The translations under genes and the position numbers were made by a program. Positions 1 to 64,000 of a stretch of DNA of 64,000 nucleotides are shown one piece after another. This DNA is from Desulfoferula mesophila (lineage in GTDB: Bacteria; Desulfobacterota; Desulfarculia; Desulfarculales; Desulfarculaceae). Where the stretch lies: contig NZ_AP028679.1 in assembly GCF_037076455.1 (NCBI RefSeq), positions 3,425,501-3,489,500 on the forward strand, written 5' to 3'. Numbering within the stretch: the stretch's first letter is position 1; the number at the start of each line of letters is the position of its first letter. The notes below the pieces were generated by a model. The model was not told where the DNA came from. It did not search any database and worked only from the letters and a program-made list of their open reading frames with translations.

Positions 1-84
1 GTGCTGATCATCATCGTGGAGCCGCTGGGGCTTTACGGCTTCTGGATCCGCACCAAGATCTACTGGCGCACCTGGCCCTTCTAG
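1..84 (+). CDS. livM: Branched-chain amino-acid ABC permease, C-terminal end (LivM-like)
   Basis: Only the last 27 codons are inside the window, ending at TAG 82-84. The visible tail reads through a hydrophobic stretch (VLIIVEPLGLYGFWIR) and ends in the basic/aromatic run KIYWRTWPF, as LivM-type permeases often do. Its place directly before livH, the binding protein and two ATPases on the same strand makes the second permease of a LivKHMGF importer the natural reading. The assignment rests mostly on gene order because so little sequence is visible. Confidence 0.75.
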   Translation: MLIIIVEPLGLYGFWIRTKIYWRTWPF

Positions 85-321
85 GGCCCTGTTTTACGAA
101 GGTCGTACGAAGTAACCACCTGAACCGCGATTAAAAAGGCTTTCATGACCAAGGCACCAACATCCATAAGGGCTTCGCGCTCAGAATCGGCCCAGCCAGG
201 CGCCGGCAGACAAGGCGTCTGGCGAGCACGGGCCGCAGGCGTAGCCAAGCCTACGTTGAGGCCCGAGCGCAGCCGGCAACGCAGCATGACGGTGCCTGGC
301 GCAGCCGGAGATGCTTAGCCA
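85..321. repeat. livM-livH spacer with imperfect inverted repeat
   Basis: A 237-base spacer interrupts an otherwise compact operon. It contains an imperfect 10-base inverted repeat (GCCAGGCGCC at 195-204 against GGTGCCTGGC at 291-300) enclosing a smaller hairpin (CGTAG at 240-244 with CTACG at 251-255). This layout resembles a dispersed palindromic repeat element that folds within the mRNA. No credible coding region is seen here. Confidence 0.4.
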
Positions 322-1197
322 ATGCTCGGACAATTAATAGCCAGCGGCATCGCCATAGGGGCCACCTACGCCCTCATGGCCCTGGCCATGGTCATCATCT
401 ACAAAACCAGCGAGGTATTAAACTTCGCCCAGGGCGACATGGCCATGCTCAGCGCCTTCATTGCCTACATGTGCCTGAGCACCTACGGCCTGGGCTTCGC
501 CATGTCCTTCACCCTGGCCCTGGCCTTCGCCTTCGGCCTGGGGGCCGTCTTGGAGTTCGCCTTCCTGCGCCGGGCCAAGGAGCCCAACGTGCTGGGGCTG
601 ATCATCATCACCCTGGGCCTGGAAATGGTGCTCTACGGCCTGGCCTCCTGGCGCTGGGGCAGCGACCAGAAGGACTTCCCCTTCCCGGTGAGCGATTTCG
701 ACGTGCACCAGTTGGGCGCCGACGTGGTCATCAGCGACCTGAACCTGGTCACCCTGGGGGTGGCCTGCGCCCTGATGATTCTCCTGTACGTATTTTTCCG
801 CTACACCAAGGTGGGCGTGGCCATGAAGGCCACCCAGCAGAACCAGCAGGCCGCCCGGCTCATGGGCATCAGAGTGGGACGCATCATGATGCTCACTTGG
901 GGAATGAGCTCGGTGGTGGGGGCCTGCGCCGCCTTTTTGATCGCCTCCACCGACACCCTGGACCCCAACCTCATGTGGACCCCGCAGCTCAAGGGCTTTT
1001 CCGCCGCGGTGCTGGGGGGCATGACCTCCCTGGTGGGGGCGGTGTTGGGGGGATTCATCCTGGGAGTGGTGGAGAACCTGTTCGGCGGCTACGTGTCCGT
1101 GGAGTTCAAGGCGGTGGTGGCCTTCGCGGTCATCGTCCTGATTCTGTGCGTCAAGCCCTCGGGGCTTTTCGCCAAGCACTACGTGCGCAAAGTTTAG
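322..1197 (+). CDS. livH: Branched-chain amino-acid ABC transporter permease LivH
   Basis: A 291-residue inner-membrane permease, the usual LivH length, with about eight hydrophobic segments. The opening MLGQLIASGIAIGATYALMA, followed by YKTSEVLNFAQGDMAM, is the family's typical N-terminus. The mid-protein stretch MKATQQNQQAARLMGI contains the conserved coupling region (usually A..(N)..AA...GI) that contacts the LivG/LivF ATPases. It would pair with LivM to form the channel for leucine, isoleucine, valine or related solutes. The ATG at 322 is used; a GGAG lies about 10 bases upstream. Confidence 0.95.
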   Translation: MLGQLIASGIAIGATYALMALAMVIIYKTSEVLNFAQGDMAMLSAFIAYMCLSTYGLGFAMSFTLALAFAFGLGAVLEFAFLRRAKEPNVLGLIIITLGLEMVLYGLASWRWGSDQKDFPFPVSDFDVHQLGADVVISDLNLVTLGVACALMILLYVFFRYTKVGVAMKATQQNQQAARLMGIRVGRIMMLTWGMSSVVGACAAFLIASTDTLDPNLMWTPQLKGFSAAVLGGMTSLVGAVLGGFILGVVENLFGGYVSVEFKAVVAFAVIVLILCVKPSGLFAKHYVRKV

Positions 1198-1246
1198 GCG
1201 CGCCGGTTCGGCCGCCTGTTATCGATCTTCTTTGGAGGGAGGGATC

Positions 1247-2446
1247 ATGAAAAAGTTGCTATGGCTGATGGTTTTGGTGCTTAGCTTGGCCTTGGCCGGG
1301 GCCGCCGGCGCGGCCGGGGTGCAGGGAGTGACGGATACCAGCATCAAGATCGGCCAATGGGGGCCCCAGACCGGTCCGGCCGCCCTGTGGGGCGCGGTGG
1401 CCCGGGGCACCGGGGTCTATTTTGAGCTCATCAACTCCGAGGGGGGCATCAACGGCCGCAAGATCGAGTATTTCATGCGCGATGACGGCTACAACCCCAA
1501 CCGCACCAAGGCCATCGCCAAGGAGCTGTGGGAGCAGGAGAAGATCTGGGGCTTCGCCTGCGGCGTGGGCACCAGCCCGGGCATGGCGGTGATGCCCTAC
1601 ATCATCAAGAACAATATCCCCTGGGTGGGCATGGCCACCGGTTCGCCCCACTGGACCCAGCCGCTCAAAAAGAACATTTTCGGCGTGTACCCCCTGTACC
1701 CGGATGAGGCCCAGATCCTCACCTCCTATGCCATCGACACCCTGGGCAAGAAGAAGATCGCCTTCTTCTACCAGAACGACGACTACGGCAAGGGCGGCCT
1801 GGAGGGCGCGGTGCGCGAGCTCAAGAAGCGGGGCATGACCCTGGCCGCCGACGTGCCGGTGGAAGTGGGCGAAACCGACCTGGCCAGCCACGTGCTCAAG
1901 ATGAAGAAGGCCGGCGCCGACTGCGTGATCATGTGGGTCTATCCCAAGCACGCCGCCATCGTCCTGGGCACCGCGGCCAAGCTGGGCTACAAGCCCCAGT
2001 GGATGGCCTGCTCCACCCTGAGCGACGTGGCCCTGATGTTCAAGATCACCAAGGGCCTGTGGAACGGCATGATCTTCGGCAACTTCGCCGAGCTGCCCGA
2101 CAGCAAGTCCCCCCTGATGGTCAAGTACCAGGCGGCCCAGAAGAAGTTCGCTCCCAAGGAGCGCTGGGGCGTGTTCTTCTATGCCGGCTTCGGCTTCGTG
2201 GAGCCCATGGTGGAGGGCATCAAGCGCGCGGGCAAGGACCTGAGCGTGGGCAACTTCATCAAGGCCATGGAAAGCCTCAAGGACTTCCAGGGCATCATGG
2301 GCCCCATCACCTACGGGCCCGAGCGCCGCCAGGGCATCAAGAAGGTGTTCTTGGCCAAGTGCGTGCCGGCCACCATGGAGGTGAACGGCAAGAAGGTGAC
2401 CTACGGCAAGGGCCAGCGCCTCAGCGACTGGATCGGCGTGGAATAA
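1247..2446 (+). CDS. livK: Branched-chain amino-acid ABC transporter substrate-binding protein
   Basis: A 399-residue periplasmic binding protein of the Leu/Ile/Val receptor family (type-I periplasmic fold). The ATG at 1247 is preferred over an in-frame TTG at 1232 because GGAGGGA lies at 1234-1240 and a clean Sec signal peptide follows (KK, then a hydrophobic run ending in AGAAGAAG). The mature part begins GVTDTSIKIGQWGPQTGP and contains YFELINSEGGINGRKIE, both standard for this family. It sits 49 bases after livH and before livG/livF. The true ligand cannot be read from sequence; relatives also bind amides and aromatic acids. Confidence 0.93.
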   Translation: MKKLLWLMVLVLSLALAGAAGAAGVQGVTDTSIKIGQWGPQTGPAALWGAVARGTGVYFELINSEGGINGRKIEYFMRDDGYNPNRTKAIAKELWEQEKIWGFACGVGTSPGMAVMPYIIKNNIPWVGMATGSPHWTQPLKKNIFGVYPLYPDEAQILTSYAIDTLGKKKIAFFYQNDDYGKGGLEGAVRELKKRGMTLAADVPVEVGETDLASHVLKMKKAGADCVIMWVYPKHAAIVLGTAAKLGYKPQWMACSTLSDVALMFKITKGLWNGMIFGNFAELPDSKSPLMVKYQAAQKKFAPKERWGVFFYAGFGFVEPMVEGIKRAGKDLSVGNFIKAMESLKDFQGIMGPITYGPERRQGIKKVFLAKCVPATMEVNGKKVTYGKGQRLSDWIGVE

Positions 2447-2508
2447 CTCGTGTCAACCAGGGGCGGGGGCCCACGCGGCCTCCGCCCCCCGCACAACTCC
2501 GGAGCCCC

Positions 2509-3296
<788 letters not shown>

Positions 3297-3297
<1 letters not shown>

Positions 3298-4064
3298 TGC
3301 TCCAGGTTAAGAACATCGAGACCCTCTACGGCCTGGTCATGGCCCTGAGGGGCGTGTCCCTGGAGCTGGCCGAGCACAAGATCACCGCCATCCTGGGCTC
3401 CAACGGGGCGGGCAAGTCCACCCTGTGCAAGACCGTGATGGGCATGCTGGAGGACCAGCCCGACAAGGGCACCATCTGGCTGGACGACACCCGCATCGAC
3501 AAAAAGGACACCGAGGACATCGTCAACCTGGGCCTGGCCTACGTGCCCGAGGGCCGCGAGGTTTTCGAGGAGCTCACCGTCCTGGAAAATTTGCAGATGG
3601 GCGGCTACACCCGCAAGGCCTCCCAGACCAGGGAAGACCTGAAGCGGGTGTACGAGCTGTTTCCCCGCCTGAAGGAGCGCCAAAAGCAGCTGGCCGGACA
3701 CCTGAGCGGCGGCGAGCAGCAGATGCTGGCCATTGGCCGGGCCCTGATGATGCACCCGCGGATCATGCTCCTGGACGAGCCCAGCCTGGGTCTGAGCCCC
3801 CTGCTGGTCAAGGAGATCTTCAGCACCATCAAGCGGGTCAACGCCGAGGACGGCACCACCATCCTGTTGGTGGAGCAGAACGCGGCCATGGCGCTCAAGT
3901 CCTGCGACTACGGCTACGTCATGGAAAACGGCCGCTTCGTGTTGGCCGGCACGCCCGAGGAGCTGATGGCCGACGAGGACGTGCGCGAGTTCTACCTGGG
4001 CATTCGCTCCGAGGTCAGCGTTAAGGGGTATCAGCGCTACAAGCGCAAGAAGCGCTGGCGTTAA
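3297..4064 (+). CDS. livF: Branched-chain amino-acid ABC transporter ATP-binding protein LivF
   Basis: A 255-residue ATPase with Walker A GSNGAGKST, Q-loop region, canonical signature LSGGEQQ, Walker B IMLLDEPSLGLSP and switch His region LLVEQNA. The basic tail after FYLGI (ending YKRKKRWR) is about 20 residues longer than E. coli LivF, a common extension in deltaproteobacterial homologues. It is the last gene of the liv operon and shares one base with the livG stop. With LivG it should power the LivHM permease. Confidence 0.95.
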
Positions 4065-4104
4065 AGGGCGGCTTCGCCCCTGGCCAACTCAAGCGATAGC
4101 GTAG

Positions 4105-4131
4105 GTCGGGTTGAGCGCAGCGAAGCCCGAC
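4105..4131. repeat. Short palindromic repeat (GTCGGG...CCCGAC)
   Basis: GTCGGG at 4105-4110 pairs with CCCGAC at 4126-4131 around a GC-rich loop. This resembles the short GGTCGGGTT...CCCGAC palindromes dispersed between genes in many proteobacterial genomes. It lies in the convergent gap after livF. No function is claimed. Confidence 0.45.
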
Positions 4132-4150
4132 AATTCCTGGCATTCAAGCG

Positions 4151-4176
4151 GGCGGGGTTAATCCCCGCCTTTTCTT
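4151..4176. terminator. Rho-independent terminator after the liv operon
   Basis: GGCGGGG at 4151-4157 pairs with CCCCGCC at 4163-4169, followed by TTTTCTT. It lies between the end of livF (+) and the end of the hydrolase gene (-), so it can serve the liv operon and lies at the 3' end of the opposing gene. Confidence 0.8.
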
Positions 4177-4975
4177 ACAGCTGGTCCAGAAACTCCAGGA
4201 GCAGCGCCTTGACCCGGCCCTGGGGGTCTTCCAGCCACATGCCGTGGGGCAGGCCCGCCAGCTCCACGTAGCGGGCCCCCAGGCGGCGGGCCAGCTTTTG
4301 CTGCACCGGCGGCGGCACCAGGTAGTCCCGCTCCGCCGCCAGCAGCAGGCGCGGCTCCCGCCCCGGCCGGGGGTGAGGTCGGCCCAGGCCCAGGCCCAAG
4401 AGCATGGCCATTTGCAGGCATACCCAGGCCGGTTCCGGCGACTGGCGGCTCACGTAATCAGCCAGGGTGGCCTCGTCCAGTTGGTGGAACAAAAAGCGCC
4501 GCAGCATGGCCGGGTCGCCCAGGATCAGCGGACGGCCCAGCAGAGGCCCCGCCATCTTGCCGGGATGGCGCAGGAACAGCTTGACGAAGCTGGCCCAGGG
4601 CAGGCCCGCGCCCGGCAGGGGAGCCAAGAGCACTCCGGGCAGATCCACCGCCTCCCAGATCTTTTGCACCTGCCAGCCGCCCAGGGAATGACCCACCAGC
4701 ACCGGACGCCCCAAGGAGGCGGCGGCCCGGCGGCTGATATCCGCGTAATCATCGATGGAGGTCAGTGAGGGCAGTTGCCAGCGGTCGGCCCCGTGGCCGG
4801 GCTGCTCCAGGCAGTTGACCCCATAGCCCCGGGCGGCCAGCGCCGGGGCCAGGTCTTGCCACATCCAGGCCCCGCCCCAGGCCCCGTGGATCAAAAGAAC
4901 TTCGCGGCGGGCCTGCATGGGAGGCGGCCCCAGGCGGGTGAGAGAGGGACGCAGATGATCAAAGGGGCGCGCCAT
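4175..4975 (-). CDS. Alpha/beta-fold hydrolase
   Basis: A 266-residue cytoplasmic hydrolase of the Abhydrolase_6 type. The oxyanion-hole segment is LLIHGAWGGAWMW near residue 26, the nucleophile elbow is GHSLGG, the likely acid is the Asp in AERDYLVPP and the likely catalytic His is in GLPHGMW. The ATG at 4975 is chosen because GGAAGGA lies just upstream in the transcript; an upstream TTG would add eight residues that include the ribosome site. The substrate is unknown. The gene may belong to the same minus-strand unit as prmA and rsmE upstream. Confidence 0.85.
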   Translation of the reverse strand: MARPFDHLRPSLTRLGPPPMQARREVLLIHGAWGGAWMWQDLAPALAARGYGVNCLEQPGHGADRWQLPSLTSIDDYADISRRAAASLGRPVLVGHSLGGWQVQKIWEAVDLPGVLLAPLPGAGLPWASFVKLFLRHPGKMAGPLLGRPLILGDPAMLRRFLFHQLDEATLADYVSRQSPEPAWVCLQMAMLLGLGLGRPHPRPGREPRLLLAAERDYLVPPPVQQKLARRLGARYVELAGLPHGMWLEDPQGRVKALLLEFLDQL

Positions 4976-5016
4976 GGTGGGGTCCTTCCCGTGGTGCAAC
5001 TAAAATTTAACGATGA

Positions 5017-5742
5017 TCACAGGGCAAAACGTATCACACCGGCCACCACCAAGGAAGCGGTCTCTGCCCGGAGGATGGTGTGGGGCAGGCGGCAGGAGAC
5101 AAAGCCGGCGGCCGCGGCCTGGGCGGCCTCCTCGGGAGTAAAGCCGCCCTCCGGGCCGACCAGGGCCCAGACCTCGGCCGCCCCGGCCAGGCCGGGCAGG
5201 GCCTGGGCCAGGCTGGTGCGCGCCTCGTCTTCATAGAGCAAAAGCTTGCCCGCCGAGGCGGGGGCGGCGGCCAGCACCTGGGCCAGATGGGCGGGAGGCA
5301 CGAACTCCGGGGCCTGGGCCGCGCCGCATTGTTTGAGCGCCTGGCCGGCCAGGCGCTGCCAGCGGGTGAGCTTGGCCCCTCCCCCGTCGGCCTTGGGCAC
5401 CGCCCGCCGGGTAAGCACCGGGCGCACCTGGTCCACGGCCAGCTCGGTGAGCTTTGCCGCCAACAGGTCCATGGCCGGGGACTTGAGCAGGCCGGGGCAC
5501 AGCACCAGGCGCGGCGCGGGCGGCGCAGCCTCTTCCAGGGCCTCCACCCGCACGATGGCCCCGCTTTTGTCCAGGCGGGTCAGCACCCCTCGGGCTCGAC
5601 GCCCCTGCCCGTCGATTAGCTCCACCTCGGCGCCGGGGGCCAGGCGCAGCACCTTGCGGGCGTGGGCCGCCTCGGCCGCGGCCAGGGCCACCTCGCCCAC
5701 GGCCAGGGCAGCGGGATCCACCAAAAAGCGCCGGAGGCTCAC
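5017..5742 (-). CDS. rsmE: 16S rRNA (uracil-1498-N3)-methyltransferase RsmE
   Basis: A 241-residue SPOUT methylase that would modify U1498 of 16S rRNA. The N-terminal PUA-like domain begins MSLRRFLVDPAAL, and the knotted C-terminal domain has the diagnostic GPEGGFTPEEA and the final LPHTILRAETASL, both part of the AdoMet pocket. The start is a GTG (5740-5742) overlapping the prmA stop in a GTGA arrangement, so translation is coupled to prmA. The pairing of prmA with rsmE is common in bacteria. Confidence 0.93.
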   Translation of the reverse strand: MSLRRFLVDPAALAVGEVALAAAEAAHARKVLRLAPGAEVELIDGQGRRARGVLTRLDKSGAIVRVEALEEAAPPAPRLVLCPGLLKSPAMDLLAAKLTELAVDQVRPVLTRRAVPKADGGGAKLTRWQRLAGQALKQCGAAQAPEFVPPAHLAQVLAAAPASAGKLLLYEDEARTSLAQALPGLAGAAEVWALVGPEGGFTPEEAAQAAAAGFVSCRLPHTILRAETASLVVAGVIRFAL

Positions 5743-6647
5743 GCCAGCACCAGCACCAGAGCCGCCCAGCCGCCCAGGGAGTCCTGCTCCACTACCTTGA
5801 GGCGCAGGGCGGCGAACAGCTCGCTCATGGCCGGAATCTGGTCCACCAGGATGCCGCTGATCACCAGCTCGCCGCCGGGGGCCAGGAGGCCCACCAGGGG
5901 CTGGGCCAGCTCGGTGAGTTCATGGGCGATGAGGTTGGCCAGCACCAGGGGAAAGCGCTCCTGGATTTCCTGCAGGGGCGTGGTCAGGGCCACGATGCCT
6001 TTGCTCAGGCCGTTGCGCTCCGCGTTGGCCAGGGTGGCCTTCACCGCCTCGGGGTCGATGTCGATGCCCACCACCTGTTCGCTGCCGAACAACAGGCAGG
6101 CCAGGCCCAGGATGCCCGAGCCGCAGCCCACGTCCAAGACCCTGGCGGGCAAACGGCCCTTTCCGGCCAGCCGCTCGATGCGCCTGAGCACCAGCTGGGT
6201 GCTCTGGTGCTGGCCGGTGCCAAAGGCCTGTCCCGGATCGATGACCACCACCATCTGGCCTTCCTGGGGCACGGCCTCTTCCCAGGGCGGGGCCACGATG
6301 AGCCGCCGGGACACCAGCCGGGGATGGAAGTAGGCCTTCCAGGCTCCGGCCCAGTCCTCTTGGGGCAGGTCGCTGAAGCTCACCTCAACCGGGCCCTCCT
6401 GCGCCTCCTGAGCCAGGGAGTCGGCGTAGCGCTCCACCAGGGCCTTTTGGGCCATGAGTTCGGCGCTGGTCTCCAAAAAGGCCCGCACCGTGACCAGGTC
6501 GGGGGTGCCCAACTCGTCGATGAGCTGCACGCCGTGGCCGGTGAGGTTGGTGAGAAAGTCGGCCGCCGCCTCGGCCTGGGGGGCCGGGGCCCTGAAGAGC
6601 ACCTCCTGCCAAACCGGGACAGGGGCGGATTTGCCGTTTTTTTCCAT
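5739..6647 (-). CDS. prmA: Ribosomal protein L11 methyltransferase PrmA
   Basis: A 302-residue class-I AdoMet methylase. Motif I is VLDVGCGSGILGLA, the acidic motif II is GIDIDPEAV, and LVLANLIAHEL matches the PrmA NLxAxxL motif that follows. Upstream, DPGQAFGTGQHQST is the usual PrmA loop (GTGxHxTT). The ATG at 6647 is preferred over an earlier in-frame start because GAGGG lies five bases before it and the protein then begins MEKNGKSAP. It is divergent from larB and coupled to rsmE. Confidence 0.93.
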   Translation of the reverse strand: MEKNGKSAPVPVWQEVLFRAPAPQAEAAADFLTNLTGHGVQLIDELGTPDLVTVRAFLETSAELMAQKALVERYADSLAQEAQEGPVEVSFSDLPQEDWAGAWKAYFHPRLVSRRLIVAPPWEEAVPQEGQMVVVIDPGQAFGTGQHQSTQLVLRRIERLAGKGRLPARVLDVGCGSGILGLACLLFGSEQVVGIDIDPEAVKATLANAERNGLSKGIVALTTPLQEIQERFPLVLANLIAHELTELAQPLVGLLAPGGELVISGILVDQIPAMSELFAALRLKVVEQDSLGGWAALVLVLA

Positions 6648-6735
6648 GAGCCCTCGCGTTTGCGCGCCCGCCGCGGGCAAGCTAAAATATCTGATTCAAA
6701 TATTAGTTAGGTTGCCTGGAAAGGACAAGACTTCT

Positions 6736-7488
6736 GTGAACAGCGATAGTCTCAAACAACTTCTGGAGCAAGTGGCCGCCGGTTCCCTGGAACCGGAGCA
6801 GGCCATGCAGCGGCTGAAAAAACTGCCTTACGAAGACCTGGGCTTCGCCCGGGTGGATCATCACCGCGTGCTTCGGCGGGGCTTCCCCGAGGTCATCTTC
6901 GGCCAGGGCAAGACCCCCGAGCAGATCACCGCCATCTCTCGCGCCCTGCACGCCCAGGGCGCGGCGGTGCTGGTGACCCGGGTGGACCGGGCCAAGGCCG
7001 AGACGGTGCTGTCCGAATATCCCGAGCTCGCCTATCACCCCGACTGCGCCTGCCTGAGCCAGCTGGCCGCCGAGCCGCCCCGGCCGGGCAAGGGCACGGT
7101 GGTGGTCATCGCCGCGGGCACCAGCGACCTGCCCGTGGCCCAGGAAGCGGTGCTCACCGCCGAGCTGATGGGCTCCAAGGTGGAAACGGTCTACGACGTG
7201 GGAGTCAGCGGCCTGCACCGCCTGGCCAGCGCGGCCGAGGTGCTCATGCAGGCCAGCGCCTACGTGGTAGTGGCGGGCATGGAGGGAGCCTTGCCCAGCG
7301 TGGTGGCCGGCCTGGTGGACAAGCCGGTGGTGGCGGTGCCCACCAGCGTGGGCTACGGCACCAGCTTCGGAGGCCTGGCGGCCCTGCTGGGCATGCTAAA
7401 CTCCTGCGCCCCCGGCCTCAGCGTGGTCAACATCGACAACGGCTTCGGCGGGGGCTACCTGGCCGGGCTCATCGACCACCTGGGCTAG
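6736..7488 (+). CDS. larB: Nickel-pincer cofactor biosynthesis protein LarB
   Basis: A 250-residue LarB (AIR-carboxylase-like fold), which carboxylates and cleaves nicotinic acid adenine dinucleotide to give pyridinium-3,5-biscarboxylic acid mononucleotide, the first step of the nickel-pincer cofactor of lactate racemase-type enzymes. Family marks include [29 protein letters not shown], and the glycine-rich [17 protein letters not shown] with NIDNGFGGG near the end. The start is a GTG at 6736 ([10 protein letters not shown]) with AAAGGA upstream. No larA, larC or larE is visible in the window. Confidence 0.92.
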
Positions 7489-7498
7489 GGGCCGAGCT

Positions 7499-7948
7499 TT
7501 GCGGGCGGTAGTGCAACGGGTGTCCCAAGCCTCGGTGGAGGTGGAAGGGGCCGTCGTGGGGGCCATCGGCCCCGGCCTCATGGTGCTCCTGGGGGTGAGC
7601 CGGGATGACGGACCGGCCGAGGCCGCCTGGCTGGCCGCCAAGATCGCCGGGCTGCGCATCTTTCCCGACGCCCGGGAAAAGCTCAACCTCTCGGTCTTTG
7701 ACACCGGCGGCGAGGTGCTGGTGGTGAGCCAGTTCACCCTGTGGGGCGACTGCGCCAAGGGACGCCGCCCCGCTTTTGTGCGCGCCGCCGGAGGCGAACA
7801 GGCCGAGCCCCTGTACCTGGCCTTTGTGGAGGAGCTGCGCAAGCTGGGGCTCACCGTGGCCACCGGCAGCTTCGGGGCCATGATGGAGGTGAGCCTGGTC
7901 AACTCCGGCCCGGTGACCCTTTTGCTGGACACGGAAAAAACGTTCTAG
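7499..7948 (+). CDS. dtd: D-aminoacyl-tRNA deacylase Dtd
   Basis: A 149-residue homodimeric proofreading enzyme that removes D-amino acids from mischarged tRNA. It has the canonical N-terminus [14 protein letters not shown], the SQFTLWGDC motif and the C-terminal [11 protein letters not shown], which carries the Gly-cisPro dipeptide of the active site. The start is a TTG at 7499, ten bases after the larB stop; no better start gives the conserved RAVVQRV beginning. It looks to be in an operon with larB and the next gene. Confidence 0.93.
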
Positions 7949-7957
7949 GAGATAGCC

Positions 7958-8443
7958 ATGGACGAGTTGAAGCCCGATCTGAGCGCCTACATGCCCGAGG
8001 GCTGGACCGGCAAGTACCCCCCCTGCCAGATACAGGTGAACCCGGACGGCGAGATGTCCTCCCAGGGGCGGCCCATGATCCACCCCACCATCATCAAGCT
8101 CATCTACGACTCGGTGCGCCTGGAAGACGGGCACTACGTGGTCACCATCGACGGCCAGACCTGCGAGCTGGAGGTGGCCGACACCTTCCACGTGGTCAGG
8201 CAGGTGGACTTCGCGGGCGAGGGCGCCACCCTCACCATCAGCGACGCCAGCCGCGAGGCCCTGGACCCGGCCACCCTCAGCCTGAGTGACAACGGCATCG
8301 TCTACTGCCAAATCAAGGGCGGGACCTTCCCGGCCCGGTTCAGCCGGGCGGCCTACTACCAGCTGGCCGAAAAGATCGTGGAAAAAGGCGAAGGCTTCGC
8401 CCTGGAGCTGGGCGGCAAGAGCTGGCCCCTGGCCGCCGCCTAG
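7958..8443 (+). CDS. DUF1285-like protein
   Basis: A 161-residue soluble protein of unknown role. The block beginning VNPDGEMSSQGRPMIHP, then KLIYDSVRLEDGHYVVT and CELEVADTFHVV follows the two-lobed DUF1285 pattern (DG.W...G..I.R..LV.L....L..EDG.Y.L.T ... I.V.D.PF). The match is by eye and incomplete. It begins nine bases after dtd with GGAG upstream and ends just before a terminator, so it is probably the last gene of larB-dtd-this gene. Confidence 0.65.
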   Translation: MDELKPDLSAYMPEGWTGKYPPCQIQVNPDGEMSSQGRPMIHPTIIKLIYDSVRLEDGHYVVTIDGQTCELEVADTFHVVRQVDFAGEGATLTISDASREALDPATLSLSDNGIVYCQIKGGTFPARFSRAAYYQLAEKIVEKGEGFALELGGKSWPLAAA

Positions 8444-8467
8444 GCGCTCGCAACCCCACCAACAGCA

Positions 8468-8490
8468 AAAGGGCCCGCGAGGGCCCTTTC
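8468..8490. terminator. Bidirectional rho-independent terminator
   Basis: AAAGGGCCC at 8468-8476 pairs perfectly with GGGCCCTTT at 8481-8489 around the loop GCGA. A-rich and T-rich flanks let it work on both strands between the convergent DUF1285-like gene and the Na/Pi symporter. Confidence 0.85.
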
Positions 8491-8518
8491 ATTATGCGCG
8501 GTGCCGGTGATAAACGCC

Positions 8519-10201
8519 CTAGCGCAGACCCGCCACCGCCTGAGCCACGTTGTAGCAGTAGTCGCCCACCTTTTCGAAGTTGGTGAGCATGTCCACGAAC
8601 ACCAGGCCGGGGTCCACGGTGCACACGCCGGAGCGCAGGCGGGTCAGGTAGTCGTCGCGCATCTGCTCGCGCATGAAGTCGATCTCGTCTTCCATGGTCT
8701 GGGCCACTTCCATGATGTCCCGGTTGCGCTCGGCCGCGGCGGTGACCACCATCTCCAAGAAGCGCCCCACCTTGTTGCGCATGGTGCGGTAGTCTTCCAT
8801 GCCCCGCTCGGCCAGCTCCAGCTTGTTCTCCACCATCTCCTCGGTCAATTCGGCCAGGTTCTCGGTGGCGTCGCCCACCCGCTCGATGTTGTTGACCATG
8901 CGCAACATGGAGTTGATCTCGCGGCTCTCGGCGTCGGTGATGGTGCCTTGGCTCACCTGCACCAGGAAATCGGTGATCGCCTTTTGCAGGTTGTCCAGGG
9001 CCTCCTCGGATTGCTTCCAGCGGGCCAGGTGCTCCAGCTTGCGGTTGAACATCACCTCGGTGACGTCGCGGTACATCACCTGGGCCAGGCGGCCCATGCG
9101 CACCGTTTCCTCGCGGGCCTGGGTGAGGGCCACGGTGGGGTTGTCCACGAACTTGTAATCAAGGTGCATGGGGCGGCCCAAATCCATCATTTGGGCCTCT
9201 TCGGGCTTGCCCCAGGTCAGTTTGGTGGCCACCCTGACCAGGATTGGCAGACAGGCCAGGAAAACGGTGGCGTTTATGACGTTGAACATGGTGTGGGCGT
9301 TGGCGATATAGCGGCTGATGTTGGGCTGCTCGCTGCCCACCAGTTGCTGGGCCGGTCCGATGCCCATGATGCCGCCGGTCACCCACTCCACCAGCCACAG
9401 GAAGGGTTTAAACAGGACGACTATGTACAACACCCCCATCACGTTGAACAAGGTATGGGCCCGCGCGGTCTGGCGGGCCACCAGGGTGCCGCCGATGCTG
9501 GCCAACTCGGCGGTTATGGTGGTGCCGATGTTGTCGCCCAGGATCAGGGCCACCGAACCCGGCAGGTTCAAAAGCCCCTGGCTGGCCAGGGCCATGGTTA
9601 TGCCCACCGTGGCCGAAGAGGACTGCACCAAGACCGTGAGCACCGTGCCGGTGAGCACGCACAGCAGGATGCCCCCGATGCTGCCCGCGTCGAACTTGGT
9701 GAAAAAGGCGATGAACTCGGGGTGGGACCTGAGCGGCTTGAAGCCGTTTTTCATCAGCTCCATGCCGTAGAACAAAAGGCCGAAGCCCAGGATGATCTCG
9801 CCCACGTACTGCCACTTGCGGCGCTTGGCGAAAAACTTGAACGCCACGCCGATGAAGATGGCGGGCAAGGCCAAGTCGCTGATCTTGAAGGCGATCAACT
9901 GGGCGGTAATGGTGGTGCCCACGTTGGCCCCCAGGATCACCCCCAGGGCCTGGGTAAGGTTCATGAGCCCGGCGTTGACAAAGCCCACCAGGGTCACGGT
10001 GGTCACGGAGGAAGATTGCACCACCGCGGTGACCAGGGCCCCCACCAGGCAGCCCACCACCCGGCGGTTGCTCACCGCCTCCAAAAAAGCGCGCAGGCGG
10101 TCGCCAGCCACCTTTTGCAACCCCTCGGACATCAGCTTCATGCCGAAGAGGAAAAGGCCCAGCCCGCCCAGGGCTTGAATTATTATGCCGGTGAAATTCA
10201 C
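8519..10201 (-). CDS. Na/Pi cotransporter family protein with C-terminal PhoU-like domain
   Basis: A 560-residue membrane protein. The N-terminal half has two related Na/Pi-cotransporter repeats, each with a QSSS motif (VVQSSSVTTVTLVGF and VQSSSATVGITMA) and a GxNxGTT motif (ILGANVGTTITAQ and ILGDNIGTTITAE). From about residue 350 it becomes a soluble, helical PhoU-like region, including MLRMVNNIERVGDATENLAE. This NptA/YjbB-type architecture is associated with sodium-coupled phosphate transport; direction is not readable. The start is a GTG at 10201, with MKLMSEG about 20 residues in as a weaker alternative. Confidence 0.9.
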   Translation of the reverse strand: MNFTGIIIQALGGLGLFLFGMKLMSEGLQKVAGDRLRAFLEAVSNRRVVGCLVGALVTAVVQSSSVTTVTLVGFVNAGLMNLTQALGVILGANVGTTITAQLIAFKISDLALPAIFIGVAFKFFAKRRKWQYVGEIILGFGLLFYGMELMKNGFKPLRSHPEFIAFFTKFDAGSIGGILLCVLTGTVLTVLVQSSSATVGITMALASQGLLNLPGSVALILGDNIGTTITAELASIGGTLVARQTARAHTLFNVMGVLYIVVLFKPFLWLVEWVTGGIMGIGPAQQLVGSEQPNISRYIANAHTMFNVINATVFLACLPILVRVATKLTWGKPEEAQMMDLGRPMHLDYKFVDNPTVALTQAREETVRMGRLAQVMYRDVTEVMFNRKLEHLARWKQSEEALDNLQKAITDFLVQVSQGTITDAESREINSMLRMVNNIERVGDATENLAELTEEMVENKLELAERGMEDYRTMRNKVGRFLEMVVTAAAERNRDIMEVAQTMEDEIDFMREQMRDDYLTRLRSGVCTVDPGLVFVDMLTNFEKVGDYCYNVAQAVAGLR

Positions 10202-10378
10202 GGTTCTACGGGTAGCCTTGCGAGCGTGAGAAAAGCTCTTTGGTAACCTGCATGTGACACTGCGGCTTTATTTATCGCCCAGCATGGCCAGCGTCAACCC
10301 TAAAACTCCCGTGGCGTGGCATATGATTTGCCAGCAAATACAAGCTACCACAAGAGCGCAGGCGGCAAGGCCCCAAAT

Positions 10379-10813
10379 TTACGGAGCAAGGCTGGTGTTG
10401 GCCTGCTCTTCCAAGACGGCCAAGCGCGACCGTAATACGATCTGTTCCTTCTCGGGCAAAAGATGAAGTTCGCCGCCGGCCTCGGGATCGCTTACGCTGA
10501 AAAGGGGCGTGCCATGCACGGTGTCTTCCAGGTAAAGCGACTGTCCGTATTCCAGGGACAAGCGGTCCAGGGCCAAATCGCGGGGGTCGTCGATGCTCCT
10601 GTCCAGACGGCGCCGCCGCTGCCCCAGGCCAGCCACGATGTCCCCGGTGATCCTGTCCACCAACTGGCGGCGCCGGGCCTCTATGCTCAACGTGAGCTGG
10701 GTGGATTCGTCGCCGCCCGCCGTGGACACACGCCGTTTGCTGGCCGACGCCCGGCTGATGCGGCGGGCATGCGCGCTCAGCACGCTACGCAGTTCATGAT
10801 CGGTTATTCTCAC
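10379..10813 (-). CDS. Hypothetical soluble protein
   Basis: A 144-residue Arg-rich, mostly helical protein. The start is a GTG at 10813 (RITDHELRSVLSAHARRI) with GGAG just upstream. The middle (about 50-75) is Arg/Lys-rich and predicted helical, and the C-terminal half ends in a likely coiled coil (LLPEKEQIVLRSRLAVLEEQ). There is no signal peptide or membrane segment. I do not recognise the family. Codon use fits the surrounding genome, so it is probably a real gene. It is divergent from the baeRF gene. Confidence 0.6.
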   Translation of the reverse strand: MRITDHELRSVLSAHARRISRASASKRRVSTAGGDESTQLTLSIEARRRQLVDRITGDIVAGLGQRRRRLDRSIDDPRDLALDRLSLEYGQSLYLEDTVHGTPLFSVSDPEAGGELHLLPEKEQIVLRSRLAVLEEQANTSLAP

Positions 10814-11131
10814 TTGCTGCTCCGCCCGGATGGTTTTCTTTTCTAACTATTCATTGATTCTAACTCTTTTTTCACAAAACACACAACCGCCTCGTGGCCG
10901 GCCGATAACCTTGACCCCGGACGGTTTCCAAGGCTATCCTGAAAATAAGGTCGGGTGATTTATTTAGTACTTTCTGCACCCAGATTGGAGGTGCGATGTT
11001 CTGTCCTCGCAGGGACAGGCACATCTCCCGCCTACCTGTCTCCGGGCTCAGTCCCCGGAACACCCCCCCACGGCAAGCGCCAAGGCACATAATGGGCAGG
11101 GCCGGCTATAGCCCGGTCCAAGGAGAGATTT
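10814..11131. other. Divergent intergenic region
   Basis: About 320 bases between the hypothetical gene (-) and the baeRF-like gene (+). It contains a small hairpin (TGTCC...GGACA near 11000-11015) and a good AAGGAGAG ribosome site before 11132. A frame opening with ATG near 10996 runs into the baeRF gene out of frame and has no coding character. No promoter is firmly recognisable. Confidence 0.4.
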
Positions 11132-12259
11132 ATGCTGCAAGAGCGTCAACTTCATCAACTCGCTTCTATCCGGACCACTCCCCACGCCACCTTGAGCCTG
11201 TATCTGGCCCTGGACCAACCCAGGGATCAAAGGCTTTTAGCCTGGGGTGATCTGATAAAACGCAAGGAGCAGCAATTGAGCGGCAACGGAGGAGCCGCCA
11301 TGTGGTCCGCCCTGGGTGAAGACGTGCAAAAAGTGGCCAAGCTGGTGGATGACCTGCCGGCCGGCGCCGGCCGGGGCCTGGCGGTGTTCGCCTGCGGCCA
11401 GGCCGGCCTGTTCGAGACCCTAAGCCTGGACGTGCCGGTGGGCAACCTGTTGGAGACCGGGCCGGCCCCCTATATACGCCCCCTGGCCGCCCTGGCCGGA
11501 GATCTGGCGGAGACTCTCGCCATCTTGCTTGACGGGAAAAAAGCACGTTTTTTCAGGTGCTTCCTTGGCAGCACCGAAGAGTTACCCGAGGCCCAGATAT
11601 TGGGCGAGGCCGGTCCCAGCCTGGAGGGCAGCAGCCAGGGGCGCACCGGTGACAGCCATCTGTCGCGCAAATCCGACCAAGCCAGGACCCGCTATCTAAA
11701 GGAGGTGGCCGCCCAGGCCCGGAGCCTGATGGAAGGCGCGGGCTATGAACACCTGGTGCTGGGCGGCTCCCGCGCGGCGGTGGAAGATATCAAGGAGCTG
11801 TTGCACCCCTATCTGGAGCAGCGCCTGGCCGGCGAGTTCGTCCTGGACGTGGGGGCCGGAGCCTCCCAGGTGGCCCAGGAGGTGAGCCAAGTCCTGCAGG
11901 AGGCGCGGCGGGCCCGCCAGGCGGGCCTCCTGGCCAATCTGGCCGACAACCTGGGGCCGGGCGGCCAGGCGGCCACCGGGCTCAACCAGGTGCTGGGGGC
12001 CCTGTTCGAGGGCAAGGTGCACACCCTGTTCGTGCGCCGGGGGCTCACCGCCCACGGCGGAAGCTGCCCCTCCTGCGGCCGGTTGCGCCACGTGGCGGGC
12101 ATGTGCCCCATTTGCAACCAGGCCATGACCCCGGTGGACGACGTGGTCAACCTGGCCGTGGCCGGAGCCCTGGTGGGTGGAGCCCGCCTGGAACAAATCG
12201 AAGGAGACTCGCCCCTGGACGAGTTGGGTGGCGTGGCGGCACTGTTGCGCTATGCTTGA
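11132..12259 (+). CDS. Bacterial archaeo-eukaryotic release-factor-like protein (baeRF)
   Basis: A 375-residue protein laid out like archaeal/eukaryotic peptide-chain release factor 1: an N-terminal module beginning TTPHATLSLYLALDQPRDQR, a central domain (about 120-250, including LAILLDGKKARFFRCFLG), and an L7Ae/ribbon-like C-terminal part with two CxxC pairs (CPSCGRLRHVAGMCPICNQ), a likely zinc ribbon. baeRF proteins are proposed to release or rescue stalled peptidyl-tRNA, by analogy with eRF1 and Vms1; function in bacteria is little tested. No GGQ loop is seen. It is followed by a tRNA-deacylase gene after three bases. Confidence 0.7.
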   Translation: MLQERQLHQLASIRTTPHATLSLYLALDQPRDQRLLAWGDLIKRKEQQLSGNGGAAMWSALGEDVQKVAKLVDDLPAGAGRGLAVFACGQAGLFETLSLDVPVGNLLETGPAPYIRPLAALAGDLAETLAILLDGKKARFFRCFLGSTEELPEAQILGEAGPSLEGSSQGRTGDSHLSRKSDQARTRYLKEVAAQARSLMEGAGYEHLVLGGSRAAVEDIKELLHPYLEQRLAGEFVLDVGAGASQVAQEVSQVLQEARRARQAGLLANLADNLGPGGQAATGLNQVLGALFEGKVHTLFVRRGLTAHGGSCPSCGRLRHVAGMCPICNQAMTPVDDVVNLAVAGALVGGARLEQIEGDSPLDELGGVAALLRYA

Positions 12260-12262
12260 TCA

Positions 12263-12748
12263 ATGAGCAAAAAAGACAAGATACCTGCCACGCCGGCCCT
12301 GCACGCCTTGAAGGGGGCCGGCGTGGCCTTTGTGCCCCGCATCTACGATTATGTGGCCCACGGCGGCACCGGCGAGGCGGCCCGCCAGCTGGGCCTGGAC
12401 GAGCATCATGTGGTCAAAACCCTGATTATGCAGGATGAAAACGGCGAACCCCTGGTGGTGCTCATGCACGGGGACAAGGAGGTCTCCACCAAGAGCCTGG
12501 CCCGCCAACTGGGGCGCAAGACGGTGGAGCCCTGCGCCGAGCGCGACGCCCAGCGCTACACCGGCTATCAGGTGGGGGGCATCAGCCCCTTCGGCACCCG
12601 CCGCGCCATGCCGGTGTTCGTGGAAAAAGGCATCCTGGAGTTGGAGCGGCTCTACATCAACGGCGGCAAGCGAGGCCTGTTGGTGGAGATAAGCCCCCAG
12701 GCGCTCCTCGAGCTGCTGAACCCCGCCCCGGTGGAAGCGGCGCTCTAG
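12263..12748 (+). CDS. ybaK: Cys-tRNA(Pro)/Cys-tRNA(Cys) deacylase YbaK
   Basis: A 161-residue YbaK/EbsC-family editing domain that hydrolyses misacylated Cys-tRNA(Pro). Marks are the N-terminal PATPALHALKGAGVAF, the conserved lysine region EHHVVKTLIM, and TGYQVGGISPFGTRRAMP, the YbaK signature. The length is usual for a free-standing YbaK. It begins three bases after the baeRF stop and is probably cotranscribed with it. Confidence 0.92.
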   Translation: MSKKDKIPATPALHALKGAGVAFVPRIYDYVAHGGTGEAARQLGLDEHHVVKTLIMQDENGEPLVVLMHGDKEVSTKSLARQLGRKTVEPCAERDAQRYTGYQVGGISPFGTRRAMPVFVEKGILELERLYINGGKRGLLVEISPQALLELLNPAPVEAAL

Positions 12749-12751
12749 CCT

Positions 12752-13234
12752 CTATTCGCCGGGCTCCACCGCCCCCGCCTCTTCCAGCAACCGGCCCAGA
12801 TACTCGGCCATTTTCCCGGTGAGTTCGGTGCAGATGTTGCGGCGGCTGTCCGGGTTGCCGTAAAAGCTCTTGACCTCATCCTTGTCCCGCCAGTCCACTT
12901 TGGCTATGGCCGCGCAATCGGTGCCGCCGTAGGACTCGCACAGCTTTTCAAAGGCCTTGCTCAGCTTGAAACTGAGGCGCCACATGTTGGCGTCGTCCAT
13001 TTCGTCCGCCCGGGACTTGCTGTAGCGGGCCGACACCGCGGCGATGGCCCCCAGGAGGATGCCGCAGGTGCGCCCTGAGGAGGCGATGCCCCCGCCATAG
13101 GCGCCCACCGCGCGGATCATGTCGGGGTTGTCCAGGCCCAGCTTTTCCTGGCCCACGGCCAGAACCGCCTGGCTTCAATGCATCCTCTTCTTGAACAGAT
13201 CCTCGGCCTTGGCGCGCATCTCCTCTGCGGTCAT
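12752..13234 (-). CDS. C_GCAxxG_C_C family redox selenoprotein (UGA at codon 20), copy 1
   Basis: The frame reads from ATG 13234 (after GGAGAGAGGG) as MTAEEMRAKAEDLFKKRMH, then TGA at 13177-13175, then SQAVLAVGQEK and on to TAG at 12752; 160 residues if UGA is Sec. The TGA falls exactly where this family has its first conserved Cys (usually ..CSQAV..). The other three conserved Cys remain: C57 (RTCGILLG), C107 (TDCAAI) and C135 (NICTEL). Conventional gene calling would start at an internal GTG (13156) and lose 26 residues and the redox residue. The family is a putative thiol redox protein, found mainly in anaerobes. Its neighbour is a second copy with the same feature. Confidence 0.85.
13146..13164 (-). 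promoter_or_regulatory. Candidate bacterial SECIS hairpin, copy 1
   Basis: Twelve bases after the UGA the transcript reads CUGGCC-GUG-GGCCAG: a 6-bp perfect stem (13162-13157 with 13153-13148), extendable by U-G and U-A pairs to 8 bp, with a G-containing 3-base apical loop. Position and loop composition fit bacterial SECIS models for SelB-directed Sec insertion. The matching hairpin in copy 2 supports it. Confidence 0.65.
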
Positions 13235-13285
13235 GCCCTCTCTCCCAAGTATGACGTTTAGGCCCTATGCCCCGGCGAAGGGGCC

Positions 13286-13765
13286 CTATTCGGCCGGCCA
13301 GGGCCGGTTTTGCTCCAAAAGTTCGCTCAGGCAGACCGCCATGTCGCAAACCAGCTCTTCACAGCGCCGCCGGGTGCTGTCCGGCGCGCTTTGGAACCAG
13401 CGGCGCTTGACCGGGTCGTTGTAGTCGAAGCCGATGATGTCCCGGCAGTCGGCCCCGCCATAGGGCGCGGTCAGCTGTTCAAAACGTTCCACCAGCAGGC
13501 GGGCCAAGGGCTTGAGCCGGGGGTCTTCGCTTCCCTGGGGGTCGGCGCAGCCGTAGAGCCCGGCCACCATGCCCACCGCCCCGGTGAGGATGCCGCAGAC
13601 CCGGCCGCTGCGGGCCACTCCGCCGCCGTAGGCGGCCATGGCCTTGATCACCTCCGGCTGGAAGCGCCCCACCTTTTCCTGACCCACGGCCAGAACGGTT
13701 TGGCTTCAGTTGTAGTTCTGGTTGAAAAGCTCCAGCGCGCGCCGGCGAATCTGTTGTGTGGTCAT
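13286..13765 (-). CDS. C_GCAxxG_C_C family redox selenoprotein (UGA at codon 20), copy 2
   Basis: From ATG 13765 the frame reads MTTQQIRRRALELFNQNYN, TGA at 13708-13706, then SQTVLAVGQEK, ending at TAG 13286; 159 residues with Sec. As in copy 1, UGA sits at codon 20 in place of the first family Cys, and Cys remain in RVCGILTG, ADCRDI and RRCEEL, plus two extra Cys in CDMAVC. The GG-AG ribosome site (GGGAGACACC) precedes the ATG. It lies 51 bases upstream of copy 1 on the same strand and 32 bases after the NYN gene. Two independent UGA genes at the same family position make sequencing error or pseudogenes unlikely. Confidence 0.86.
13677..13695 (-). promoter_or_regulatory. Candidate bacterial SECIS hairpin, copy 2
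   Basis: The same distance after the UGA as in copy 1, the transcript reads CUGGCC-GUG-GGUCAG. The single change from copy 1 (C to U in the descending arm) turns a G-C pair into a G-U pair and keeps the stem. The loop GUG is identical. The encoded peptide is also conserved, so protein-level selection may explain part of the similarity. Confidence 0.65.
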
Positions 13766-13797
13766 GGTGTCTCCCAAGCAGATGCTCTCCCGTCGCT

Positions 13798-14622
13798 TCA
13801 GGCCGCCGCCCCGAAGCCCTCCACGGTGTAGGTGCCGCTACGGGTGTCCTTGTGCAGGGTGATGAGCCCCTGTTTCTGGGCGTCCAGGAGCAGCTCGGAG
13901 AAGGAGCGGTAGCCGTGATAGGACTCGTCAAAAGACGGCTGCTTGCGCTTCATGGTGTCCTTGACCATGGAGGCGTAGATGACTTCCTTGTTTTCGCGCT
14001 GCAGGGCCACCAGCGACTGGATGAGCAGCTGGTACACCTCGCGGTTGGCCTGGGGCAGGCCCTGGGGCAAGGCGGGGGGCTGGTTGCGCTGGCGCTCCAG
14101 ATCCTCGTAATAGACGAACTCGTCGCAGTTGTCGCGCAACAGGTCGCTGGTGGAGGCCTTCATGCCCAGGCCGATGACCCGCTTGCCGTTCTCCTTGAGC
14201 TTGCTGACCAGGGGCGAGAAGTCGCTGTCTCCGCTGACGATGACAAAGGTGTCCACGTGGCTCTTGGAGTAGCACAGGTCTATGGCGTCCACCACCAGGC
14301 GGATGTCGGCGCTGTTCTTGCCGGTTTGGCTGCGCTTGGGGATCTCGATCAACTCCACGGCCAGCTCATGGAGCTGATGCTTGTAGTTGCCGTAGCGGGT
14401 CCAGTCGGCGTAGGCCTTTTTCACCACCACCTTGCCCTTTTCCACCAGGCGCTCCAGGATCAGGCGGGCGTCAAAGGTCTCCTTGCGGTTGTTCAGGCCC
14501 AGGGCCAGGTTTTCAAAGTCTATGAACACGGCCAAGGTGTGTTCGCTATCAGGCAAAATCGCCTCCAGGTTTGATCGCGGCGCGGGTATGGGCTTTTGCC
14601 CCGTTCCGGTGTAAGTTACCAT
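13798..14622 (-). CDS. NYN-domain (PIN-like) nuclease with C-terminal OST-HTH/LOTUS-like domain
   Basis: A 274-residue protein. The NYN domain (about 28-175) has the acidic residues of PIN-like RNases in VFIDFENLALG, SADIRLVVDAIDL and VSGDSDFSPLVSKL. The C-terminal part from about 195 (REVYQLLIQSLVALQRENKE to GTYTVEGF) has the layout of an OST-HTH/LOTUS RNA-binding domain. Such proteins are thought to bind and cleave RNA; the target is unknown. The ATG at 14622 is used. The gene is divergent from glycogen phosphorylase and upstream of the two selenoprotein genes. Confidence 0.85.
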   Translation of the reverse strand: MVTYTGTGQKPIPAPRSNLEAILPDSEHTLAVFIDFENLALGLNNRKETFDARLILERLVEKGKVVVKKAYADWTRYGNYKHQLHELAVELIEIPKRSQTGKNSADIRLVVDAIDLCYSKSHVDTFVIVSGDSDFSPLVSKLKENGKRVIGLGMKASTSDLLRDNCDEFVYYEDLERQRNQPPALPQGLPQANREVYQLLIQSLVALQRENKEVIYASMVKDTMKRKQPSFDESYHGYRSFSELLLDAQKQGLITLHKDTRSGTYTVEGFGAAA

Positions 14623-14741
14623 ACCTTGACGTTAGGGCGCAGGTCCAAGGTGCGGCCTTGCTATTTGAGCCCTTTCGTGTTCACAATTGAGCATCCGAAC
14701 CCCGAGGCCCGTTGCCCTGAATTCAGATAAAGGGGGTTGCC

Positions 14742-17294
14742 GTGCGGCCCAGCCTTACTTTTCAAATCAAGCCCGACCTTCCCGAGTCTTTGGCGCCACT
14801 GGCCGAAATCGCGGCCAACCTGTGGTTCTCCTGGCACGCCGGGGCGATAGACCTGATGCAACGGGTGGACCACCACCTGTGGCGCGAGGTGAACCACAAC
14901 CCCGTGGCCCTGCTCAACCAGATCAGCCAGGAGCGCCTGGAGACCCTGGCCGAGGACAGCGGCTTTTTGGCCCAGATGGACCGCGTGGTCGAGACCATGC
15001 GCGCCTACCTGGGAGCCACCAAATGCGCTTTCTTGAACGGCCGGGCCCCGGAAGGCCTCAAGATCGCCTACTTCTCGGCCGAATACGGCCTGACCGACTG
15101 CCTCTCGCTCTACTCCGGGGGCCTGGGGGTCTTGAGCGGCGACCATTTGAAAAGCGCCAGCGACCTGAACCTGCCCCTGGTGGCGGTGGGCCTGGCCTAT
15201 GGCCAGGGCTACTTCAACCAGTACCTGAACGCCGACGGCTGGCAGCAGGAAGAGTACCACCCCAACGACTTCTACAACCTGCCCATGAGCCTGATGACCA
15301 CCGATGACGGCAACGAATTGCGCATCAGCGTGGACATCGAGGGGCGGCCGCTGCAGGCCAGGGTTTGGCGCATATCGGTGGGGCGAGTGCCCCTGTACCT
15401 CATGGACGCCAACATCGAAGACAACCCGCCGGAGTTGCGCTCCATCACCTTCCAGCTCTACGGCGGCGACCGCGAGATGCGCATCCGCCAGGAGATTCTC
15501 TTGGGCATCGGCGGGGTGCGCCTGCTCAAGGCCCTCAATATCGAACCCAACGTCTTTCACATGAACGAGGGCCACAGCGCCTTCGCCAGCCTGGAACGCA
15601 TCCGTCAGCTCCGGCAGGAAAAGGGCCTCAACTTCAACGAGGCCCGCGAGGTGGTGCGCGCCTCCAACTGCTTCACCACCCACACCCCGGTGCCGGCGGG
15701 CAACGACTATTTCGACCCCGATCTGGTGCGGCGGCACTTCTCGAGCTATGTGGCCGACCTGGGCATCTCCCTGCCGGTACTCATGGCCTATGGCCGGGTG
15801 GACCCGCGCAACGACAGCGAACAGTTCTGCATGACCGTGTTGGCCATGCGCCTCAGCGACTTCGCCAACGGGGTGAGCCGCCTGCACGGGCGGGTGAGCC
15901 GCCAAATGTGGCAAGGGGTGTGGCCCCATTTCCCGGAAGAGGACATTCCGGTGGGGCACGTCACCAACGGGGTGCACATCCCCTCCTGGATCAGCAGCGA
16001 CATGGCCTACCTCTACTACCGCTACCTGGGCCCGGGCTGGCACGAGGACCCGGATAGCCAGACGGTGTGGAAGGCCATCGAGGAGATGCCCGACGCCGAG
16101 CTGTGGCGGGCGCGGGAGCGCCGCCGGGGCCAGATGGTGGCCTTTTTGCGCAACACCATGGTCGAGCAACTGAGCCGCCGGGGGGCCAGCGCCGAGGAGC
16201 TGCGACGGGCCGGCGAGGCGCTCAACCCCGAGGCCCTGACCATCGTCTTCGCCCGGCGCTTCGCCACCTACAAGCGTGCGGTGCTCATCGCCCAGGACCA
16301 GGAGCGCCTGGCCAAGATACTGGGCAACCCCCAGCAGCCGGTGCAGATCATCTTCGCGGGCAAGGCCCATCCCAAGGACAACGAGGGCAAGGAGTTCATC
16401 CGCCGGGTGGTGGCTCTGACCCACGACAAACGCTTCCGCGACAAGATCGTGTTCATCGAGGACTACGACATCAACACCGCCCGCTACCTGGTGCAAGGGG
16501 CCGACATCTGGCTCAACACCCCGCGGCGGCCCATGGAGGCCTGCGGCACCAGCGGCATGAAGGCGGTGGCCAACGGCGGGCTGCACCTGAGCATCCTGGA
16601 CGGCTGGTGGGACGAGGGCTTCCAGCCCGGCCTGGGCTGGGCCATCGGCCGGGGCGAGGAGCACTCCGGGGAGTATCCCCAGGACGAGGTGGAGGCCAGG
16701 GCCCTGTACCGCCTGCTGGAAGACGAGGTGGTACCCTTGTTCTATCGCCGCGACGCCTACGGCCTGCCCCGGGGCTGGATATCCTACGTCAAGAACAGCC
16801 TGCGCAACCTGTGCCCGGTGTTCAACAGCCACCGCATGGTGGAGGATTACGCCGAGAACGCCTACCTCTCTGCCTCGCGGCGCTTTTTGAACCTGGTGGC
16901 CGACGAGTTCAGTGGGGCCAAGGGGTTGGGGGACTGGTCTCAGCGCATCATGGAGAACTGGAGCCAGGTGCAGGTGGTGAGCGCCGAGAGCGCCGCCCCG
17001 CACAGCGCCATTTGGGGCCAGGAGCTACCCATAAGCGCGATGGTGCGCCTGGGCGACCTGAAACCCGAGGACGTGGCGGTGGACGCCTATTACGGCCGCC
17101 TGCGCCCGGACGGCGAATTCGCCGAGCGCCTCACCCACACCCTGGAACCGGTGGGGCAAAATGACGGGATGTGGCGTTTCGAGGGCAAGGTGCTGGCCCA
17201 GAGCACCGGGCGCCTGGGCCTGGCGGTCAGGGTGGTGCCCAACCATCCCCTGGCCGGGAGCAAATATTCCCTGGGTCTGGCCGCCTGGAGCTAG
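14742..17294 (+). CDS. glgP: Alpha-glucan (glycogen) phosphorylase, GT35
   Basis: An 850-residue PLP enzyme that releases glucose-1-phosphate from glycogen or maltodextrin. It belongs to the shorter 'alpha-glucan family phosphorylase' branch, with an N-terminal DUF3417-type segment (LAEIAANLWFSWHAGAIDL) before the catalytic domains. FSAEYGLTDCLSLYSGGLG, HMNEGHSAFASLERI and the PLP-lysine motif EACGTSGMKAVANGG are present. The start is a GTG at 14742 with AGGGGG upstream. Its last four bases overlap the convergent gene at 17291. Confidence 0.95.
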   Translation: MRPSLTFQIKPDLPESLAPLAEIAANLWFSWHAGAIDLMQRVDHHLWREVNHNPVALLNQISQERLETLAEDSGFLAQMDRVVETMRAYLGATKCAFLNGRAPEGLKIAYFSAEYGLTDCLSLYSGGLGVLSGDHLKSASDLNLPLVAVGLAYGQGYFNQYLNADGWQQEEYHPNDFYNLPMSLMTTDDGNELRISVDIEGRPLQARVWRISVGRVPLYLMDANIEDNPPELRSITFQLYGGDREMRIRQEILLGIGGVRLLKALNIEPNVFHMNEGHSAFASLERIRQLRQEKGLNFNEAREVVRASNCFTTHTPVPAGNDYFDPDLVRRHFSSYVADLGISLPVLMAYGRVDPRNDSEQFCMTVLAMRLSDFANGVSRLHGRVSRQMWQGVWPHFPEEDIPVGHVTNGVHIPSWISSDMAYLYYRYLGPGWHEDPDSQTVWKAIEEMPDAELWRARERRRGQMVAFLRNTMVEQLSRRGASAEELRRAGEALNPEALTIVFARRFATYKRAVLIAQDQERLAKILGNPQQPVQIIFAGKAHPKDNEGKEFIRRVVALTHDKRFRDKIVFIEDYDINTARYLVQGADIWLNTPRRPMEACGTSGMKAVANGGLHLSILDGWWDEGFQPGLGWAIGRGEEHSGEYPQDEVEARALYRLLEDEVVPLFYRRDAYGLPRGWISYVKNSLRNLCPVFNSHRMVEDYAENAYLSASRRFLNLVADEFSGAKGLGDWSQRIMENWSQVQVVSAESAAPHSAIWGQELPISAMVRLGDLKPEDVAVDAYYGRLRPDGEFAERLTHTLEPVGQNDGMWRFEGKVLAQSTGRLGLAVRVVPNHPLAGSKYSLGLAAWS

Positions 17295-17809
17295 CCTTCG
17301 TTGGGGCCCGGCTTGGACTTGGCCGCGAAATGCAGGCGGCGCGGCGCGTGCAGGGAGGGCCGATTGGCCGCCAGGTTGCGCTCCTGCCAGGAACGGCTGA
17401 GCACAAAGGTGGGGGCGTCGTCGCGGGAACGGGGGGCATTGCTCAGGAAGTCCTGGGCCACCCAGTCTTGCACCAGGGTTCGGCCCTGGTCCAGCGGGAT
17501 GCCCAGCACCCGGCATATCTCGGGCAGGGTGATGGTTTCGTTCTCGTCGAACATGGGCAGCACCCGCTTTTGCGGTTTGGTCAATTTGCGGCGAGCCTCG
17601 GCCTCCATGCGCTGACGGCGCTCGTCTTCGGTTTCCACGCCGGGAGGTCCGCCCTGCTTGAGGTAGTCGTTGATCTTGTTCATGAAGCCCAGGGCGACCC
17701 AGTCGCCCAGCAGACCGGCTTCAACGAGGCGGTCCGCCTGCTGGGAGCCCATGAAATCGCGCCAGCGCAGATACACCTCATCGGAGAGATTTAGTTCAAT
17801 GACCGGCAT
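17291..17809 (-). CDS. Hypothetical protein
   Basis: A 172-residue soluble protein. Residues 1-60 resemble an acidic helical domain (LSDEVYLRWRDFMGS); about 82-130 (LTKPQKRVLPMFDENETI, then LPEICRVLGIPLDQGRTLV) looks like a winged-helix or HTH module where ICRVLGIPLDQGRTLVQ would be the helix-turn-helix. The tail is basic and disordered-looking. I do not recognise a family. The ATG at 17809 has GGAGG eight bases upstream. It converges on and overlaps glgP by four bases and is divergent from the next gene. Confidence 0.7.
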   Translation of the reverse strand: MPVIELNLSDEVYLRWRDFMGSQQADRLVEAGLLGDWVALGFMNKINDYLKQGGPPGVETEDERRQRMEAEARRKLTKPQKRVLPMFDENETITLPEICRVLGIPLDQGRTLVQDWVAQDFLSNAPRSRDDAPTFVLSRSWQERNLAANRPSLHAPRRLHFAAKSKPGPNEG

Positions 17810-17863
17810 GCTCGACCTCCTTTGGCCAATGATTTACCAGCATCCGCTCCCGGAGTCCAGGCA

Positions 17864-19021
17864 ATGAGTTCGCCGGTGTTGTGGTTGGCCGGTTCGGCCC
17901 CGGCCCGCCGGCGGGCCGCGGCGCTGATCGCCCGCTTGTCCCAGAGCGCCCGCGTTCTCACCTTGGGCCCGGCCGGAGACCCGGCCCCGGACCTGGTTTT
18001 GGGGCCCGCGCCGGACGTGACCCTGGCCCTGGAGGCCTGCCCGCCCGATCTGCGCCCGGACGCCCTGCTGGTCTTGGAGCCTAACGATCCCCCCGCCGGG
18101 GCGCCGGGCCTGCCCTGCCCCACCCTGGCCTGGGGAGGCGAGTGCGCCGCCTGCGACGCCCCGGCCCCGGCCGACCCCGGCGCCGCGGCCCGGGCCTTGC
18201 TGAGAGCCGCCGAGCAAGGCCGCGCCTGGCCTTGGCTGGCCAGGGTCAACGTGAACCTGCCCCTACGTGATCTCCTGGGCCGCTACCGCCGCCTGTCCGC
18301 CACGGTGGCGGTGAACCCTGAGGTGTACATCGACCACCAGGCCCTGGAGCGCCTGAGCGACGCGGACGTGGCCCAGGCCAGGCAGGCGATTCAGAGCCGC
18401 CGGGTAAGCGTGCACTTGCCCTTCCTGGACCTGAGCCCCGGCAGCCCGGACCCGGACATCGCCCGCGCCAGCCTGGAGCGCCTGAACCGGGCGGCGGACT
18501 GGGCCTTGCAACTGGGCGCGGCCCAGGCGGTGGCCCACCTGGGCTACAACGCCGACACCCACCGCGACCTGGGCGAGTTTTGCCGCCGCCTGGGCGGCAG
18601 CTTCGCCCCTCTGGCCCGGCGCCTCGAGCAGGGCGGCTGCCGCATGGTCATGGAAAACACCTTCGAGCCCGGCCCCGCGGTGCTGCTGGCCGCCCGGGAG
18701 GCCATTGTTCAGGCGGGCGGCCCGGCGGTCGGCTTTTGCCTGGACGTGGGTCACGCCTATTGTTTTTCTCCCACCCCTTTGGGCGAGTGGTGGCAGGGCC
18801 TGGCTCCCCAGCTGCAAGAGATGCATCTGCACGACAACGACGGCAGCTTCGACTATCACCGCCCTCCCGGCTGCGGGCTGGTGGACTGGGAGTTCTTGGG
18901 CCGCTCCCTGGCGGAGCAGGCCGAGCCGCCGCTGTTGACCATGGAGCCCCACGCCGAGCCGGACCTGTGGGCCTTTTTGCGGGGCCTGGAAAAGGTGTGG
19001 GGCCTGCCCGGCCCGGCTTGA
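17864..19021 (+). CDS. Sugar-phosphate isomerase/epimerase-like TIM-barrel protein with extra N-terminal domain
   Basis: A 385-residue protein. From about residue 135 it is a xylose-isomerase-like TIM barrel (AP_endonuc_2 family): VNVNLPLRDLL, VSVHLPFLDLSPGSPD, AVAHLGYNA, MVMENTFEPG, GFCLDVGHAYCF and EMHLHDNDGSFDYH supply the usual metal-binding Glu, Asp and His residues. The first ~120 residues form a separate Ala/Pro-rich alpha/beta-like segment that I cannot place. The ATG at 17864 with GGAG upstream is preferred over a TTG 42 bases earlier. Substrate is unknown. Confidence 0.75.
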   Translation: MSSPVLWLAGSAPARRRAAALIARLSQSARVLTLGPAGDPAPDLVLGPAPDVTLALEACPPDLRPDALLVLEPNDPPAGAPGLPCPTLAWGGECAACDAPAPADPGAAARALLRAAEQGRAWPWLARVNVNLPLRDLLGRYRRLSATVAVNPEVYIDHQALERLSDADVAQARQAIQSRRVSVHLPFLDLSPGSPDPDIARASLERLNRAADWALQLGAAQAVAHLGYNADTHRDLGEFCRRLGGSFAPLARRLEQGGCRMVMENTFEPGPAVLLAAREAIVQAGGPAVGFCLDVGHAYCFSPTPLGEWWQGLAPQLQEMHLHDNDGSFDYHRPPGCGLVDWEFLGRSLAEQAEPPLLTMEPHAEPDLWAFLRGLEKVWGLPGPA

Positions 19022-19100
19022 GACCCGGCCCACAAGGATGATGCGTCCGGCCCCGGCGGTGTGTTTTACTGAAAGTAGATACCCAGCCGGAGGCCTGAGC

Positions 19101-19544
19101 ATGGATTATCTCCACCTAACCGCGCCCTGCGGCCTGGACTGCTTCAATTGCGCCTTTTACCTGGTTACCCAGGGCGATGAGCAATCCCTCGAGTTGATCC
19201 GCTCCTACCACAAGTTGATGGGCATCCCCCTGGAGGTCATGCGCTGCCAGGGCTGCCGGGCCCACAAGGGACGGCCGCCCATGCATGCGCTTTCCTTCGA
19301 CCGCCCCGGCCCCTGCCCGGCCTATGCCTGCAGCCGTCAAAAGGGCCTGAGCTTTTGCTACGAGTGCGACGACTTTCCCTGCGACCATCTGCACCCCTAT
19401 GCCGACCGGGCCAACAAGGTGCCCCACAACACCAAGGTGTTCAACCTGTGCCTGATCAAAAAGATGGGGCTGGAAAAGTGGGCCGAGCAAAAGGCCGGCA
19501 AGGTGCGCCAGACCTATTTCCACAAGTGGTGGACCCTGGAGTGA
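19101..19544 (+). CDS. DUF3795-type Cys-rich protein
   Basis: A 147-residue protein with the DUF3795 layout: APCGLDCFNCAFY near the start, MRCQGCRAHKG in the middle, and CPAYACSRQKGLSFCYECDD further on. The paired Cys suggest metal or Fe-S binding. The ATG at 19101 (MDYLHLTAPCG) is chosen; an upstream frame extension lacks homology. Function is unknown. It converges on the SMR exporter gene with nine bases between them. Confidence 0.8.
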   Translation: MDYLHLTAPCGLDCFNCAFYLVTQGDEQSLELIRSYHKLMGIPLEVMRCQGCRAHKGRPPMHALSFDRPGPCPAYACSRQKGLSFCYECDDFPCDHLHPYADRANKVPHNTKVFNLCLIKKMGLEKWAEQKAGKVRQTYFHKWWTLE

Positions 19545-19553
19545 GCCGCCGGC

Positions 19554-19880
19554 TCACGCGCCCCGGCTGCTGAGCCTGAGTCCGATGATCCCGGCCAGGA
19601 TCAGGCCCAGGAAGAACAGGCGGGCCGGGTTGGCCGGTTCGTGGAACAGCACCATGCCCATGAGGGCGGCCCCCGCCGCGCCGATGCCGGTCCACACCGC
19701 GTAGCCGGTGCCCACCGGCAGGCTGCGCAGGGCCCAGGCCAAGAGCACCACGCTGACGGCCATGGCCCCCAGGGACAACGCCGCCCAGCCCGGGCGGCTG
19801 AAGCCGTCCGAGGCCTTCATGGCCAGGGCCCACACCGTCTCGAACACTCCGGCCACGCAGAGAATCAGCCAAGCCACCAC
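19554..19880 (-). CDS. gdx: SMR-family guanidinium exporter (Gdx/SugE type)
   Basis: A 108-residue four-helix membrane protein of the small multidrug resistance family. The first helix reads AGVFETVWALAMKASDGFSR, with the essential Glu and the W/K/S pattern of the Gdx (SugE) subtype that exports guanidinium, rather than the EmrE subtype. The start is a GTG at 19880 with an ideal AGGAGG upstream. I looked for the conserved guanidine riboswitch motifs in the leader and did not recognise one. Confidence 0.85.
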   Translation of the reverse strand: MVAWLILCVAGVFETVWALAMKASDGFSRPGWAALSLGAMAVSVVLLAWALRSLPVGTGYAVWTGIGAAGAALMGMVLFHEPANPARLFFLGLILAGIIGLRLSSRGA

Positions 19881-20112
19881 GCCCTCCTTTTATGGACCGC
19901 TCCTCTCGCCGAACCGCAAGACTACCCCATAAGCCGCCCCGCCCCCAGGGGCGCTCGCGGGCCCGGCGCAAAAAATATTGCCATACACGTATAAATTTTA
20001 TTTTTAATCGTTTTATTTTAATTATTACTTGACGTAGATGATTCTTAGCGTCATCATCACCAGCATGATCCTGCCCCTGAAAACCTAAACCGTCTTGGCA
20101 AGGAGTCTGAAG

Positions 20113-20646
20113 ATGGATCAACAAGTCGAACGCATAACCCAATTGGGCGCGCGCCTGCGCACCGTGACCACCATCCTGATGATCGCCGTGCCCGTGGTGC
20201 TGGCCCTGGCCTGGGCCTTGGTCAACCACCTGCCCTATTTCATCGCTCAGCTTCCGGTGCCGGTGAAGGGTTATCTGCCCTGGGGCACGCGGGCCCTGGC
20301 CTTTGTGGCCAGTATGCTTCCCGGCGGGGTGGCCATCTACGCCTTGTCGCGCCTGCGCCGGCTTTTCGGTCTCTACGCCAAGGGGGTGATCTTCCAGGCG
20401 GCCAACGTGGAGTGCTTCCGCCAGTTGGGCTATGCCCTGTTCGCCTGGGCCGGGGCCGGGTTTTTGTTCAAGCCCATTGCCGGGATCATCCTCACCTTCC
20501 ATTGGACGCCGGGCACCCGCTTGTTGGTCCTCGGCCTGGACAGCCAGGACGTGGTGGCCCTGTTCATGGGCCTGGTGGTCATCACCGTGGCCTGGGTCAT
20601 GGATCAGGGGCGTAAGCTGAACGAAGAACATGAGCTGTTCGTCTAG
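20113..20646 (+). CDS. DUF2975 membrane protein
   Basis: A 177-residue protein with four predicted membrane helices (about 20-43, 60-82, 110-128 and 145-165) and little outside them. DUF2975 proteins are usually encoded next to a small YozG-type XRE repressor, exactly as here. The ATG at 20113 has AAGGAG upstream; an earlier GTG-type start would include that site. The upstream 130 bases are strikingly AT-rich and probably hold the promoter of the pair. Function is unknown; related pairs have been linked to sporulation/developmental control and toxin-like behaviour in other bacteria. Confidence 0.8.
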   Translation: MDQQVERITQLGARLRTVTTILMIAVPVVLALAWALVNHLPYFIAQLPVPVKGYLPWGTRALAFVASMLPGGVAIYALSRLRRLFGLYAKGVIFQAANVECFRQLGYALFAWAGAGFLFKPIAGIILTFHWTPGTRLLVLGLDSQDVVALFMGLVVITVAWVMDQGRKLNEEHELFV

Positions 20647-20658
20647 GAGGGCGTAACC

Positions 20659-20871
20659 ATGATCGTAGTCAACCTGGACGTAATGCTGGCCAAGCGCAAG
20701 GTGAAGTCCAAGGACCTGGCCCAGGCGGTGGGCATCACCGAGCAAAACATATCACTGATCAAGACCGGCAAGATCAAGGGCCTGCGCCTGGCTACCCTGG
20801 ACGCCATCTGCCGCTTTCTGGAGTGCCAGCCGGGGGAGATTCTGGAGTACCGCGACGAGGAAGGCGGCTAG
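20659..20871 (+). CDS. YozG-like Cro/CI-type transcriptional regulator
   Basis: A 70-residue XRE helix-turn-helix protein. The DNA-binding region is DLAQAVGITEQNISLIKTGK, followed by the YozG-type tail CRFLECQPGEILEY. It starts 12 bases after the DUF2975 gene with GGAGGG upstream, so the two are cotranscribed. It probably represses its own operon. Confidence 0.9.
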   Translation: MIVVNLDVMLAKRKVKSKDLAQAVGITEQNISLIKTGKIKGLRLATLDAICRFLECQPGEILEYRDEEGG

Positions 20872-20880
20872 GCGCCCGGC

Positions 20881-20970
20881 CTAGCGCAGTGCCGCGGCCA
20901 GGGCGCTCCTGGTGCGGTTGGCCACAGTGTGCACGGTGGTGGCCGCTATGCTTCTGGCCGCCGCTTCCAT
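20881..20970 (-). CDS. Possible 29-residue small protein
   Basis: From ATG 20970 to TAG 20881 the frame encodes MEAAARSIAATTVHTVANRT plus nine more residues, an Ala-rich peptide able to form an amphipathic helix. Its main support is a strong ribosome site, AGGAGGACAAGC, directly before the ATG. It lies downstream of the small membrane-protein array on the same strand. There is no homology evidence. Confidence 0.35.
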   Translation of the reverse strand: MEAAARSIAATTVHTVANRTRSALAAALR

Positions 20971-21048
20971 GCTTGTCCTCCTAGTTGCCCAGCCTTGGTT
21001 GCCTGGTTAGGGGTTTGGGATCGCCTTTCGCGGCCCGGTCGCTTGGCC

Positions 21049-21311
21049 CTAAAGTCCCTTGAAAGCCAATGGCACGAACAACACATACGCTATAAAGGCC
21101 AGCGGGAAGGAGAGCCAGACCCAGCAAAGTTTCAGGGGCCTTCTGGTGCTGAAGACGTACATGAGGATCGCGCAGATGATCCACAAGAGGGGAGCGGGCC
21201 AGAGGGCCCAATCAAACCAATAACCCCTAAAGAGTTAAATCCGGTAAGAAAGGTAAATAATCCTATAGCCCACGCGGCCAAGCCGAAAAATATGTCTAGG
21301 TTCTTGCGCAT
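21049..21311 (-). pseudogene. Third copy of the tandem small membrane protein, frameshifted
   Basis: From ATG 21311 the frame reads MRKNLDIFFGLAAWAIGLFT, matching the two complete neighbours, but after about residue 26 the family sequence continues in a different frame (WFDWALWPAPLLWIICAILM, then TRRPLKLCWVWLSFPLAFI) to TAG at 21049. One extra base in the TCTTTAGGGG stretch (about 21232-21243) would restore the 87-residue protein. It is therefore a one-base deletion or a sequencing error. A leader with a G-run like those of the other copies precedes it. Confidence 0.75.
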
Positions 21312-21332
21312 GGCCCCCCAACCATCTCGAGG

Positions 21333-21596
21333 TTAATACCCTCCTAGGAATAACACCGCAAAACAAACCCACAATATGAAAGCCAGCAGGAAAGAAGGCC
21401 AAATCCACCAAAGTTTTATCGGCCTTCTCTTGCCAATCACAAACATCAGAATCACGCATAAGACCCATAGACAGGGAGCCACCCACTCCATCCATGTGAA
21501 CCCGAATTTCCAGAAAGGCCAAAACGCCGCCACTAACGTCAGGATGCCTATGGTCCAGGCGGCCAGGCCGAAAAATATGTCCAGGTTCTTGCGCAT
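21333..21596 (-). CDS. Small tandem membrane protein, copy 2
   Basis: An 87-residue protein with three hydrophobic helices: LAAWTIGILTLVAAFWPF, CLWVLCVILMFVIG and FLLAFILWVCFAVLFLGGY, separated by a KRRPIKLWWIWPS loop. The ATG at 21596 gives the family start MRKNLDIFFGL; GGGGGA lies upstream. It is about half identical to copy 1 and to the frameshifted copy 3. No domain family is recognised. The basic/aromatic loop and helices suggest a small inner-membrane protein of unknown role. Confidence 0.75.
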   Translation of the reverse strand: MRKNLDIFFGLAAWTIGILTLVAAFWPFWKFGFTWMEWVAPCLWVLCVILMFVIGKRRPIKLWWIWPSFLLAFILWVCFAVLFLGGY

Positions 21597-21618
21597 TGGT
21601 CCCCCGGTCGGCGGCAAG

Positions 21619-21882
21619 TTAAGGAAGCGGCAGCGCAGCGTAGAACAAGGTAACCATCCACAAAAAGGCCAGAGGGAAAGAGAGCCAAACCCACCACAGG
21701 GTCTTCAGCTTGCGCTTGCTGACCGAATACATGGCGACCACGCACAGCGCCCATAAACCCGGCCCTCCCCACAGCTCCCAATGGATCCAATTTCCCCCCA
21801 GGGGAAGGAACGACGCTACGGCGGTCGCTATGCCCACCAGACAGGCGGCCAGGCCGAAATAGATGTCCAGGTTTTGGCGCAT
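21619..21882 (-). CDS. Small tandem membrane protein, copy 1
   Basis: An 87-residue paralogue of copy 2, opening MRQNLDIYFGLAACLVGIA and sharing the loop SKRKLKTLWWVWLSFPLAF. Three membrane helices are predicted. The ATG at 21882 follows GGGGGATAC, a leader similar to that of the other copies. It is the first gene of the array and only 22 bases separate it from copy 2. Function is unknown. Confidence 0.75.
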   Translation of the reverse strand: MRQNLDIYFGLAACLVGIATAVASFLPLGGNWIHWELWGGPGLWALCVVAMYSVSKRKLKTLWWVWLSFPLAFLWMVTLFYAALPLP

Positions 21883-21948
21883 GTATCCCCCCACGCGGCA
21901 AGTACCATTCGAAACCTAACACATTCGCTCGTGCCAGGGATAGGGCAT

Positions 21949-21983
21949 AAAAAAGGGCCCCCCTCGCGGGAAACCCTTTTTAT
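21949..21983. terminator. Terminator between small-protein array and molybdenum hydroxylase operon
   Basis: AAAAAGGG at 21950-21957 pairs with CCCTTTTT at 21974-21981, with a further CCC/GGG pairing inside the loop. On the minus strand it lies just after the stop of the molybdenum hydroxylase large subunit and before the small membrane genes. Confidence 0.7.
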
Positions 21984-21999
21984 CGATGCATAATGGCGG

Positions 22000-24276
22000 T
22001 TACTTGATCTTGTCCAGGGCCCGCAGCACCTTTTCGGGGGTGATGGGGGTCTCCATGCAGCGGTAGCCGGTGGCCTCGTACACCGCGTGGGTGATGGCCG
22101 GGGCGGTGGGGATGGCCAGGCCTTCGCCGGCCTCCTTGGCTCCGTAGGGCCCCTCGGGCTCGTAGGTGAACACGTCGGCCGACTCGCCGGGAGGCATGTC
22201 CTCGGCGGTGGGCATCTTGTAGTCCAGGAAGGTGGTGTTCAGGGTGCGGCCCTTGTCGTCCATGATGAGGTTTTCCATGAGCGCGTAGCCCAGGCCCATC
22301 TGGATGGCCCCCTCCAGCTGCCCCTCCACGGCCATCTTGTTGATGGGCATGCCGCAGTCGTGGGCGGTGTACATGCGCTCCACCTTGATCAGCCCGGTGT
22401 CGGTGTCCACGTCCACCTCGGCGATCTGGGCCCCGAAGGAAAAGGCCGGGCTCACCAGGCCCTTGTTGCGCGGGGTGTAAAAGCCCCGGGCGGTGAGCGG
22501 CTCGCCCCGGCGGCCCCGGAGCGCCTTGTACACGCACTCGCCGAAGGTGAGGCCCTTCTTGGGGTTGGCCTTGACGAACACCCGGCCGTCCGCGAAGCCG
22601 ATGTCGTGGATCTGGTTGAGGTCCATCTCCTCGAACAGCACCGGGATGAGCATTTCCTTGATCTTCTTGGCCGCGTCGATCACCGCGTTGCCGTTCATCA
22701 GGGTGACTCGGCTGCCCCAGGAGCCCAGGTCGGCCTTGGGGGTGGTGGCGGTGTCCATGGCGATGAGCCGGATGTTCTCGATGGGGATGCCCAGCTCGGC
22801 GGCCAATATCTGGCGCATGGCGGTGTCCGGCCCCTGGCCGATGTCGCAGGCCATGGTGGCCAGCTGGGCGGTGCCGTCCTCGTACACCGAGACCTCGGCG
22901 GCGCTGAAGTTGTACTTGGTGTTGAACCAGTTGAACACGCCGCCGCTGATGAAGCTGAAGCAGCCGATACCCAGGCCCTTGCCTTTCACCGGGTTCTTGC
23001 GTTTCTCGTCCCAGCCGCTGATGCGCCGCACCTCCTGCAGGCATTCCTTGAAGCCGCAGGTGCTGATGGTGGCCACGTCGGGGATCACGTCGCCGGTCTG
23101 CATGGCGTTTTTGATGCGCAGGTCGATGGGGTCGATGCCCAGCGCCTCGGCGGCCATGTTGAGCTGGGTCTCGGCCACGAAGGCGGCCTGGGGCGCGCCG
23201 AAGCCGCGCATGGCGCTGGCCGGGGGCTTGTTGGTGTAGACGTGGCGGCCGAAGTAGCGGTAGGCCGGGTAGTTGTAGAGCATGTTGCCGAAGGTGCCGC
23301 ACAGGAAGGTGGCCGTGGGGCCCATGGCGTTGTAGGCCCCGCCGTCCAGCATCACCTGGAAGTCCTTGGCCAACAGCATGCCGTCTTTGCTGAAGCCCAC
23401 CTTGGAGTAGATGCTCATGGCGTGGCGGCGGCGGCCGAAGGCCAGCTCGTCGGCCCGGGTCAGGGTGAACTTCACCGGGCGGCCGGTGCGCATGGCCATG
23501 AAGGAGGCGCAGAACTCCCAGGGACGGAGCTCCATCTTGCCGCCGAAGCCGCCGCCCACCATGACCTTCATCACCCGCACGTTGTTCTCGGGCAGGCCCA
23601 GGGTGCTGGCCAACAGGCACTGCACGATATAGGGAGTCTGTGTGGAGGTCCACAGGGTGACCCGGTTGGCCTCCTCGCTATGGGCCACGCAGGAGCAGGG
23701 CTCCATGTAGGCGTGCTGCACCGGGTGCACCTTGAAGGTGTCCTCGCGGATGTAGTCGGCCTTGGCGAACATCTCCTCCAGGTTGCCGTAGTCGATCTTG
23801 CGCACCAGGCTGACGTTGCCCTTGGATTCGTCGTGGATCAGCGGGGCGCCCTCGGCGGTGGCCTCCTCCACGCTGAGAATTACCGGCAGCTCCTCGTACT
23901 CCACCTCGATGAGCTCCAGGGCCCGCTGGGCGGTGTCCGCGTCGATGGCGCACACCGCGGCCACCTCGTCGCCCACGAAGCGCACCTTGTCCACGGCCAG
24001 GGCCAGCTCGTCCTGGCTCTGGGGCACCAGGCGCCAGTTGCCGTATTTCACCTGGGGGATGTCCGCCCCGGTGATAACGTCCTTGACCCCGGGCAGGGCC
24101 TTGGCCCGGCTCACGTCCAGGCGCTTGATCTTGGCGTGGGCCAGGGGGCTCCTGAGCAGCTTGCCGTAGAGCATGCCCGGCATCTTGAGGTCGTCGGTGT
24201 AGATGGCCTGGCCGGTCACCTTGGACGGGGCGTCCAGGCGGGGGATGCTCTGGCCGATGATGGCTGGTTGGCTCAT
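22000..24276 (-). CDS. Molybdenum hydroxylase large subunit (xanthine dehydrogenase family)
   Basis: A 758-residue molybdopterin-cytosine-dinucleotide-type subunit. PRLDAPSKVTGQAIYTDDL begins the first domain, HAYMEPCSCVA and GGGFGGKME are cofactor/substrate loops, and GAKEAGEGLAIPTAPAI near the end carries the catalytic Glu. The length matches xanthine dehydrogenase, hydroxybenzoyl-CoA reductase and related three-subunit enzymes; the substrate cannot be decided from sequence. The ATG at 24276 is used: although the frame is open to beyond 25 kb, that extension overlaps the FAD subunit out of frame. It overlaps the FAD-subunit stop in ATGA style. Confidence 0.92.
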   Translation of the reverse strand: MSQPAIIGQSIPRLDAPSKVTGQAIYTDDLKMPGMLYGKLLRSPLAHAKIKRLDVSRAKALPGVKDVITGADIPQVKYGNWRLVPQSQDELALAVDKVRFVGDEVAAVCAIDADTAQRALELIEVEYEELPVILSVEEATAEGAPLIHDESKGNVSLVRKIDYGNLEEMFAKADYIREDTFKVHPVQHAYMEPCSCVAHSEEANRVTLWTSTQTPYIVQCLLASTLGLPENNVRVMKVMVGGGFGGKMELRPWEFCASFMAMRTGRPVKFTLTRADELAFGRRRHAMSIYSKVGFSKDGMLLAKDFQVMLDGGAYNAMGPTATFLCGTFGNMLYNYPAYRYFGRHVYTNKPPASAMRGFGAPQAAFVAETQLNMAAEALGIDPIDLRIKNAMQTGDVIPDVATISTCGFKECLQEVRRISGWDEKRKNPVKGKGLGIGCFSFISGGVFNWFNTKYNFSAAEVSVYEDGTAQLATMACDIGQGPDTAMRQILAAELGIPIENIRLIAMDTATTPKADLGSWGSRVTLMNGNAVIDAAKKIKEMLIPVLFEEMDLNQIHDIGFADGRVFVKANPKKGLTFGECVYKALRGRRGEPLTARGFYTPRNKGLVSPAFSFGAQIAEVDVDTDTGLIKVERMYTAHDCGMPINKMAVEGQLEGAIQMGLGYALMENLIMDDKGRTLNTTFLDYKMPTAEDMPPGESADVFTYEPEGPYGAKEAGEGLAIPTAPAITHAVYEATGYRCMETPITPEKVLRALDKIK

Positions 24277-25157
24277 GACGTCCCTCCCTGGGCCATTTCC
24301 ACGCTCTTGGTAAGCACCCGCTGGGCCAGCACCTGCACCATGGCCCGGCGATAGGCGGCGGTGGCCCGGATGTCGTCTATGGGGCGGCAGGCGCGCACGC
24401 AGGCCGCGGCGGCCTGGGCGATGAGCTTGTCGTCGGGAACCTTGCCTTCCAGCATGGCCTCGGCCTCGGGGCAGCGCAGGGGGGTGGGGGCCACCGCGGC
24501 CAGGGCCAGGCGGCAGCGGATCACCTTGCCGCTCAGGTCCAGGTTGATGAAACCGGCCACGCCCACCGCGGCGATGTCCACCTTGCTGCGGGCGCTGAGG
24601 CGCAGGTAGCAGGAGCCGGAGCGCGGGGACACGTCGGGCACCCGGATGGCCTCCACCATCTCGCCGGGCTCCAGCACGGTGAGCCCCGGACCGGTGAAGA
24701 AATCCTTGAGCCTGATCTGGCGGCGGCCGCCCCGCTCCACGGCCACCAGCGAGGCGCCGTGGGCCAACAGCGGCGCGGCGGTGTCGGCCGAGGGCGCGGC
24801 GTTGACGATGTTGCCGGCCACGGTGCCCATGTTGCGGATCTGCACGGTGGCCATCACCGAGCAGGCGTGGGCCAGGCCGGGATAGAGACGGCGCACCTCG
24901 GGGTTCTTGCCCACCTGGCTGATGCGGGCCGCCCCGCCGATGACCAGGCCGTCGCCCCCGGCGTAGGTGATGCCCTTGAGGCCGGCCACCCGGTTGAGGC
25001 TGATCAGATGCTCGGGGGCCTGGGCCCCGGTGCGCATCTTGATGACCAGGTCGGTGCCGCCGCACAACAGCTTTACGCTGGAGCGGTGGCGGCCCATCAG
25101 GTCCAGCACCTCTTCCACCGTCTTGGGCTGGTGCACCTGGAACTCTGGCATGCTCAT
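24273..25157 (-). CDS. Molybdenum hydroxylase FAD-binding subunit
   Basis: A 294-residue CoxM-type flavoprotein. LLCGGTDLVIKMR and GNIVNAAPSADTAAPLL are the two FAD-binding loops, and the C-terminal CO_deh_flav_C domain follows. At this length it lacks the extra 4Fe-4S loop of 4-hydroxybenzoyl-CoA reductase beta subunits, favouring a xanthine/CO-dehydrogenase-like enzyme. The ATG at 25157 has AGGAGG upstream. Its stop overlaps the large-subunit start. Confidence 0.92.
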   Translation of the reverse strand: MSMPEFQVHQPKTVEEVLDLMGRHRSSVKLLCGGTDLVIKMRTGAQAPEHLISLNRVAGLKGITYAGGDGLVIGGAARISQVGKNPEVRRLYPGLAHACSVMATVQIRNMGTVAGNIVNAAPSADTAAPLLAHGASLVAVERGGRRQIRLKDFFTGPGLTVLEPGEMVEAIRVPDVSPRSGSCYLRLSARSKVDIAAVGVAGFINLDLSGKVIRCRLALAAVAPTPLRCPEAEAMLEGKVPDDKLIAQAAAACVRACRPIDDIRATAAYRRAMVQVLAQRVLTKSVEMAQGGTS

Positions 25158-25159
25158 GG

Positions 25160-25651
25160 CTAGCCCTCCTTACCGGAGGAGGCCATCTTGTCGGCGGCCG
25201 CGCCGATGGCTTCCACGATCTTGTTGTAGCCGGTGCAGCGGCACAGGTTGCCGCTGAGCCCCTGGCGGATCTGCTCCTCGCTGGGGTGGGGATTTTGGTC
25301 CAGCAGGTGCTTGGCCGACATGATCATGCCGGGGGTGCAATAGCCGCACTGCACCGCCCCGTGCTGCACAAAGGACTCCTGAATGGGGTGCAACTCTTGC
25401 GGCGAGGCGGCCAGGCCCTCGATGGTGGTGAGCTCGCGCTGGTGGGCCTCCACCGCCAGGGTGAGGCAGGAGCTGATGCTCACCCCATCCATGAGCACGG
25501 TGCAGGCCCCGCAGTCGCCCTGGGCGCAGCCGATCTTGGTGCCGGTGAGCCCCAGATCTTCCCGGAGCACGTCCACCAGCATCCGGTTGGGCTCCACCGC
25601 CACCTCGTAGCGGTCGCCGTTCACTATAAGTTCTATGTTCTGTTTGGCCAT
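25160..25651 (-). CDS. Molybdenum hydroxylase [2Fe-2S] subunit
   Basis: A 163-residue iron-sulfur subunit. The plant-ferredoxin-type cluster ligands are in [13 protein letters not shown] and SCLTLA; the second cluster is held by CGYCTPGM and NLCRCTGY. It passes electrons from the Mo centre to FAD. It is the first gene of the three-gene operon, with AGGGAGG before ATG 25651. Confidence 0.95.
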
Positions 25652-25778
25652 TTGCGACCTCCCTGCTCGGAGTTGGGGCCAACTTTTTTGATTTTACGCG
25701 CAACTATGCGGGTGTTCGACGTATAAGCGAAAAATAACATTACTGGGGACCGGGGTCAAGCAAACTCTTTTATCTATT

Positions 25779-25802
25779 TAGCGTTCTTTATAGTGAACGC
25801 TA
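25779..25802. repeat. Perfect 8-bp inverted repeat overlapping the FetB-like stop codon
   Basis: TAGCGTTC at 25779-25786 and GAACGCTA at 25795-25802 can form a hairpin that includes the stop codon of the permease gene. No T-run follows on either strand, so it is a weak terminator or mRNA-stabilising hairpin at best. Confidence 0.4.
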
Positions 25803-26594
25803 GGCGGCCTTGGGGGACGCCGGGCGCAACTGCTGAGCCTCGGTGAAAAGCCGCCGCCGGGCCAGGCCCACCGCCACCACGCTGCCCAGGGTGGTGGAGC
25901 CCACCAGCATGAGCATCACCACGATTTGGTACTTGATGGCCAAAAGGGGGTCGGCCCCGGCCAATATCTGGCCGGTCATCATGCCGGGAATGAACACCAG
26001 GCCCACCCCCATCATGGAGTTGATGGAGGGAATCATGCCCGCCCGGATGGCCTCGGCGTTGATGGCCGCGGTGGCCTCCCGGGGTTCGGCCCCCAACGAG
26101 AGCAGCAGTTCCACCTCGTCGCGGCGGTTGCTCACCTCCCCGAAGAGGCGTTCCAGGGACAGGGCCATGGCGTTCATGGAGTTGCCCACCACCATGCCTC
26201 CCAGGGGCAGGAAGTAGCGGGGGTCCCACCAGGGCGCGGCCCGCACCACCACCCCGGTAACCAGAAAGCTCACCACCATGTAGGACAGGAGCATGGAGAT
26301 GAACACCGGCCAGAACACCGGCACACCCTTGCCCCGTACCCGCCCGGCCACGATGCGCGCCGCGAAGAAGATCATGCCCGCGAACAACAGCAGCACCAGC
26401 CAGGCCTGGTTGATGGCGAAGATGTAGACCAGGATGTAGCCCATGAGGGCCAGCTGGCCCACGGTGCGCAGGGTGCCCACCAACAGTTCGCGGCCCAGGC
26501 CCAGCTTCAGCCACAGGGACGCGCCCCCGGCCAGCAGCACGAAGCCCAGGGCCAGGGCCAGCTGGCCGTAACCGATGTCCACCGCCCCGCTCAC
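25800..26594 (-). CDS. fetB: FetB/UPF0014-family ABC permease
   Basis: A 264-residue membrane protein with about seven helices. GRELLVGTLRTVGQLALMGY, the motif LGGMVVGNSMNAMALSLERL and the block GMIPSINSMMGVGLVFIPGM are standard for the UPF0014/FetB family, which with FetA exports iron in E. coli; metal specificity here is inferred. The GTG start (26592-26594) overlaps the stop of the ATPase gene. Confidence 0.88.
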   Translation of the reverse strand: MSGAVDIGYGQLALALGFVLLAGGASLWLKLGLGRELLVGTLRTVGQLALMGYILVYIFAINQAWLVLLLFAGMIFFAARIVAGRVRGKGVPVFWPVFISMLLSYMVVSFLVTGVVVRAAPWWDPRYFLPLGGMVVGNSMNAMALSLERLFGEVSNRRDEVELLLSLGAEPREATAAINAEAIRAGMIPSINSMMGVGLVFIPGMMTGQILAGADPLLAIKYQIVVMLMLVGSTTLGSVVAVGLARRRLFTEAQQLRPASPKAA

Positions 26595-27289
26595 GGCGCT
26601 TCCTCGCGCAGGCGGCCCTGCTCCAGGATCAGGCGGCGCATGCTCTGGGCCTGGGGCGGCGGCTGGTGGCTGACCAGGAGCACCGCCCTGCCCTCAGCGG
26701 CCTGGGCCACGGCCACGGCCTCCACCAGCTCGCGGGACTCGGGGTCCAGGGCGCTCACCGGCTCGTCCAGCAAGAGCACCTGGGGCCGAAGCAGCAGCAA
26801 GCGGGCCAGGGCCAGGCGCTGGCGCTGGCCCAGGGAGAGGCCCTGGGCCTGGGCCGTGAGCTCCACCCCCTGCAACCCCAGGCCGTCCAGGGCCTCGCGC
26901 AGGGTCGCATCCGAGGGCGGCTGGGCGCCCTGGGCCGCCTTGAAGCCAAAGGCCAGGCGCAGGTTGTGGGCCACGCTGCCCGCCAGCATCAGCGGGCTCT
27001 GGGGCAAAAGCCCCACCCGCCGCCGCAGCTCCGGCGGCTGCCAGGCCTCCAGGGGCTGGCCCATAAAGTAGATGCTTCCGGCGCTGGGCTCGGCCAGGCG
27101 GTTGATCAGGCGCAACAGCGAGGACTTGCCCCCGCCGGAGGGCCCGCGCAGCCAGGCCAGTTGGCCCGGCTCCAGGGACAGCGAAACCTCCTCCAAAACC
27201 AGGCGGCCGTCCGGGGCCCGCCAGGACACTCGGTCCAGGCGCAGCAGTCCGGCGGCCAAGGCGGCCTCCTGGGTAAGGGCTGCGGGCAT
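26591..27289 (-). CDS. fetA: FetA-like ABC transporter ATP-binding protein
   Basis: A 232-residue ATPase. Walker A is GPSGGGKSS, the signature is LSLGQRQRLALARLL, and Walker B is VLLLDEPVSALDP. Its translational coupling to the FetB-like permease supports one transporter. The gene begins with ATG 27289, only three bases after the stop of the DUF362 gene, so all three may be one transcript. Confidence 0.88.
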   Translation of the reverse strand: MPAALTQEAALAAGLLRLDRVSWRAPDGRLVLEEVSLSLEPGQLAWLRGPSGGGKSSLLRLINRLAEPSAGSIYFMGQPLEAWQPPELRRRVGLLPQSPLMLAGSVAHNLRLAFGFKAAQGAQPPSDATLREALDGLGLQGVELTAQAQGLSLGQRQRLALARLLLLRPQVLLLDEPVSALDPESRELVEAVAVAQAAEGRAVLLVSHQPPPQAQSMRRLILEQGRLREEAP

Positions 27290-27292
27290 GGC

Positions 27293-28444
27293 CTATATCT
27301 TGACCAGGTCGTAATCGCGGCTGCCCAGGCCGATCTGTTGGGCATAGGCCAACTGGATCTGCCAGTCCACCTTGGGGTAGAGGTCCAGGAACTTGTCCTC
27401 GCCCGACGGGTGGGCGTGCTTGAGCTCGGTGCCCGGCAGGCCCGGGGCCTGGTTCACCAGGTCCACCGCCGCCTGGTCGATGGCCACCAGGTCGGTGGAG
27501 GCCAGGATGCCGATGTCGGCCACCATGGGTGCGTCGTTGAAGGGATAGCAGTCGCAGGCCGGGCTGATCTGGGTGAGGAAGGAGAAATGGACCGCGTTGC
27601 TTTCCTTGCCCGCCATCACTCCCTTGGTGTAGGCCACCATGCGCCGCAGGAAGTCGGGAATCTGGGCGTCCCAGCCGATCTGGATGGCCTCCTTGGGGCA
27701 GGCCAGGATGCAGTCGCCGCAGCCGATGCACTTGGCCGGGTCCTTGCTGGCCCGCACCTCGTGGTTCTTGGTGCCCTTGGGGGCGGGCTCGTCGGCCCCC
27801 CGGCGCACGAACTTGATGGCCCCCACCGGACAGCGCTCGATGCAGCGGCCGCAGGAGATGCACAGCTTGGGGTCTATGGAGGGGGTGATGTTGCTGTGCA
27901 TGAACAGCTTGCCCCTCCGGCTGGCCGCGCCCATGCCCAGATTCTTGATGGCCCCGCCAAAGCCGGCCAGCTCGTGGCCCTTGAAGTGGCTAAGGCTGAC
28001 CAGGCTGTCCGCCTCCACCACCTCGGCCCCGATCCAGGCCTCCTTGCACTCGGGCAGGTCCACCGGCACGGCCGCCGCGCTGTGGCCCCTCAGGCCGTCG
28101 GCGATGACCAGCGGCGCGCCCACCACGCTGTAGGCGAAGCCGTTCTCCGTGGCGGTGACCAGGTGGCCCGGCGCGTCGGAGCGGGTGCCCACGTAGAGGG
28201 TGTTGGCGTCGGTGAGAAAGGGGTGGCCCCCGGCGGCCTTGACCGCCTCCACGAAGCGGCGGGCGAACACCGGGCGGATAAAGGCGGTGTTGCCCTTTTC
28301 GCCGAAGTGCAGCTTGATGGCGGTGAGCCCGCCGGGCTTGACCGTGGCGGCCAGCCCCACCGCCTCGATGAGTTCGTCCAGCTTGCGCACCAGGGATCGT
28401 TTGATCGTGGCCCTAAGGTCGATGAAGTACACCGTGCTCGGCAT
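27293..28444 (-). CDS. DUF362 protein with two [4Fe-4S] ferredoxin motifs
   Basis: A 383-residue cytoplasmic Fe-S protein. The N-terminal DUF362 part (GGLTAIKLHFGEKGNTAFIR, LSHFKGHELAGFGGAIKNLG) is followed by two complete cluster motifs, CISCGRCIERCP and CIGCGDCILACP, and a further Cys pair in ACDCYPF. The ATG at 28444 with AAAGGAGCC upstream gives the family start. DUF362 proteins occur widely in anaerobes; their reaction is unknown. Confidence 0.9.
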   Translation of the reverse strand: MPSTVYFIDLRATIKRSLVRKLDELIEAVGLAATVKPGGLTAIKLHFGEKGNTAFIRPVFARRFVEAVKAAGGHPFLTDANTLYVGTRSDAPGHLVTATENGFAYSVVGAPLVIADGLRGHSAAAVPVDLPECKEAWIGAEVVEADSLVSLSHFKGHELAGFGGAIKNLGMGAASRRGKLFMHSNITPSIDPKLCISCGRCIERCPVGAIKFVRRGADEPAPKGTKNHEVRASKDPAKCIGCGDCILACPKEAIQIGWDAQIPDFLRRMVAYTKGVMAGKESNAVHFSFLTQISPACDCYPFNDAPMVADIGILASTDLVAIDQAAVDLVNQAPGLPGTELKHAHPSGEDKFLDLYPKVDWQIQLAYAQQIGLGSRDYDLVKI

Positions 28445-28639
28445 GGCTAGGCTCCTTTGCCCGCATTGAAATTTTGGATACACATCCAGGTTATGGGCCG
28501 GGAGCGAGGGTGTCAAGGCGGCCCCGGAGGGGTGACAAAACCTTGGACAAAAAATTTGGGCTAGATGCCATAACAAGATGTAATTCAAAGCATTGTTTGT
28601 GACAAAAAGCGTGACAAAAATCCGGCGCAAAAAGGAAGG

Positions 28640-28671
28640 GCCGCCCCGCTCTGGCAGATGAGCGGGGCGGC
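28640..28671 (-). terminator. Terminator of the Fe-S/cytochrome operon
   Basis: GCCGCCCCGCT at 28640-28650 pairs perfectly with AGCGGGGCGGC at 28661-28671. Read on the minus strand the stem is followed by CCTTCCTTTTT, a suitable U-run. It lies about 60 bases after the stop of the membrane subunit gene. Confidence 0.8.
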
Positions 28672-28729
28672 GCTGGGGAGGTGGGGCTTGCTCTCAGCCA
28701 ACAAGCCCACGGAGGTACTTTTAGTGTGC

Positions 28730-29194
28730 TCAGGCCGTCTGGGGCCTGGGCTTGGGGCGCAACAGGACCGCCAGGCCGGTGAACATGAAGGCCATGGCAC
28801 TGCCCAGGTGGGTGAAGTCCAGCACCATGATCAAGGGCGGCGGCAGGAAGATGCCCAGGTTGCGCAACACCTTGGCCGCCCCGGAGACCACCAGCAGGCC
28901 CAGCAGGGTCCAGCCCCACCAGGAGCGCGGGCCCCAGGACCAGGCCGCGCCCGGGGCGCGGGTGTCCAGGGCCAGGCGCCAGGCCAGCATGCCCAGAAGC
29001 AGGGCCGCGGCCAGATAGTGCAGGTCGCTGGTGGCGTAGTAGTCGGCGGTCCAGGCCAGGCCGGGGATGTCGGCCAGGTAGTAGCGCTTGAAAATGGGCA
29101 TCTGGCCAAAGCCGCTGAATAGGGCGAAACCCGCCGCGACGGAGTAGAACCAGCGGGCCACGCGGCCTCCGGGCGAATAACTCATGGCGCTCAT
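28730..29194 (-). CDS. Four-helix membrane subunit, probable cytochrome b-type anchor
   Basis: A 154-residue protein with four predicted membrane helices (about 15-30, 57-75, 92-110 and 118-140). Histidines at the helix edges (SDLHYLAAALLLG, DFTHLGSAMAFM) could ligate heme b, as in small membrane anchors of respiratory modules, but no standard family is recognised. Its start overlaps the stop of the Tat-exported Fe-S gene, so the two proteins are probably one membrane complex passing electrons between quinone and the periplasmic Fe-S protein. Confidence 0.6.
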   Translation of the reverse strand: MSAMSYSPGGRVARWFYSVAAGFALFSGFGQMPIFKRYYLADIPGLAWTADYYATSDLHYLAAALLLGMLAWRLALDTRAPGAAWSWGPRSWWGWTLLGLLVVSGAAKVLRNLGIFLPPPLIMVLDFTHLGSAMAFMFTGLAVLLRPKPRPQTA

Positions 29195-30294
29195 GACTCA
29201 CCTCCCGGCTGGCTGGGGGGCTGGTCACTGGGCGGCTTTTTGCCGAACATCCGGGTGAACCCGGCGGCCAGACCGGCCAAGGGGGCCAGGATCAGGGCGG
29301 CGGTGAGGTTTTCGGCGCTGTCCATGCTGTTGGCCACCGGGCCCATGGGCGGGCGGCCGGCGAAACCGGCCTTGCGGCCCTTGCCGCCCTGCTTACCCGC
29401 CGCGCGCTTGCCCTTGCCCTGGCCGGGAGCGGCCTCGGCGTGGGCCTGGTCGATGGCCGCGCCGACCACCTGGAAGGGCACCGGAGAAACGTAGAGGGTG
29501 TTGGTGCCGCCGTTTTCGCTCAGGCCATACACGTAGTCGCGCCAGTTGTCGGGGCTGGCGCCGTCGGCCGTGGCCTTTTGCCGGGCCAGGGCCTCGGCCT
29601 GGGCCAGCATCCGGGGCCTGAGGCCGATGCTCTGCACCTGCTCGGGGCAGACCGAAACGCACTGGGGCTGCTTGCCCTCCTTTACCAGGGGCAGGCAGCG
29701 GTGGCACTTGTACATGACCCCGTTGCCCGCGTAGCTGGGCAGGATGTCCAGATAGACCCCCACGCCGCTTTGACGCTGGGGGATATGCCAGGGGCAGGCC
29801 TGCTTGCACTTGGCCCCGCCCAGGCACACGTCCGGGTCTATATGCACCACCCCGTTCTTTTCCACTCGCCCGGCCCCAAAGGGACACAGGTTGGTGCAGG
29901 GGGGGTTGACGCAGTGCATGCAGCGCCGGGGCACGTGCAGCTCCACGGCCTGGCCCTTGTGCTCAAAGTCCAGGTGTTCCACATATAGGAAGTTGTAGGG
30001 GGTAAGGCGGTCGGAGACGTCCTTGCGCTTGCTCCAATCCTGGATGGGCACCCGGGACGGGAACGGCTTGGGAAATTCGGCCACCGGATCGGGCACCGTG
30101 TCCTGCCAGGTCTCCCGGCAGGAATCCACGCAGGCCTCGCAGCCGATGCACTTGGCCAGATCCAGAACGGTGCACAACTGATCGTCCGAGGTGGCTTGCA
30201 CCGCCTGGGGCAGCACCACTCCGCTGGCCGCCACTCCGGCGGCCGCGGCCAAGCCCCCCCGGAGAAAATTTCTTCGACTAATGGCGTTACCCAT
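29191..30294 (-). CDS. Tat-exported multi-cluster [4Fe-4S] ferredoxin protein
   Basis: A 367-residue protein. The N-terminus MGNAISRRNFLRGGLAAAAG is a twin-arginine signal. Four Cys clusters follow: CIGCEACVDSCRETW, CMHCVNPPCTNLCPFGA, CLGGAKCKQACPW and the group from CHRCLP to CVSVCPEQ, the pattern of HybA/DmsB-type electron-transfer subunits with four [4Fe-4S] centres. A single hydrophobic helix near the C-terminus (LTAALILAPLAGLAAGF) may anchor it. No catalytic subunit is encoded beside it. It is the first gene behind a sigma-54 promoter. Confidence 0.88.
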   Translation of the reverse strand: MGNAISRRNFLRGGLAAAAGVAASGVVLPQAVQATSDDQLCTVLDLAKCIGCEACVDSCRETWQDTVPDPVAEFPKPFPSRVPIQDWSKRKDVSDRLTPYNFLYVEHLDFEHKGQAVELHVPRRCMHCVNPPCTNLCPFGAGRVEKNGVVHIDPDVCLGGAKCKQACPWHIPQRQSGVGVYLDILPSYAGNGVMYKCHRCLPLVKEGKQPQCVSVCPEQVQSIGLRPRMLAQAEALARQKATADGASPDNWRDYVYGLSENGGTNTLYVSPVPFQVVGAAIDQAHAEAAPGQGKGKRAAGKQGGKGRKAGFAGRPPMGPVANSMDSAENLTAALILAPLAGLAAGFTRMFGKKPPSDQPPSQPGGES

Positions 30295-30358
30295 GTTGTA
30301 TATCCTTCTCGCTTTCGGTTCAGGGCTCAGAGCCCGCTTCCAGCTTGCCCTGGACTAA

Positions 30359-30375
30359 AGCAAGGGCCGTGCCGA
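30359..30375 (-). promoter_or_regulatory. Sigma-54 promoter of the Fe-S/cytochrome operon
   Basis: On the minus strand the sequence reads CGGCACGGCCCTTGCT, matching the -24 GG / -12 GC consensus (TGGCACG-N4-TTGC) with the exact 10-base gap between GG and GC. Transcription would start near 30348, about 50 bases before the Fe-S gene. A sigma-54-dependent activator is encoded directly upstream. Confidence 0.8.
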
Positions 30376-30449
30376 AAGGCCCTTTGCGGGGCCAAATCAA
30401 ATTTACGATATTATTTCCAGGTGTTGCGCTTCGCAGCCGCCGCAGGCTT

Positions 30450-30489
30450 ACGTTAATTAACGTTAAACAAAATTAACATTGCGTTAATC
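30450..30489. promoter_or_regulatory. Probable activator-binding sites upstream of the Fe-S operon
   Basis: ACGTTAATTAACGT at 30450-30463 is a perfect 14-bp palindrome. Related half sites follow: ATTAAC at 30472-30477 and GCGTTAAT at 30481-30488, the last overlapping the activator gene's stop codon. The group lies about 100-140 bases upstream of the predicted sigma-54 start, the usual position of enhancer sites. A similar palindrome lies in the activator's own promoter. Confidence 0.65.
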
Positions 30490-31869
30490 ACCAAGCGGCA
30501 TCCCTAACTTTTTCATGCGTTTCCAAAGAGTTACCCGGCTTATCCCCAGGCGGGCGGCGGCCTGGGCCTTGTGACCGGCGGTGGCCTCCAGGGCCTCGCT
30601 TATCTCCCGGCGCAGGGCCTCGTCCCCGGCCGCGCCGCCGGGTTCGCCGGAAACGGGCCCGCAGACTGGCGTCTCGCCCACGATGCTGGGGGGCAGGTGC
30701 TGGGGCAGGATTTCGCCTCCCGGGCAGGTGACAAAGGCATACTCGATGGCGTTGATCAACTCGCGCACGTTGCCCGGCCAGGAATGGGCCATCAGGCGCT
30801 CCAGGGCCGCCGGGCTTATGCCGGTGACCCCCCGCTCGCTGCCCAGGGCGGTGCGCTCCACAAAGCCGCGGGTCAACAAGGGAATGTCCTCCTTGCGCGC
30901 GGCCAGGGGCGGCAGGGTGATGGGAATCACGTTGATGCGGTAGAACAGATCCTGGCGAAAGCCCCCCTCTTCCATGAGCCGGCCCAGGTCGCGGTTGGTG
31001 GCGGTTATGATGCGCACGTCCACCTTGATGGGGCGGTTGGAGCCCACCCGCTCCACTTCGCCCTCCTGCAACACCCGCAGCAGCTTTACCTGGACTTCGG
31101 CTGGCAAGTCACCGATTTCATCGAGAAAAAGGCTGCCCCCGTCAGCCGCCTCGAAGCGCCCGGTGCGGCTCTTTTCCGCCCCGGTAAAGGAGCCCTTCTC
31201 GTGCCCGAACAGCTCGCTTTCCAGCAAGGACGGATTGAGGGCCGCGCAGTTCACCTTGATGAAGGGACCGGCGGCCCGGGGCGATCGGCGGTGGATGGCC
31301 GCGGCGGCCAGCTCCTTGCCCGTGCCGCTGGCCCCCAGGATCACCACCGGGGCAGTGGAGGCGGCGGCGGCCTCCAGGAGCTGATACACTTGCATCATGG
31401 CCGGGGACTGGCCGATGAGCCCCTCGTAGCCGTAGGAGCGGGTCAGATGGCGCTTCAAGCCGCTGATCTGGCGGTCGCGCTCCACCACCGGGGTGATGTC
31501 GCTCAGGGTCTCCACCCCGCCGATGACCTGGCCCAGCTCATCGTGCAACACCCTGGCATTTTTTAGAATATGTATCTGCGACCCGTCCTTGCGGGTTATG
31601 GAGCAGCGGCGGTCGGCCACCCGGCCCCTTTCAAACAGGCCGCAGGTCATTTGCCCTTCCTGATCCTGGCAGGCCAGGCAGGTTTCGGACTCGAACACGG
31701 TGCAGGAGCGTCCCAGAACCTCCTCGCGCCGGTAACCGGTGAGGCGCTCGGCGGCCGGGTTCACGAACACCACCTTGCCCTTGGTGTCCACGATGAACAG
31801 CCCCTCGGCCATGGTATCCACCACCGAGTTCCAATAGCGGGGCACGTCTTGCGGGGTTATGTCGGCCAC
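30484..31869 (-). CDS. PAS-domain sigma-54-dependent Fis-family transcriptional activator
   Basis: A 461-residue enhancer-binding protein. An N-terminal PAS domain (about 10-125) contains a Cys cluster (C56, C64, C67, C76, C89) suggestive of a metal or redox sensor. The AAA+ domain has Walker A GASGTGKE, the sigma-54 contact loop GSFTGA (a variant of GAFTGA), and [11 protein letters not shown]. The C-terminus is a Fis-type HTH ([19 protein letters not shown]). The start is a GTG at 31869 with AGGAG upstream. It probably activates the Fe-S/cytochrome operon downstream and perhaps itself. Confidence 0.92.
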
Positions 31870-31894
31870 GGCAATCTCCTACGTTTGCATGGTG

Positions 31895-31910
31895 TTAACG
31901 TTAACGTTAA
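31895..31910. promoter_or_regulatory. TTAACGTTAACGTTAA palindrome in the activator/feo intergenic region
   Basis: A perfect 16-bp palindrome 25 bases upstream of the activator gene. It shares the core ACGTTAA with the sites at 30450-30489, so it is probably bound by the activator itself, for autoregulation. A further GTTAACG lies at 31998-32004 in the same gap. Confidence 0.6.
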
Positions 31911-32066
31911 GGCCTGCGTGGGGCCAATGCAAGCGCAGGCCCCGTGAAGTTGCGGTTAAAAACAGCGGAGGCGCCCAAGTTCCCTTGCGGCGCCATAAGT
32001 TAACGACTATTTTTGAGGGCGACGGCCGCCGGGCTGGAAAGCATCCCTTGCACATTTTATTAGGCG

Positions 32067-32084
32067 TTGTTAAATTAGTTAATA
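32067..32084. promoter_or_regulatory. AT-rich inverted repeat before the fur-feo operon
   Basis: GTTAAATTAGTTAAT occurs immediately before the GGAG ribosome site of the Fur-FeoA gene. The repeated TTAA arms could be an operator for the Fur-like protein or for the neighbouring PAS activator. It is not a good match to the classical Fur box. Confidence 0.3.
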
Positions 32085-32096
32085 TTGGAGAATATA

Positions 32097-32807
32097 TTGA
32101 CCAGCAACCTGCATAACGAGGAACGTCGTCAGTTCGAGCGCCTTCTGCGCCAGCAGGGGATGAACCGCCTGGGCGATCGCCTGGCGGTGTTGGAGGCCTT
32201 TTTGGCCTGCGAAGACCACCTCAGCGCCGAAAAATTGCAAAAGGACCTGGCCGCGCAGGGGCGTCACCTGGAGCCTGAGTTCGTGGCCTCCACTTTGGGG
32301 ATGCTCACCCGCTTCGGCCTGGCCTCCTGCCGGCACTTCGACAATCAGCCGGACCTCTACGAGCACCGCCACCTGGGCGAGCACCACGACCACCTCATCT
32401 GCACCCGCTGCGGCTCCATCACCGAGTTTCACCACCCCGAACTGGAAAAGCTCAAGCACGGCGTGGCCGAGGAGCACGGTTTTCACCACCTCAGCCACCG
32501 CTTGCAGATCTACGGCCTGTGCGCCAAGTGCCGTGAACGGCGCACCCCCACCCTGCCGCTGACCCTGGCCTCGCCGGGGGAAAGGGTGCGGGTGGAGCGC
32601 CTGGCCGGCGGCGAGCAGGCCCAGCGCCACCTGGAAGACATGGGCATCAGCGTGGGCAGCGAGCTGGAGGTGATCACCAGCGGCGCCGGGCCCATGGTGG
32701 TGGCCAGAGGCGGCACCCGCCTGGCCCTGGGCCAGGGGGTGGCGGGCAAGGTGCAGGTAAGTCTTTTGGAGCGCAACGGCCACGCTGTTAAGGAGCCCAC
32801 TTCATGA
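32097..32807 (+). CDS. Fur-family regulator fused to a FeoA (SH3-like) domain
   Basis: A 236-residue fusion. Residues 1-150 are Fur-like: winged helix, then the metal-site stretch EHHDHLICTRCG with C102xxC105 and a second pair C142xxC145. Residues 155-225 are a FeoA domain (ERVRVERLAGGEQAQRHLED to LGQGVAGKVQVSLL). A TTG start at 32097 fits GGAG seven bases upstream; a TTG at 32085 would contain that site. The ATGA overlap with feoA and the following feoB indicate that it senses or regulates Fe(II) uptake from within the operon. Confidence 0.85.
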   Translation: MTSNLHNEERRQFERLLRQQGMNRLGDRLAVLEAFLACEDHLSAEKLQKDLAAQGRHLEPEFVASTLGMLTRFGLASCRHFDNQPDLYEHRHLGEHHDHLICTRCGSITEFHHPELEKLKHGVAEEHGFHHLSHRLQIYGLCAKCRERRTPTLPLTLASPGERVRVERLAGGEQAQRHLEDMGISVGSELEVITSGAGPMVVARGGTRLALGQGVAGKVQVSLLERNGHAVKEPTS

Positions 32808-33043
32808 CCGACGCCATCACCCTGCGCCAGTTGCAGCCCGGCCAGCGCGCCACGATCAAAAAAGTAGGCACCAGCGGTGAGTTGGGGCGGCGCATGCGCG
32901 AGATGGGCCTTTTGCCCGGCACCGAAATTCAGGTGCTCGGCCGTGCCCCGCTCAAGGACCCGGTGGAGATAAAGCTGCGGGGCTACAACCTCACCCTGCG
33001 CAACAACGAGGCGGACTTGATCACCGTGGAGATCGGCGAGTAA
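32804..33043 (+). CDS. feoA: Ferrous iron transport protein A
   Basis: A 79-residue stand-alone FeoA with SH3-like fold: LRQLQPGQRATIKKVGTSGE, then RMREMGLLPGTEIQVLGRAP and LTLRNNEADLITVE. It is thought to bind FeoB and help ferrous iron transport. It overlaps the Fur-FeoA gene by four bases and is followed by feoB after two bases. Confidence 0.95.
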   Translation: MTDAITLRQLQPGQRATIKKVGTSGELGRRMREMGLLPGTEIQVLGRAPLKDPVEIKLRGYNLTLRNNEADLITVEIGE

Positions 33044-33045
33044 CC

Positions 33046-35181
33046 GTGACGCGCCCCTACACCATCGCCCTGGCCGGCAACCCCAACGCGGGCAAGACCA
33101 GCGTGTTCAACGCCCTCACCGGGGCCCGCCAGCACGTGGGCAACTATCCCGGCGTGACGGTGGAGTACAAAGAGGGCTCGGCCCTGCACGAGGGCAAGAA
33201 GGTGGCGGTGGTGGATCTGCCCGGCACCTACAGCCTCACCGCCTATTCCCCCGAGGAGCTGGTGTCGCGCAACTACCTCATCGGCCAGAGGCCCGACGTG
33301 GTGGTGGACGTGGTGGACGCTTCCAACCTGGAGCGCAACCTCTACCTGGCGGTACAGCTCATGGAGCTGGGGGTGCCCCTGGTCATCTGCCTGAACATGA
33401 TGGACGTGGCCAAGACCCGAGGGCTCAGGATCGACGCGGCCAAGCTCAGCCAGCTTTTGGGCGTGCCGGTGGTGCCCACCGTGGCCCGCCAGAACCAGGG
33501 CATGGACGACCTGTTGGCCGCCGCGGTCCAGGTGGCCCAAAGCGCCCCGGAGTGGCGGCCGCTGAACATCAGCTACGGCAGCGACGTGGACCAGGGCGTG
33601 GCCGAGTTGGCCGACATACTGCAAGGGGCCCAGGAACGCCGGGGCCTGCTCAGCGCCCGCTGGCTGGCCGTGAAGTGCCTGGAGGGCGACCAGGAGGTCA
33701 TGGACCGGGTGCGGGAGACCCCGGAGCTGGCCGACAAGCTCCTGCCGGTGTGCCGCCGGGTGGCCGCCCACATCAAGAGCACCATGGACGACGATCCCGA
33801 CAGCATCGTCGCCGACTATCGCTACGGCTACATCACCGGCATCACCCGCCAGGTGGTCTCCAGCGAGCGCGAGGTGCGCATGGACCTCAGCGACAAGCTG
33901 GACCAGGTGCTCACCCACCGGCTCATGGGCCCGCTGTTTTTGTTCCTGGTGCTCTACGGCATCTACAACTTCGTCTTCTGGGCCAGCGAGGTGCCGGTGG
34001 TGTGGTTCGAGCACTTTTTCGCCTGGCTGGGCGGGGTGGTGGAAAGCGCCCTGCCCCCCGGGGTGCTCAGCTCGCTCATCGTCAGCGGGGTCATAGGCGG
34101 CGTGGGCGGCGTCTTGGGTTTCACCCCTCTAATCGCCTTCATGTTCTTCGCCATCGCGGTCATGGAAGACTCGGGCTACATGGCCCGGGTGGCCTATATC
34201 ATGGACCGGGTGCTCAGGATCTTCGGCCTGCACGGCAACAGCGTCATGGCCCTCATGGTGGCCGGGGGCATCAGCGGTGGTTGCGCGGTGCCGGGGGTCA
34301 TGGCCACCCGCACCCTCAAGGACCCCAAGGCCCGCCTGGCCACCATCCTCACCGTGCCCTTCATGAACTGCGGGGCCAAGCTGCCGGTCTACAGCCTGCT
34401 CATCGCCGCCTTTTTCGCCCATTTCCAGGCGGAGATGCTTTTCTTGTTGACCCTGATCTCCTGGGGCCTGGGCCTGGGCGCGGCCAAACTGCTTAGGGTC
34501 ACGGTGCTCAAGGGCGAACAAACGCCCTTTGTCATGGAGTTGCCCCCTTACCGCGCCCCCACCATCAAGGGCCTGGTGATCCACACCTGGGAACGCACCT
34601 GGCAATACGCCAAAAAGGCGGGCACCATGATCCTGGGGGTCAGTGTGCTGATGTGGGCGGCCATGAGCTTTCCCGGCCTGGGCCCGGAGCAGGACGCCGC
34701 CTGGCAAAAGCGCCTGGCCGCCGCCCCCGGCCAGACGGCCGGCCTGGAGCTAAAGGCCGAGCGGGCCCGCCAGGAGTTGGCCGGCACCCTGGCCGGGCAG
34801 GCGGGGCAGGCGCTCACCGCCGTCACCGCCCCCCTGGGCTTTGACTGGCGGGCCAACGTGGCCCTGGTGGGCGGCTTCGCGGCCAAGGAGATCATCGTCA
34901 GTACCCTGGGCGTGGCCTACAGCCTGGGCGAGGTGGACCCGGAGCATTCCCAGAGCCTGAGCAAGCGTCTGGCCGCCGAGCCGGGCTGGAACCCGCTCAA
35001 GGCCTTTGCCCTCATCCTGTTCGTGATGGTCTACGCCCCCTGCCTGGCCACCGTGGTCATGATCCGGCGGGAAACCGGGACCTGGCGCTGGGCCATGTTC
35101 TCGGTGGCCTACAACACCCTAATCGCCTACCTGCTGGCCTTGGTGGTGTATCAGGGCGGCAAGGCCCTGGGCCTGGGATAG
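33046..35181 (+). CDS. feoB: Ferrous iron transporter FeoB
   Basis: A 711-residue Fe(II) permease. The N-terminal G domain has GNPNAGKTS (G1), DLPGTYSL (G3) and NMMD (G4), and the membrane part carries the two inverted Gate motifs around GGISGGCAVPGVMATR and MNCGAKLPVYSLL. The start is a GTG at 33046, just after feoA. It would move Fe(II) across the inner membrane and be limiting for iron supply in an anaerobe. Confidence 0.96.
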   Translation: MTRPYTIALAGNPNAGKTSVFNALTGARQHVGNYPGVTVEYKEGSALHEGKKVAVVDLPGTYSLTAYSPEELVSRNYLIGQRPDVVVDVVDASNLERNLYLAVQLMELGVPLVICLNMMDVAKTRGLRIDAAKLSQLLGVPVVPTVARQNQGMDDLLAAAVQVAQSAPEWRPLNISYGSDVDQGVAELADILQGAQERRGLLSARWLAVKCLEGDQEVMDRVRETPELADKLLPVCRRVAAHIKSTMDDDPDSIVADYRYGYITGITRQVVSSEREVRMDLSDKLDQVLTHRLMGPLFLFLVLYGIYNFVFWASEVPVVWFEHFFAWLGGVVESALPPGVLSSLIVSGVIGGVGGVLGFTPLIAFMFFAIAVMEDSGYMARVAYIMDRVLRIFGLHGNSVMALMVAGGISGGCAVPGVMATRTLKDPKARLATILTVPFMNCGAKLPVYSLLIAAFFAHFQAEMLFLLTLISWGLGLGAAKLLRVTVLKGEQTPFVMELPPYRAPTIKGLVIHTWERTWQYAKKAGTMILGVSVLMWAAMSFPGLGPEQDAAWQKRLAAAPGQTAGLELKAERARQELAGTLAGQAGQALTAVTAPLGFDWRANVALVGGFAAKEIIVSTLGVAYSLGEVDPEHSQSLSKRLAAEPGWNPLKAFALILFVMVYAPCLATVVMIRRETGTWRWAMFSVAYNTLIAYLLALVVYQGGKALGLG

Positions 35182-35191
35182 GGAGGCGCTC

Positions 35192-35419
35192 ATGTGGCAG
35201 GCGATTGTCGTGGCGATCGTGGTGGGGCTGGCCGCCCTGTGGGTGGGCCGCCGCCTGTGGCGTTCCATGCGCGCGGCGGGTGATCAAAGCGCGGGCTGCG
35301 GCTGCGGCTGCTCCGGACCCTGCCACCAGCCCCAACCCCTGGAGGGGCCCGAACCGCCCGCCTGCGCGAACTGCGCCCAGCGCCCCGGGGAATCTGGGCG
35401 CCCCCCGCGACTAGGCTGA
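35192..35419 (+). CDS. FeoB-associated Cys-rich membrane protein
   Basis: A 75-residue protein: one membrane helix (IVVAIVVGLAALWVGRRLW) followed by a Cys-rich tail with CGCGCSGPC and CANC. This is the layout of small FeoB-associated proteins found at the end of feo operons. It starts ten bases after feoB with GGGAGG upstream. Confidence 0.85.
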   Translation: MWQAIVVAIVVGLAALWVGRRLWRSMRAAGDQSAGCGCGCSGPCHQPQPLEGPEPPACANCAQRPGESGRPPRLG

Positions 35420-35421
35420 AA

Positions 35422-36162
35422 CTAGGCCGAAGGTAAATCCATGACAAAGGTGGTGTGCGGTGCGCCCGCGCGCCAGGCCAGCCGCCCGCCCCAGGGCTCC
35501 AGGGCCTTGGCGGCCAGATACAGGCCCAAGCCGTCGTGCCGCCCGCCCTTGTCCCCCACGAAAGGCTCGAACAAGCCCGCGGCCATCTCCGGGGAAGGCC
35601 CGGCCCCGCTGTCGCTGACCTCCAGACCCAGGCGACCGTCTTCCTGGAAGTCGCGCACCTTTATCCAGGCCCCCTGGCTGTCGCGCACCGCCTCCACGGC
35701 GTTGGCCAAAAGGCTGTTCAGGGCCAGGGCCGCGTCCACGTAAGGCGCCTTTACGTATCCCCCCGCCTGGCTCAAACGGCGTTTTTGGTCGACCTCGTGC
35801 TTGCAGAAAAGATCCCCCCGCCAAAAATCCAGCTGCTCCCCGGCCAGCCGGGCCAAGGACAGGGGCTGGGCCTCCGCGCGCTGGTCGGCCAGGCTGCGCT
35901 TTGCAAGCAGATCCACCTCCATCCTGAGCCGGTCCGTCCCCTCGTGCATGGAGGCCAGACGTTGGCTCATGCCCTCAGTCTGCCCCTGCTCCACGGCCAG
36001 TTGGGCCAGGTCCAGGGGCAGGGCAATCATCTGAATCGCGCTGGACAGGTTGTGCACCACCCCGCGCAAGAGCCGGGCAGTGAGAATGATCCGTTCCCTA
36101 TTGAGCAGGGCGGAGAGCACACAGGGGCTCAACTCGCGGCTAGAGTCCAAAACGGCTCCCAA
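35422..36162 (-). CDS. Sensor histidine kinase, soluble, without sensor domain
   Basis: A 246-residue protein with a phosphoacceptor-type helix (LLRGVVHNLSSAIQ, H37) and a full GHKL ATPase domain: N box LNSLLANAVEAV, G1 VSDSGAGPS, F box LFEPFVGDKG and G2 HDGLGLYLA. There is no signal or input domain, so its input probably comes from a partner. The annotated TTG start at 36162 lacks a clear ribosome site and may be wrong by a few codons. It starts eight bases after the HD-GYP response regulator gene and likely pairs with it. Confidence 0.8.
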   Translation of the reverse strand: MGAVLDSSRELSPCVLSALLNRERIILTARLLRGVVHNLSSAIQMIALPLDLAQLAVEQGQTEGMSQRLASMHEGTDRLRMEVDLLAKRSLADQRAEAQPLSLARLAGEQLDFWRGDLFCKHEVDQKRRLSQAGGYVKAPYVDAALALNSLLANAVEAVRDSQGAWIKVRDFQEDGRLGLEVSDSGAGPSPEMAAGLFEPFVGDKGGRHDGLGLYLAAKALEPWGGRLAWRAGAPHTTFVMDLPSA

Positions 36163-36170
36163 TTTGGATT

Positions 36171-37760
<1,590 letters not shown>

Positions 37761-37985
37761 CTTATAGGCTCCCGCGCCCATAGATAATGCCCCGCCGACC
37801 CCAGAAAATCAAGGTGGCCATGCCCCCCTGGCGATGTCTGTTTGAATCAGTTGATGATTTTAGCATATGCCAGAGGGCCAAACTAGCGTGAAGCGCCTGC
37901 CCCCTTGTTCCTTGGCACACCCCTTGGCGAGAGATATAATGCACCATCAGTTCACCTTTATTTCAATAGCAAGGGACGGCATGCC

Positions 37986-38996
37986 GTGGAGCCTTCAGCG
38001 CAGCAGTTAGAGCAGTTGGCCGCCATCTGGGATAGCCAGGCCCAGGATGACGGGCCGGTGGTGGACTACAGTGACCCCAGCTTCAGCGTTCCCCTGGCCG
38101 TGGCGGTGCATCCCACGGACCCGGCCGCTCTGGCCGAACATTTCCTGAACCTTTGGACCTGGGCCCGTTGGGTGCGCATATACGCCAAACCTCCCCAGGC
38201 CGTCCTGGCGGCCAGCCGCCTGGCCGCGGCCCAGGGCAAGCCCAAGGCGGTGTCCTGGATGGCCCCCGGCACCGGCCACCCCCTCTCCTCCCCCGGCGGC
38301 GTCCCGGGAGTGGCGGTGCTGCGTTGCGACTGGGCCGCCGGCCCCGAGGAGGTCCACTTCAACGCCACCGAGGCCCAGCGTCAAGGATTGATGCTGGTGG
38401 TGGACGAATCCACCACCGGGCTTCGCCTGGCCCGGGGCGGAGCCTGCGCGGCCTACGGCCTGCAACCGGACGCGGTGCTCTGGGCCCCCACCCTGCCCGG
38501 CGGGCGCACCCTGGGCCTGTTGGCCGGCCGGGGCGAGGCCCCGCCGGAGCCCGAGGAAAAGCAGCTGCCCGGCCCCGAGGCTAGAGAAGCGGCGGCCGTG
38601 CTCCTGGACTTGGCCCGGCGTGAGGATATTCACGCGGCCATGGAGGCCTTGGGCCAAAACCTGCGCATGGGCCTGGAGTACTTCAGCCGCCGGGCCGGAC
38701 TGAACGATGAAATCGCCCTGGAGGGCCCCATGTCCCTGCCGCGCCTGACCGGCCGCCGGGTGTGGGCCTTCATGGCCCTGGCCGCCGAGGAGCGGCTGCG
38801 TCTGGCCCCGTTGGTGCTTTTCGACCCCGTGTTGGACCAGGAAGACGCGCAAGAATTGGTATGGCCCCGCCTGGCCCGGGCCTGCGCCCGCCTGAAGGTC
38901 TTGCCCGAGGGCGAGATGGCCCCCCTGGGCTGGCGCGACGCCGGCCCAAGCACCTGCCGGGCGGCTGGGGACATACTTAAAAATTTCCAAAGCTGA
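37986..38996 (+). CDS. Degenerate class-III aminotransferase-like protein (glutamate-1-semialdehyde aminomutase fold)
   Basis: A 336-residue protein. The stretch LMLVVDESTTGLRLARGG followed by GLQPDAVLWAPTLPGGRTLG clearly parallels the PLP-binding segment of glutamate-1-semialdehyde aminomutases (DEV.TGFR...G... then GV.PDL...GK.IGGG). The Asp-Glu pair is kept, but the PLP lysine (the K of GKxIGGG) is absent: the position reads APTLPGG. The protein is also shorter than the ~430-residue enzymes. It is probably a non-catalytic or altered relative. The start is a GTG at 37986 with GGGA upstream. Confidence 0.6.
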   Translation: MEPSAQQLEQLAAIWDSQAQDDGPVVDYSDPSFSVPLAVAVHPTDPAALAEHFLNLWTWARWVRIYAKPPQAVLAASRLAAAQGKPKAVSWMAPGTGHPLSSPGGVPGVAVLRCDWAAGPEEVHFNATEAQRQGLMLVVDESTTGLRLARGGACAAYGLQPDAVLWAPTLPGGRTLGLLAGRGEAPPEPEEKQLPGPEAREAAAVLLDLARREDIHAAMEALGQNLRMGLEYFSRRAGLNDEIALEGPMSLPRLTGRRVWAFMALAAEERLRLAPLVLFDPVLDQEDAQELVWPRLARACARLKVLPEGEMAPLGWRDAGPSTCRAAGDILKNFQS

Positions 38997-39012
38997 ACCG
39001 GGAGAACGCGCC

Positions 39013-39501
39013 ATGCGCTGGTTGTGCGTTTCGCTAGTTTGCCTGGCCCTGCTGGCCGTCGCCCCCAACCTTCAGGCCGCCGACGGGCCCATAGTTGCCC
39101 TGCAGGCCAAGCCCCAGACGGTGAGCGCCGTTCCCGGCGGGTCGCTGCAATTGGAGTTGGTGCTCACCATCGCGCCCAAGTTCCACATCAACGGGCCCTC
39201 CGCCGGGGACGCGGGCCTGATCCCCACCGAGATCGCGCTCAGCGCACCGAAAGGCCTCAGTTTCGCGGCGCCGGTCTATCCCAAGGCCAAGGAAGTGCGG
39301 GTGCAGTTCGCCGACAAGCCGGTGGAGATGTACGGCGGCCAGGTGGCCGTGCGTCTGAGCGGCCAGGTGGCCAAGGGGATGAAGCCGGGGGTGTACCCGG
39401 TAACGGCGCGGGTGTCCTATCAGGCCTGTGACGACATGGTCTGCCACATGCCCGGCGCGGCGGAGCTGTCTTTTCAAGTAAAGGTCGCCCCCAAGCCGTA
39501 G
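39013..39501 (+). CDS. Exported DsbD N-terminal-like (thiol:disulfide interchange) protein
   Basis: A 162-residue protein with a Sec signal (MRWLCVSLVCLALLAVAPNL) and a mature domain resembling the periplasmic alpha domain of DsbD. The C-terminal YQACDDMVCHMP holds the C-x4-C pair, near the site of the redox-active disulfide in DsbD (usually YQGCAD.GLCYPP). It lacks the membrane and thioredoxin domains of full DsbD. It may receive electrons from a separate CcdA-like protein. It starts 16 bases after the aminotransferase-like gene. Confidence 0.75.
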   Translation: MRWLCVSLVCLALLAVAPNLQAADGPIVALQAKPQTVSAVPGGSLQLELVLTIAPKFHINGPSAGDAGLIPTEIALSAPKGLSFAAPVYPKAKEVRVQFADKPVEMYGGQVAVRLSGQVAKGMKPGVYPVTARVSYQACDDMVCHMPGAAELSFQVKVAPKP

Positions 39502-39502
39502 G

Positions 39503-40087
39503 CTAATCCGAATCCTCACCCTTCATCAGCCGCCGCTTGATGATTTTCATCAGCACGTAGCTGATCGCCAGCACGGCCAGCACCAGCACCGCCACCATCT
39601 GCAGGCCCTTGAGCAGATCCAGGTGGTCGAAGATGATCCCCCCGAACAGATAGCCTAGCCCGCCGAAGACCAGGCACCAGGCCAGGGCGGAAATGAAGTT
39701 GAGCAGCACGAAGCGCCAGGCCGGTATGCCGGCCATGCCGCAGGCCAGGGGTATGACCATGCGCAGGCCGATCAAAAAGCGCGACAGCAGGATCAACAGC
39801 ACCGCGTGACGCCGGATGAGCCGCCGGGCCTCCACCGCCTTGCGGGCGATGGAGCTGGACCAGGTGAACACCTCCGCCCCCCGCCAGCGCCCCAGGGCGA
39901 AAAAGATCTGGTCGCCGACGAAGCCGCCCAGCATGGCCACCAGGGCCACGTAATAGGGGTTCAAGAGCCCCTTGCGGGCGGCGATGCCCGCCAGCATGAA
40001 AAAGGTCTCCCCCTCGAAAAAGGTCCCCACGAACAGAGCCCAGTAGCCGTGCTCGGTTATGGCTTGTTGTATGGCCGCAAGGTCCAT
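39503..40087 (-). CDS. DedA-family membrane protein
   Basis: A 194-residue SNARE-associated/DedA protein. The typical FVGTFFEGETFFMLAGIAA, GGFVGDQIFFALGRWRG and LLILLSRFLIGLRMVIPLACG are present, with about five hydrophobic segments. DedA proteins are linked to lipid carrier recycling and envelope integrity. The ATG at 40087 is used as the first start giving the family N-terminus; the open frame further upstream lacks homology. It converges on the DsbD-like gene with one base between stops. Confidence 0.88.
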   Translation of the reverse strand: MDLAAIQQAITEHGYWALFVGTFFEGETFFMLAGIAARKGLLNPYYVALVAMLGGFVGDQIFFALGRWRGAEVFTWSSSIARKAVEARRLIRRHAVLLILLSRFLIGLRMVIPLACGMAGIPAWRFVLLNFISALAWCLVFGGLGYLFGGIIFDHLDLLKGLQMVAVLVLAVLAISYVLMKIIKRRLMKGEDSD

Positions 40088-40168
40088 GGGTTCGCGCCGC
40101 GTGGGTTGGGGGAAAATTTCTGTGCCAAACAGGCCGACAAGCCTTAAATATAAGTTAGAGGTAATAGC

Positions 40169-40408
40169 ATGACCACCACCGAAAGTAAAAAACATCCCTG
40201 CCCCGATTGCCGGGCCTGCCAGGGGTGCTCCCCGACCCGCTGCCACCTGTGCCGGGGCCAGGGGGCCGAGAGCTCCGAGCGGCGCTTTGCCGGGCTCTCC
40301 ATCGCCGAGCAGTGCGCCCTTTTCGACGCGGTGAACCGGGGCGAGGCCCCGGAGGGAGACTACGCCCACCGCTCCGCCGAGGCTTTTCCCATGGTCGAGC
40401 GGGCCTGA
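40169..40408 (+). CDS. Small Cys-rich protein
   Basis: A 79-residue protein opening with MTTTESKKHPCPDCRACQGC and continuing SPTRCHLCRG; six Cys in about 18 residues suggest a zinc-ribbon-like knot. The rest is acidic and helical (LSIAEQCALFDAVNRGEAPE). GAGG precedes ATG 40169. I do not recognise a named family. Confidence 0.65.
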   Translation: MTTTESKKHPCPDCRACQGCSPTRCHLCRGQGAESSERRFAGLSIAEQCALFDAVNRGEAPEGDYAHRSAEAFPMVERA

Positions 40409-40504
40409 TCTTCCGTGCTATCCTGCTTGTCAGGCTTGAGCCGCGTCGCTTGACGATGGCTTGCCGCGGGAGAACGAGGTTGTCGATAACCAAGGAGGAT
40501 GAGC

Positions 40505-40885
40505 ATGTTCAAGGTGTTGGAGGGCGGCGAGGGCCCGGTCCTGGCCGTGGAGATCAGCGGCTCCTACACGGTGGAGGACGTCAAGGCGTTTGAAAAGGCC
40601 GCCGAGGCCCGGCTGGCCCAGGGTCATCCTCGCCTTAACATCCTAATCAAAATCGACCGCATGGATTGGCTGAAAATCAAGCCCCAGGCCTTCTTCCAGG
40701 ACGCCAAATACGCCATGGAGCACATCAAGCAGATGCGCCACCTGGCCATCGTGGGCGACAGCAAGCTGGAAGAGGTGCTGGTCAAGCTGGACAACCTGAT
40801 CTTCGGGCGCGAAAAACAGGAGTTGATCGAAAAGTATTTCGACGTGTCCGACCTGGATCAGGCCTGGGAGTTCGTGCGCTCCTAG
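40505..40885 (+). CDS. SpoIIAA/STAS-like protein (DUF3478 type)
   Basis: A 126-residue protein of the SpoIIAA-like family: an opening beta strand VLAVEISGSYTVEDVKAF, then LNILIKIDRMDWLKIKP and LAIVGDSKLEEVLVKL, and DQAWEFV at the end. These free-standing domains occur in many bacteria and resemble anti-anti-sigma factors but lack a clear phosphorylation Ser. The ATG at 40505 is preferred because AAGGAGG (40492-40498) directly abuts the upstream ATG at 40499. Its end overlaps the convergent cysteine desulfurase gene by four bases. Confidence 0.8.
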   Translation: MFKVLEGGEGPVLAVEISGSYTVEDVKAFEKAAEARLAQGHPRLNILIKIDRMDWLKIKPQAFFQDAKYAMEHIKQMRHLAIVGDSKLEEVLVKLDNLIFGREKQELIEKYFDVSDLDQAWEFVRS

Positions 40886-42042
40886 CGCCGGCAGGCCACG
40901 TCGGCGATGCAGGTCATGGCTTCCAGGGCGGCCTCGATGTCGGCTTGCGTGTTGAAGGCTCCCAGGCTGAAGCGCACCGACCCATAGGGCGAGGTGCCCA
41001 GGTCCTGGTGCAGCAGAGGGGCGCAGTGCAGCCCCGCGCGCACCGCTATCTCGTAGTCTCCGTCCAGGACCGCGGCCAGATCCCCGGCCTTCATGCCCCG
41101 CACGTTGCAGCTCAAAAGGGGCAGGCGTTCGCCGGGGCCCGTGGCGTGGTAAAGCTCCACCCCTTCGATAGCCGCCAGGCCGTCGCGCAGGAGGGCGAAA
41201 AGCTCGCGCTCGCGGGCCAAGGCCTGCTTATGCTCGGGCGAGGTCACGTAGTCCAAGCTGTGGCCCAGGCTTAACACCCCCAACAAATTGATGGTTCCCG
41301 CCTCCAGGCGATGGGGGTAGTCCATGGTGTGGACCAGGCTGATGGAATCCACCCCCGTGCCGCCGTAGCGGGTGGGCAGAGGATTGACCCGGGGGCTTAG
41401 GACCAATCCCCCGATGCCGGTGGGGCCCAACAGGGACTTGTGGCCGGTGAAGGCCAGGCCGCCCACGTCCCATTTTTCCAGCTCGATGGGATGCAGGCCG
41501 GCGCTCTGGGAGGCGTCCAACAACAGCTCCACCCCCTGCTCCCGACACAGGGCGGCGATCTCGGCCGCGGGCTGCACCGTGCCAAACACGTTGGAGGCGT
41601 GGTTGAGCATCACGAAGGCGGTATCGGGCTTCAGGGCCCGGGCCACGGCCTCGGGCTCCACGTAGCCTTGGTCGTTGAAAGGCACCAGGTCCAGGGCAAT
41701 GCGGCCCTGGGCCGCCAGGTGGTGCAGCGGCCGCAGCACCGAGTTGTGCTCCAGGCGGGTGCTCACCACGTGGCAGGGCTCCTGGGTCAGGCCCTGGATC
41801 AGGGTGTTCAGGGCGTCGGTGGCGTTGTAGGCAAAACAGACCCGCCAGCCCTCGTTGCCGCCGAAAAAGCGGATCACCTTTCGCCGTACCGCCTCCACCT
41901 CGTACTCGGCCTCCACGGCCAGGTCGTAGCCGCCCCTTCCCGGCGAGGCCCCGGTTTGCAGATATTGCTCCAAGGCCCGGCGCAGGGGTTCGGCCGGCTT
42001 GGGGAAGGTGGTCGCCGAGTTGTCCAGGTAGATCATCCGCAA
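40882..42042 (-). CDS. Cysteine desulfurase / selenocysteine lyase family protein (class V aminotransferase)
   Basis: A 386-residue PLP enzyme. DNSATTFPKPAEPL at the start, the PLP-lysine stretch AFTGHKSLLGPTG, and the active-site Cys in VRAGLHCAPLLH fit the IscS/CsdB-related subfamily found in anaerobes, often beside molybdenum hydroxylases that carry labile selenium or a sulfido ligand (the EF2568-like group). It would supply persulfide sulfur or selenium. It begins 20 bases after the TusE-like gene and is the third gene of the aldehyde oxidoreductase operon. Confidence 0.85.
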   Translation of the reverse strand: MRMIYLDNSATTFPKPAEPLRRALEQYLQTGASPGRGGYDLAVEAEYEVEAVRRKVIRFFGGNEGWRVCFAYNATDALNTLIQGLTQEPCHVVSTRLEHNSVLRPLHHLAAQGRIALDLVPFNDQGYVEPEAVARALKPDTAFVMLNHASNVFGTVQPAAEIAALCREQGVELLLDASQSAGLHPIELEKWDVGGLAFTGHKSLLGPTGIGGLVLSPRVNPLPTRYGGTGVDSISLVHTMDYPHRLEAGTINLLGVLSLGHSLDYVTSPEHKQALARERELFALLRDGLAAIEGVELYHATGPGERLPLLSCNVRGMKAGDLAAVLDGDYEIAVRAGLHCAPLLHQDLGTSPYGSVRFSLGAFNTQADIEAALEAMTCIADVACRR

Positions 42043-42062
42043 ATCCGCAGACGGGCTCGGGC

Positions 42063-42425
42063 TCAGCCGCAGCTCTTGGGGTTGGGCAGTCCGGCCAGGC
42101 GGCGAGCCCCGAATTTAAGGCCGCCGGGGAACAGCCCTTCCAGCTCCAACAGGCTCAGGCCGGTGCCCTTTTTGAGTTTGTTGTTCAGCGGGGCGCGGCC
42201 GTTGTAGGCGTAAAAGTCGCGCAAAAAGTGGATCACCTTCCAGTGGTCCTCGGTCATGGTTTCCAGACCAGCCTCCTTGGCCAGTTCCCGGACCGCCGCC
42301 TCGCTCCAGTCATCAAACTCCCAAAAAAAATCTTCCGAGTCAAAAGCTATTTCTTTGCCGGCCAGCAAACGGAGGTGCCGGCCAAGCTGGGGCGTAGCTC
42401 CATCTTGGCCGGCACCGGTGTCCAT
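42063..42425 (-). CDS. tusE: TusE/DsrC-family sulfur carrier
   Basis: A 120-residue sulfur-relay protein. The stretch from EDFFWEFDDWSEAAVRELAK to MTEDHWKVIHFLRDFYAYNG is characteristic, and the flexible C-terminal arm ends LPNPKSCG with the conserved penultimate Cys. The second Cys of true DsrC, 11 residues before it, is replaced by Arg, so this is a TusE-like carrier, not the sulfite-reductase partner. Its place between a molybdenum aldehyde oxidoreductase and a cysteine desulfurase suggests that it relays sulfur between them. Confidence 0.85.
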   Translation of the reverse strand: MDTGAGQDGATPQLGRHLRLLAGKEIAFDSEDFFWEFDDWSEAAVRELAKEAGLETMTEDHWKVIHFLRDFYAYNGRAPLNNKLKKGTGLSLLELEGLFPGGLKFGARRLAGLPNPKSCG

Positions 42426-42443
42426 TGCTGGGGTCTCGTCTCT

Positions 42444-45104
42444 CTAGGCCTTGGCCGCCAGGGCGGCCTTGACCTTATCCGGGGTGGCCGGAATGGTGGT
42501 GATGCGCACCCCGGCCGCGTCGTCGATGGCGTTGAGCACCGCCGGAGCGGTGGGCACCATGCACATCTCGCCCACGCCGATGGCCCCCAAGGGACCGGTG
42601 GTGCGCGGGGTCTCCAGTATGATCACTTCCATGTCAAAGGAGGTGTCCATGGTGGGGAACTTGAAGCTGCGCCAGTCGTTGGTCTTGCCCGCGATGTACT
42701 CCTCGCGCAAGGCGTAGCCCACGCCCATGTCCATGCCGCCTTCCAGCTGGCCGGCCAGGTTCTGGGGATGGATCGCCGTACCCGCGTCCACCGCGGTGGT
42801 CATCTTTACCACCTTGACCTCGCCGGTCTCGGTGTTGACCTCCACCTCGGCCATCTGCACCGCGTGCACCTGGGTCTCGAAGTTGGGGCCCTGGCCGGTC
42901 TCCGGATCCAGGGGCTTGGCCTCGATGTTCTTCTTGCGGCCGATGTAGCGGCGAGCCTTGCCCGCCTCCACCAGCTCCTTGCCGGTCTTGGCGCCGCTGG
43001 CGGCCATGGCCTCCTTGAGCTGCTTCAAGCCGTCGACCAGAGCGTTACCCATCATGTAGGTGATGCGGCTGCCGGCGGCCGGGCCCGAGGCCGCGGTCAC
43101 GTCGGTGCTGCGGGTGTACAGGCGCACCTTGTCCATGGTCAGGCCCATCACCTCGCAGGTGAGTTGGGTGAGCATAGAGTCGTTGCCCTCGCCGGGGTCG
43201 GCCACGGCGCCGAAAACGCTCACGCCGCCGTCATCGTCCAACTCAACGGCCACCACCGAGGCGTCGCCGGGGCCGCCGATGCCGAAGGAACCGCAGGCCA
43301 CGCCCACGCCACGTTTGATGGTGTCCGTGGAATTTTCCTTGGCTTCTTTCATGGCCCGCTCATAGTGGGGCCGCACGGCGTCAATCAGGGCGAATATGGG
43401 CCATTGCTCTACCGCTTGCCCCGTGGCTCCGGCCTGGCCGACTTGCAGGAAGTTCTGGTAACGGAACTCCAGGGGGTCCTTGCCCAGCTTGCGGGCCAGC
43501 ATGTCCACGGTGGACTCCATGGCGAAGATCTGCTGCGGCGGCCCCGCGCCCCGGGCCGCGCTGCCCCAGGGATTATTGGTGTAGGCCAGGCGCGATTTGA
43601 TATCCAGGGTCGGCATGTGATAGGAGCCGGCTATCATCCACAGGGCGCGCAGGACCACCACGTGACCGATGGAGTAGTAGGCGCCATTGTCCACGGTGAT
43701 ATCGTTGGCGTAGGCGGTGATCTTGCCGTCGGCGCCCGCGCCCATCTTGGTGTGCATCTTGAAGGAGTGGCGCTTGGAAGACGCCTGCATGGACTCGGCC
43801 AGGGAGGGCACGTAACGGATAGCGGACTTGAAATGCATGGCCGCCGCCGCCGCGATACCTTCGGTGATCACGTCGATCTTGATACCGAATTGGCCGCCCA
43901 CGTAGGCCTCTTCGTAGCGCATGTTCTCAAAACCCACCGCCTCCTGGATCATGCCCAGGTGAGTGTGGATGTTGATGCTGCGCCCCACCACCACTAACTT
44001 GTCCTCGCCGTCCTCGTCCTTTTCCCAGTAGGCCAGGGAAACCTCTGGCTCCAAGGGGGCCTGGTGGTTGAACTGAGTGAGGAAATCACCCTCCACCACG
44101 GCCGCCGAGCCCGTGAAGGCCGCGTCGGCGTCGCCCCTTTTGATCGGCTGCTCATAGCACAGGTTGGGGATGATGTCGTGCAGCTGCGGCGCGCCCTCGG
44201 CCATGGCTTGATCGGTGTTGGCGAGCACCGGAAGGGGGTCCAATTCCACCTTGATGGCCGCGGCCGCGGCCACGGCCTGCTCGTGGGTCTGGGCGGCCAC
44301 CGCTACGATGGGGTCGCCGATGTAGCGCACCACTTCAGCGCAGAGCACCGGGCGGTCGGCAACCAGGTACTTGAGGATGTTGGTGCCCTTGATGTCCTTG
44401 GCGGTCATGAAACCGGCCACGCCGGGCATCTTGGCCGCCTCGGAGGTGTCGATGCTCTTGATCGTGGCGTGGGGCAGGGTGCTGCGCACCACGGCCAACT
44501 CCAAGGCGCCGCTAAACTTGTAATCCGCGCCAAAGCGGGCCACGCCACAGGCCTTGATCATGGCCGAGGGGCGGGGATGGGAGGTGCCCAGCATGGGGGC
44601 GTCGGCCTCGGGATAGAGATCCTCGGGCTTTTGCTCGCCGCGCAGGAAGCTGCCGGCCAATTCCACTGCCTCGATGATCTTTTTGTAGCCGGTGCAGCGG
44701 CACAGGTTGTGCTTGAAGGCTTTCTTGATCTCTTCTTTGCTGGGAGTGAGAGTCTGCTCCAAAAGCGCCTTGGCGGACATGATCATGCCCGGGGTGCAGA
44801 AACCGCACTGCACGGCGCCGGCCAGCACAAAAGCCTCTTGGATCAGATGGGGGTTGTCCGGGGTGCCCAGGCCTTCCACGGTGATTACCTCGGCGCCGTC
44901 CAGTTTGGCTACCTTGGCCAGGCAGGAGCGCACCGCTTTGCCGTCGACCAAGACCGTGCAGGCGCCGCATTGCCCCTTGCGGTCGCAGGATTGCTTGGCC
45001 CCGGTGAGGTCCAAGTTCTCCCGCAGAATATCCAATAATACCGTCTGGTCATCGACCACAAACTCGTGTTTGCGTCCGTTAACCGTCAAACCAATCTTCT
45101 TCAT
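42444..45104 (-). CDS. mop: Molybdenum aldehyde oxidoreductase (Mop type)
   Basis: An 886-residue single-chain enzyme like Desulfovibrio gigas MOP (907 residues). Residues 1-160 hold two [2Fe-2S] clusters ([33 protein letters not shown]); no FAD domain follows; the rest is the Mo domain, with FNHQAPLEPEVSLAYW, AYVGGQFGIKID and the catalytic-Glu loop GAIGVGEMCMVPTAPA near the end. It oxidises aldehydes (or a related substrate), passing electrons to ferredoxin/flavodoxin. ATG 45104 has AGGAG upstream. It leads an operon with TusE-like and cysteine desulfurase genes. Confidence 0.95.
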   Translation of the reverse strand: MKKIGLTVNGRKHEFVVDDQTVLLDILRENLDLTGAKQSCDRKGQCGACTVLVDGKAVRSCLAKVAKLDGAEVITVEGLGTPDNPHLIQEAFVLAGAVQCGFCTPGMIMSAKALLEQTLTPSKEEIKKAFKHNLCRCTGYKKIIEAVELAGSFLRGEQKPEDLYPEADAPMLGTSHPRPSAMIKACGVARFGADYKFSGALELAVVRSTLPHATIKSIDTSEAAKMPGVAGFMTAKDIKGTNILKYLVADRPVLCAEVVRYIGDPIVAVAAQTHEQAVAAAAAIKVELDPLPVLANTDQAMAEGAPQLHDIIPNLCYEQPIKRGDADAAFTGSAAVVEGDFLTQFNHQAPLEPEVSLAYWEKDEDGEDKLVVVGRSINIHTHLGMIQEAVGFENMRYEEAYVGGQFGIKIDVITEGIAAAAAMHFKSAIRYVPSLAESMQASSKRHSFKMHTKMGAGADGKITAYANDITVDNGAYYSIGHVVVLRALWMIAGSYHMPTLDIKSRLAYTNNPWGSAARGAGPPQQIFAMESTVDMLARKLGKDPLEFRYQNFLQVGQAGATGQAVEQWPIFALIDAVRPHYERAMKEAKENSTDTIKRGVGVACGSFGIGGPGDASVVAVELDDDGGVSVFGAVADPGEGNDSMLTQLTCEVMGLTMDKVRLYTRSTDVTAASGPAAGSRITYMMGNALVDGLKQLKEAMAASGAKTGKELVEAGKARRYIGRKKNIEAKPLDPETGQGPNFETQVHAVQMAEVEVNTETGEVKVVKMTTAVDAGTAIHPQNLAGQLEGGMDMGVGYALREEYIAGKTNDWRSFKFPTMDTSFDMEVIILETPRTTGPLGAIGVGEMCMVPTAPAVLNAIDDAAGVRITTIPATPDKVKAALAAKA

Positions 45105-45555
45105 GATTAACTCCTGTTACGGCGGCTTGAAACTCCCTTAGCTAATGAGCGGGGATGGCAGGCCCGGTAAAAATTCAACTCGGGCCTTGATCTGCTAAAC
45201 ATGACACATCATAGATCATAACTCCAGGTTTGGCGACCCTCATACAGTTGTTATTTTTAACATATATAAAAATTGGCCCAGGCCCCATCGCGCCCAAAAA
45301 CAAGTTAAACGATAAACCCAAATGACGGACGCTCCGCGCCCGAAAACCCGGCCGGGCCGGATAAGGAACCTAGCCGGGTTTCGCCGGGTGGCCCCAGCGG
45401 ACGCGGCCCCCCATCCGGACAAGACACTGCGCAAGGATCGCTGTGAATTTGGCTAGTTAGACGTCCGAGCGGTTGCAGGCGCCCCCCGGGTGTGCTATCC
45501 ATAATGGAAGGGGTTATATATCCCACAATGCCCTTTTTTCCAAAGGAGGTGGGCT
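45105..45555. other. Divergent intergenic region between mop and the Memo-like gene
   Basis: About 450 bases. A 6-bp stem (GGCCCG at 45159-45164 with CGGGCC at 45179-45184) lies in the probable mop leader. A very AT-rich stretch (45240-45275) likely holds promoter sequence. AAAGGAGGTGGGCT precedes the Memo-like gene. I found no coding ORF and no recognisable molybdenum-cofactor riboswitch. Confidence 0.4.
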
Positions 45556-46359
45556 ATGTCGCGCGCACCGGCCGTGGCCGGCCGTTTCTATCCCGGCCGG
45601 CCCGAGGAATTGGAAGCCAGCGTGCGGGGCTATCTCGGCGCGGCGGCCGAGCCCGAGGAGGCCCTGGCCGTAGTTTGTCCCCATGCGGGATACATGTATT
45701 CCGCCTCGGTGGTGGGCAAGGTGCTGGGCCGGGTCAAGGTGCCCCGGCGGGTGGTGGTCCTGGGTCCCAACCACCAGGGCCTGGGGCAAAAGGCGGCCCT
45801 GATGAGCCGCGGCTCCTGGCAGACCCCCCTGGGCCAGGTGACGCTCGACGCCGAACTGGGCGGCGAGATATTGTCGCGCAACGCCCTGGTGCGCGAGGAC
45901 GACCTGGCCCACCAGTACGAGCACTCCCTGGAGGTGCAGGTGCCCTTTCTCCAGGTGCTCAGGCCCGATCTGCTCCTGACCCCCCTGTGCCTGTCCATGC
46001 TCAGCTACGAGCAATGCGAGCAACTGGGCCACGACCTGGCCGAAGCGGTGCGGGCCGTGGGCGAGCCGGTGCTCATCGTGGCCAGCACCGACATGACCCA
46101 CTATGAGTCGGCCCAAAGCGCCGCGGCCAAGGACAAGCTGGCCCTGCAACAGATACTGGCCCTGAACCCCCAGGGCCTGTATAACACCGTAGCCACCAAA
46201 CGCATCAGCATGTGCGGCTTTTTGCCCACCACCGTGGCCCTGGCCGCGGCCCTGGGGCTGGGGGCCAGCCAGGCCGAGCTGGTGGCCTACACCAACAGCG
46301 GCGAGGCGACCGGGGATTATGACCAGGTGGTGGCCTACGCCGGGCTGATAATCAAGTAA
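45556..46359 (+). CDS. amrB: AmmeMemoRadiSam system protein B (Memo family)
   Basis: A 267-residue Memo-like protein: RAPAVAGRFYPGRPEELEA at the start, CPHAGYMYSASVVGKV, LGPNHQGLG, EHSLEVQVPFLQVL and ASTDMTHYES are the conserved blocks with metal/catalytic His residues. In bacteria it usually co-occurs with AmmeMemoRadiSam proteins A and radical-SAM partners; neither is in the window. The ATG at 45556 has an AAAGGAGG site. Function is unknown; the fold is related to extradiol dioxygenases. Confidence 0.92.
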   Translation: MSRAPAVAGRFYPGRPEELEASVRGYLGAAAEPEEALAVVCPHAGYMYSASVVGKVLGRVKVPRRVVVLGPNHQGLGQKAALMSRGSWQTPLGQVTLDAELGGEILSRNALVREDDLAHQYEHSLEVQVPFLQVLRPDLLLTPLCLSMLSYEQCEQLGHDLAEAVRAVGEPVLIVASTDMTHYESAQSAAAKDKLALQQILALNPQGLYNTVATKRISMCGFLPTTVALAAALGLGASQAELVAYTNSGEATGDYDQVVAYAGLIIK

Positions 46360-46410
46360 TCATTTTAAACGCGTGCGCCCCCGGCCGGGGCGTGTCCTGG
46401 GAAATGGATC

Positions 46411-47829
46411 ATGGATAAGGCAACCGACAACACCCCCCGGGTACGCACCCGCTTCCCACCCTCGCCCACCGGGGCTCTGCACCTGGGCGGGGCTCGCACC
46501 GCCCTGTTCAACTGGCTATTCGCCCGTCACCACGGCGGTGAATTCGTCCTGCGCCTGGAGGACACCGACCGCCAGCGCTCCAAACAGGAGCACGTGGAAG
46601 GCATCCTGGCGGCCATGGACTGGCTGGGCCTGGACTATGACGAAGGCCCCTATTACCAGACCAAGCGCCTGGAGCGCTACCGCGAGGCCATCGACCAGAT
46701 GCTGGCCAAGGGCCGGGCCTATTGGTGTCACTGTTCGCCCGAGGAGCTGACCAAGCAGCGCGAGGCGGCCATGGCCGCCGGCGGCAAGCCCATGTACGAC
46801 GGCACCTGCCGCGAAAAAAACCTGGGGCCCGCCCCCGGCGCGGTGGTGCGCTTCAAGGGGCCGCGCACCGGAGCCACCACCTTCAACGACCTGGTCAAGG
46901 GCCCCATCACCTTTGACCACAAGGAGCTGGACGACCTTATCATCCTGCGCTCCGACGGCTGGCCCACCTATCACCTGGCCGTGGTGGTGGACGACATCGA
47001 CATGGGCATCACCCACGTAATCCGGGGCGATGACCACGTGAACAACACCCCGCGCCAGATCCTGCTCTATCAGGCCCTGGACGCCGAGTTGCCCCAGTTC
47101 GCCCACGTACCCATGATCCTGGGCCCGGACAAGACCAAGCTCTCCAAGCGCCACGGAGCCACCGCGGTGATGGACTACCGGGACATGGGCTATCTGCCCG
47201 AGGCCATGCTCAACGCCCTGGCCCGCCTGGGCTGGTCCCACGGCGACCAGGAGATGTTCTCCCGCCAGGAGCTCATCGACTACTTCGGGCTCAAGGCGGT
47301 GGGGCGCAGCGCGGCGGTGTTCGACACCGACCGCCTGTTGCACCTGAACCAACGCTATATCCAGGAGAGCGGCCCCGCCCGCCTGGCCGAGCTGTTGCCG
47401 CCTTTTTTGGCCGCCCGGGGCATCGAAGAATACAACCAGGCCACGCTCCTGGCCTGCTTGCCCGAACTGACCCCCCGGGCCAAGACCCTGGTGGAGCTGG
47501 CCGATTGGGCCGAGCCCTACCTGGTGGACGAGCCGGTCATGGACCCCAAGGCCGTCAAAAAGTTCCTGGGCCCGGCTCAGGTGCCGGTGTTGGAGCGGGT
47601 GGCGGCCCTGGTTAAGGCCAAGGGCACCGGCGACCCCGAGGCGCTGGAAGCCGGCGTGCGCGATATCGCCGAGCAGATGGAGCTGAAGCTGGGCGGCGTG
47701 GCCCAGCCGGTGCGGGTGGCCCTGACCGGGCGCACCTTCAGCCCCGGCATTTTCGAGGTCATGGCCATCCTGGGAGACGAGCGGGTTAAGGCCAGGTTAA
47801 CTAGGGCCTTGGGGCTGGCGGCAAAATAA
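46411..47829 (+). CDS. gltX: Glutamyl-tRNA synthetase
   Basis: A 472-residue class-I synthetase. RFPPSPTGALHLGGARTALF holds the HIGH-type motif (ALHLGG) and DKTKLSKRHGA the KMSKS motif; FVLRLEDTDRQRS is the usual glutamate-binding block. ATG 46411 is used. The gene is followed directly by genes for tRNA-Gln and tRNA-Glu. As in most bacteria lacking GlnRS it may charge both (non-discriminating), with GatCAB correcting Glu-tRNA(Gln), but that cannot be settled here. Confidence 0.96.
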   Translation: MDKATDNTPRVRTRFPPSPTGALHLGGARTALFNWLFARHHGGEFVLRLEDTDRQRSKQEHVEGILAAMDWLGLDYDEGPYYQTKRLERYREAIDQMLAKGRAYWCHCSPEELTKQREAAMAAGGKPMYDGTCREKNLGPAPGAVVRFKGPRTGATTFNDLVKGPITFDHKELDDLIILRSDGWPTYHLAVVVDDIDMGITHVIRGDDHVNNTPRQILLYQALDAELPQFAHVPMILGPDKTKLSKRHGATAVMDYRDMGYLPEAMLNALARLGWSHGDQEMFSRQELIDYFGLKAVGRSAAVFDTDRLLHLNQRYIQESGPARLAELLPPFLAARGIEEYNQATLLACLPELTPRAKTLVELADWAEPYLVDEPVMDPKAVKKFLGPAQVPVLERVAALVKAKGTGDPEALEAGVRDIAEQMELKLGGVAQPVRVALTGRTFSPGIFEVMAILGDERVKARLTRALGLAAK

Positions 47830-47848
47830 AAACTCTGCTAAAAAAGGC

Positions 47849-47875
47849 TTGACGCCGGCAGGCTCAGGCTATAAA
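47849..47875 (+). promoter_or_regulatory. Probable sigma-70-type promoter of the tRNA genes
   Basis: TTGACG at 47849-47854 and TATAAA at 47870-47875 with a 15-base spacer, followed by tRNA-Gln 16 bases on. The spacer is short for sigma-70 but the boxes are close to consensus. Confidence 0.55.
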
Positions 47876-47890
47876 TCAGTGCGTACCTGC

Positions 47891-47964
47891 TGGCGGATCG
47901 TCTAACGGCAGGACTGCAGACTCTGGATCTGCCTATCCAGGTTCGAATCCTGGTCCGCCAGCCA
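47891..47964 (+). tRNA. tRNA-Gln (anticodon CTG)
   Basis: A 74-base cloverleaf with encoded CCA. Acceptor TGGCGGA (47891-47897) pairs with TCCGCCA (47954-47960), discriminator G, CCA 47962-47964. The anticodon stem GCAGA/TCTGC encloses CTCTGGA, giving anticodon CTG. The T arm TCCAGGTTCGAATCCTGG is canonical. Confidence 0.95.
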
Positions 47965-47981
47965 TACATATGTTTGTGCAC

Positions 47982-48057
47982 GGTCCCATCGTCTAGTGGT
48001 CTAGGATATCGGCCTCTCACGCCGAAGACACGGGTTCGAACCCCGTTGGGACTGCCA
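47982..48057 (+). tRNA. tRNA-Glu (anticodon CTC)
   Basis: A 76-base cloverleaf with encoded CCA (48055-48057). Acceptor GGTCCCA pairs with TGGGACT (first pair G-U); the anticodon stem TCGGC/GCCGA encloses CTCTCAC, giving anticodon CTC, and the T loop is GGTTCGAACC. Its 3' end is the likely insertion target of the adjacent integrase element. Confidence 0.95.
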
Positions 48058-48068
48058 AATAATATCAA

Positions 48069-48101
48069 GAGGTTGGCCTATATGGGTCAGCCTCTTTTTT
48101 T
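48069..48101 (+). terminator. Terminator after the tRNA genes
   Basis: GAGGTTGGCC at 48069-48078 pairs (with G-U and one mismatch) to GGGTCAGCCTC at 48084-48094, followed by a run of seven T. It would end the tRNA transcript and also lies downstream of the integrase stop on the other strand. Confidence 0.75.
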
Positions 48102-48141
48102 GTCTTCGCGTAATTGGACGTAGTGCTGGACGTAGGATTGC

Positions 48142-49248
48142 TCAGGCAGTCCCAGTTTTTTTGCCGCCTTCCAAGACTTTCAGGTGGGGTCTGATGTCTT
48201 TGATACCTCGGAGATATCGCTCGGTAGTGCTCAGATTCTTGTGTCTGAGGAATTGTTGCGCGACCTTCATTGATACATTGTTGTGAGCAAGTACGGTCGC
48301 ACCCAGCCCCCTGATTCCATGGTGCCCGAAGGGAGTTACTCCAGCCTTCTGGCATAGGTTCTTTGGGAAGGTCCTTCTATTGATGAACTTTTGACCAGCA
48401 TACTTGCCCTCTTGCACAGTAAATACCCACTCGGATTTACCGGCCGTTAGACGATGGGCCAGTAACGCTGTTCGCAACTCATCGTTCATAGGCAACCAGA
48501 CCGATTCTAGGGAGCCATCCTTGGTTTTCCTAGTCTTAAGACGAATTCGCGGCTCGTCCTTGTCCAAATCAACATCTTCCCAGCGCAGGTTATAGACTTC
48601 ACTTTTGCGACCACCAGTGTGAAGAAAGGTCAAAAGGATTACTTTATCTTGGCCTTCCGCCACATCAAGCACCTTTATGAAGTCCTCCAAGAGGGGCACA
48701 TAATGGGGCTCAACGTCATGTGGAAACTTTTTAACTGCCTTGAAGGGGTTTTTAACCGGGAAGTCTCTGTACTCGACACCCCAGTTCCAAGCAGCCAGTA
48801 GATTCTTTCGGGCCTTGTTCGCCTCATTGCCTCCTTTGCGGGCGAAAACTGAGTTAAGGAAGTCTAACGCGTCACCAGCCTGGATTTCGGTTGTAACCCC
48901 TACTGGGTCGAAAAACTTGAAGAAAAGACGAAATATGTCGCGTTTTTCGCGCAGAGTCTTAGGCGTAACATGGATGGAAGACAAATAGTCATTAGCCCAT
49001 CTATGTAAGGAGACCGAATGGATCCCCTCCTTGCTCAAGACTGCTTCTATCTCTTCTGGGGGTACTCCGGCGTTTAGGAGTCTCTCGATCGAATCCGTGG
49101 GGATGCCGATCTTCAGAAGTCGTCGGACTTCCAACTCCCAAGCCAGTGCTTGGTCCCTGTCCTCGAAAATCTTCTCTTTCCTGAAATCCTTGCGGTTGAT
49201 CTGCGCGACCCATAGCTTTTTGCCGTTCCTCTGCCTCTTGCTGGGCAT
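48142..49248 (-). CDS. int: Tyrosine recombinase / phage-type integrase
   Basis: A 368-residue integrase. The N-terminus (RNGKKLWVAQINRKDFRKEK) resembles an arm-binding domain, the core-binding domain follows, and the catalytic domain has R in HTGGRKSEVYNL, HxxR in HHGIRGLG, H in LRHKNLSTTERY and the nucleophile Tyr of ERYL. It points toward the tRNA-Glu 3' end, the normal layout for an element inserted there. The start at 49248 lies inside the overlapping HTH gene's frame. Confidence 0.93.
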   Translation of the reverse strand: MPSKRQRNGKKLWVAQINRKDFRKEKIFEDRDQALAWELEVRRLLKIGIPTDSIERLLNAGVPPEEIEAVLSKEGIHSVSLHRWANDYLSSIHVTPKTLREKRDIFRLFFKFFDPVGVTTEIQAGDALDFLNSVFARKGGNEANKARKNLLAAWNWGVEYRDFPVKNPFKAVKKFPHDVEPHYVPLLEDFIKVLDVAEGQDKVILLTFLHTGGRKSEVYNLRWEDVDLDKDEPRIRLKTRKTKDGSLESVWLPMNDELRTALLAHRLTAGKSEWVFTVQEGKYAGQKFINRRTFPKNLCQKAGVTPFGHHGIRGLGATVLAHNNVSMKVAQQFLRHKNLSTTERYLRGIKDIRPHLKVLEGGKKTGTA

Positions 49249-49414
49249 GGATCCTCCTCACTGTTTCCTCTATTAAGTTGTCAAAGAACAGCACACGGCC
49301 AGAGATGCGCACTCCACCGTACCTCTCAGGGTAGCGAAGTACCGTGCTCTCAGCAACTTCGAAGAAGTCTGCTACCTCCTCCGTCGTGCGCTTTTCCCCT
49401 AATCCCGGACACAT
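49001..49414 (-). CDS. Putative excisionase / HTH protein overlapping the integrase start
   Basis: From ATG 49414 the frame encodes RTTEEVADFFEVAESTVLRY, a MerR/excisionase-like helix-turn-helix, then RISGRVLFFDNLIEETVRRI. The first 55 codons precede the integrase and carry the HTH; the remaining 80 codons run inside the 5' end of the integrase gene in another frame and look non-conserved. It could be an Xis that terminates within int, or a product joined to Int by ribosomal frameshifting. Confidence 0.5.
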   Translation of the reverse strand: MCPGLGEKRTTEEVADFFEVAESTVLRYPERYGGVRISGRVLFFDNLIEETVRRIHAQQEAEERQKAMGRADQPQGFQEREDFRGQGPSTGLGVGSPTTSEDRHPHGFDRETPKRRSTPRRDRSSLEQGGDPFGLLT

Positions 49415-49544
49415 AATTTTTAGTAGCTTCCTTTTTTGTTTCTCGCGGTTAACTTAAATTTGATATACAGAAGATTGGTTATCGGGCTACTCAGGACAAG
49501 ACGAGTTAGAATTTTTCCTATTCGTACCATTTTGAGAGACAGAT

Positions 49545-50465
49545 ATGGGCAAAATGACTAGCTTGGATCACGACATTAAAGATTTGAGGAACAAACTAGA
49601 GCATTACTGCTTTTGGTCATGGGAATATCAGAGAAGAAATACCAACTACAAAAATTTATTTAGTAAAACCAGAGAGCCTCAAAGAACTGCCGAGCATCAG
49701 GCTATAATAAATCAACCTACTAATATTAATAATGGTCTAATTGAAGAAGATATATCTAATAAAATAAAACCGCATGATCCTCAATTTGCTACTGCTGCTA
49801 AAATAATTACTAAATTTAAACGTAAGCCAAGAGATCCAAAGATTGGACTTAACTCAGATGAAATTTTGAAAAAAATCATTGGTGGTAACTACGAGTACGA
49901 TATTCACACGCCCGAGGAATTGGAACTATTTATGTTTAGAGAAGACAATTTTGTCTGTTTTCAGGAGGGCGATATATTTACCTATCCTATTACTAAAAGT
50001 CTTTTATCTCGACCAATTGCCGAAATAAACGCCATGAGACTCGTAATCAATGTAAACGGCCCACTATCTCAAATAAGAAAAAGAGTTGAATTAGCTTATC
50101 ATAAATCCCATATAACAGAGCCAATAGAAAATTTGCTGTGGAAAGATGATTGTGGCGATGATAAAAGCAAAAGAGCACTATTAGCCTATTTAAAAGTATT
50201 GGATGATTGTAGAATGGAAAGAGTTGGCAGTAAGAGAGCAAGAATCAGACCAGAACTTGATCTTCCGCGAGCGGTGGGACTATGGATGTGGGATCGTAAA
50301 AATATCGATGGCATTAAATTTGGAGTTGCTCATAAGAAGCTACTCGAACAGTTTAAAAACGCTGCCCTTAAAAAACCATTTAGAAATCTATCAACGGTCA
50401 GCCGGTATGTTCGTAGAACTGGAATATGTATAGAGTCTGGAGAGGTTTTGCCTATGACAGACTGA
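49545..50465 (+). CDS. Hypothetical AT-rich island protein with an N-terminal YCFWSWEYQRRN motif
   Basis: A 306-residue soluble protein with an AT-rich gene, unlike the flanking genome. Near the N-terminus CFWSWEYQRRNTNYKNLF recalls the DUF6499-type motif (W.WE.LRRNP.Y) seen in proteins of integrative elements and phages. The middle shows a run EINAMRLVINVNGPLSQIRK like the RL..ID...P... motif of those proteins; the end is basic. ATG 49545 is chosen as the first in-frame start. Function is unknown; a regulatory or replication role is a guess from the company it keeps. Confidence 0.6.
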   Translation: MGKMTSLDHDIKDLRNKLEHYCFWSWEYQRRNTNYKNLFSKTREPQRTAEHQAIINQPTNINNGLIEEDISNKIKPHDPQFATAAKIITKFKRKPRDPKIGLNSDEILKKIIGGNYEYDIHTPEELELFMFREDNFVCFQEGDIFTYPITKSLLSRPIAEINAMRLVINVNGPLSQIRKRVELAYHKSHITEPIENLLWKDDCGDDKSKRALLAYLKVLDDCRMERVGSKRARIRPELDLPRAVGLWMWDRKNIDGIKFGVAHKKLLEQFKNAALKKPFRNLSTVSRYVRRTGICIESGEVLPMTD

Positions 50466-50810
50466 TTGAATTTGGTTTTTGTCACCACCATTTCACCCCT
50501 TTTTTACTCCTAGACGTTAATCCCTACTTTTTGCAAAAAAGTCCTATTAATCCATTTACACAACGATGGTGGGTGTGATCAACCTCCCTGCCTTATGGGC
50601 ATGGTTTGCATTCTTGGGTTGTTCTGTTCTAGCTTTTTTCGCAAAACGTAATATTGGTAAATAATAATTAATATCAATAAGATAGATAGCACGGATAGGC
50701 TTTTCATCTAGTCGTTTCGACCCATTTCACCTACGACATAACTTATTTCCATAACGAGGCAGCACCCGCATTTCGCACCGCTGCCAAAAAAATTAAGGAG
50801 ATAAAATATT
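50466..50810. other. AT-rich gap with small candidate ORF
   Basis: A low-GC stretch with several A/T runs and inverted fragments such as AATAATTAATATC near 50661. Apart from the 32-codon frame listed separately I see no coding signal. It may hold the promoter of the following small genes and the replication gene. Confidence 0.3.
50566..50664 (+). CDS. Possible 32-residue single-helix membrane peptide
   Basis: ATG 50566 to TAA 50662 encodes MVGVINLPALWAWFAFLGCS plus a tail VLAFFAKRNIGK: a hydrophobic helix followed by a basic end, typical of small membrane peptides. There is no good ribosome site, so support is weak. Confidence 0.3.
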   Translation: MVGVINLPALWAWFAFLGCSVLAFFAKRNIGK

Positions 50811-50957
50811 ATGGAAAAGCAATCAGTTAGCATTTCGAGGGCAATCACACTTCGGGGGACCCTTCTTCCTGTTCTAGTTCGGAATTACAGGGCGGAGCCG
50901 GATGGGGGCGCAGTCCCTATGGGTAGGACTGAGGAGAGGGAGGATAACCACAACTAG
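50811..50957 (+). CDS. Small 48-residue protein
   Basis: ATG 50811 to TAG 50957, beginning MEKQSVSISRAITLRGTLLP. AAGGAG lies about 10 bases before the ATG. The sequence is basic/polar with a short hydrophobic start, and the C-terminal half is acidic (MGRTEEREDNHN). No family is recognised. It precedes a GC-rich hairpin and the replication genes. Confidence 0.45.
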   Translation: MEKQSVSISRAITLRGTLLPVLVRNYRAEPDGGAVPMGRTEEREDNHN

Positions 50958-50964
50958 CAACTGC

Positions 50965-50994
50965 GGGCGGAGACCTCTGGTTGGGTTTCCGCCC
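50965..50994 (+). terminator. Hairpin in the leader of the replication genes
   Basis: GGGCGGA at 50965-50971 pairs with TCCGCCC at 50988-50994. It follows the small 48-residue ORF by seven bases and precedes the ribosome site of a five-codon frame, so it could be a weak terminator or attenuator. No T-run follows. Confidence 0.4.
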
Positions 50995-51013
50995 ATTCAA
51001 GAAGGAGGTGCGT

Positions 51014-51031
51014 ATGAATAAACCAACATAA
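51014..51031 (+). other. Five-codon mini-ORF with strong ribosome site
   Basis: AAGGAGGTG (51002-51010 region) precedes ATG AAT AAA CCA ACA TAA. Such a short frame with an ideal ribosome site may be a leader peptide that regulates translation of the next gene, or just a displaced ribosome site. Function unproven. Confidence 0.25.
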
Positions 51032-51070
51032 CTCGCTTAAGGGGCTGAAAATTTTTAATGGAGAAGGAAT

Positions 51071-51241
51071 ATGAACACTGAAGGCCTAATTAATCTCTGT
51101 GCCGAGTGCGGCAGTTACAACGATTTTATTCAAACACCAGACGGTCGGGTTTGGTTCGTCTGTAGACGCTGTGGCGGGAACCAGTTTGTGACCGAAGAGA
51201 TGGATGAAAAATATTTACGTGAAGGAGAAAAAAATGGATAA
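51071..51241 (+). CDS. Small zinc-ribbon protein
   Basis: A 56-residue protein with two CxxC pairs: MNTEGLINLCAECGSYNDFI, then WFVCRRCGGNQFVTEE. It resembles minimal zinc ribbons of phage and plasmid genes. GAGAAGGAAT precedes ATG 51071. Its last codons overlap the start of the PrimPol gene by eight bases, so the two are translationally linked and probably act together in replication or its control. Confidence 0.65.
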   Translation: MNTEGLINLCAECGSYNDFIQTPDGRVWFVCRRCGGNQFVTEEMDEKYLREGEKNG

Positions 51242-54200
51242 ATATGTGGCAGTTACCCTAGATGATGCTGAATTCCAAAGAGCAGTAATACGGGATGCGA
51301 AGAGTAATCTAATAACAGCCCTGACCTATGCCAGTTGGGGTTGGCCGGTGTTCCCAGTTCACGAATGTGAAGGCAAAAAGTGCTCTTGCGGTAACGCAGA
51401 GTGTTCTAGTCCTGGTAAGCATCCGCGGACACCACGCGGCTTTAAGGATGCCTCCACGGATGAGGGCCAGGTTCGAACCTGGTGGACAGAAAACCCCAAT
51501 GCCAATATTGGAGTGTTTACTGGAATCGAGGGTGGACCTTTCGTCCTGGACATAGACCCCCGTCATGGTGGTGACGCTTCACTGGAAGCCCTATTACAAA
51601 AACATGCCCCCTTCCCGCCAACAGTCGTGGCCCGCACAGGCGGTGGAGGAAGGCACTATCTATTTAGATACCCCGAAGGCCTTTCCCTGCCTTCCAGGGT
51701 AGGCAAAGCCGGTCGCAGTCTTGGCCCAGGTTTGGATATCCGAGCGGCAGGTGGGTATTTCGTGGCACCACCCTCAAATCATATCTCGGGCGGTGTCTAC
51801 TCCTGGAGTGAAGACGGTCACCCCGATGACGTCCCTATCGCGCAAGCACCCGATTGGCTCTTGCAGTTGATATTGCAGGGAGATGCGCCCCAATCAGGTG
51901 GATTAGCTTGTTTGCCCGGACCCGAGCCAGTCGCAGACCCAGAATTAGCGAGACAAAGGACACTGAGAGCAGTGTCCCGTACAGATGAAGGCTATAGGAA
52001 CGATCATTTATTCAATAGCGCCAGGTTTCTGGGCGGTCTTTTAATAAATGCTGGCTGGGACGAGCACGAGATCATATCTAGCTTGATCAGAGCCGCAGAA
52101 GAATCTGGTTTGCCCCGTGATGAGGCATTCAAGGCCATAAACAATGGGCTGCAAAAAGGCAAAGAGGCTCCTCTTCAGATATCACCAGAAAGCGGCCAGT
52201 CCGATTACTTAAAGCCTTTACTTGAACAATTAACTCGGCTCGCTCAGGACAAGCCGGGGAGTGTGGTTGCCGAGATTTTGAAAAACGAGGCGTGGATACA
52301 CGGCTTGGCCTTGATTGCGCTGGACGCACCACATCAATTAGAGGCTTTTCACATGGATCTGCGCCAGCTGCAGGTTCGGGTAAAAGACCTGGATTCCCTA
52401 AAGAAGGCCATCGGGGCCCGAGCGGAAGTGATACGACAGACAAGAGCCAAAGCCGCTCAAGAGCAAGCGGCCGAGGTGGAGAGCGTCAAATTATGTATCC
52501 CAGAGGCCCCTGTACAAACCGATATCTTGATCCCTCAGGGCTGGGCCCTTTCCCCGGAGCGAGGTATTGGGCGCGTGGCTGGGGGGAAAGCAGGATCCGG
52601 CCAGGTGGAACAGATCTGTTATGCCCCGGTGCTCATCGTCGAAAGGTTAGTCAGCGTGGTCGAAGGGGACGAGCTCACCAAGGTGTCTTGGTTCCGAGGT
52701 GGTGAATGGAAGGATGCAATAGTCAAGCGGAGGGTCATCAGTATCAATCGGGAAATCACCGCTCTTGCTGATAAGGGTCTTCCCGTTACCTCTCAGAATG
52801 CGAATGCCCTGGTCGATTACCTGGCCGATTTCGAGAAGCAGAACCTCGACCGACTGCCCATCACCAGATCGACTACGATCTTGGGGTGGCAGCCTGGCAA
52901 TGAGGCTTTTCTGTGGGGCAAGCAGTGCCTCGTAGCAAGACCTCAGGATCAAGAGCAGCCAGCCCCCGAGGAGATACACTTCTTACCGCCCGATGAGGGC
53001 TATGAACAGCTCGCCAACGCTTTCTGCTCCAAGGGCAATGAAGGGAAATGGTTCGAAGCGGCAAACCAGGCCTTGCAATATCCGCTTGCCGGGTTTGCCA
53101 TTTATGCCAGCCTGGCCGTTCCTTTTCTAGAGGTATTGGAGGCACCCAATTTCATCGTGGACTGGGCCCATGTGACCTCCACCGGTAAAACCACCATTCT
53201 CCGATTGGCAGCTTCCTGCTGGGGCAATCCCAACGGAACCAGCGGGTGTTCGGTAATGCACTCCTGGGACAACACTATTGTGTGGATTGAACGCGCCGCA
53301 GCCACCCTTAATGGCTTGCCCCTGCTTCTGGATGACACCAAGACCGCTGGAACGGGCATCAAGCGGGAAAATGCCGGGGCCAAGATAAGTCAAGTCATCT
53401 ACAACATCACCAGTGGTCAAGGGAGAGGGCGCGGCTCGACAACTGGTCTGCAGCAGCGGGGTTCCTGGAGGACTTGCATGCTCACAAATGGTGAACAACC
53501 GGCAACGGCCTACACCCAGGATGGAGGTACTCGTGGTCGGGTAATCGGATTATGGGGGCCCCCGTTTGGGCCAACCGATGAGGCCACGGCTCAGCTGGTG
53601 GGTGCAGTTAATGCGACCATCAGGAGTAACTACGGTCATGCTGGTCCCCGGCTGATTCAATATATCCTAGACAACCGAGACAAGTGGGAGGTCTGGCAAA
53701 GGGTCTATGAGGAGAATCTTGCTCGGTATGCGGAAAAATCAGGGGGCAACCCCATTGCCCACAGATTGAGTCAGTACTTTGCCACCTTGGCTACAGTAAT
53801 CCCGATAATCCACAAAGCCCTGCCCGAGCTGCAGCTGAGTGAAGGGACCTCGTTCGAGGATATTCTGGACCCTGTCTGGGCCCTAGCGGTTAAGGAAACC
53901 GAGGAAGCGGACAGGGCTCTGGCTGCCCTGAAGGAAACATATGACTGGGCCGTGGCCAACCGGGATAAGTTCTATAAAGGTGAGAAGGATCAGTATGAGC
54001 CCCATCAAGGATGGGCGGGCGTCTGGAATAAAGATAATTGGGATTACATCGGCTTTGTGGGCAAGTCCCTTAGGGAAAGGCTAAAGCAAGCTGGATTTGA
54101 TGAAACGGCCATAATACGCACCTGGAAGGACCGGGGGTGGTTGGAGATCCCCCCACAAAACAACCAGAAGCAGTGCAAGATCAATGGGAACCCCGTTAGG

Positions 54201-54353
54201 TGCTACTGCTTGAAAAGATCAGCCATAGAGAAGCAACTGGGCCTTATGGAGCCCTTGCTGGAGCTGTTCACGGTTCCGGATGATAGGGGCGCAGGTGGCC
54301 CTGGTGATCCTGAAGTCCACGGCAAGGGGAAGGTTGACTCCTGGAGTATGTAG
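51234..54353 (+). CDS. PrimPol-DUF927 replication protein (primase-polymerase plus helicase-like domain)
   Basis: A 1039-residue protein. Residues 25-210 are a bifunctional DNA primase/polymerase (Prim-Pol) domain: YASWGWPVFPVHECEGKKC, DIDPRHGGDASLEALL, and the GGGGRHYLFRYP block. After a linker, a DUF927 helicase-type domain (about 430-820) contains the P-loop variant HVTSTGKTTILRLAAS and LPLLLDDTKTAGTGIK. This layout is typical of self-replicating integrative elements, prophages and plasmids. The ATG at 51234 has GAAGGAG upstream; an upstream ATG at 51204 would enlarge the overlap. It is the likely replication initiator of the island. Confidence 0.9.
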   Translation: MDKYVAVTLDDAEFQRAVIRDAKSNLITALTYASWGWPVFPVHECEGKKCSCGNAECSSPGKHPRTPRGFKDASTDEGQVRTWWTENPNANIGVFTGIEGGPFVLDIDPRHGGDASLEALLQKHAPFPPTVVARTGGGGRHYLFRYPEGLSLPSRVGKAGRSLGPGLDIRAAGGYFVAPPSNHISGGVYSWSEDGHPDDVPIAQAPDWLLQLILQGDAPQSGGLACLPGPEPVADPELARQRTLRAVSRTDEGYRNDHLFNSARFLGGLLINAGWDEHEIISSLIRAAEESGLPRDEAFKAINNGLQKGKEAPLQISPESGQSDYLKPLLEQLTRLAQDKPGSVVAEILKNEAWIHGLALIALDAPHQLEAFHMDLRQLQVRVKDLDSLKKAIGARAEVIRQTRAKAAQEQAAEVESVKLCIPEAPVQTDILIPQGWALSPERGIGRVAGGKAGSGQVEQICYAPVLIVERLVSVVEGDELTKVSWFRGGEWKDAIVKRRVISINREITALADKGLPVTSQNANALVDYLADFEKQNLDRLPITRSTTILGWQPGNEAFLWGKQCLVARPQDQEQPAPEEIHFLPPDEGYEQLANAFCSKGNEGKWFEAANQALQYPLAGFAIYASLAVPFLEVLEAPNFIVDWAHVTSTGKTTILRLAASCWGNPNGTSGCSVMHSWDNTIVWIERAAATLNGLPLLLDDTKTAGTGIKRENAGAKISQVIYNITSGQGRGRGSTTGLQQRGSWRTCMLTNGEQPATAYTQDGGTRGRVIGLWGPPFGPTDEATAQLVGAVNATIRSNYGHAGPRLIQYILDNRDKWEVWQRVYEENLARYAEKSGGNPIAHRLSQYFATLATVIPIIHKALPELQLSEGTSFEDILDPVWALAVKETEEADRALAALKETYDWAVANRDKFYKGEKDQYEPHQGWAGVWNKDNWDYIGFVGKSLRERLKQAGFDETAIIRTWKDRGWLEIPPQNNQKQCKINGNPVRCYCLKRSAIEKQLGLMEPLLELFTVPDDRGAGGPGDPEVHGKGKVDSWSM

Positions 54354-54380
54354 ATCAAGCCTAAGGTGCTTGTATGGGGT

Positions 54381-54506
54381 GTTACCGTAAAATGGTAATT
54401 ATTTAAAATGGTTATCCTTTACGGTAACAACCCCACCTAGGAGGTGTTACCGTGGGTGTTACCGCATTTGATTAATTAAATTAATTACTTATGTATTATG
54501 GTAACA
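54381..54506. repeat. GTTACC-repeat array A (possible iterons)
   Basis: GTTACCG at 54381 (+), 54446 (+) and 54458 (+), with reverse copies CGGTAAC at 54422 and GGTAAC at 54500. Also near: GTAACACC around 54510. The array begins 25 bases after the PrimPol stop. Array B near 63434 has the same members at offsets 0, 40/41, 65, 77 and 119. The layout resembles iterons of a replication origin or a multi-site operator. Confidence 0.7.
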
Positions 54507-54686
54507 GGAGTAACACCTAAAATGGGATATACCCTCTCTTACTGGCTCCGATTCTCCCTCCTGCGGTGCGGCGTGTCGTTTTTTGGGAAGGGCTCCATAA
54601 AGGGTGTTGTAACCCTCCCTTAAAATAGGGCCAGTTTGAGGTAGAGACTTCTGGCAGACTGAGGTCTGCAAGGAGGACTCTTCACG

Positions 54687-54953
54687 ATGCGCAGGACCAG
54701 ATTCAGCGAAACTCAGATCGTCAAAATTCTGAAAGAGGTGGAAGGGGGCAGGACCGCCAAGGAGGTCTGCCGGGAATACGGTGTCAGCAGCGCCACCTAC
54801 TACAAATGGAAGTCCAAGTACGGGGGCATGGAGGCCTCGGACATCGTCCGGCTCAAGGAGCTTGAAGAAGAAAACAGGCGTCTAAAGCAGATGTACGCCG
54901 ACTTGAGCCTTGAGAATCGGGCTCTGAAGGACGTCATCGAAAGAAAAATATAA
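54687..54953 (+). CDS. IS3-family transposase OrfA
   Basis: An 88-residue HTH protein (RRTRFSETQIVKILKEVEGG, then AKEVCREYGVSSATYYKWKS) ending in a leucine-rich coiled coil that mediates dimerisation. Strong AAGGAGGA precedes ATG 54687. It ends with IERKI, and an A-rich AGAAAAATA site just before its stop probably lets ribosomes shift to -1 to make the OrfAB transposase. Confidence 0.92.
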   Translation: MRRTRFSETQIVKILKEVEGGRTAKEVCREYGVSSATYYKWKSKYGGMEASDIVRLKELEEENRRLKQMYADLSLENRALKDVIERKI

Positions 54954-54985
54954 GGCCAGCGGGTCGGCGCGATCTGGCTAAGTTC

Positions 54986-55795
54986 ATGTGCAAAGAGCAC
55001 GGTCTGAGCATTCGCCGGGCCTGCCGCGCCCTGAGGCTGAGCCGGTCGGTTTATGCCTACCGACCCAAGCCCCGCGACGATGGTCCGATCATCGAGGCGC
55101 TGACTTCGCTGGCAGACAAATATCCCAGATACGGCTTTGCCAAACTGTTTCAAGTAATTCGGCGGGATGGACATGGCTGGAATCACAAGCGGGTGTACCG
55201 AGTGTACTGCGCCCTGAAGCTAAACCTTCGCAGGAAGGGTAAGAAGCGCCTGCCTACTCGTGATCCCCAGCCGCTTGCAGTGCCGGATCTGGCCAATATC
55301 TGCTGGTCGGTGGACTTCATGAGCGATGCCCTGTATGGCGGCCAGCGATTCAGGACCTTTAATGTGGTGGATGATTTCAATCGAGAGGCCCTGGCCATAG
55401 AGGTGGACGTCAATCTCCCCGCCCAAAGGATAATCCGAGTGCTGGAGCGTATCGCTGCCTGGCGGGGCTACCCGTCCAGGCTGAGGCTGGACAACGGCCC
55501 GGAGCTGGTCAGTGTAGCTATGGCCCAATGGGCCGAGGAGCATAGTATCGATTTGGGTTTCACTCAGCCCGGCAAGCCCACCCAGAATTCATACATTGAA
55601 CGCTTCAACCGGACCTATCGGGAAGAGGTGCTGGACCTTTACATATTTTCCCGTCTAAGCGAGGTGCGGGAAATCACGGATCGCTGGCTCAAGGAGTACA
55701 ACGAGGAACGCCCTCATGAGTCCCTCGGCAACCTGACACCAGCCGAATACCTCGCTATAAATTCACCTGAAGTTTCTACTGTTGACTGGCACTAA
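54986..55795 (+). CDS. IS3-family transposase OrfB (DDE integrase)
   Basis: A 269-residue catalytic part with the DDE triad in SVDFMSDALYGG, LRLDNGPELVS and NSYIERFNRTYREE. The frame is open back to about 54945, in -1 relative to OrfA, consistent with expression as an OrfAB fusion by frameshifting; the ATG at 54986 would give the shorter OrfB. It appears intact. Confidence 0.92.
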   Translation: MCKEHGLSIRRACRALRLSRSVYAYRPKPRDDGPIIEALTSLADKYPRYGFAKLFQVIRRDGHGWNHKRVYRVYCALKLNLRRKGKKRLPTRDPQPLAVPDLANICWSVDFMSDALYGGQRFRTFNVVDDFNREALAIEVDVNLPAQRIIRVLERIAAWRGYPSRLRLDNGPELVSVAMAQWAEEHSIDLGFTQPGKPTQNSYIERFNRTYREEVLDLYIFSRLSEVREITDRWLKEYNEERPHESLGNLTPAEYLAINSPEVSTVDWH

Positions 55796-55811
55796 TCGGG
55801 GGAGGTTTACA

Positions 55812-56383
55812 TTTGCTACATCGGAAAAGAATCAGCAACATATGCATTATCTTGCCGCCATTCCAGATAGCAGCAATTCCTGGCTCTCCCGACATCCAAA
55901 AATATTCCGCTCAGGCCGCCGCATCCCCTGTGTGACGTACTCTCGGGTGCCAGGGGCTGGTTGTTCGATGTCCTTTTCAAAAATAACCAATGTTGGTGGC
56001 CTGAAAAGATACCTGGAGGGGCCAAAGAATAGAGCCACATTTGTTGTCATGCTTGATCATTCTCCGCGCGCGGTCTGGCAACCCTTCGCCGGTATCCGTC
56101 AGGAGGATCGCCAAGAAAGCCGTAGAGAGGACACTAAAGACCGCAGCTTGAGTCCATCCGCGCCAGTATACCCTCCGGTATGCGCACCTACCAGCCTGAG
56201 CCTACCAGGACTGCTGATCAATTTCTCCGTGTCGACAACCCAGCGAGGACGGCAAGGCATCGGGTCGATTGATCGCAATATACGATGTCACTTTGATTCT
56301 TCATAGAAAACAAATTTACGTTACCCCGACCGTCTTCCTCTTAACCGCCTTATACCTGAAACACCACAAAATAAGGAGGTAAC
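55812..56383. other. Degenerate sequence between the IS and the hypothetical gene
   Basis: About 570 bases without a convincing gene. Several frames are open for 60-170 codons on either strand, but none has a ribosome site, a conserved motif or steady codon use; the mix looks like worn gene fragments. AAGGAGGTAAC at the right end is the ribosome site of the next gene. Confidence 0.4.
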
Positions 56384-57040
56384 ATGGGTACAAAATATCT
56401 GACATGTGTCGTTAAGGCCGGTGAGTATAAAATTGCTCAGTTTGGGCGGAGTGATGGTTACCCGCAAGGGGCGGGTACAAAGATTCTGAAATTCTTGAAG
56501 AGAGTAGATCTCACCACCTTCGCTGAGAATGTATCTCAGTTGTGTTTTTATACAGATGAAGAGTCTGTCCAGATTAATAAAGAGGTTGGTTCCTATATGG
56601 GAAGCATACAAGGTGAAAAATGGGATGCTATACGTAAGGAAGATAACAAACGATACAGGAATCCGACAACCGAGTTGAACGATAAATACTTTTCACAGCC
56701 GTATATACATGTGCAAAGTAAACTAGGCTGGGAGATTCTTGAATTAATCATGAGAGGAAATACACCACCTCTTGACAATAATGTCAAATTTGCTGGTGAC
56801 TCTCTTTTTTGTGAATGGGTTTATGTCATCGATCTTGATGAAAACCAGCTTGAGGTATATCGAGGCTTCAACAAAGAACCGGTACCTGAAGGAGAGCGGT
56901 TTGCTAATTTTGAAGGAGAGCAACCAGGTGATTTTGAATGGAGAGACAGTTACTATCCAGTCAAGCACATGGTGACATTTGAACTCGATCGGCTACCGTC
57001 GGAAGAAGATTTTCTGGAGCGCTGTTCGGAATCCCAGTGA
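56384..57040 (+). CDS. Hypothetical protein
   Basis: A 218-residue soluble protein with an AT-leaning gene. It opens MGTKYLTCVVKAGEYKIAQF, then GRSDGYPQGAGTKILKFLK. The rest is rich in aromatics and acids, without signal peptide or membrane helix. Proteins with this start occur widely as uncharacterised bacterial and phage genes. The AAGGAGGTAAC ribosome site is excellent. A strong hairpin follows the stop. Function unknown. Confidence 0.75.
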   Translation: MGTKYLTCVVKAGEYKIAQFGRSDGYPQGAGTKILKFLKRVDLTTFAENVSQLCFYTDEESVQINKEVGSYMGSIQGEKWDAIRKEDNKRYRNPTTELNDKYFSQPYIHVQSKLGWEILELIMRGNTPPLDNNVKFAGDSLFCEWVYVIDLDENQLEVYRGFNKEPVPEGERFANFEGEQPGDFEWRDSYYPVKHMVTFELDRLPSEEDFLERCSESQ

Positions 57041-57046
57041 GGTCGG

Positions 57047-57079
57047 CATCAGGTTGTGGCTAATAGCCACAACCTGATG
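57047..57079 (+). terminator. Strong hairpin after the hypothetical gene
   Basis: CATCAGGTTGTGGC at 57047-57060 pairs perfectly with GCCACAACCTGATG at 57066-57079 around TAATA. TTGTGTT follows, so it is a likely terminator for the gene upstream; the symmetry also suits the other strand. Confidence 0.7.
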
Positions 57080-57381
57080 TTGTGTTACGCGTCAGGCTGA
57101 TATTCAGTTGTAGAAATCCACACTCAATCCGACACATTTTGTTTTCAACTTTCAACCTAATCGGACAATCGTCTGTTTGAGATTCTCATGGATAAGGTCT
57201 TCTCTCAGATTTCTTTTTGTTGTTAGGAATTGGAAAAAGCAGAACTTCATAGATTCAGTAGAAATCTACAGACAGCGAATTGCCAAGATATTTAGACCTT
57301 CGAGATGGCAACATTGACGTTCCGGTTCAGGAGGCGGTGCGACAGCACTGCCCACTGAACCAGTTGTTAAATGGTAACGTC
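57080..57381. other. Spacer between convergent genes
   Basis: About 300 AT-leaning bases between the hypothetical gene and the stop of the first DUF1254 protein. No gene, repeat or promoter is recognised. Confidence 0.3.
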
Positions 57382-58923
57382 CTATTCTACCAACTCTATC
57401 TCACCCGGTCGCCAAGTCTTGTTGAACCAGGGTTCGAGCGCGCCGTACATCCTCAGTACAACGTTCCATCCTTTTCCTGGGATGGTCTGGGCCCAATTGG
57501 CTTTCTTGGCCTCGTCAGCCGGAGGGTTGGGGCCAAAATACACATCTATAGATCCGTCCGCATTCATGTGCAGTCCCTTTGTCTGGCTGCTGACACTTGG
57601 AAACCGCTGATCTGTCTGGATCTGCGAACGAGTCTGGTTGCTATAGAGGATGAGCGACCAGAAGTCCTTGACCGGGACGTTCGGTGGCAAATGCAGCCGA
57701 TAGTTCTTACCGCCGTCGAGCGGAGCATCATTGGCGTCCCTTGCGGTCCAGGCATACTGGGAGCCCTTGCCCACCAGTTGCTCCTCCATTGCCGGTGTTA
57801 CGAGTATTGCCAGGAAGTAGTAGAATGTCGCCGCATCGAAATCTGCAACCCCGGGCGCAGCCTGAAACTTGTAGCCGCCGGTAAAACCCAGCTGCCAGTT
57901 GCTGTTTTCGTAGTAGTAGGCTGCTCGGTCCCGGGTATGAAAAAGGATAGCACGCGCCGTAGCGTTACCGACAGCCGCGGCTTCGGTCAGGATTTTCTTC
58001 ATACGCGCGTCAGGAGCGAAGGGTTTGCCTTTCTGGATACCAATTGACTGGAAGAAGCCAAGCGTCACCGGATCCAAAGACTCCGCGGGTTCTTCCTGTA
58101 CGACCTGATTCAGCAACTCCCAGAAGCTGTAGTCAGTGGGGTATGTTGTGTTGAAAAATTTGCCCGACAGGTCGACGAACTTCGGCGCAGTCACTGGCTT
58201 ACCAGCATCCGCCAGCGGATAGATCTTGGCGAATTTCTTGACAATTTCCACACCCGGTTTCGGATTTCCATCAACGAGAAAGCTGCGCCACGGTGCCCAC
58301 AGGCCAAAGGTGGGCGAGTGCACCACGTAATAGCCCTGCGGTACTTCCCCATCGTAGCCAGGTGGCAGGAACAGATACTTACCACCTTCGCCTTTGTCCG
58401 GCCCGGTGATACCGATATCGATGACCCAGCGCTGCCACATGTTGTTTACCGTCCCCAGTACCTTCGGCGGCACCTCGAGCACCTGCGGGCCTTTGGAAAG
58501 GTCCAGCCACGTCCAGCTGTAGACCGTATTGTCATTTCCGGTGAGGACGATGCCGCGCGAGTCTAATAACTGCTCAAAGATCGGCACTATTGTATTCGGC
58601 GGTCCAAGGGTAAGGATTGCATTGCGGTTGGCCACTTGACCAACTGCAGGCAGCCCCAGCAGGAAAGACTGCACCGCACGCTGGAAGTCGAGATTATCGT
58701 AAAGTTTTTTGGTCGTTTCCTTGTCGGGAAAACCGTCGAAGAAATTGAGCGTTCCAATCCACGTCTCGACCTTGTCAGGAGTGGCTACTCCAGGCGGCAT
58801 GGGGGTTGAATATTTCATTTGTGGATCTGCTGGCGAGCCAATAAGTTCTCCGGCGTAACCATTGCCCATAACTGCAGCCAAGGTCACGACTCCGAGGGTG
58901 ATACTAAACAGTAAGCGTTTCAT
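57382..58923 (-). CDS. Exported DUF1254/DUF1214-domain protein 1
   Basis: A 513-residue secreted protein. A Sec signal (MKRLLFSITLGVVTLAAVMG) precedes a DUF1254 domain (about 50-200) and a DUF1214 domain near the C-terminus (NVPVKDFWSLILYSNQTRSQ, then SVSSQTKGLHMNADGSIDVY, FGPNPP). The ATG at 58923 follows AAGGAG; a GTG one codon earlier is possible. The function of the family is unknown; members often occur as paralogue pairs, as here. The composition is less GC-rich than the core. Likely island cargo. Confidence 0.85.
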   Translation of the reverse strand: MKRLLFSITLGVVTLAAVMGNGYAGELIGSPADPQMKYSTPMPPGVATPDKVETWIGTLNFFDGFPDKETTKKLYDNLDFQRAVQSFLLGLPAVGQVANRNAILTLGPPNTIVPIFEQLLDSRGIVLTGNDNTVYSWTWLDLSKGPQVLEVPPKVLGTVNNMWQRWVIDIGITGPDKGEGGKYLFLPPGYDGEVPQGYYVVHSPTFGLWAPWRSFLVDGNPKPGVEIVKKFAKIYPLADAGKPVTAPKFVDLSGKFFNTTYPTDYSFWELLNQVVQEEPAESLDPVTLGFFQSIGIQKGKPFAPDARMKKILTEAAAVGNATARAILFHTRDRAAYYYENSNWQLGFTGGYKFQAAPGVADFDAATFYYFLAILVTPAMEEQLVGKGSQYAWTARDANDAPLDGGKNYRLHLPPNVPVKDFWSLILYSNQTRSQIQTDQRFPSVSSQTKGLHMNADGSIDVYFGPNPPADEAKKANWAQTIPGKGWNVVLRMYGALEPWFNKTWRPGEIELVE

Positions 58924-58989
58924 CACTTCTACTCCTTTTCATTTGATTTGTATCACATCGATGCTGATTCCGCGTATTCGGCGGGCTGA

Positions 58990-60456
58990 TCATTTTGCCA
59001 CCACCACACCGGGCGGCTGCCAGGTTCCTTCGCCTGGCGGTAGAATCGACGGTGGTTCGACCTTTGGCCAGTAAAGGCGCATGGCCATATAGATGGTGTC
59101 GTGTGGTGCTGGAAGCCAGTTAGCCACTTTGTCCTGTCCCGGCGAATCATGCTGGATGTAAATCGTAAGCGAACCGTCTTTGTTTCTCTTGAGGTTCGGC
59201 AGCATGGTCGAGTTTATCAGGTATCGGTTGATGGGGTTTTTGATCAGCAACTCTGTCTTGCCGTCATACATCGTCACGGACCAGAAGGCATTAACCGGCG
59301 GCAACTGGCCGGCAGGAAATGTCAGCGTATAATCATGCTTGCTGCCGTCAAGCGGGCTGCCGTTCACATCATTGCGAGTCAGGGGATACGTAGCTTCACT
59401 GGAGCTGTTGCCGTAAATGCCGGATTTGGCCCCTGCGGCACGCAAAAGCCAGTCACCATGGAAAAATTCTTCGTCACCCCATGCTGCGCCGACCCGCCAG
59501 CCGTTGATGTCCTTGCCAAGATTAGCGGACTTAGCCACGACCTTTTCTTCGCCGTCCTTCATGCCGAGACCGACTTCGAGTTTATGTTCAAGGCTGAGGT
59601 CCTTGAAGTCGAAGGTCTTCCCGGGACCGATACCGATGCGGGCGAGTTGAGTTCGGATTTCTTTTTCCTCCGGCCTGGCAGGTGCAAACTGCAAGGCAAA
59701 ATCGAGATACTCAAAAAAATTCTTCGTCACCAATTCCTTGTTGATCTTTGGGAACTGGATGGCTGGCGCTGCAGGTGGTGCGGGCTGGTGCAAATAGGCG
59801 GAAAGTGGCTGAATTTTGTAGCCAGACTGGATTTTCATGACATTGGGCATGTCATTCGCATTGAAAAGCTGTGTGCGGCCAATAGCCATTGAAAACTGGG
59901 TAGAAGAGCGGAACACTTTTTTGACACCAGCGGGCGTTTGGCCATGCCAACCGGGGCTAACTATCATATAATCACCAGGATCGTTGCCGGTAGCTCGGCT
60001 GCCGATGTAACCGTAATTGTATAGGTTCCCGTCGCAAAACTGCACCGAATAATAGCGGTTTTTCTCAACGGCGGGAACAGAAAACACTAAAGGCTCAGAG
60101 CGAAGATCCATACCTACTATGGAATACGGTGTGTCACTGTTTGGCCCGATAACCGCAGTGTCCTTGTAGGTGAACACGCGGTGCTCATTGAATATTTTGT
60201 TGAATGGAGCCTTCCACTGGCCAGAATCACGATCCACGAAATATTCATACATTACTGCATAATTCATGACTATGGGCAGGCCATAGATAAAACCTTCCTC
60301 GGCGATGGCCTTTGTTTCAGCAATACCTGGCCGGTTTATTTCCGTTTTCTCCGCTCGGGAGATGGCGTCGTTTGTGGTCGAACAGCCAGCAAAAAGACTG
60401 ATGGCTATTGCGCTGCACAGAACAGTGCAACAGAGTATGCGTTTTGGATTATTCAT
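58990..60456 (-). CDS. DUF1254/DUF1214-domain lipoprotein 2
   Basis: A 488-residue relative of the downstream gene. The N-terminus is a lipoprotein signal (IAISLFAGCSTT, Cys anchor). DUF1254 shows GFIYGLPIVMNYAVMYEYFV, YKDTAVIGPNSDTPYS and YYSVQFCDGNLYNYGY; DUF1214 shows VNAFWSVTMYDGKTELLI and MLPNLKRNKDGSLTIYIQHD. The ATG at 60456 has AGGAGG upstream. It lies 66 bases before protein 1 in the same direction, so the two may form an outer-envelope pair. Role unknown. Confidence 0.86.
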   Translation of the reverse strand: MNNPKRILCCTVLCSAIAISLFAGCSTTNDAISRAEKTEINRPGIAETKAIAEEGFIYGLPIVMNYAVMYEYFVDRDSGQWKAPFNKIFNEHRVFTYKDTAVIGPNSDTPYSIVGMDLRSEPLVFSVPAVEKNRYYSVQFCDGNLYNYGYIGSRATGNDPGDYMIVSPGWHGQTPAGVKKVFRSSTQFSMAIGRTQLFNANDMPNVMKIQSGYKIQPLSAYLHQPAPPAAPAIQFPKINKELVTKNFFEYLDFALQFAPARPEEKEIRTQLARIGIGPGKTFDFKDLSLEHKLEVGLGMKDGEEKVVAKSANLGKDINGWRVGAAWGDEEFFHGDWLLRAAGAKSGIYGNSSSEATYPLTRNDVNGSPLDGSKHDYTLTFPAGQLPPVNAFWSVTMYDGKTELLIKNPINRYLINSTMLPNLKRNKDGSLTIYIQHDSPGQDKVANWLPAPHDTIYMAMRLYWPKVEPPSILPPGEGTWQPPGVVVAK

Positions 60457-60554
60457 TTGCAACTCCTCCTGATTCACTTGCGTTGTTGTTACTACTTGAT
60501 CTGACAGTTGCCGGTTTTTGACCGAGTCTATCCGGTCAGGTTTTGTTCAAGATT

Positions 60555-60734
60555 TTATCCAAATAATATTTTTCCCACCTCAAGTGTTTCAGTCGGAGTC
60601 AGCTTACAGCAGATGTTTCCCTGAAAGGACCTTTCGGTGTTATAGTAGGCAAGCCACGCATCGAGGTCTTTTGGAAGATCCTCTATCGTGGCATATAACT
60701 TCTTGATGCAGGTTTTTACAAGCCCAAATCTCCG
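60555..60734 (-). pseudogene. C-terminal remnant of an IS481-type transposase
   Basis: On the minus strand about 60 codons read KKLYATIEDLPKDLDAWLAY, then YNTERSFQGNICCKLTPTET, ending LEVGKILFG. This is the typical C-terminal end of IS481/IS3-like DDE transposases (usually YNTERPHQG). The 5' part is missing and the fragment ends exactly at the left end of the IS21 element, so it has been cut off there. Confidence 0.8.
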
Positions 60735-60834
60735 TGTGAATGGCGGAGTAAGTGCGGGACAGTTGGCGGTCTAAAACCGTGACATGTGAATGGCGGAGTA
60801 AATGCGGGACAGTTGGCGGTCTAAAACCGTGACA
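60735..60834. repeat. 50-bp tandem direct repeat at the IS21 left end
   Basis: Two copies of a 50-base unit, starting TGTGAATGGCGGAGTAAGTG and ending AAAACCGTGACA, differ at a single base (G/A in the AGTAAGTG/AGTAAATG part). Multiple terminal repeats are typical of IS21-family elements and serve as transposase binding sites. Confidence 0.85.
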
Positions 60835-60886
60835 CTCGTTTTAGAGATATAGTCCTGTTGTTCATGCTGTCAATCATGATCTTGCC

Positions 60887-61663
60887 TTAGTTGGTTTTGG
60901 GCTTTGCCTGGGATCGTCTTTTGGCTTGGCGGAGCCGGTAGCTTTCTCCATTGGCCTCGATGATGTGGCACCTATGGGTCAGTCTGTCCAGCAGTGCACC
61001 GGTGAGTCTTTCGGAGCCGAAGACCTCCGTCCATTGCTGGAAAGGGAGATTGGTGGTGATCATGAGGCTTTGTTGTTCATATGCCCTACCCACCACCTCG
61101 AATAGCATTTGAGCGCCTATCTTGGAGAAGGGCACATAGCCCAGTTCATCGATGACCAGCAGGTGTAGGCGCTGGAGCTGTTTCTGCAGGCGTTGCAGAC
61201 GTCTTTCCTCGCGGCATTCCATGAGCTCTGTGACCAGGGCGGTGGCGCTGTAGAATTTCACCTTGCTTCCCTGGGCGCAGGCCGCAAAGGCCATGGCGCT
61301 GGCCAGGTGGGTCTTGCCGGTGCCGGAGTTTCCGATCAGGAGCACGTTTTCCTTTTTGGCGATGTACTCGCCCCTCATCAGCTCCCTGACCAGCTGCTGA
61401 TTGATGGAGGGCTGTGCCTTGAAATCAAAGGTGTCCATGGTCTTGATCACCGGAAAGGCGGCTTGCTTGATGCGCCTTTCGGCTGCCCGCTTCTCGCGGT
61501 CCAGAAGCTCCCGCTCGGTCAGGCGCAGCAGGTAGGTCATGTAATCGGAGCGGTCTTGGCTGCAGACCTTGGCCATGGCCGCGTATTCCCGGAGAATGGT
61601 GGGCAGCTTCAGCTTTTTGAGGTGGTACTCCAAGAGCACGGTGGGTTTGTCCTGGTCCTTCAT
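60887..61663 (-). CDS. istB: IS21-family helper ATPase IstB
   Basis: A 258-residue AAA+ protein. Walker A is LLIGNSGTGKTHLASA, the Walker B region is LLVIDELGYVPFSK, and TNLPFQQWTEVFGSERLTGA is the usual C-terminal block. It assists IstA in target selection. Its ATG overlaps the istA stop (ATGA). Intact. Confidence 0.95.
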   Translation of the reverse strand: MKDQDKPTVLLEYHLKKLKLPTILREYAAMAKVCSQDRSDYMTYLLRLTERELLDREKRAAERRIKQAAFPVIKTMDTFDFKAQPSINQQLVRELMRGEYIAKKENVLLIGNSGTGKTHLASAMAFAACAQGSKVKFYSATALVTELMECREERRLQRLQKQLQRLHLLVIDELGYVPFSKIGAQMLFEVVGRAYEQQSLMITTNLPFQQWTEVFGSERLTGALLDRLTHRCHIIEANGESYRLRQAKRRSQAKPKTN

Positions 61664-63159
61664 GACAGCGCCCCTCCCTGCGCGAGGAGGGAGTCATAGA
61701 CTGTGATATCGGGCCCGGCCACGCTCACTCGGCCCAGGTGCTCACGACCGTCCAGCAGGAAGGTGGCCGCGGGCCCTGATGATGGCGGCTCCAGCAGGTG
61801 GACAATGGCCTCCGGGGCATAGGCTCCCGCGTACAATGCCTGCTCCACCGCCCGCTTCAGTCTGGCCATGGAGTGGTCCTCCAGCAAACGTAGGACCTTT
61901 ATGTATTTACGGGTGCCCTGGCCAGGCATGTCTTCCCCGGCCACCAGCCGCCGCCTCAAGACCTCAAAGCACTCAGACAGATCTAGGTCAGCCAGGGGGC
62001 GGGCGTGGTCCAGGGAGCCAGGCTTGCGCTCCAGCAAGGGCAGATAATGCCGGTAGTCGAAAAACACCCCTTCCTTGCCCCAGGATCGGGAGTGGCGGGC
62101 CACCACCACGTCATGGTGGCAGAGCACCACCCGATCCACATAGCCCTTGGCCACAATTTCATGGTGGGCACAAGCCACCGGCACCGAGTAGTCATTGTCG
62201 TCGAAGCGGACCAGGGACAATGAATTGGCCCGGGTAGGCTGTTTGCGGCAGGCATCGAAGCGGGAGGGAGGCAGGGGGACAAAGGCTGTCTGGTCTTCCT
62301 GCAAAACCTCGGCCTTGCTACCGCCCTTGCCACGCAAACGGCGCTTCATGTCGTCGCGGCACTGCCTTAAAAGCATGGCATTGAGCTCGGCCAGGTCCTT
62401 CACCTGGGGCACTGGCACCAAAAAATTCTGCCGGGCGTACTTGACCACCCCTTCCACCACGCCCTTCTCGTTTGGACGCCGCACCCGACAAAAATGCTCC
62501 CGAAAAAGGTAATGGCTCTGCAGCTTGAGAAAACCATCGGTCAGCTTGCGCTCATGAGGCCCTATGATCTTGGAAACCAGGACCTTGCTATTGTCGTAAC
62601 TGATCCGGTGGGGCACCCCACCGAAAAACTCGAACGCCCTGGCATGCCCTTCCCAGTAGCTCTCGCTGCACTCCTTGTCGAAGGCCGCCACGAAAAAGGC
62701 ATCGGAGTACGGCAAGGCCATGATAAAAAGCGCTATCTTGCGAAGCTCCCCGGAAACCTTGGCCAGGGCATAGCCAAAGTCCACCTGCGCCTCGCCGGGA
62801 CGATGGACCAGGGGCATGTACACCTCCTGGCTCACGCGCTTGATTGCGCGCACCGCCTCCTTTACCTGGGTGTACTTGCCCTGATAACCCGCCTCCTTGA
62901 TGCGGTGATATATGCGCGTGGCCGTGTGCCTTTGCTTCTTGGGAACCTTTTTGTCCTCTTTTATGATCCGGGCGATCAGCTCAAGGTAGGGGCCAAGCTT
63001 GGGCTTGGCTCGGGGGACACTCAGTCGGTAACCGGGAGGCTCAGAATAATCCTGAATCTTTTGCAGGGTATCCCAATGGATGCCCTCTCTGCGCATTAAC
63101 TCGCGCTTGCTCGCCTGGCCATCGCGCAACTCAAGTCTGATCCGGGCCCATTGATCCAT
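61660..63159 (-). CDS. istA: IS21-family transposase IstA
   Basis: About 500 residues, with an N-terminal HTH (MDQWARIRLELRDGQASKRE), a DDE catalytic domain (QVDFGYALAKVSGELRKIA, SYDNSKVLVSKIIG, and RRPNEKGVVEGVVKYA holding the Glu) and a C-terminal part with DNDYSVPVA. The ATG at 63159 is preferred; a GTG twelve bases upstream, near GGAAGGG, and one further upstream at 63222 are alternatives. Apparently intact. Confidence 0.93.
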   Translation of the reverse strand: MDQWARIRLELRDGQASKRELMRREGIHWDTLQKIQDYSEPPGYRLSVPRAKPKLGPYLELIARIIKEDKKVPKKQRHTATRIYHRIKEAGYQGKYTQVKEAVRAIKRVSQEVYMPLVHRPGEAQVDFGYALAKVSGELRKIALFIMALPYSDAFFVAAFDKECSESYWEGHARAFEFFGGVPHRISYDNSKVLVSKIIGPHERKLTDGFLKLQSHYLFREHFCRVRRPNEKGVVEGVVKYARQNFLVPVPQVKDLAELNAMLLRQCRDDMKRRLRGKGGSKAEVLQEDQTAFVPLPPSRFDACRKQPTRANSLSLVRFDDNDYSVPVACAHHEIVAKGYVDRVVLCHHDVVVARHSRSWGKEGVFFDYRHYLPLLERKPGSLDHARPLADLDLSECFEVLRRRLVAGEDMPGQGTRKYIKVLRLLEDHSMARLKRAVEQALYAGAYAPEAIVHLLEPPSSGPAATFLLDGREHLGRVSVAGPDITVYDSLLAQGGALS

Positions 63160-63311
63160 GTCCGTGTACACCCCTTCCGCTCCTCCAGAGCGTTCTGGCC
63201 TGGAAGCCACCATGGCCTCCATCGCACCAAAACACCTGAAGAAAACTGAATCGGTGTGTCACGGTTTTCAACCGCCACTAAAATCGTCTCGCTTTTGGAC
63301 CGCCATTCACA

Positions 63312-63422
63312 TATAATGGTTGGAATCCTAAGACGGGGGAGCTAGTCAAGGTGCAGCCCAAGAAACTGCCAGTTTTCAAGGTTGGTAAGGAGTTGAAGGA
63401 GTGGGTGGATATCGATGAGTAG
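63312..63422 (+). pseudogene. C-terminal fragment of an HU-family DNA-binding protein
   Basis: Directly after the IS21 end the frame reads YNGWNPKTGELVKVQPKKLP, then VFKVGKELKEWVDIDE and TAG at 63420. This is the end of an HU/IHF-like protein (RNPKTGE...KVPKFKPGKELKE). The N-terminal two thirds are absent; left of the IS is an unrelated transposase remnant in the opposite orientation. The gene has therefore been truncated, with rearrangement at the insertion. Confidence 0.85.
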
Positions 63423-63433
63423 CCGAAGGGGGC

Positions 63434-63690
63434 GTTACCGTAATTAACTTTTTATATTAACTAGTTATCCTGCCGGTAACAATTTTGCCTTACCAGTTGT
63501 TACCCAGGTTGTTACCGCTAATTCCAATTAAATTTAGCAACTTTCACCTAACGGTAACAACTATAACAACTATTTCAGATATACATATGCCCTAGGCGCA
63601 GCTTCTCGCTCCTCCGGTGAGACCCTGGCGGATTTTTGAGAAGGGCATCTCAGGGGTTGTTACCTTGTTGCTCCTGTTACCCGGAGGATA
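63434..63690. repeat. GTTACC-repeat array B (possible iterons)
   Basis: GTTACCG at 63434 (+) and 63511 (+), GTTACCC at 63499 (+), reverse CGGTAAC at 63474 and 63552, then GTTACCT at 63658 and GTTACCC at 63676. Offsets of the first five members (0, 40, 65, 77, 119) match those of array A to one base. It follows the truncated HU-like gene, as array A follows the PrimPol gene. Flanking sequence up to about 63690 is also similar to array A's flank. Confidence 0.7.
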
Positions 63691-63880
63691 GCTGGCGCGG
63701 TTCTGGGGTAGGTCAACTTTCGATGCCGCTTCACAGCGGAGCCATGCCGCAGACAAAGCCAAACCCCAAAACAGGGGCAAGCCCGGGGCGTCCACGCACA
63801 AACCAGCGCGCACTGGGAGCATCAGGATGCTTATAATGAGTTGAAGCACGGCGCTTGCCGCTAATCCGGGAGAAGATGCT

Positions 63881-64000
63881 TTGGAAAAATCCCGTAAAAA
63901 ACCGGCAGCAACTAAAAAACCAGCGGATGAATCCCGCGAATACGCCGAGAGCATCATCAACACCATACGTGAACCCTTAATCGTCCTGGATCAAGACCTA
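63881..64000 (+). CDS. Start of a PAS-domain protein, probable sensor kinase (partial)
   Basis: From a TTG at 63881, with GGGAGAAG upstream, the frame is open to the window's end: LEKSRKKPAATKKPADESRE, then EYAESIINTIREPLIVLDQD. The last part is the typical opening helix and first strand of a PAS domain in sensor histidine kinases or related signalling proteins (SII.T..EPL.VLD.DL). The rest, including any kinase domain, lies beyond the window. It may be island or chromosomal. Confidence 0.75.
   Translation, partial: MEKSRKKPAATKKPADESREYAESIINTIREPLIVLDQDL

Follow-up and report, generated by a model that had tools for sequence, protein, structure and literature searches.

Two adjacent genes of the Pfam family PF09719 (C_GCAxxG_C_C), located in a 64,000-nucleotide stretch of Desulfoferula mesophila DNA (herein referred to as the window), each carry an in-frame UGA at codon 20 that, on the evidence of sequence comparison, almost certainly encodes selenocysteine (Sec) in both genes. 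PF09719 has four invariant cysteines, and the codon coincides with the first of them. The family was found to be homologous to split-Soret cytochrome c, with a one-to-one correspondence of the four cysteines.

The gene pair and the reading of its UGA codons

Both genes are on the reverse strand. Gene 1 (12752-13234, stop codon included) encodes a PF09719 protein of 160 residues, P0001, with Sec20, Cys57, Cys107 and Cys135, and gene 2 (13286-13765), located upstream of gene 1 in the same direction, encodes a PF09719 protein of 159 residues, P0002, again with Sec20; the respective UGA codons lie at 13175-13177 and 13706-13708 of the same strand. After translation with TGA read as U, the N-terminal sequences are MTAEEMRAKAEDLFKKRMHUSQAVLAVGQEK for P0001 and MTTQQIRRRALELFNQNYNUSQTVLAVGQEK for P0002, each frame including one in-frame TGA and zero other internal stops, and the ribosome-site-like sequences GGGAGAGAGGG and GGGAGA are situated just upstream of the ATG codons. 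The intergenic stretch of 51 nt (13235-13285, reverse strand) contains the ribosome-site-like GGGAGAGAGGG, and this spacing suggests that the two genes are on a single transcript. The translation confirmed the preliminary description of both frames, which start at an ATG with a ribosome-site-like sequence and are interrupted only by the TGA of codon 20; the three other conserved cysteines (Cys57, Cys107 and Cys135), described therein as intact, are present in both proteins. The tandem paralogues reported at the same time are real, with the correction that P0001 and P0002 are 42-43% identical.

The preliminary description proposed a search for selA, selB, selC and selD as a check, and all four were found in the window genome (one contig, 4.48 Mb): selA with 612 bits, selB with 393 bits, selD with 377 bits and its own in-frame UGA within the motif GUAAKIGP, and selC as a tRNA-Sec with the anticodon TCA (UCA). 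Alignment with Cys-bearing members of the family, proposed as another check, gave the same answer, since TGA and TGC/TGT replace each other at the same codon: among 73 rows of relatives, codon 20 is TGA in 54 and a cysteine codon (TGC/TGT) in 19. On the maximum-likelihood tree the Sec/Cys label changes 7 times, and 5 of these changes are forced by well-supported branches. When 84,980 species genomes were surveyed with one peptide pattern as the seed, a search that is not exhaustive, 63 loci were obtained, mostly in Desulfobacterota lineages; the family is present in 179 of the 297 sampled genomes of the phylum. TGA was located at the first Cys in 25 out of 26 further TGA-bearing members read from the phylum, and members of this type are spread over several subfamilies (HUSQ, NUAES and NUAQ).

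Three PF09719 members with stop codons elsewhere were also noted. In L214 (G181:C30) the first Cys is intact and a TGA occurs about 17 codons further on at a non-Cys position (GIEH-TGA-QAMK), representing a mutation, an error or an unusual recoding. In L237 (G278:C15) and L238 (G275:C13) an in-frame TAG is present within the conserved region, and these two may be read through with pyrrolysine or may be broken genes.

A putative SECIS hairpin was predicted downstream of each UGA, at 13146-13164 for gene 1 (UUCUGGCC-GUG-GGCCAGGA, 8 pairs, with GTG 13154-13156 as the loop) and at 13677-13695 for gene 2 (UUCUGGCC-GUG-GGUCAGGA, with GTG 13685-13687 as the loop), both on the reverse strand. The predicted 8-bp stem begins 11 nt after the UGA (10 nt between); in a Syntrophales branch the stem is instead 7 bp with the loop GGUCGG. 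Synonymous recoding was employed as a fair control because the stem also encodes a conserved peptide. The mean hairpin energy of Sec genes was -9.9 kcal/mol versus -6.0 kcal/mol for the synonymous shuffles, while that of Cys genes was -4.1 versus -4.0 kcal/mol, and the z-scores of the two groups differed with p of about 8e-6, a value that is not a strict probability since the rows are related. The contrast belongs to the set as a whole: tested one at a time, the two genes of the pair do not differ significantly from their synonymously recoded versions (P about 0.09 and 0.21). Pairing in the stem holds in 91% of cells, compared with 33-68% when it is slid along the sequence, and covariation is modest, consisting of one pair with a compensatory change from G-C to A-U in 5 sequences, a level reached by 1 of 500 shuffles. 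A stem-loop that follows closely on the UGA, has a G in its apical loop and is confined to Sec genes was thus found at the level of the set.

The assignment of the codon-20 UGA to Sec is based on these three lines of evidence, that is, the complete Sec pathway, the interchange of Sec and Cys among relatives, and the hairpin specific to Sec genes, and together they bear out the preliminary claim of selenocysteine at the first conserved Cys. If the TGAs were ordinary stops, the true proteins would begin at the internal GTG codons (13156 and 13687), in agreement with the output of a mechanical ORF caller; this reading is nevertheless very improbable, because the 19 codons preceding the TGA remain in frame and alignable across species, in line with the earlier remark that the sequence on either side of the TGA fits the family, because relatives have Cys in place of the TGA, because the GTG 'start' is the loop of the hairpin, and because the genome has a Sec pathway. 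The chance that the TGAs are sequencing errors or the genes pseudogenes is negligible, this idea being already refuted by the presence of TGA at the same codon in dozens of independent assemblies with the frame otherwise intact. Since the GTG chosen by the ORF caller is the hairpin loop, such an annotation would delete Sec20; the preliminary description had warned that a start at the internal GTG would cost both proteins their redox site. Annotation pipelines are hereby shown to misplace the starts of such genes onto the SECIS loop, with the loss of the first conserved residue.

History and surroundings of the pair within the genus

The pair was identified in 7 of 8 genomes of the genus, including the window genome (G000); outside the genus, the flanks examined did not contain a tandem pair. 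The pair probably originated by duplication within this one genus of Desulfarculaceae. In gene order, codon 20 is Sec/Sec in G000, G003 and G004, Sec then Cys in G005 and G007, and Cys then Sec in G001 and G006; P0002 comes first in G000, G004, G005 and G007, and P0001 in the other three (G001, G003 and G006). The P0001-type and P0002-type paralogues form separate tree branches within the genus. According to the preliminary description, selection has kept the UGA in both copies; this holds for the P0002 branch, with UGA in 7/7 genomes, but not for the P0001 branch, in which one switch to Cys took place in the ancestor of four of the seven genomes. Close relatives with Sec/Sec, Sec/Cys and Cys/Sec versions of the same pair provide a natural experiment on what selenium buys.

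A gene with an NYN domain (13798-14622, reverse strand) is located upstream of the pair, and a tandem pair beside such a nuclease had been regarded as the less expected part. The NYN nuclease was considered as a partner and rejected: it is syntenic in only 3/7 members of the genus (G000, G004 and G005), and in the other 4/7 the pair persists without it. Its position next to the pair is thus incidental, and the NYN gene is probably outside the system. Flanking genes common to 7/7 genomes are a glycogen-phosphorylase-like gene and an aminoacyl-tRNA editing gene. No conserved neighbour outside the genus was found by all-against-all comparison of open frames (about 7 kb, 60 loci); the idea of a functional operon was rejected on this comparison, and no partner is indicated by a conserved neighbour.

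Two further observations concern the surrounding DNA. Six genomes of the genus retain, next to the selenoprotein pair, a baeRF family 10 gene (bacterial archaeo-eukaryotic release factor; in the window at 11132-12259, forward strand, 85 bits), whose product has a C-terminal four-Cys zinc-ribbon-like end. At 54952-55094 on the reverse strand, the window matches Rfam isrN, by its description an sRNA that binds Hfq, with 57.7 bits against a gathering score of 44; the match is unexpected in this lineage and is possibly false or of mobile-element type.

Homology to split-Soret cytochrome c and the proposed redox centre

The AF2 model is essentially all-helical (pLDDT 92.5) and gave a single outstanding structural match, split-Soret cytochrome c (1H21), with Z 13.0 (138 residues, 3.4 angstrom), a score that by the aligner's own warning helical bundles may reach (about 13) by chance; the runner-up had Z 4.1. 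Foldseek with the model gave no match at E < 0.001, and a PDB sequence search with P0001 alone gave nothing convincing, the fold match and the relation having surfaced only with the sequence profiles of the family and the second-look aligner. In the broad family profile search 1H21 was the sole match (E 2.7e-8), and Pfam assigns PF09719 with 57 bits to a split-Soret homologue close to 1H21 (phmmer 3.5e-138). Profile-profile alignment with the cytochrome (E 9.9e-9) matched residues 20, 57, 107 and 135, each read as Cys, to four cysteines, C44, C86, C147 and C171 in 1H21, which do not vary among seven cytochrome relatives; the first one aligns only with a four-residue insertion in a helix. The homology of the family to split-Soret cytochrome c and the correspondence of the four cysteines are shown by these results, which offer a solved homologue and a testable idea on the four cysteines for a large family of unknown function.

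In the paper on split-Soret cytochrome c, an EPR-detected iron-sulfur centre, possibly [2Fe-2S] and lost in the aerobic crystal, was reportedly described. The title of that paper, as given among the references of PMC5701242, reports a novel iron centre, and one member of the present family was labelled 'putative FeS cluster-binding' in a proteomic paper (PMC8322314). With moderate confidence we propose that P0001 and P0002 are cytoplasmic selenoproteins with a haem-less split-Soret-type body, in which Sec20 and Cys57/107/135 make a small iron-sulfur/redox centre. The UGA at codon 20 would be read as Sec by SelB and Sec-tRNA(UCA), aided by the hairpin downstream, and translation would halt after 19 residues if selenium or SelB were lacking. 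The protein would adopt the fold of the haem-less split-Soret body, and Sec20, Cys57, Cys107 and Cys135 would meet in a single small centre, iron-sulfur (possibly [2Fe-2S]) or of an equivalent redox type, which would pass electrons or reduce a substrate; selenium in place of one thiolate might shift its potential, its reactivity or its resistance to oxidation. We infer the metal centre, its direct ligation by Sec and the electron-transfer role. More tentatively, Sec20 could bind the iron-sulfur centre directly as a selenolate ligand, in a protein that is related to split-Soret cytochrome c but is cytoplasmic and haem-less. This chemistry would extend across much of the phylum and would be carried in one genus by a duplicated pair, with one copy always Sec and the other drifting to Cys.

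Two other functions were weighed against the iron-sulfur/redox centre. Sec20 might form a reversible selenenylsulfide with a conserved cysteine, the proteins then being oxidoreductases of the thiol-disulfide type without a metal, as might be expected from the Pfam name 'putative redox-active protein', from the position of Sec20 at a helix start in the model and from a review in which most uncharacterised prokaryotic selenoproteins are considered to be probably redox proteins (PMC13188914). This appears less likely, because the four Cys are co-conserved as a set and are retained in the cytochrome with the novel iron centre in the title of its paper, and because the proteins have neither a CxxC/UxxC motif nor a thioredoxin fold. 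Alternatively, the four residues might bind a metal other than iron, or a metalloid (zinc, copper, mercury or arsenic), in a protein for sequestration or detoxification, and many new bacterial selenoproteins have indeed been linked to metal/metalloid resistance (PMC13188914); here the probability is low, since zero conserved adjoining genes outside the genus were found in the relatives examined and the sole solved homologue is an electron-transfer cytochrome.

Comparison with known families

Both proteins score over the gathering threshold of PF09719 (27 bits), P0001 with 74.1 and P0002 with 77.6 bits, and both carry its four cysteines, of which one may be Sec; residues 20, 57, 107 and 135 are invariant as Cys, with Sec read as Cys, in an alignment of 25 sequences that reaches Bacillota and Spirochaetota. 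The window genome also has a third PF09719 gene, without TGA (L066:4512-4910; G000:C1:4056547-4056897), about 15 kb from selB.

The suspicion that Sec forms of the family are already known was right, the NCBI name of the family being '(seleno)protein' and the Sec 'forms 1 and 2' of PF09719 having been tabulated with reference to Zhang and Gladyshev 2007 and 2008 (PMC13188914). Two reviews list Sec forms of PF09719, traced to the Olavius symbiont paper (2007) and the marine metagenome paper of 2008, and the entries for these forms do not give the position or motif of Sec. The Sec form of the family is thus already catalogued and common in the phylum, and the tandem arrangement is confined to a single genus. 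As far as the literature consulted shows, the following are new: Sec keeps one fixed position in many relatives; Sec and Cys have switched repeatedly, with the hairpin being lost; the genes occur as a tandem pair; and each of the four cysteines maps onto split-Soret cytochrome c.

With the (seleno)protein of TIGR01909/PF09719 the pair shares the Pfam family, the four cysteines and the use of Sec, already recognised there, but the pair, scored with C in place of U, falls just below the TIGR01909 cut-off of 47.4 (45.2 and 44.1 bits), and it differs in the placement of Sec at the first Cys and in its tandem arrangement. The DVU_1555 family (NF045669) is the top NCBIfam match of the pair by bit score, with nearly full-length alignment, but at 74.7 and 81.8 bits the pair is under the curated cut-off of 103 and is therefore outside that family as defined. 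The HUGP/GUXX-star fusion selenoprotein (NF045501) is matched partially, with about 38-40 bits over the C_GCAxxG_C_C region, but the pair is far under its cut-off of 325, and NF045501 is a longer fusion protein. Split-Soret cytochrome c of Desulfovibrio desulfuricans (1H21) has a homologous fold, and the four cysteines of the family are invariant among its relatives. A twin-arginine-like N-terminus and, at the C-terminal end, haem-binding CxxCH motifs are features of the cytochrome, which has no Sec; in contrast, P0001 and P0002 lack both the CxxCH motifs and the export signal of the cytochrome relatives and are short, haem-less proteins that contain Sec and show no obvious signal sequence.
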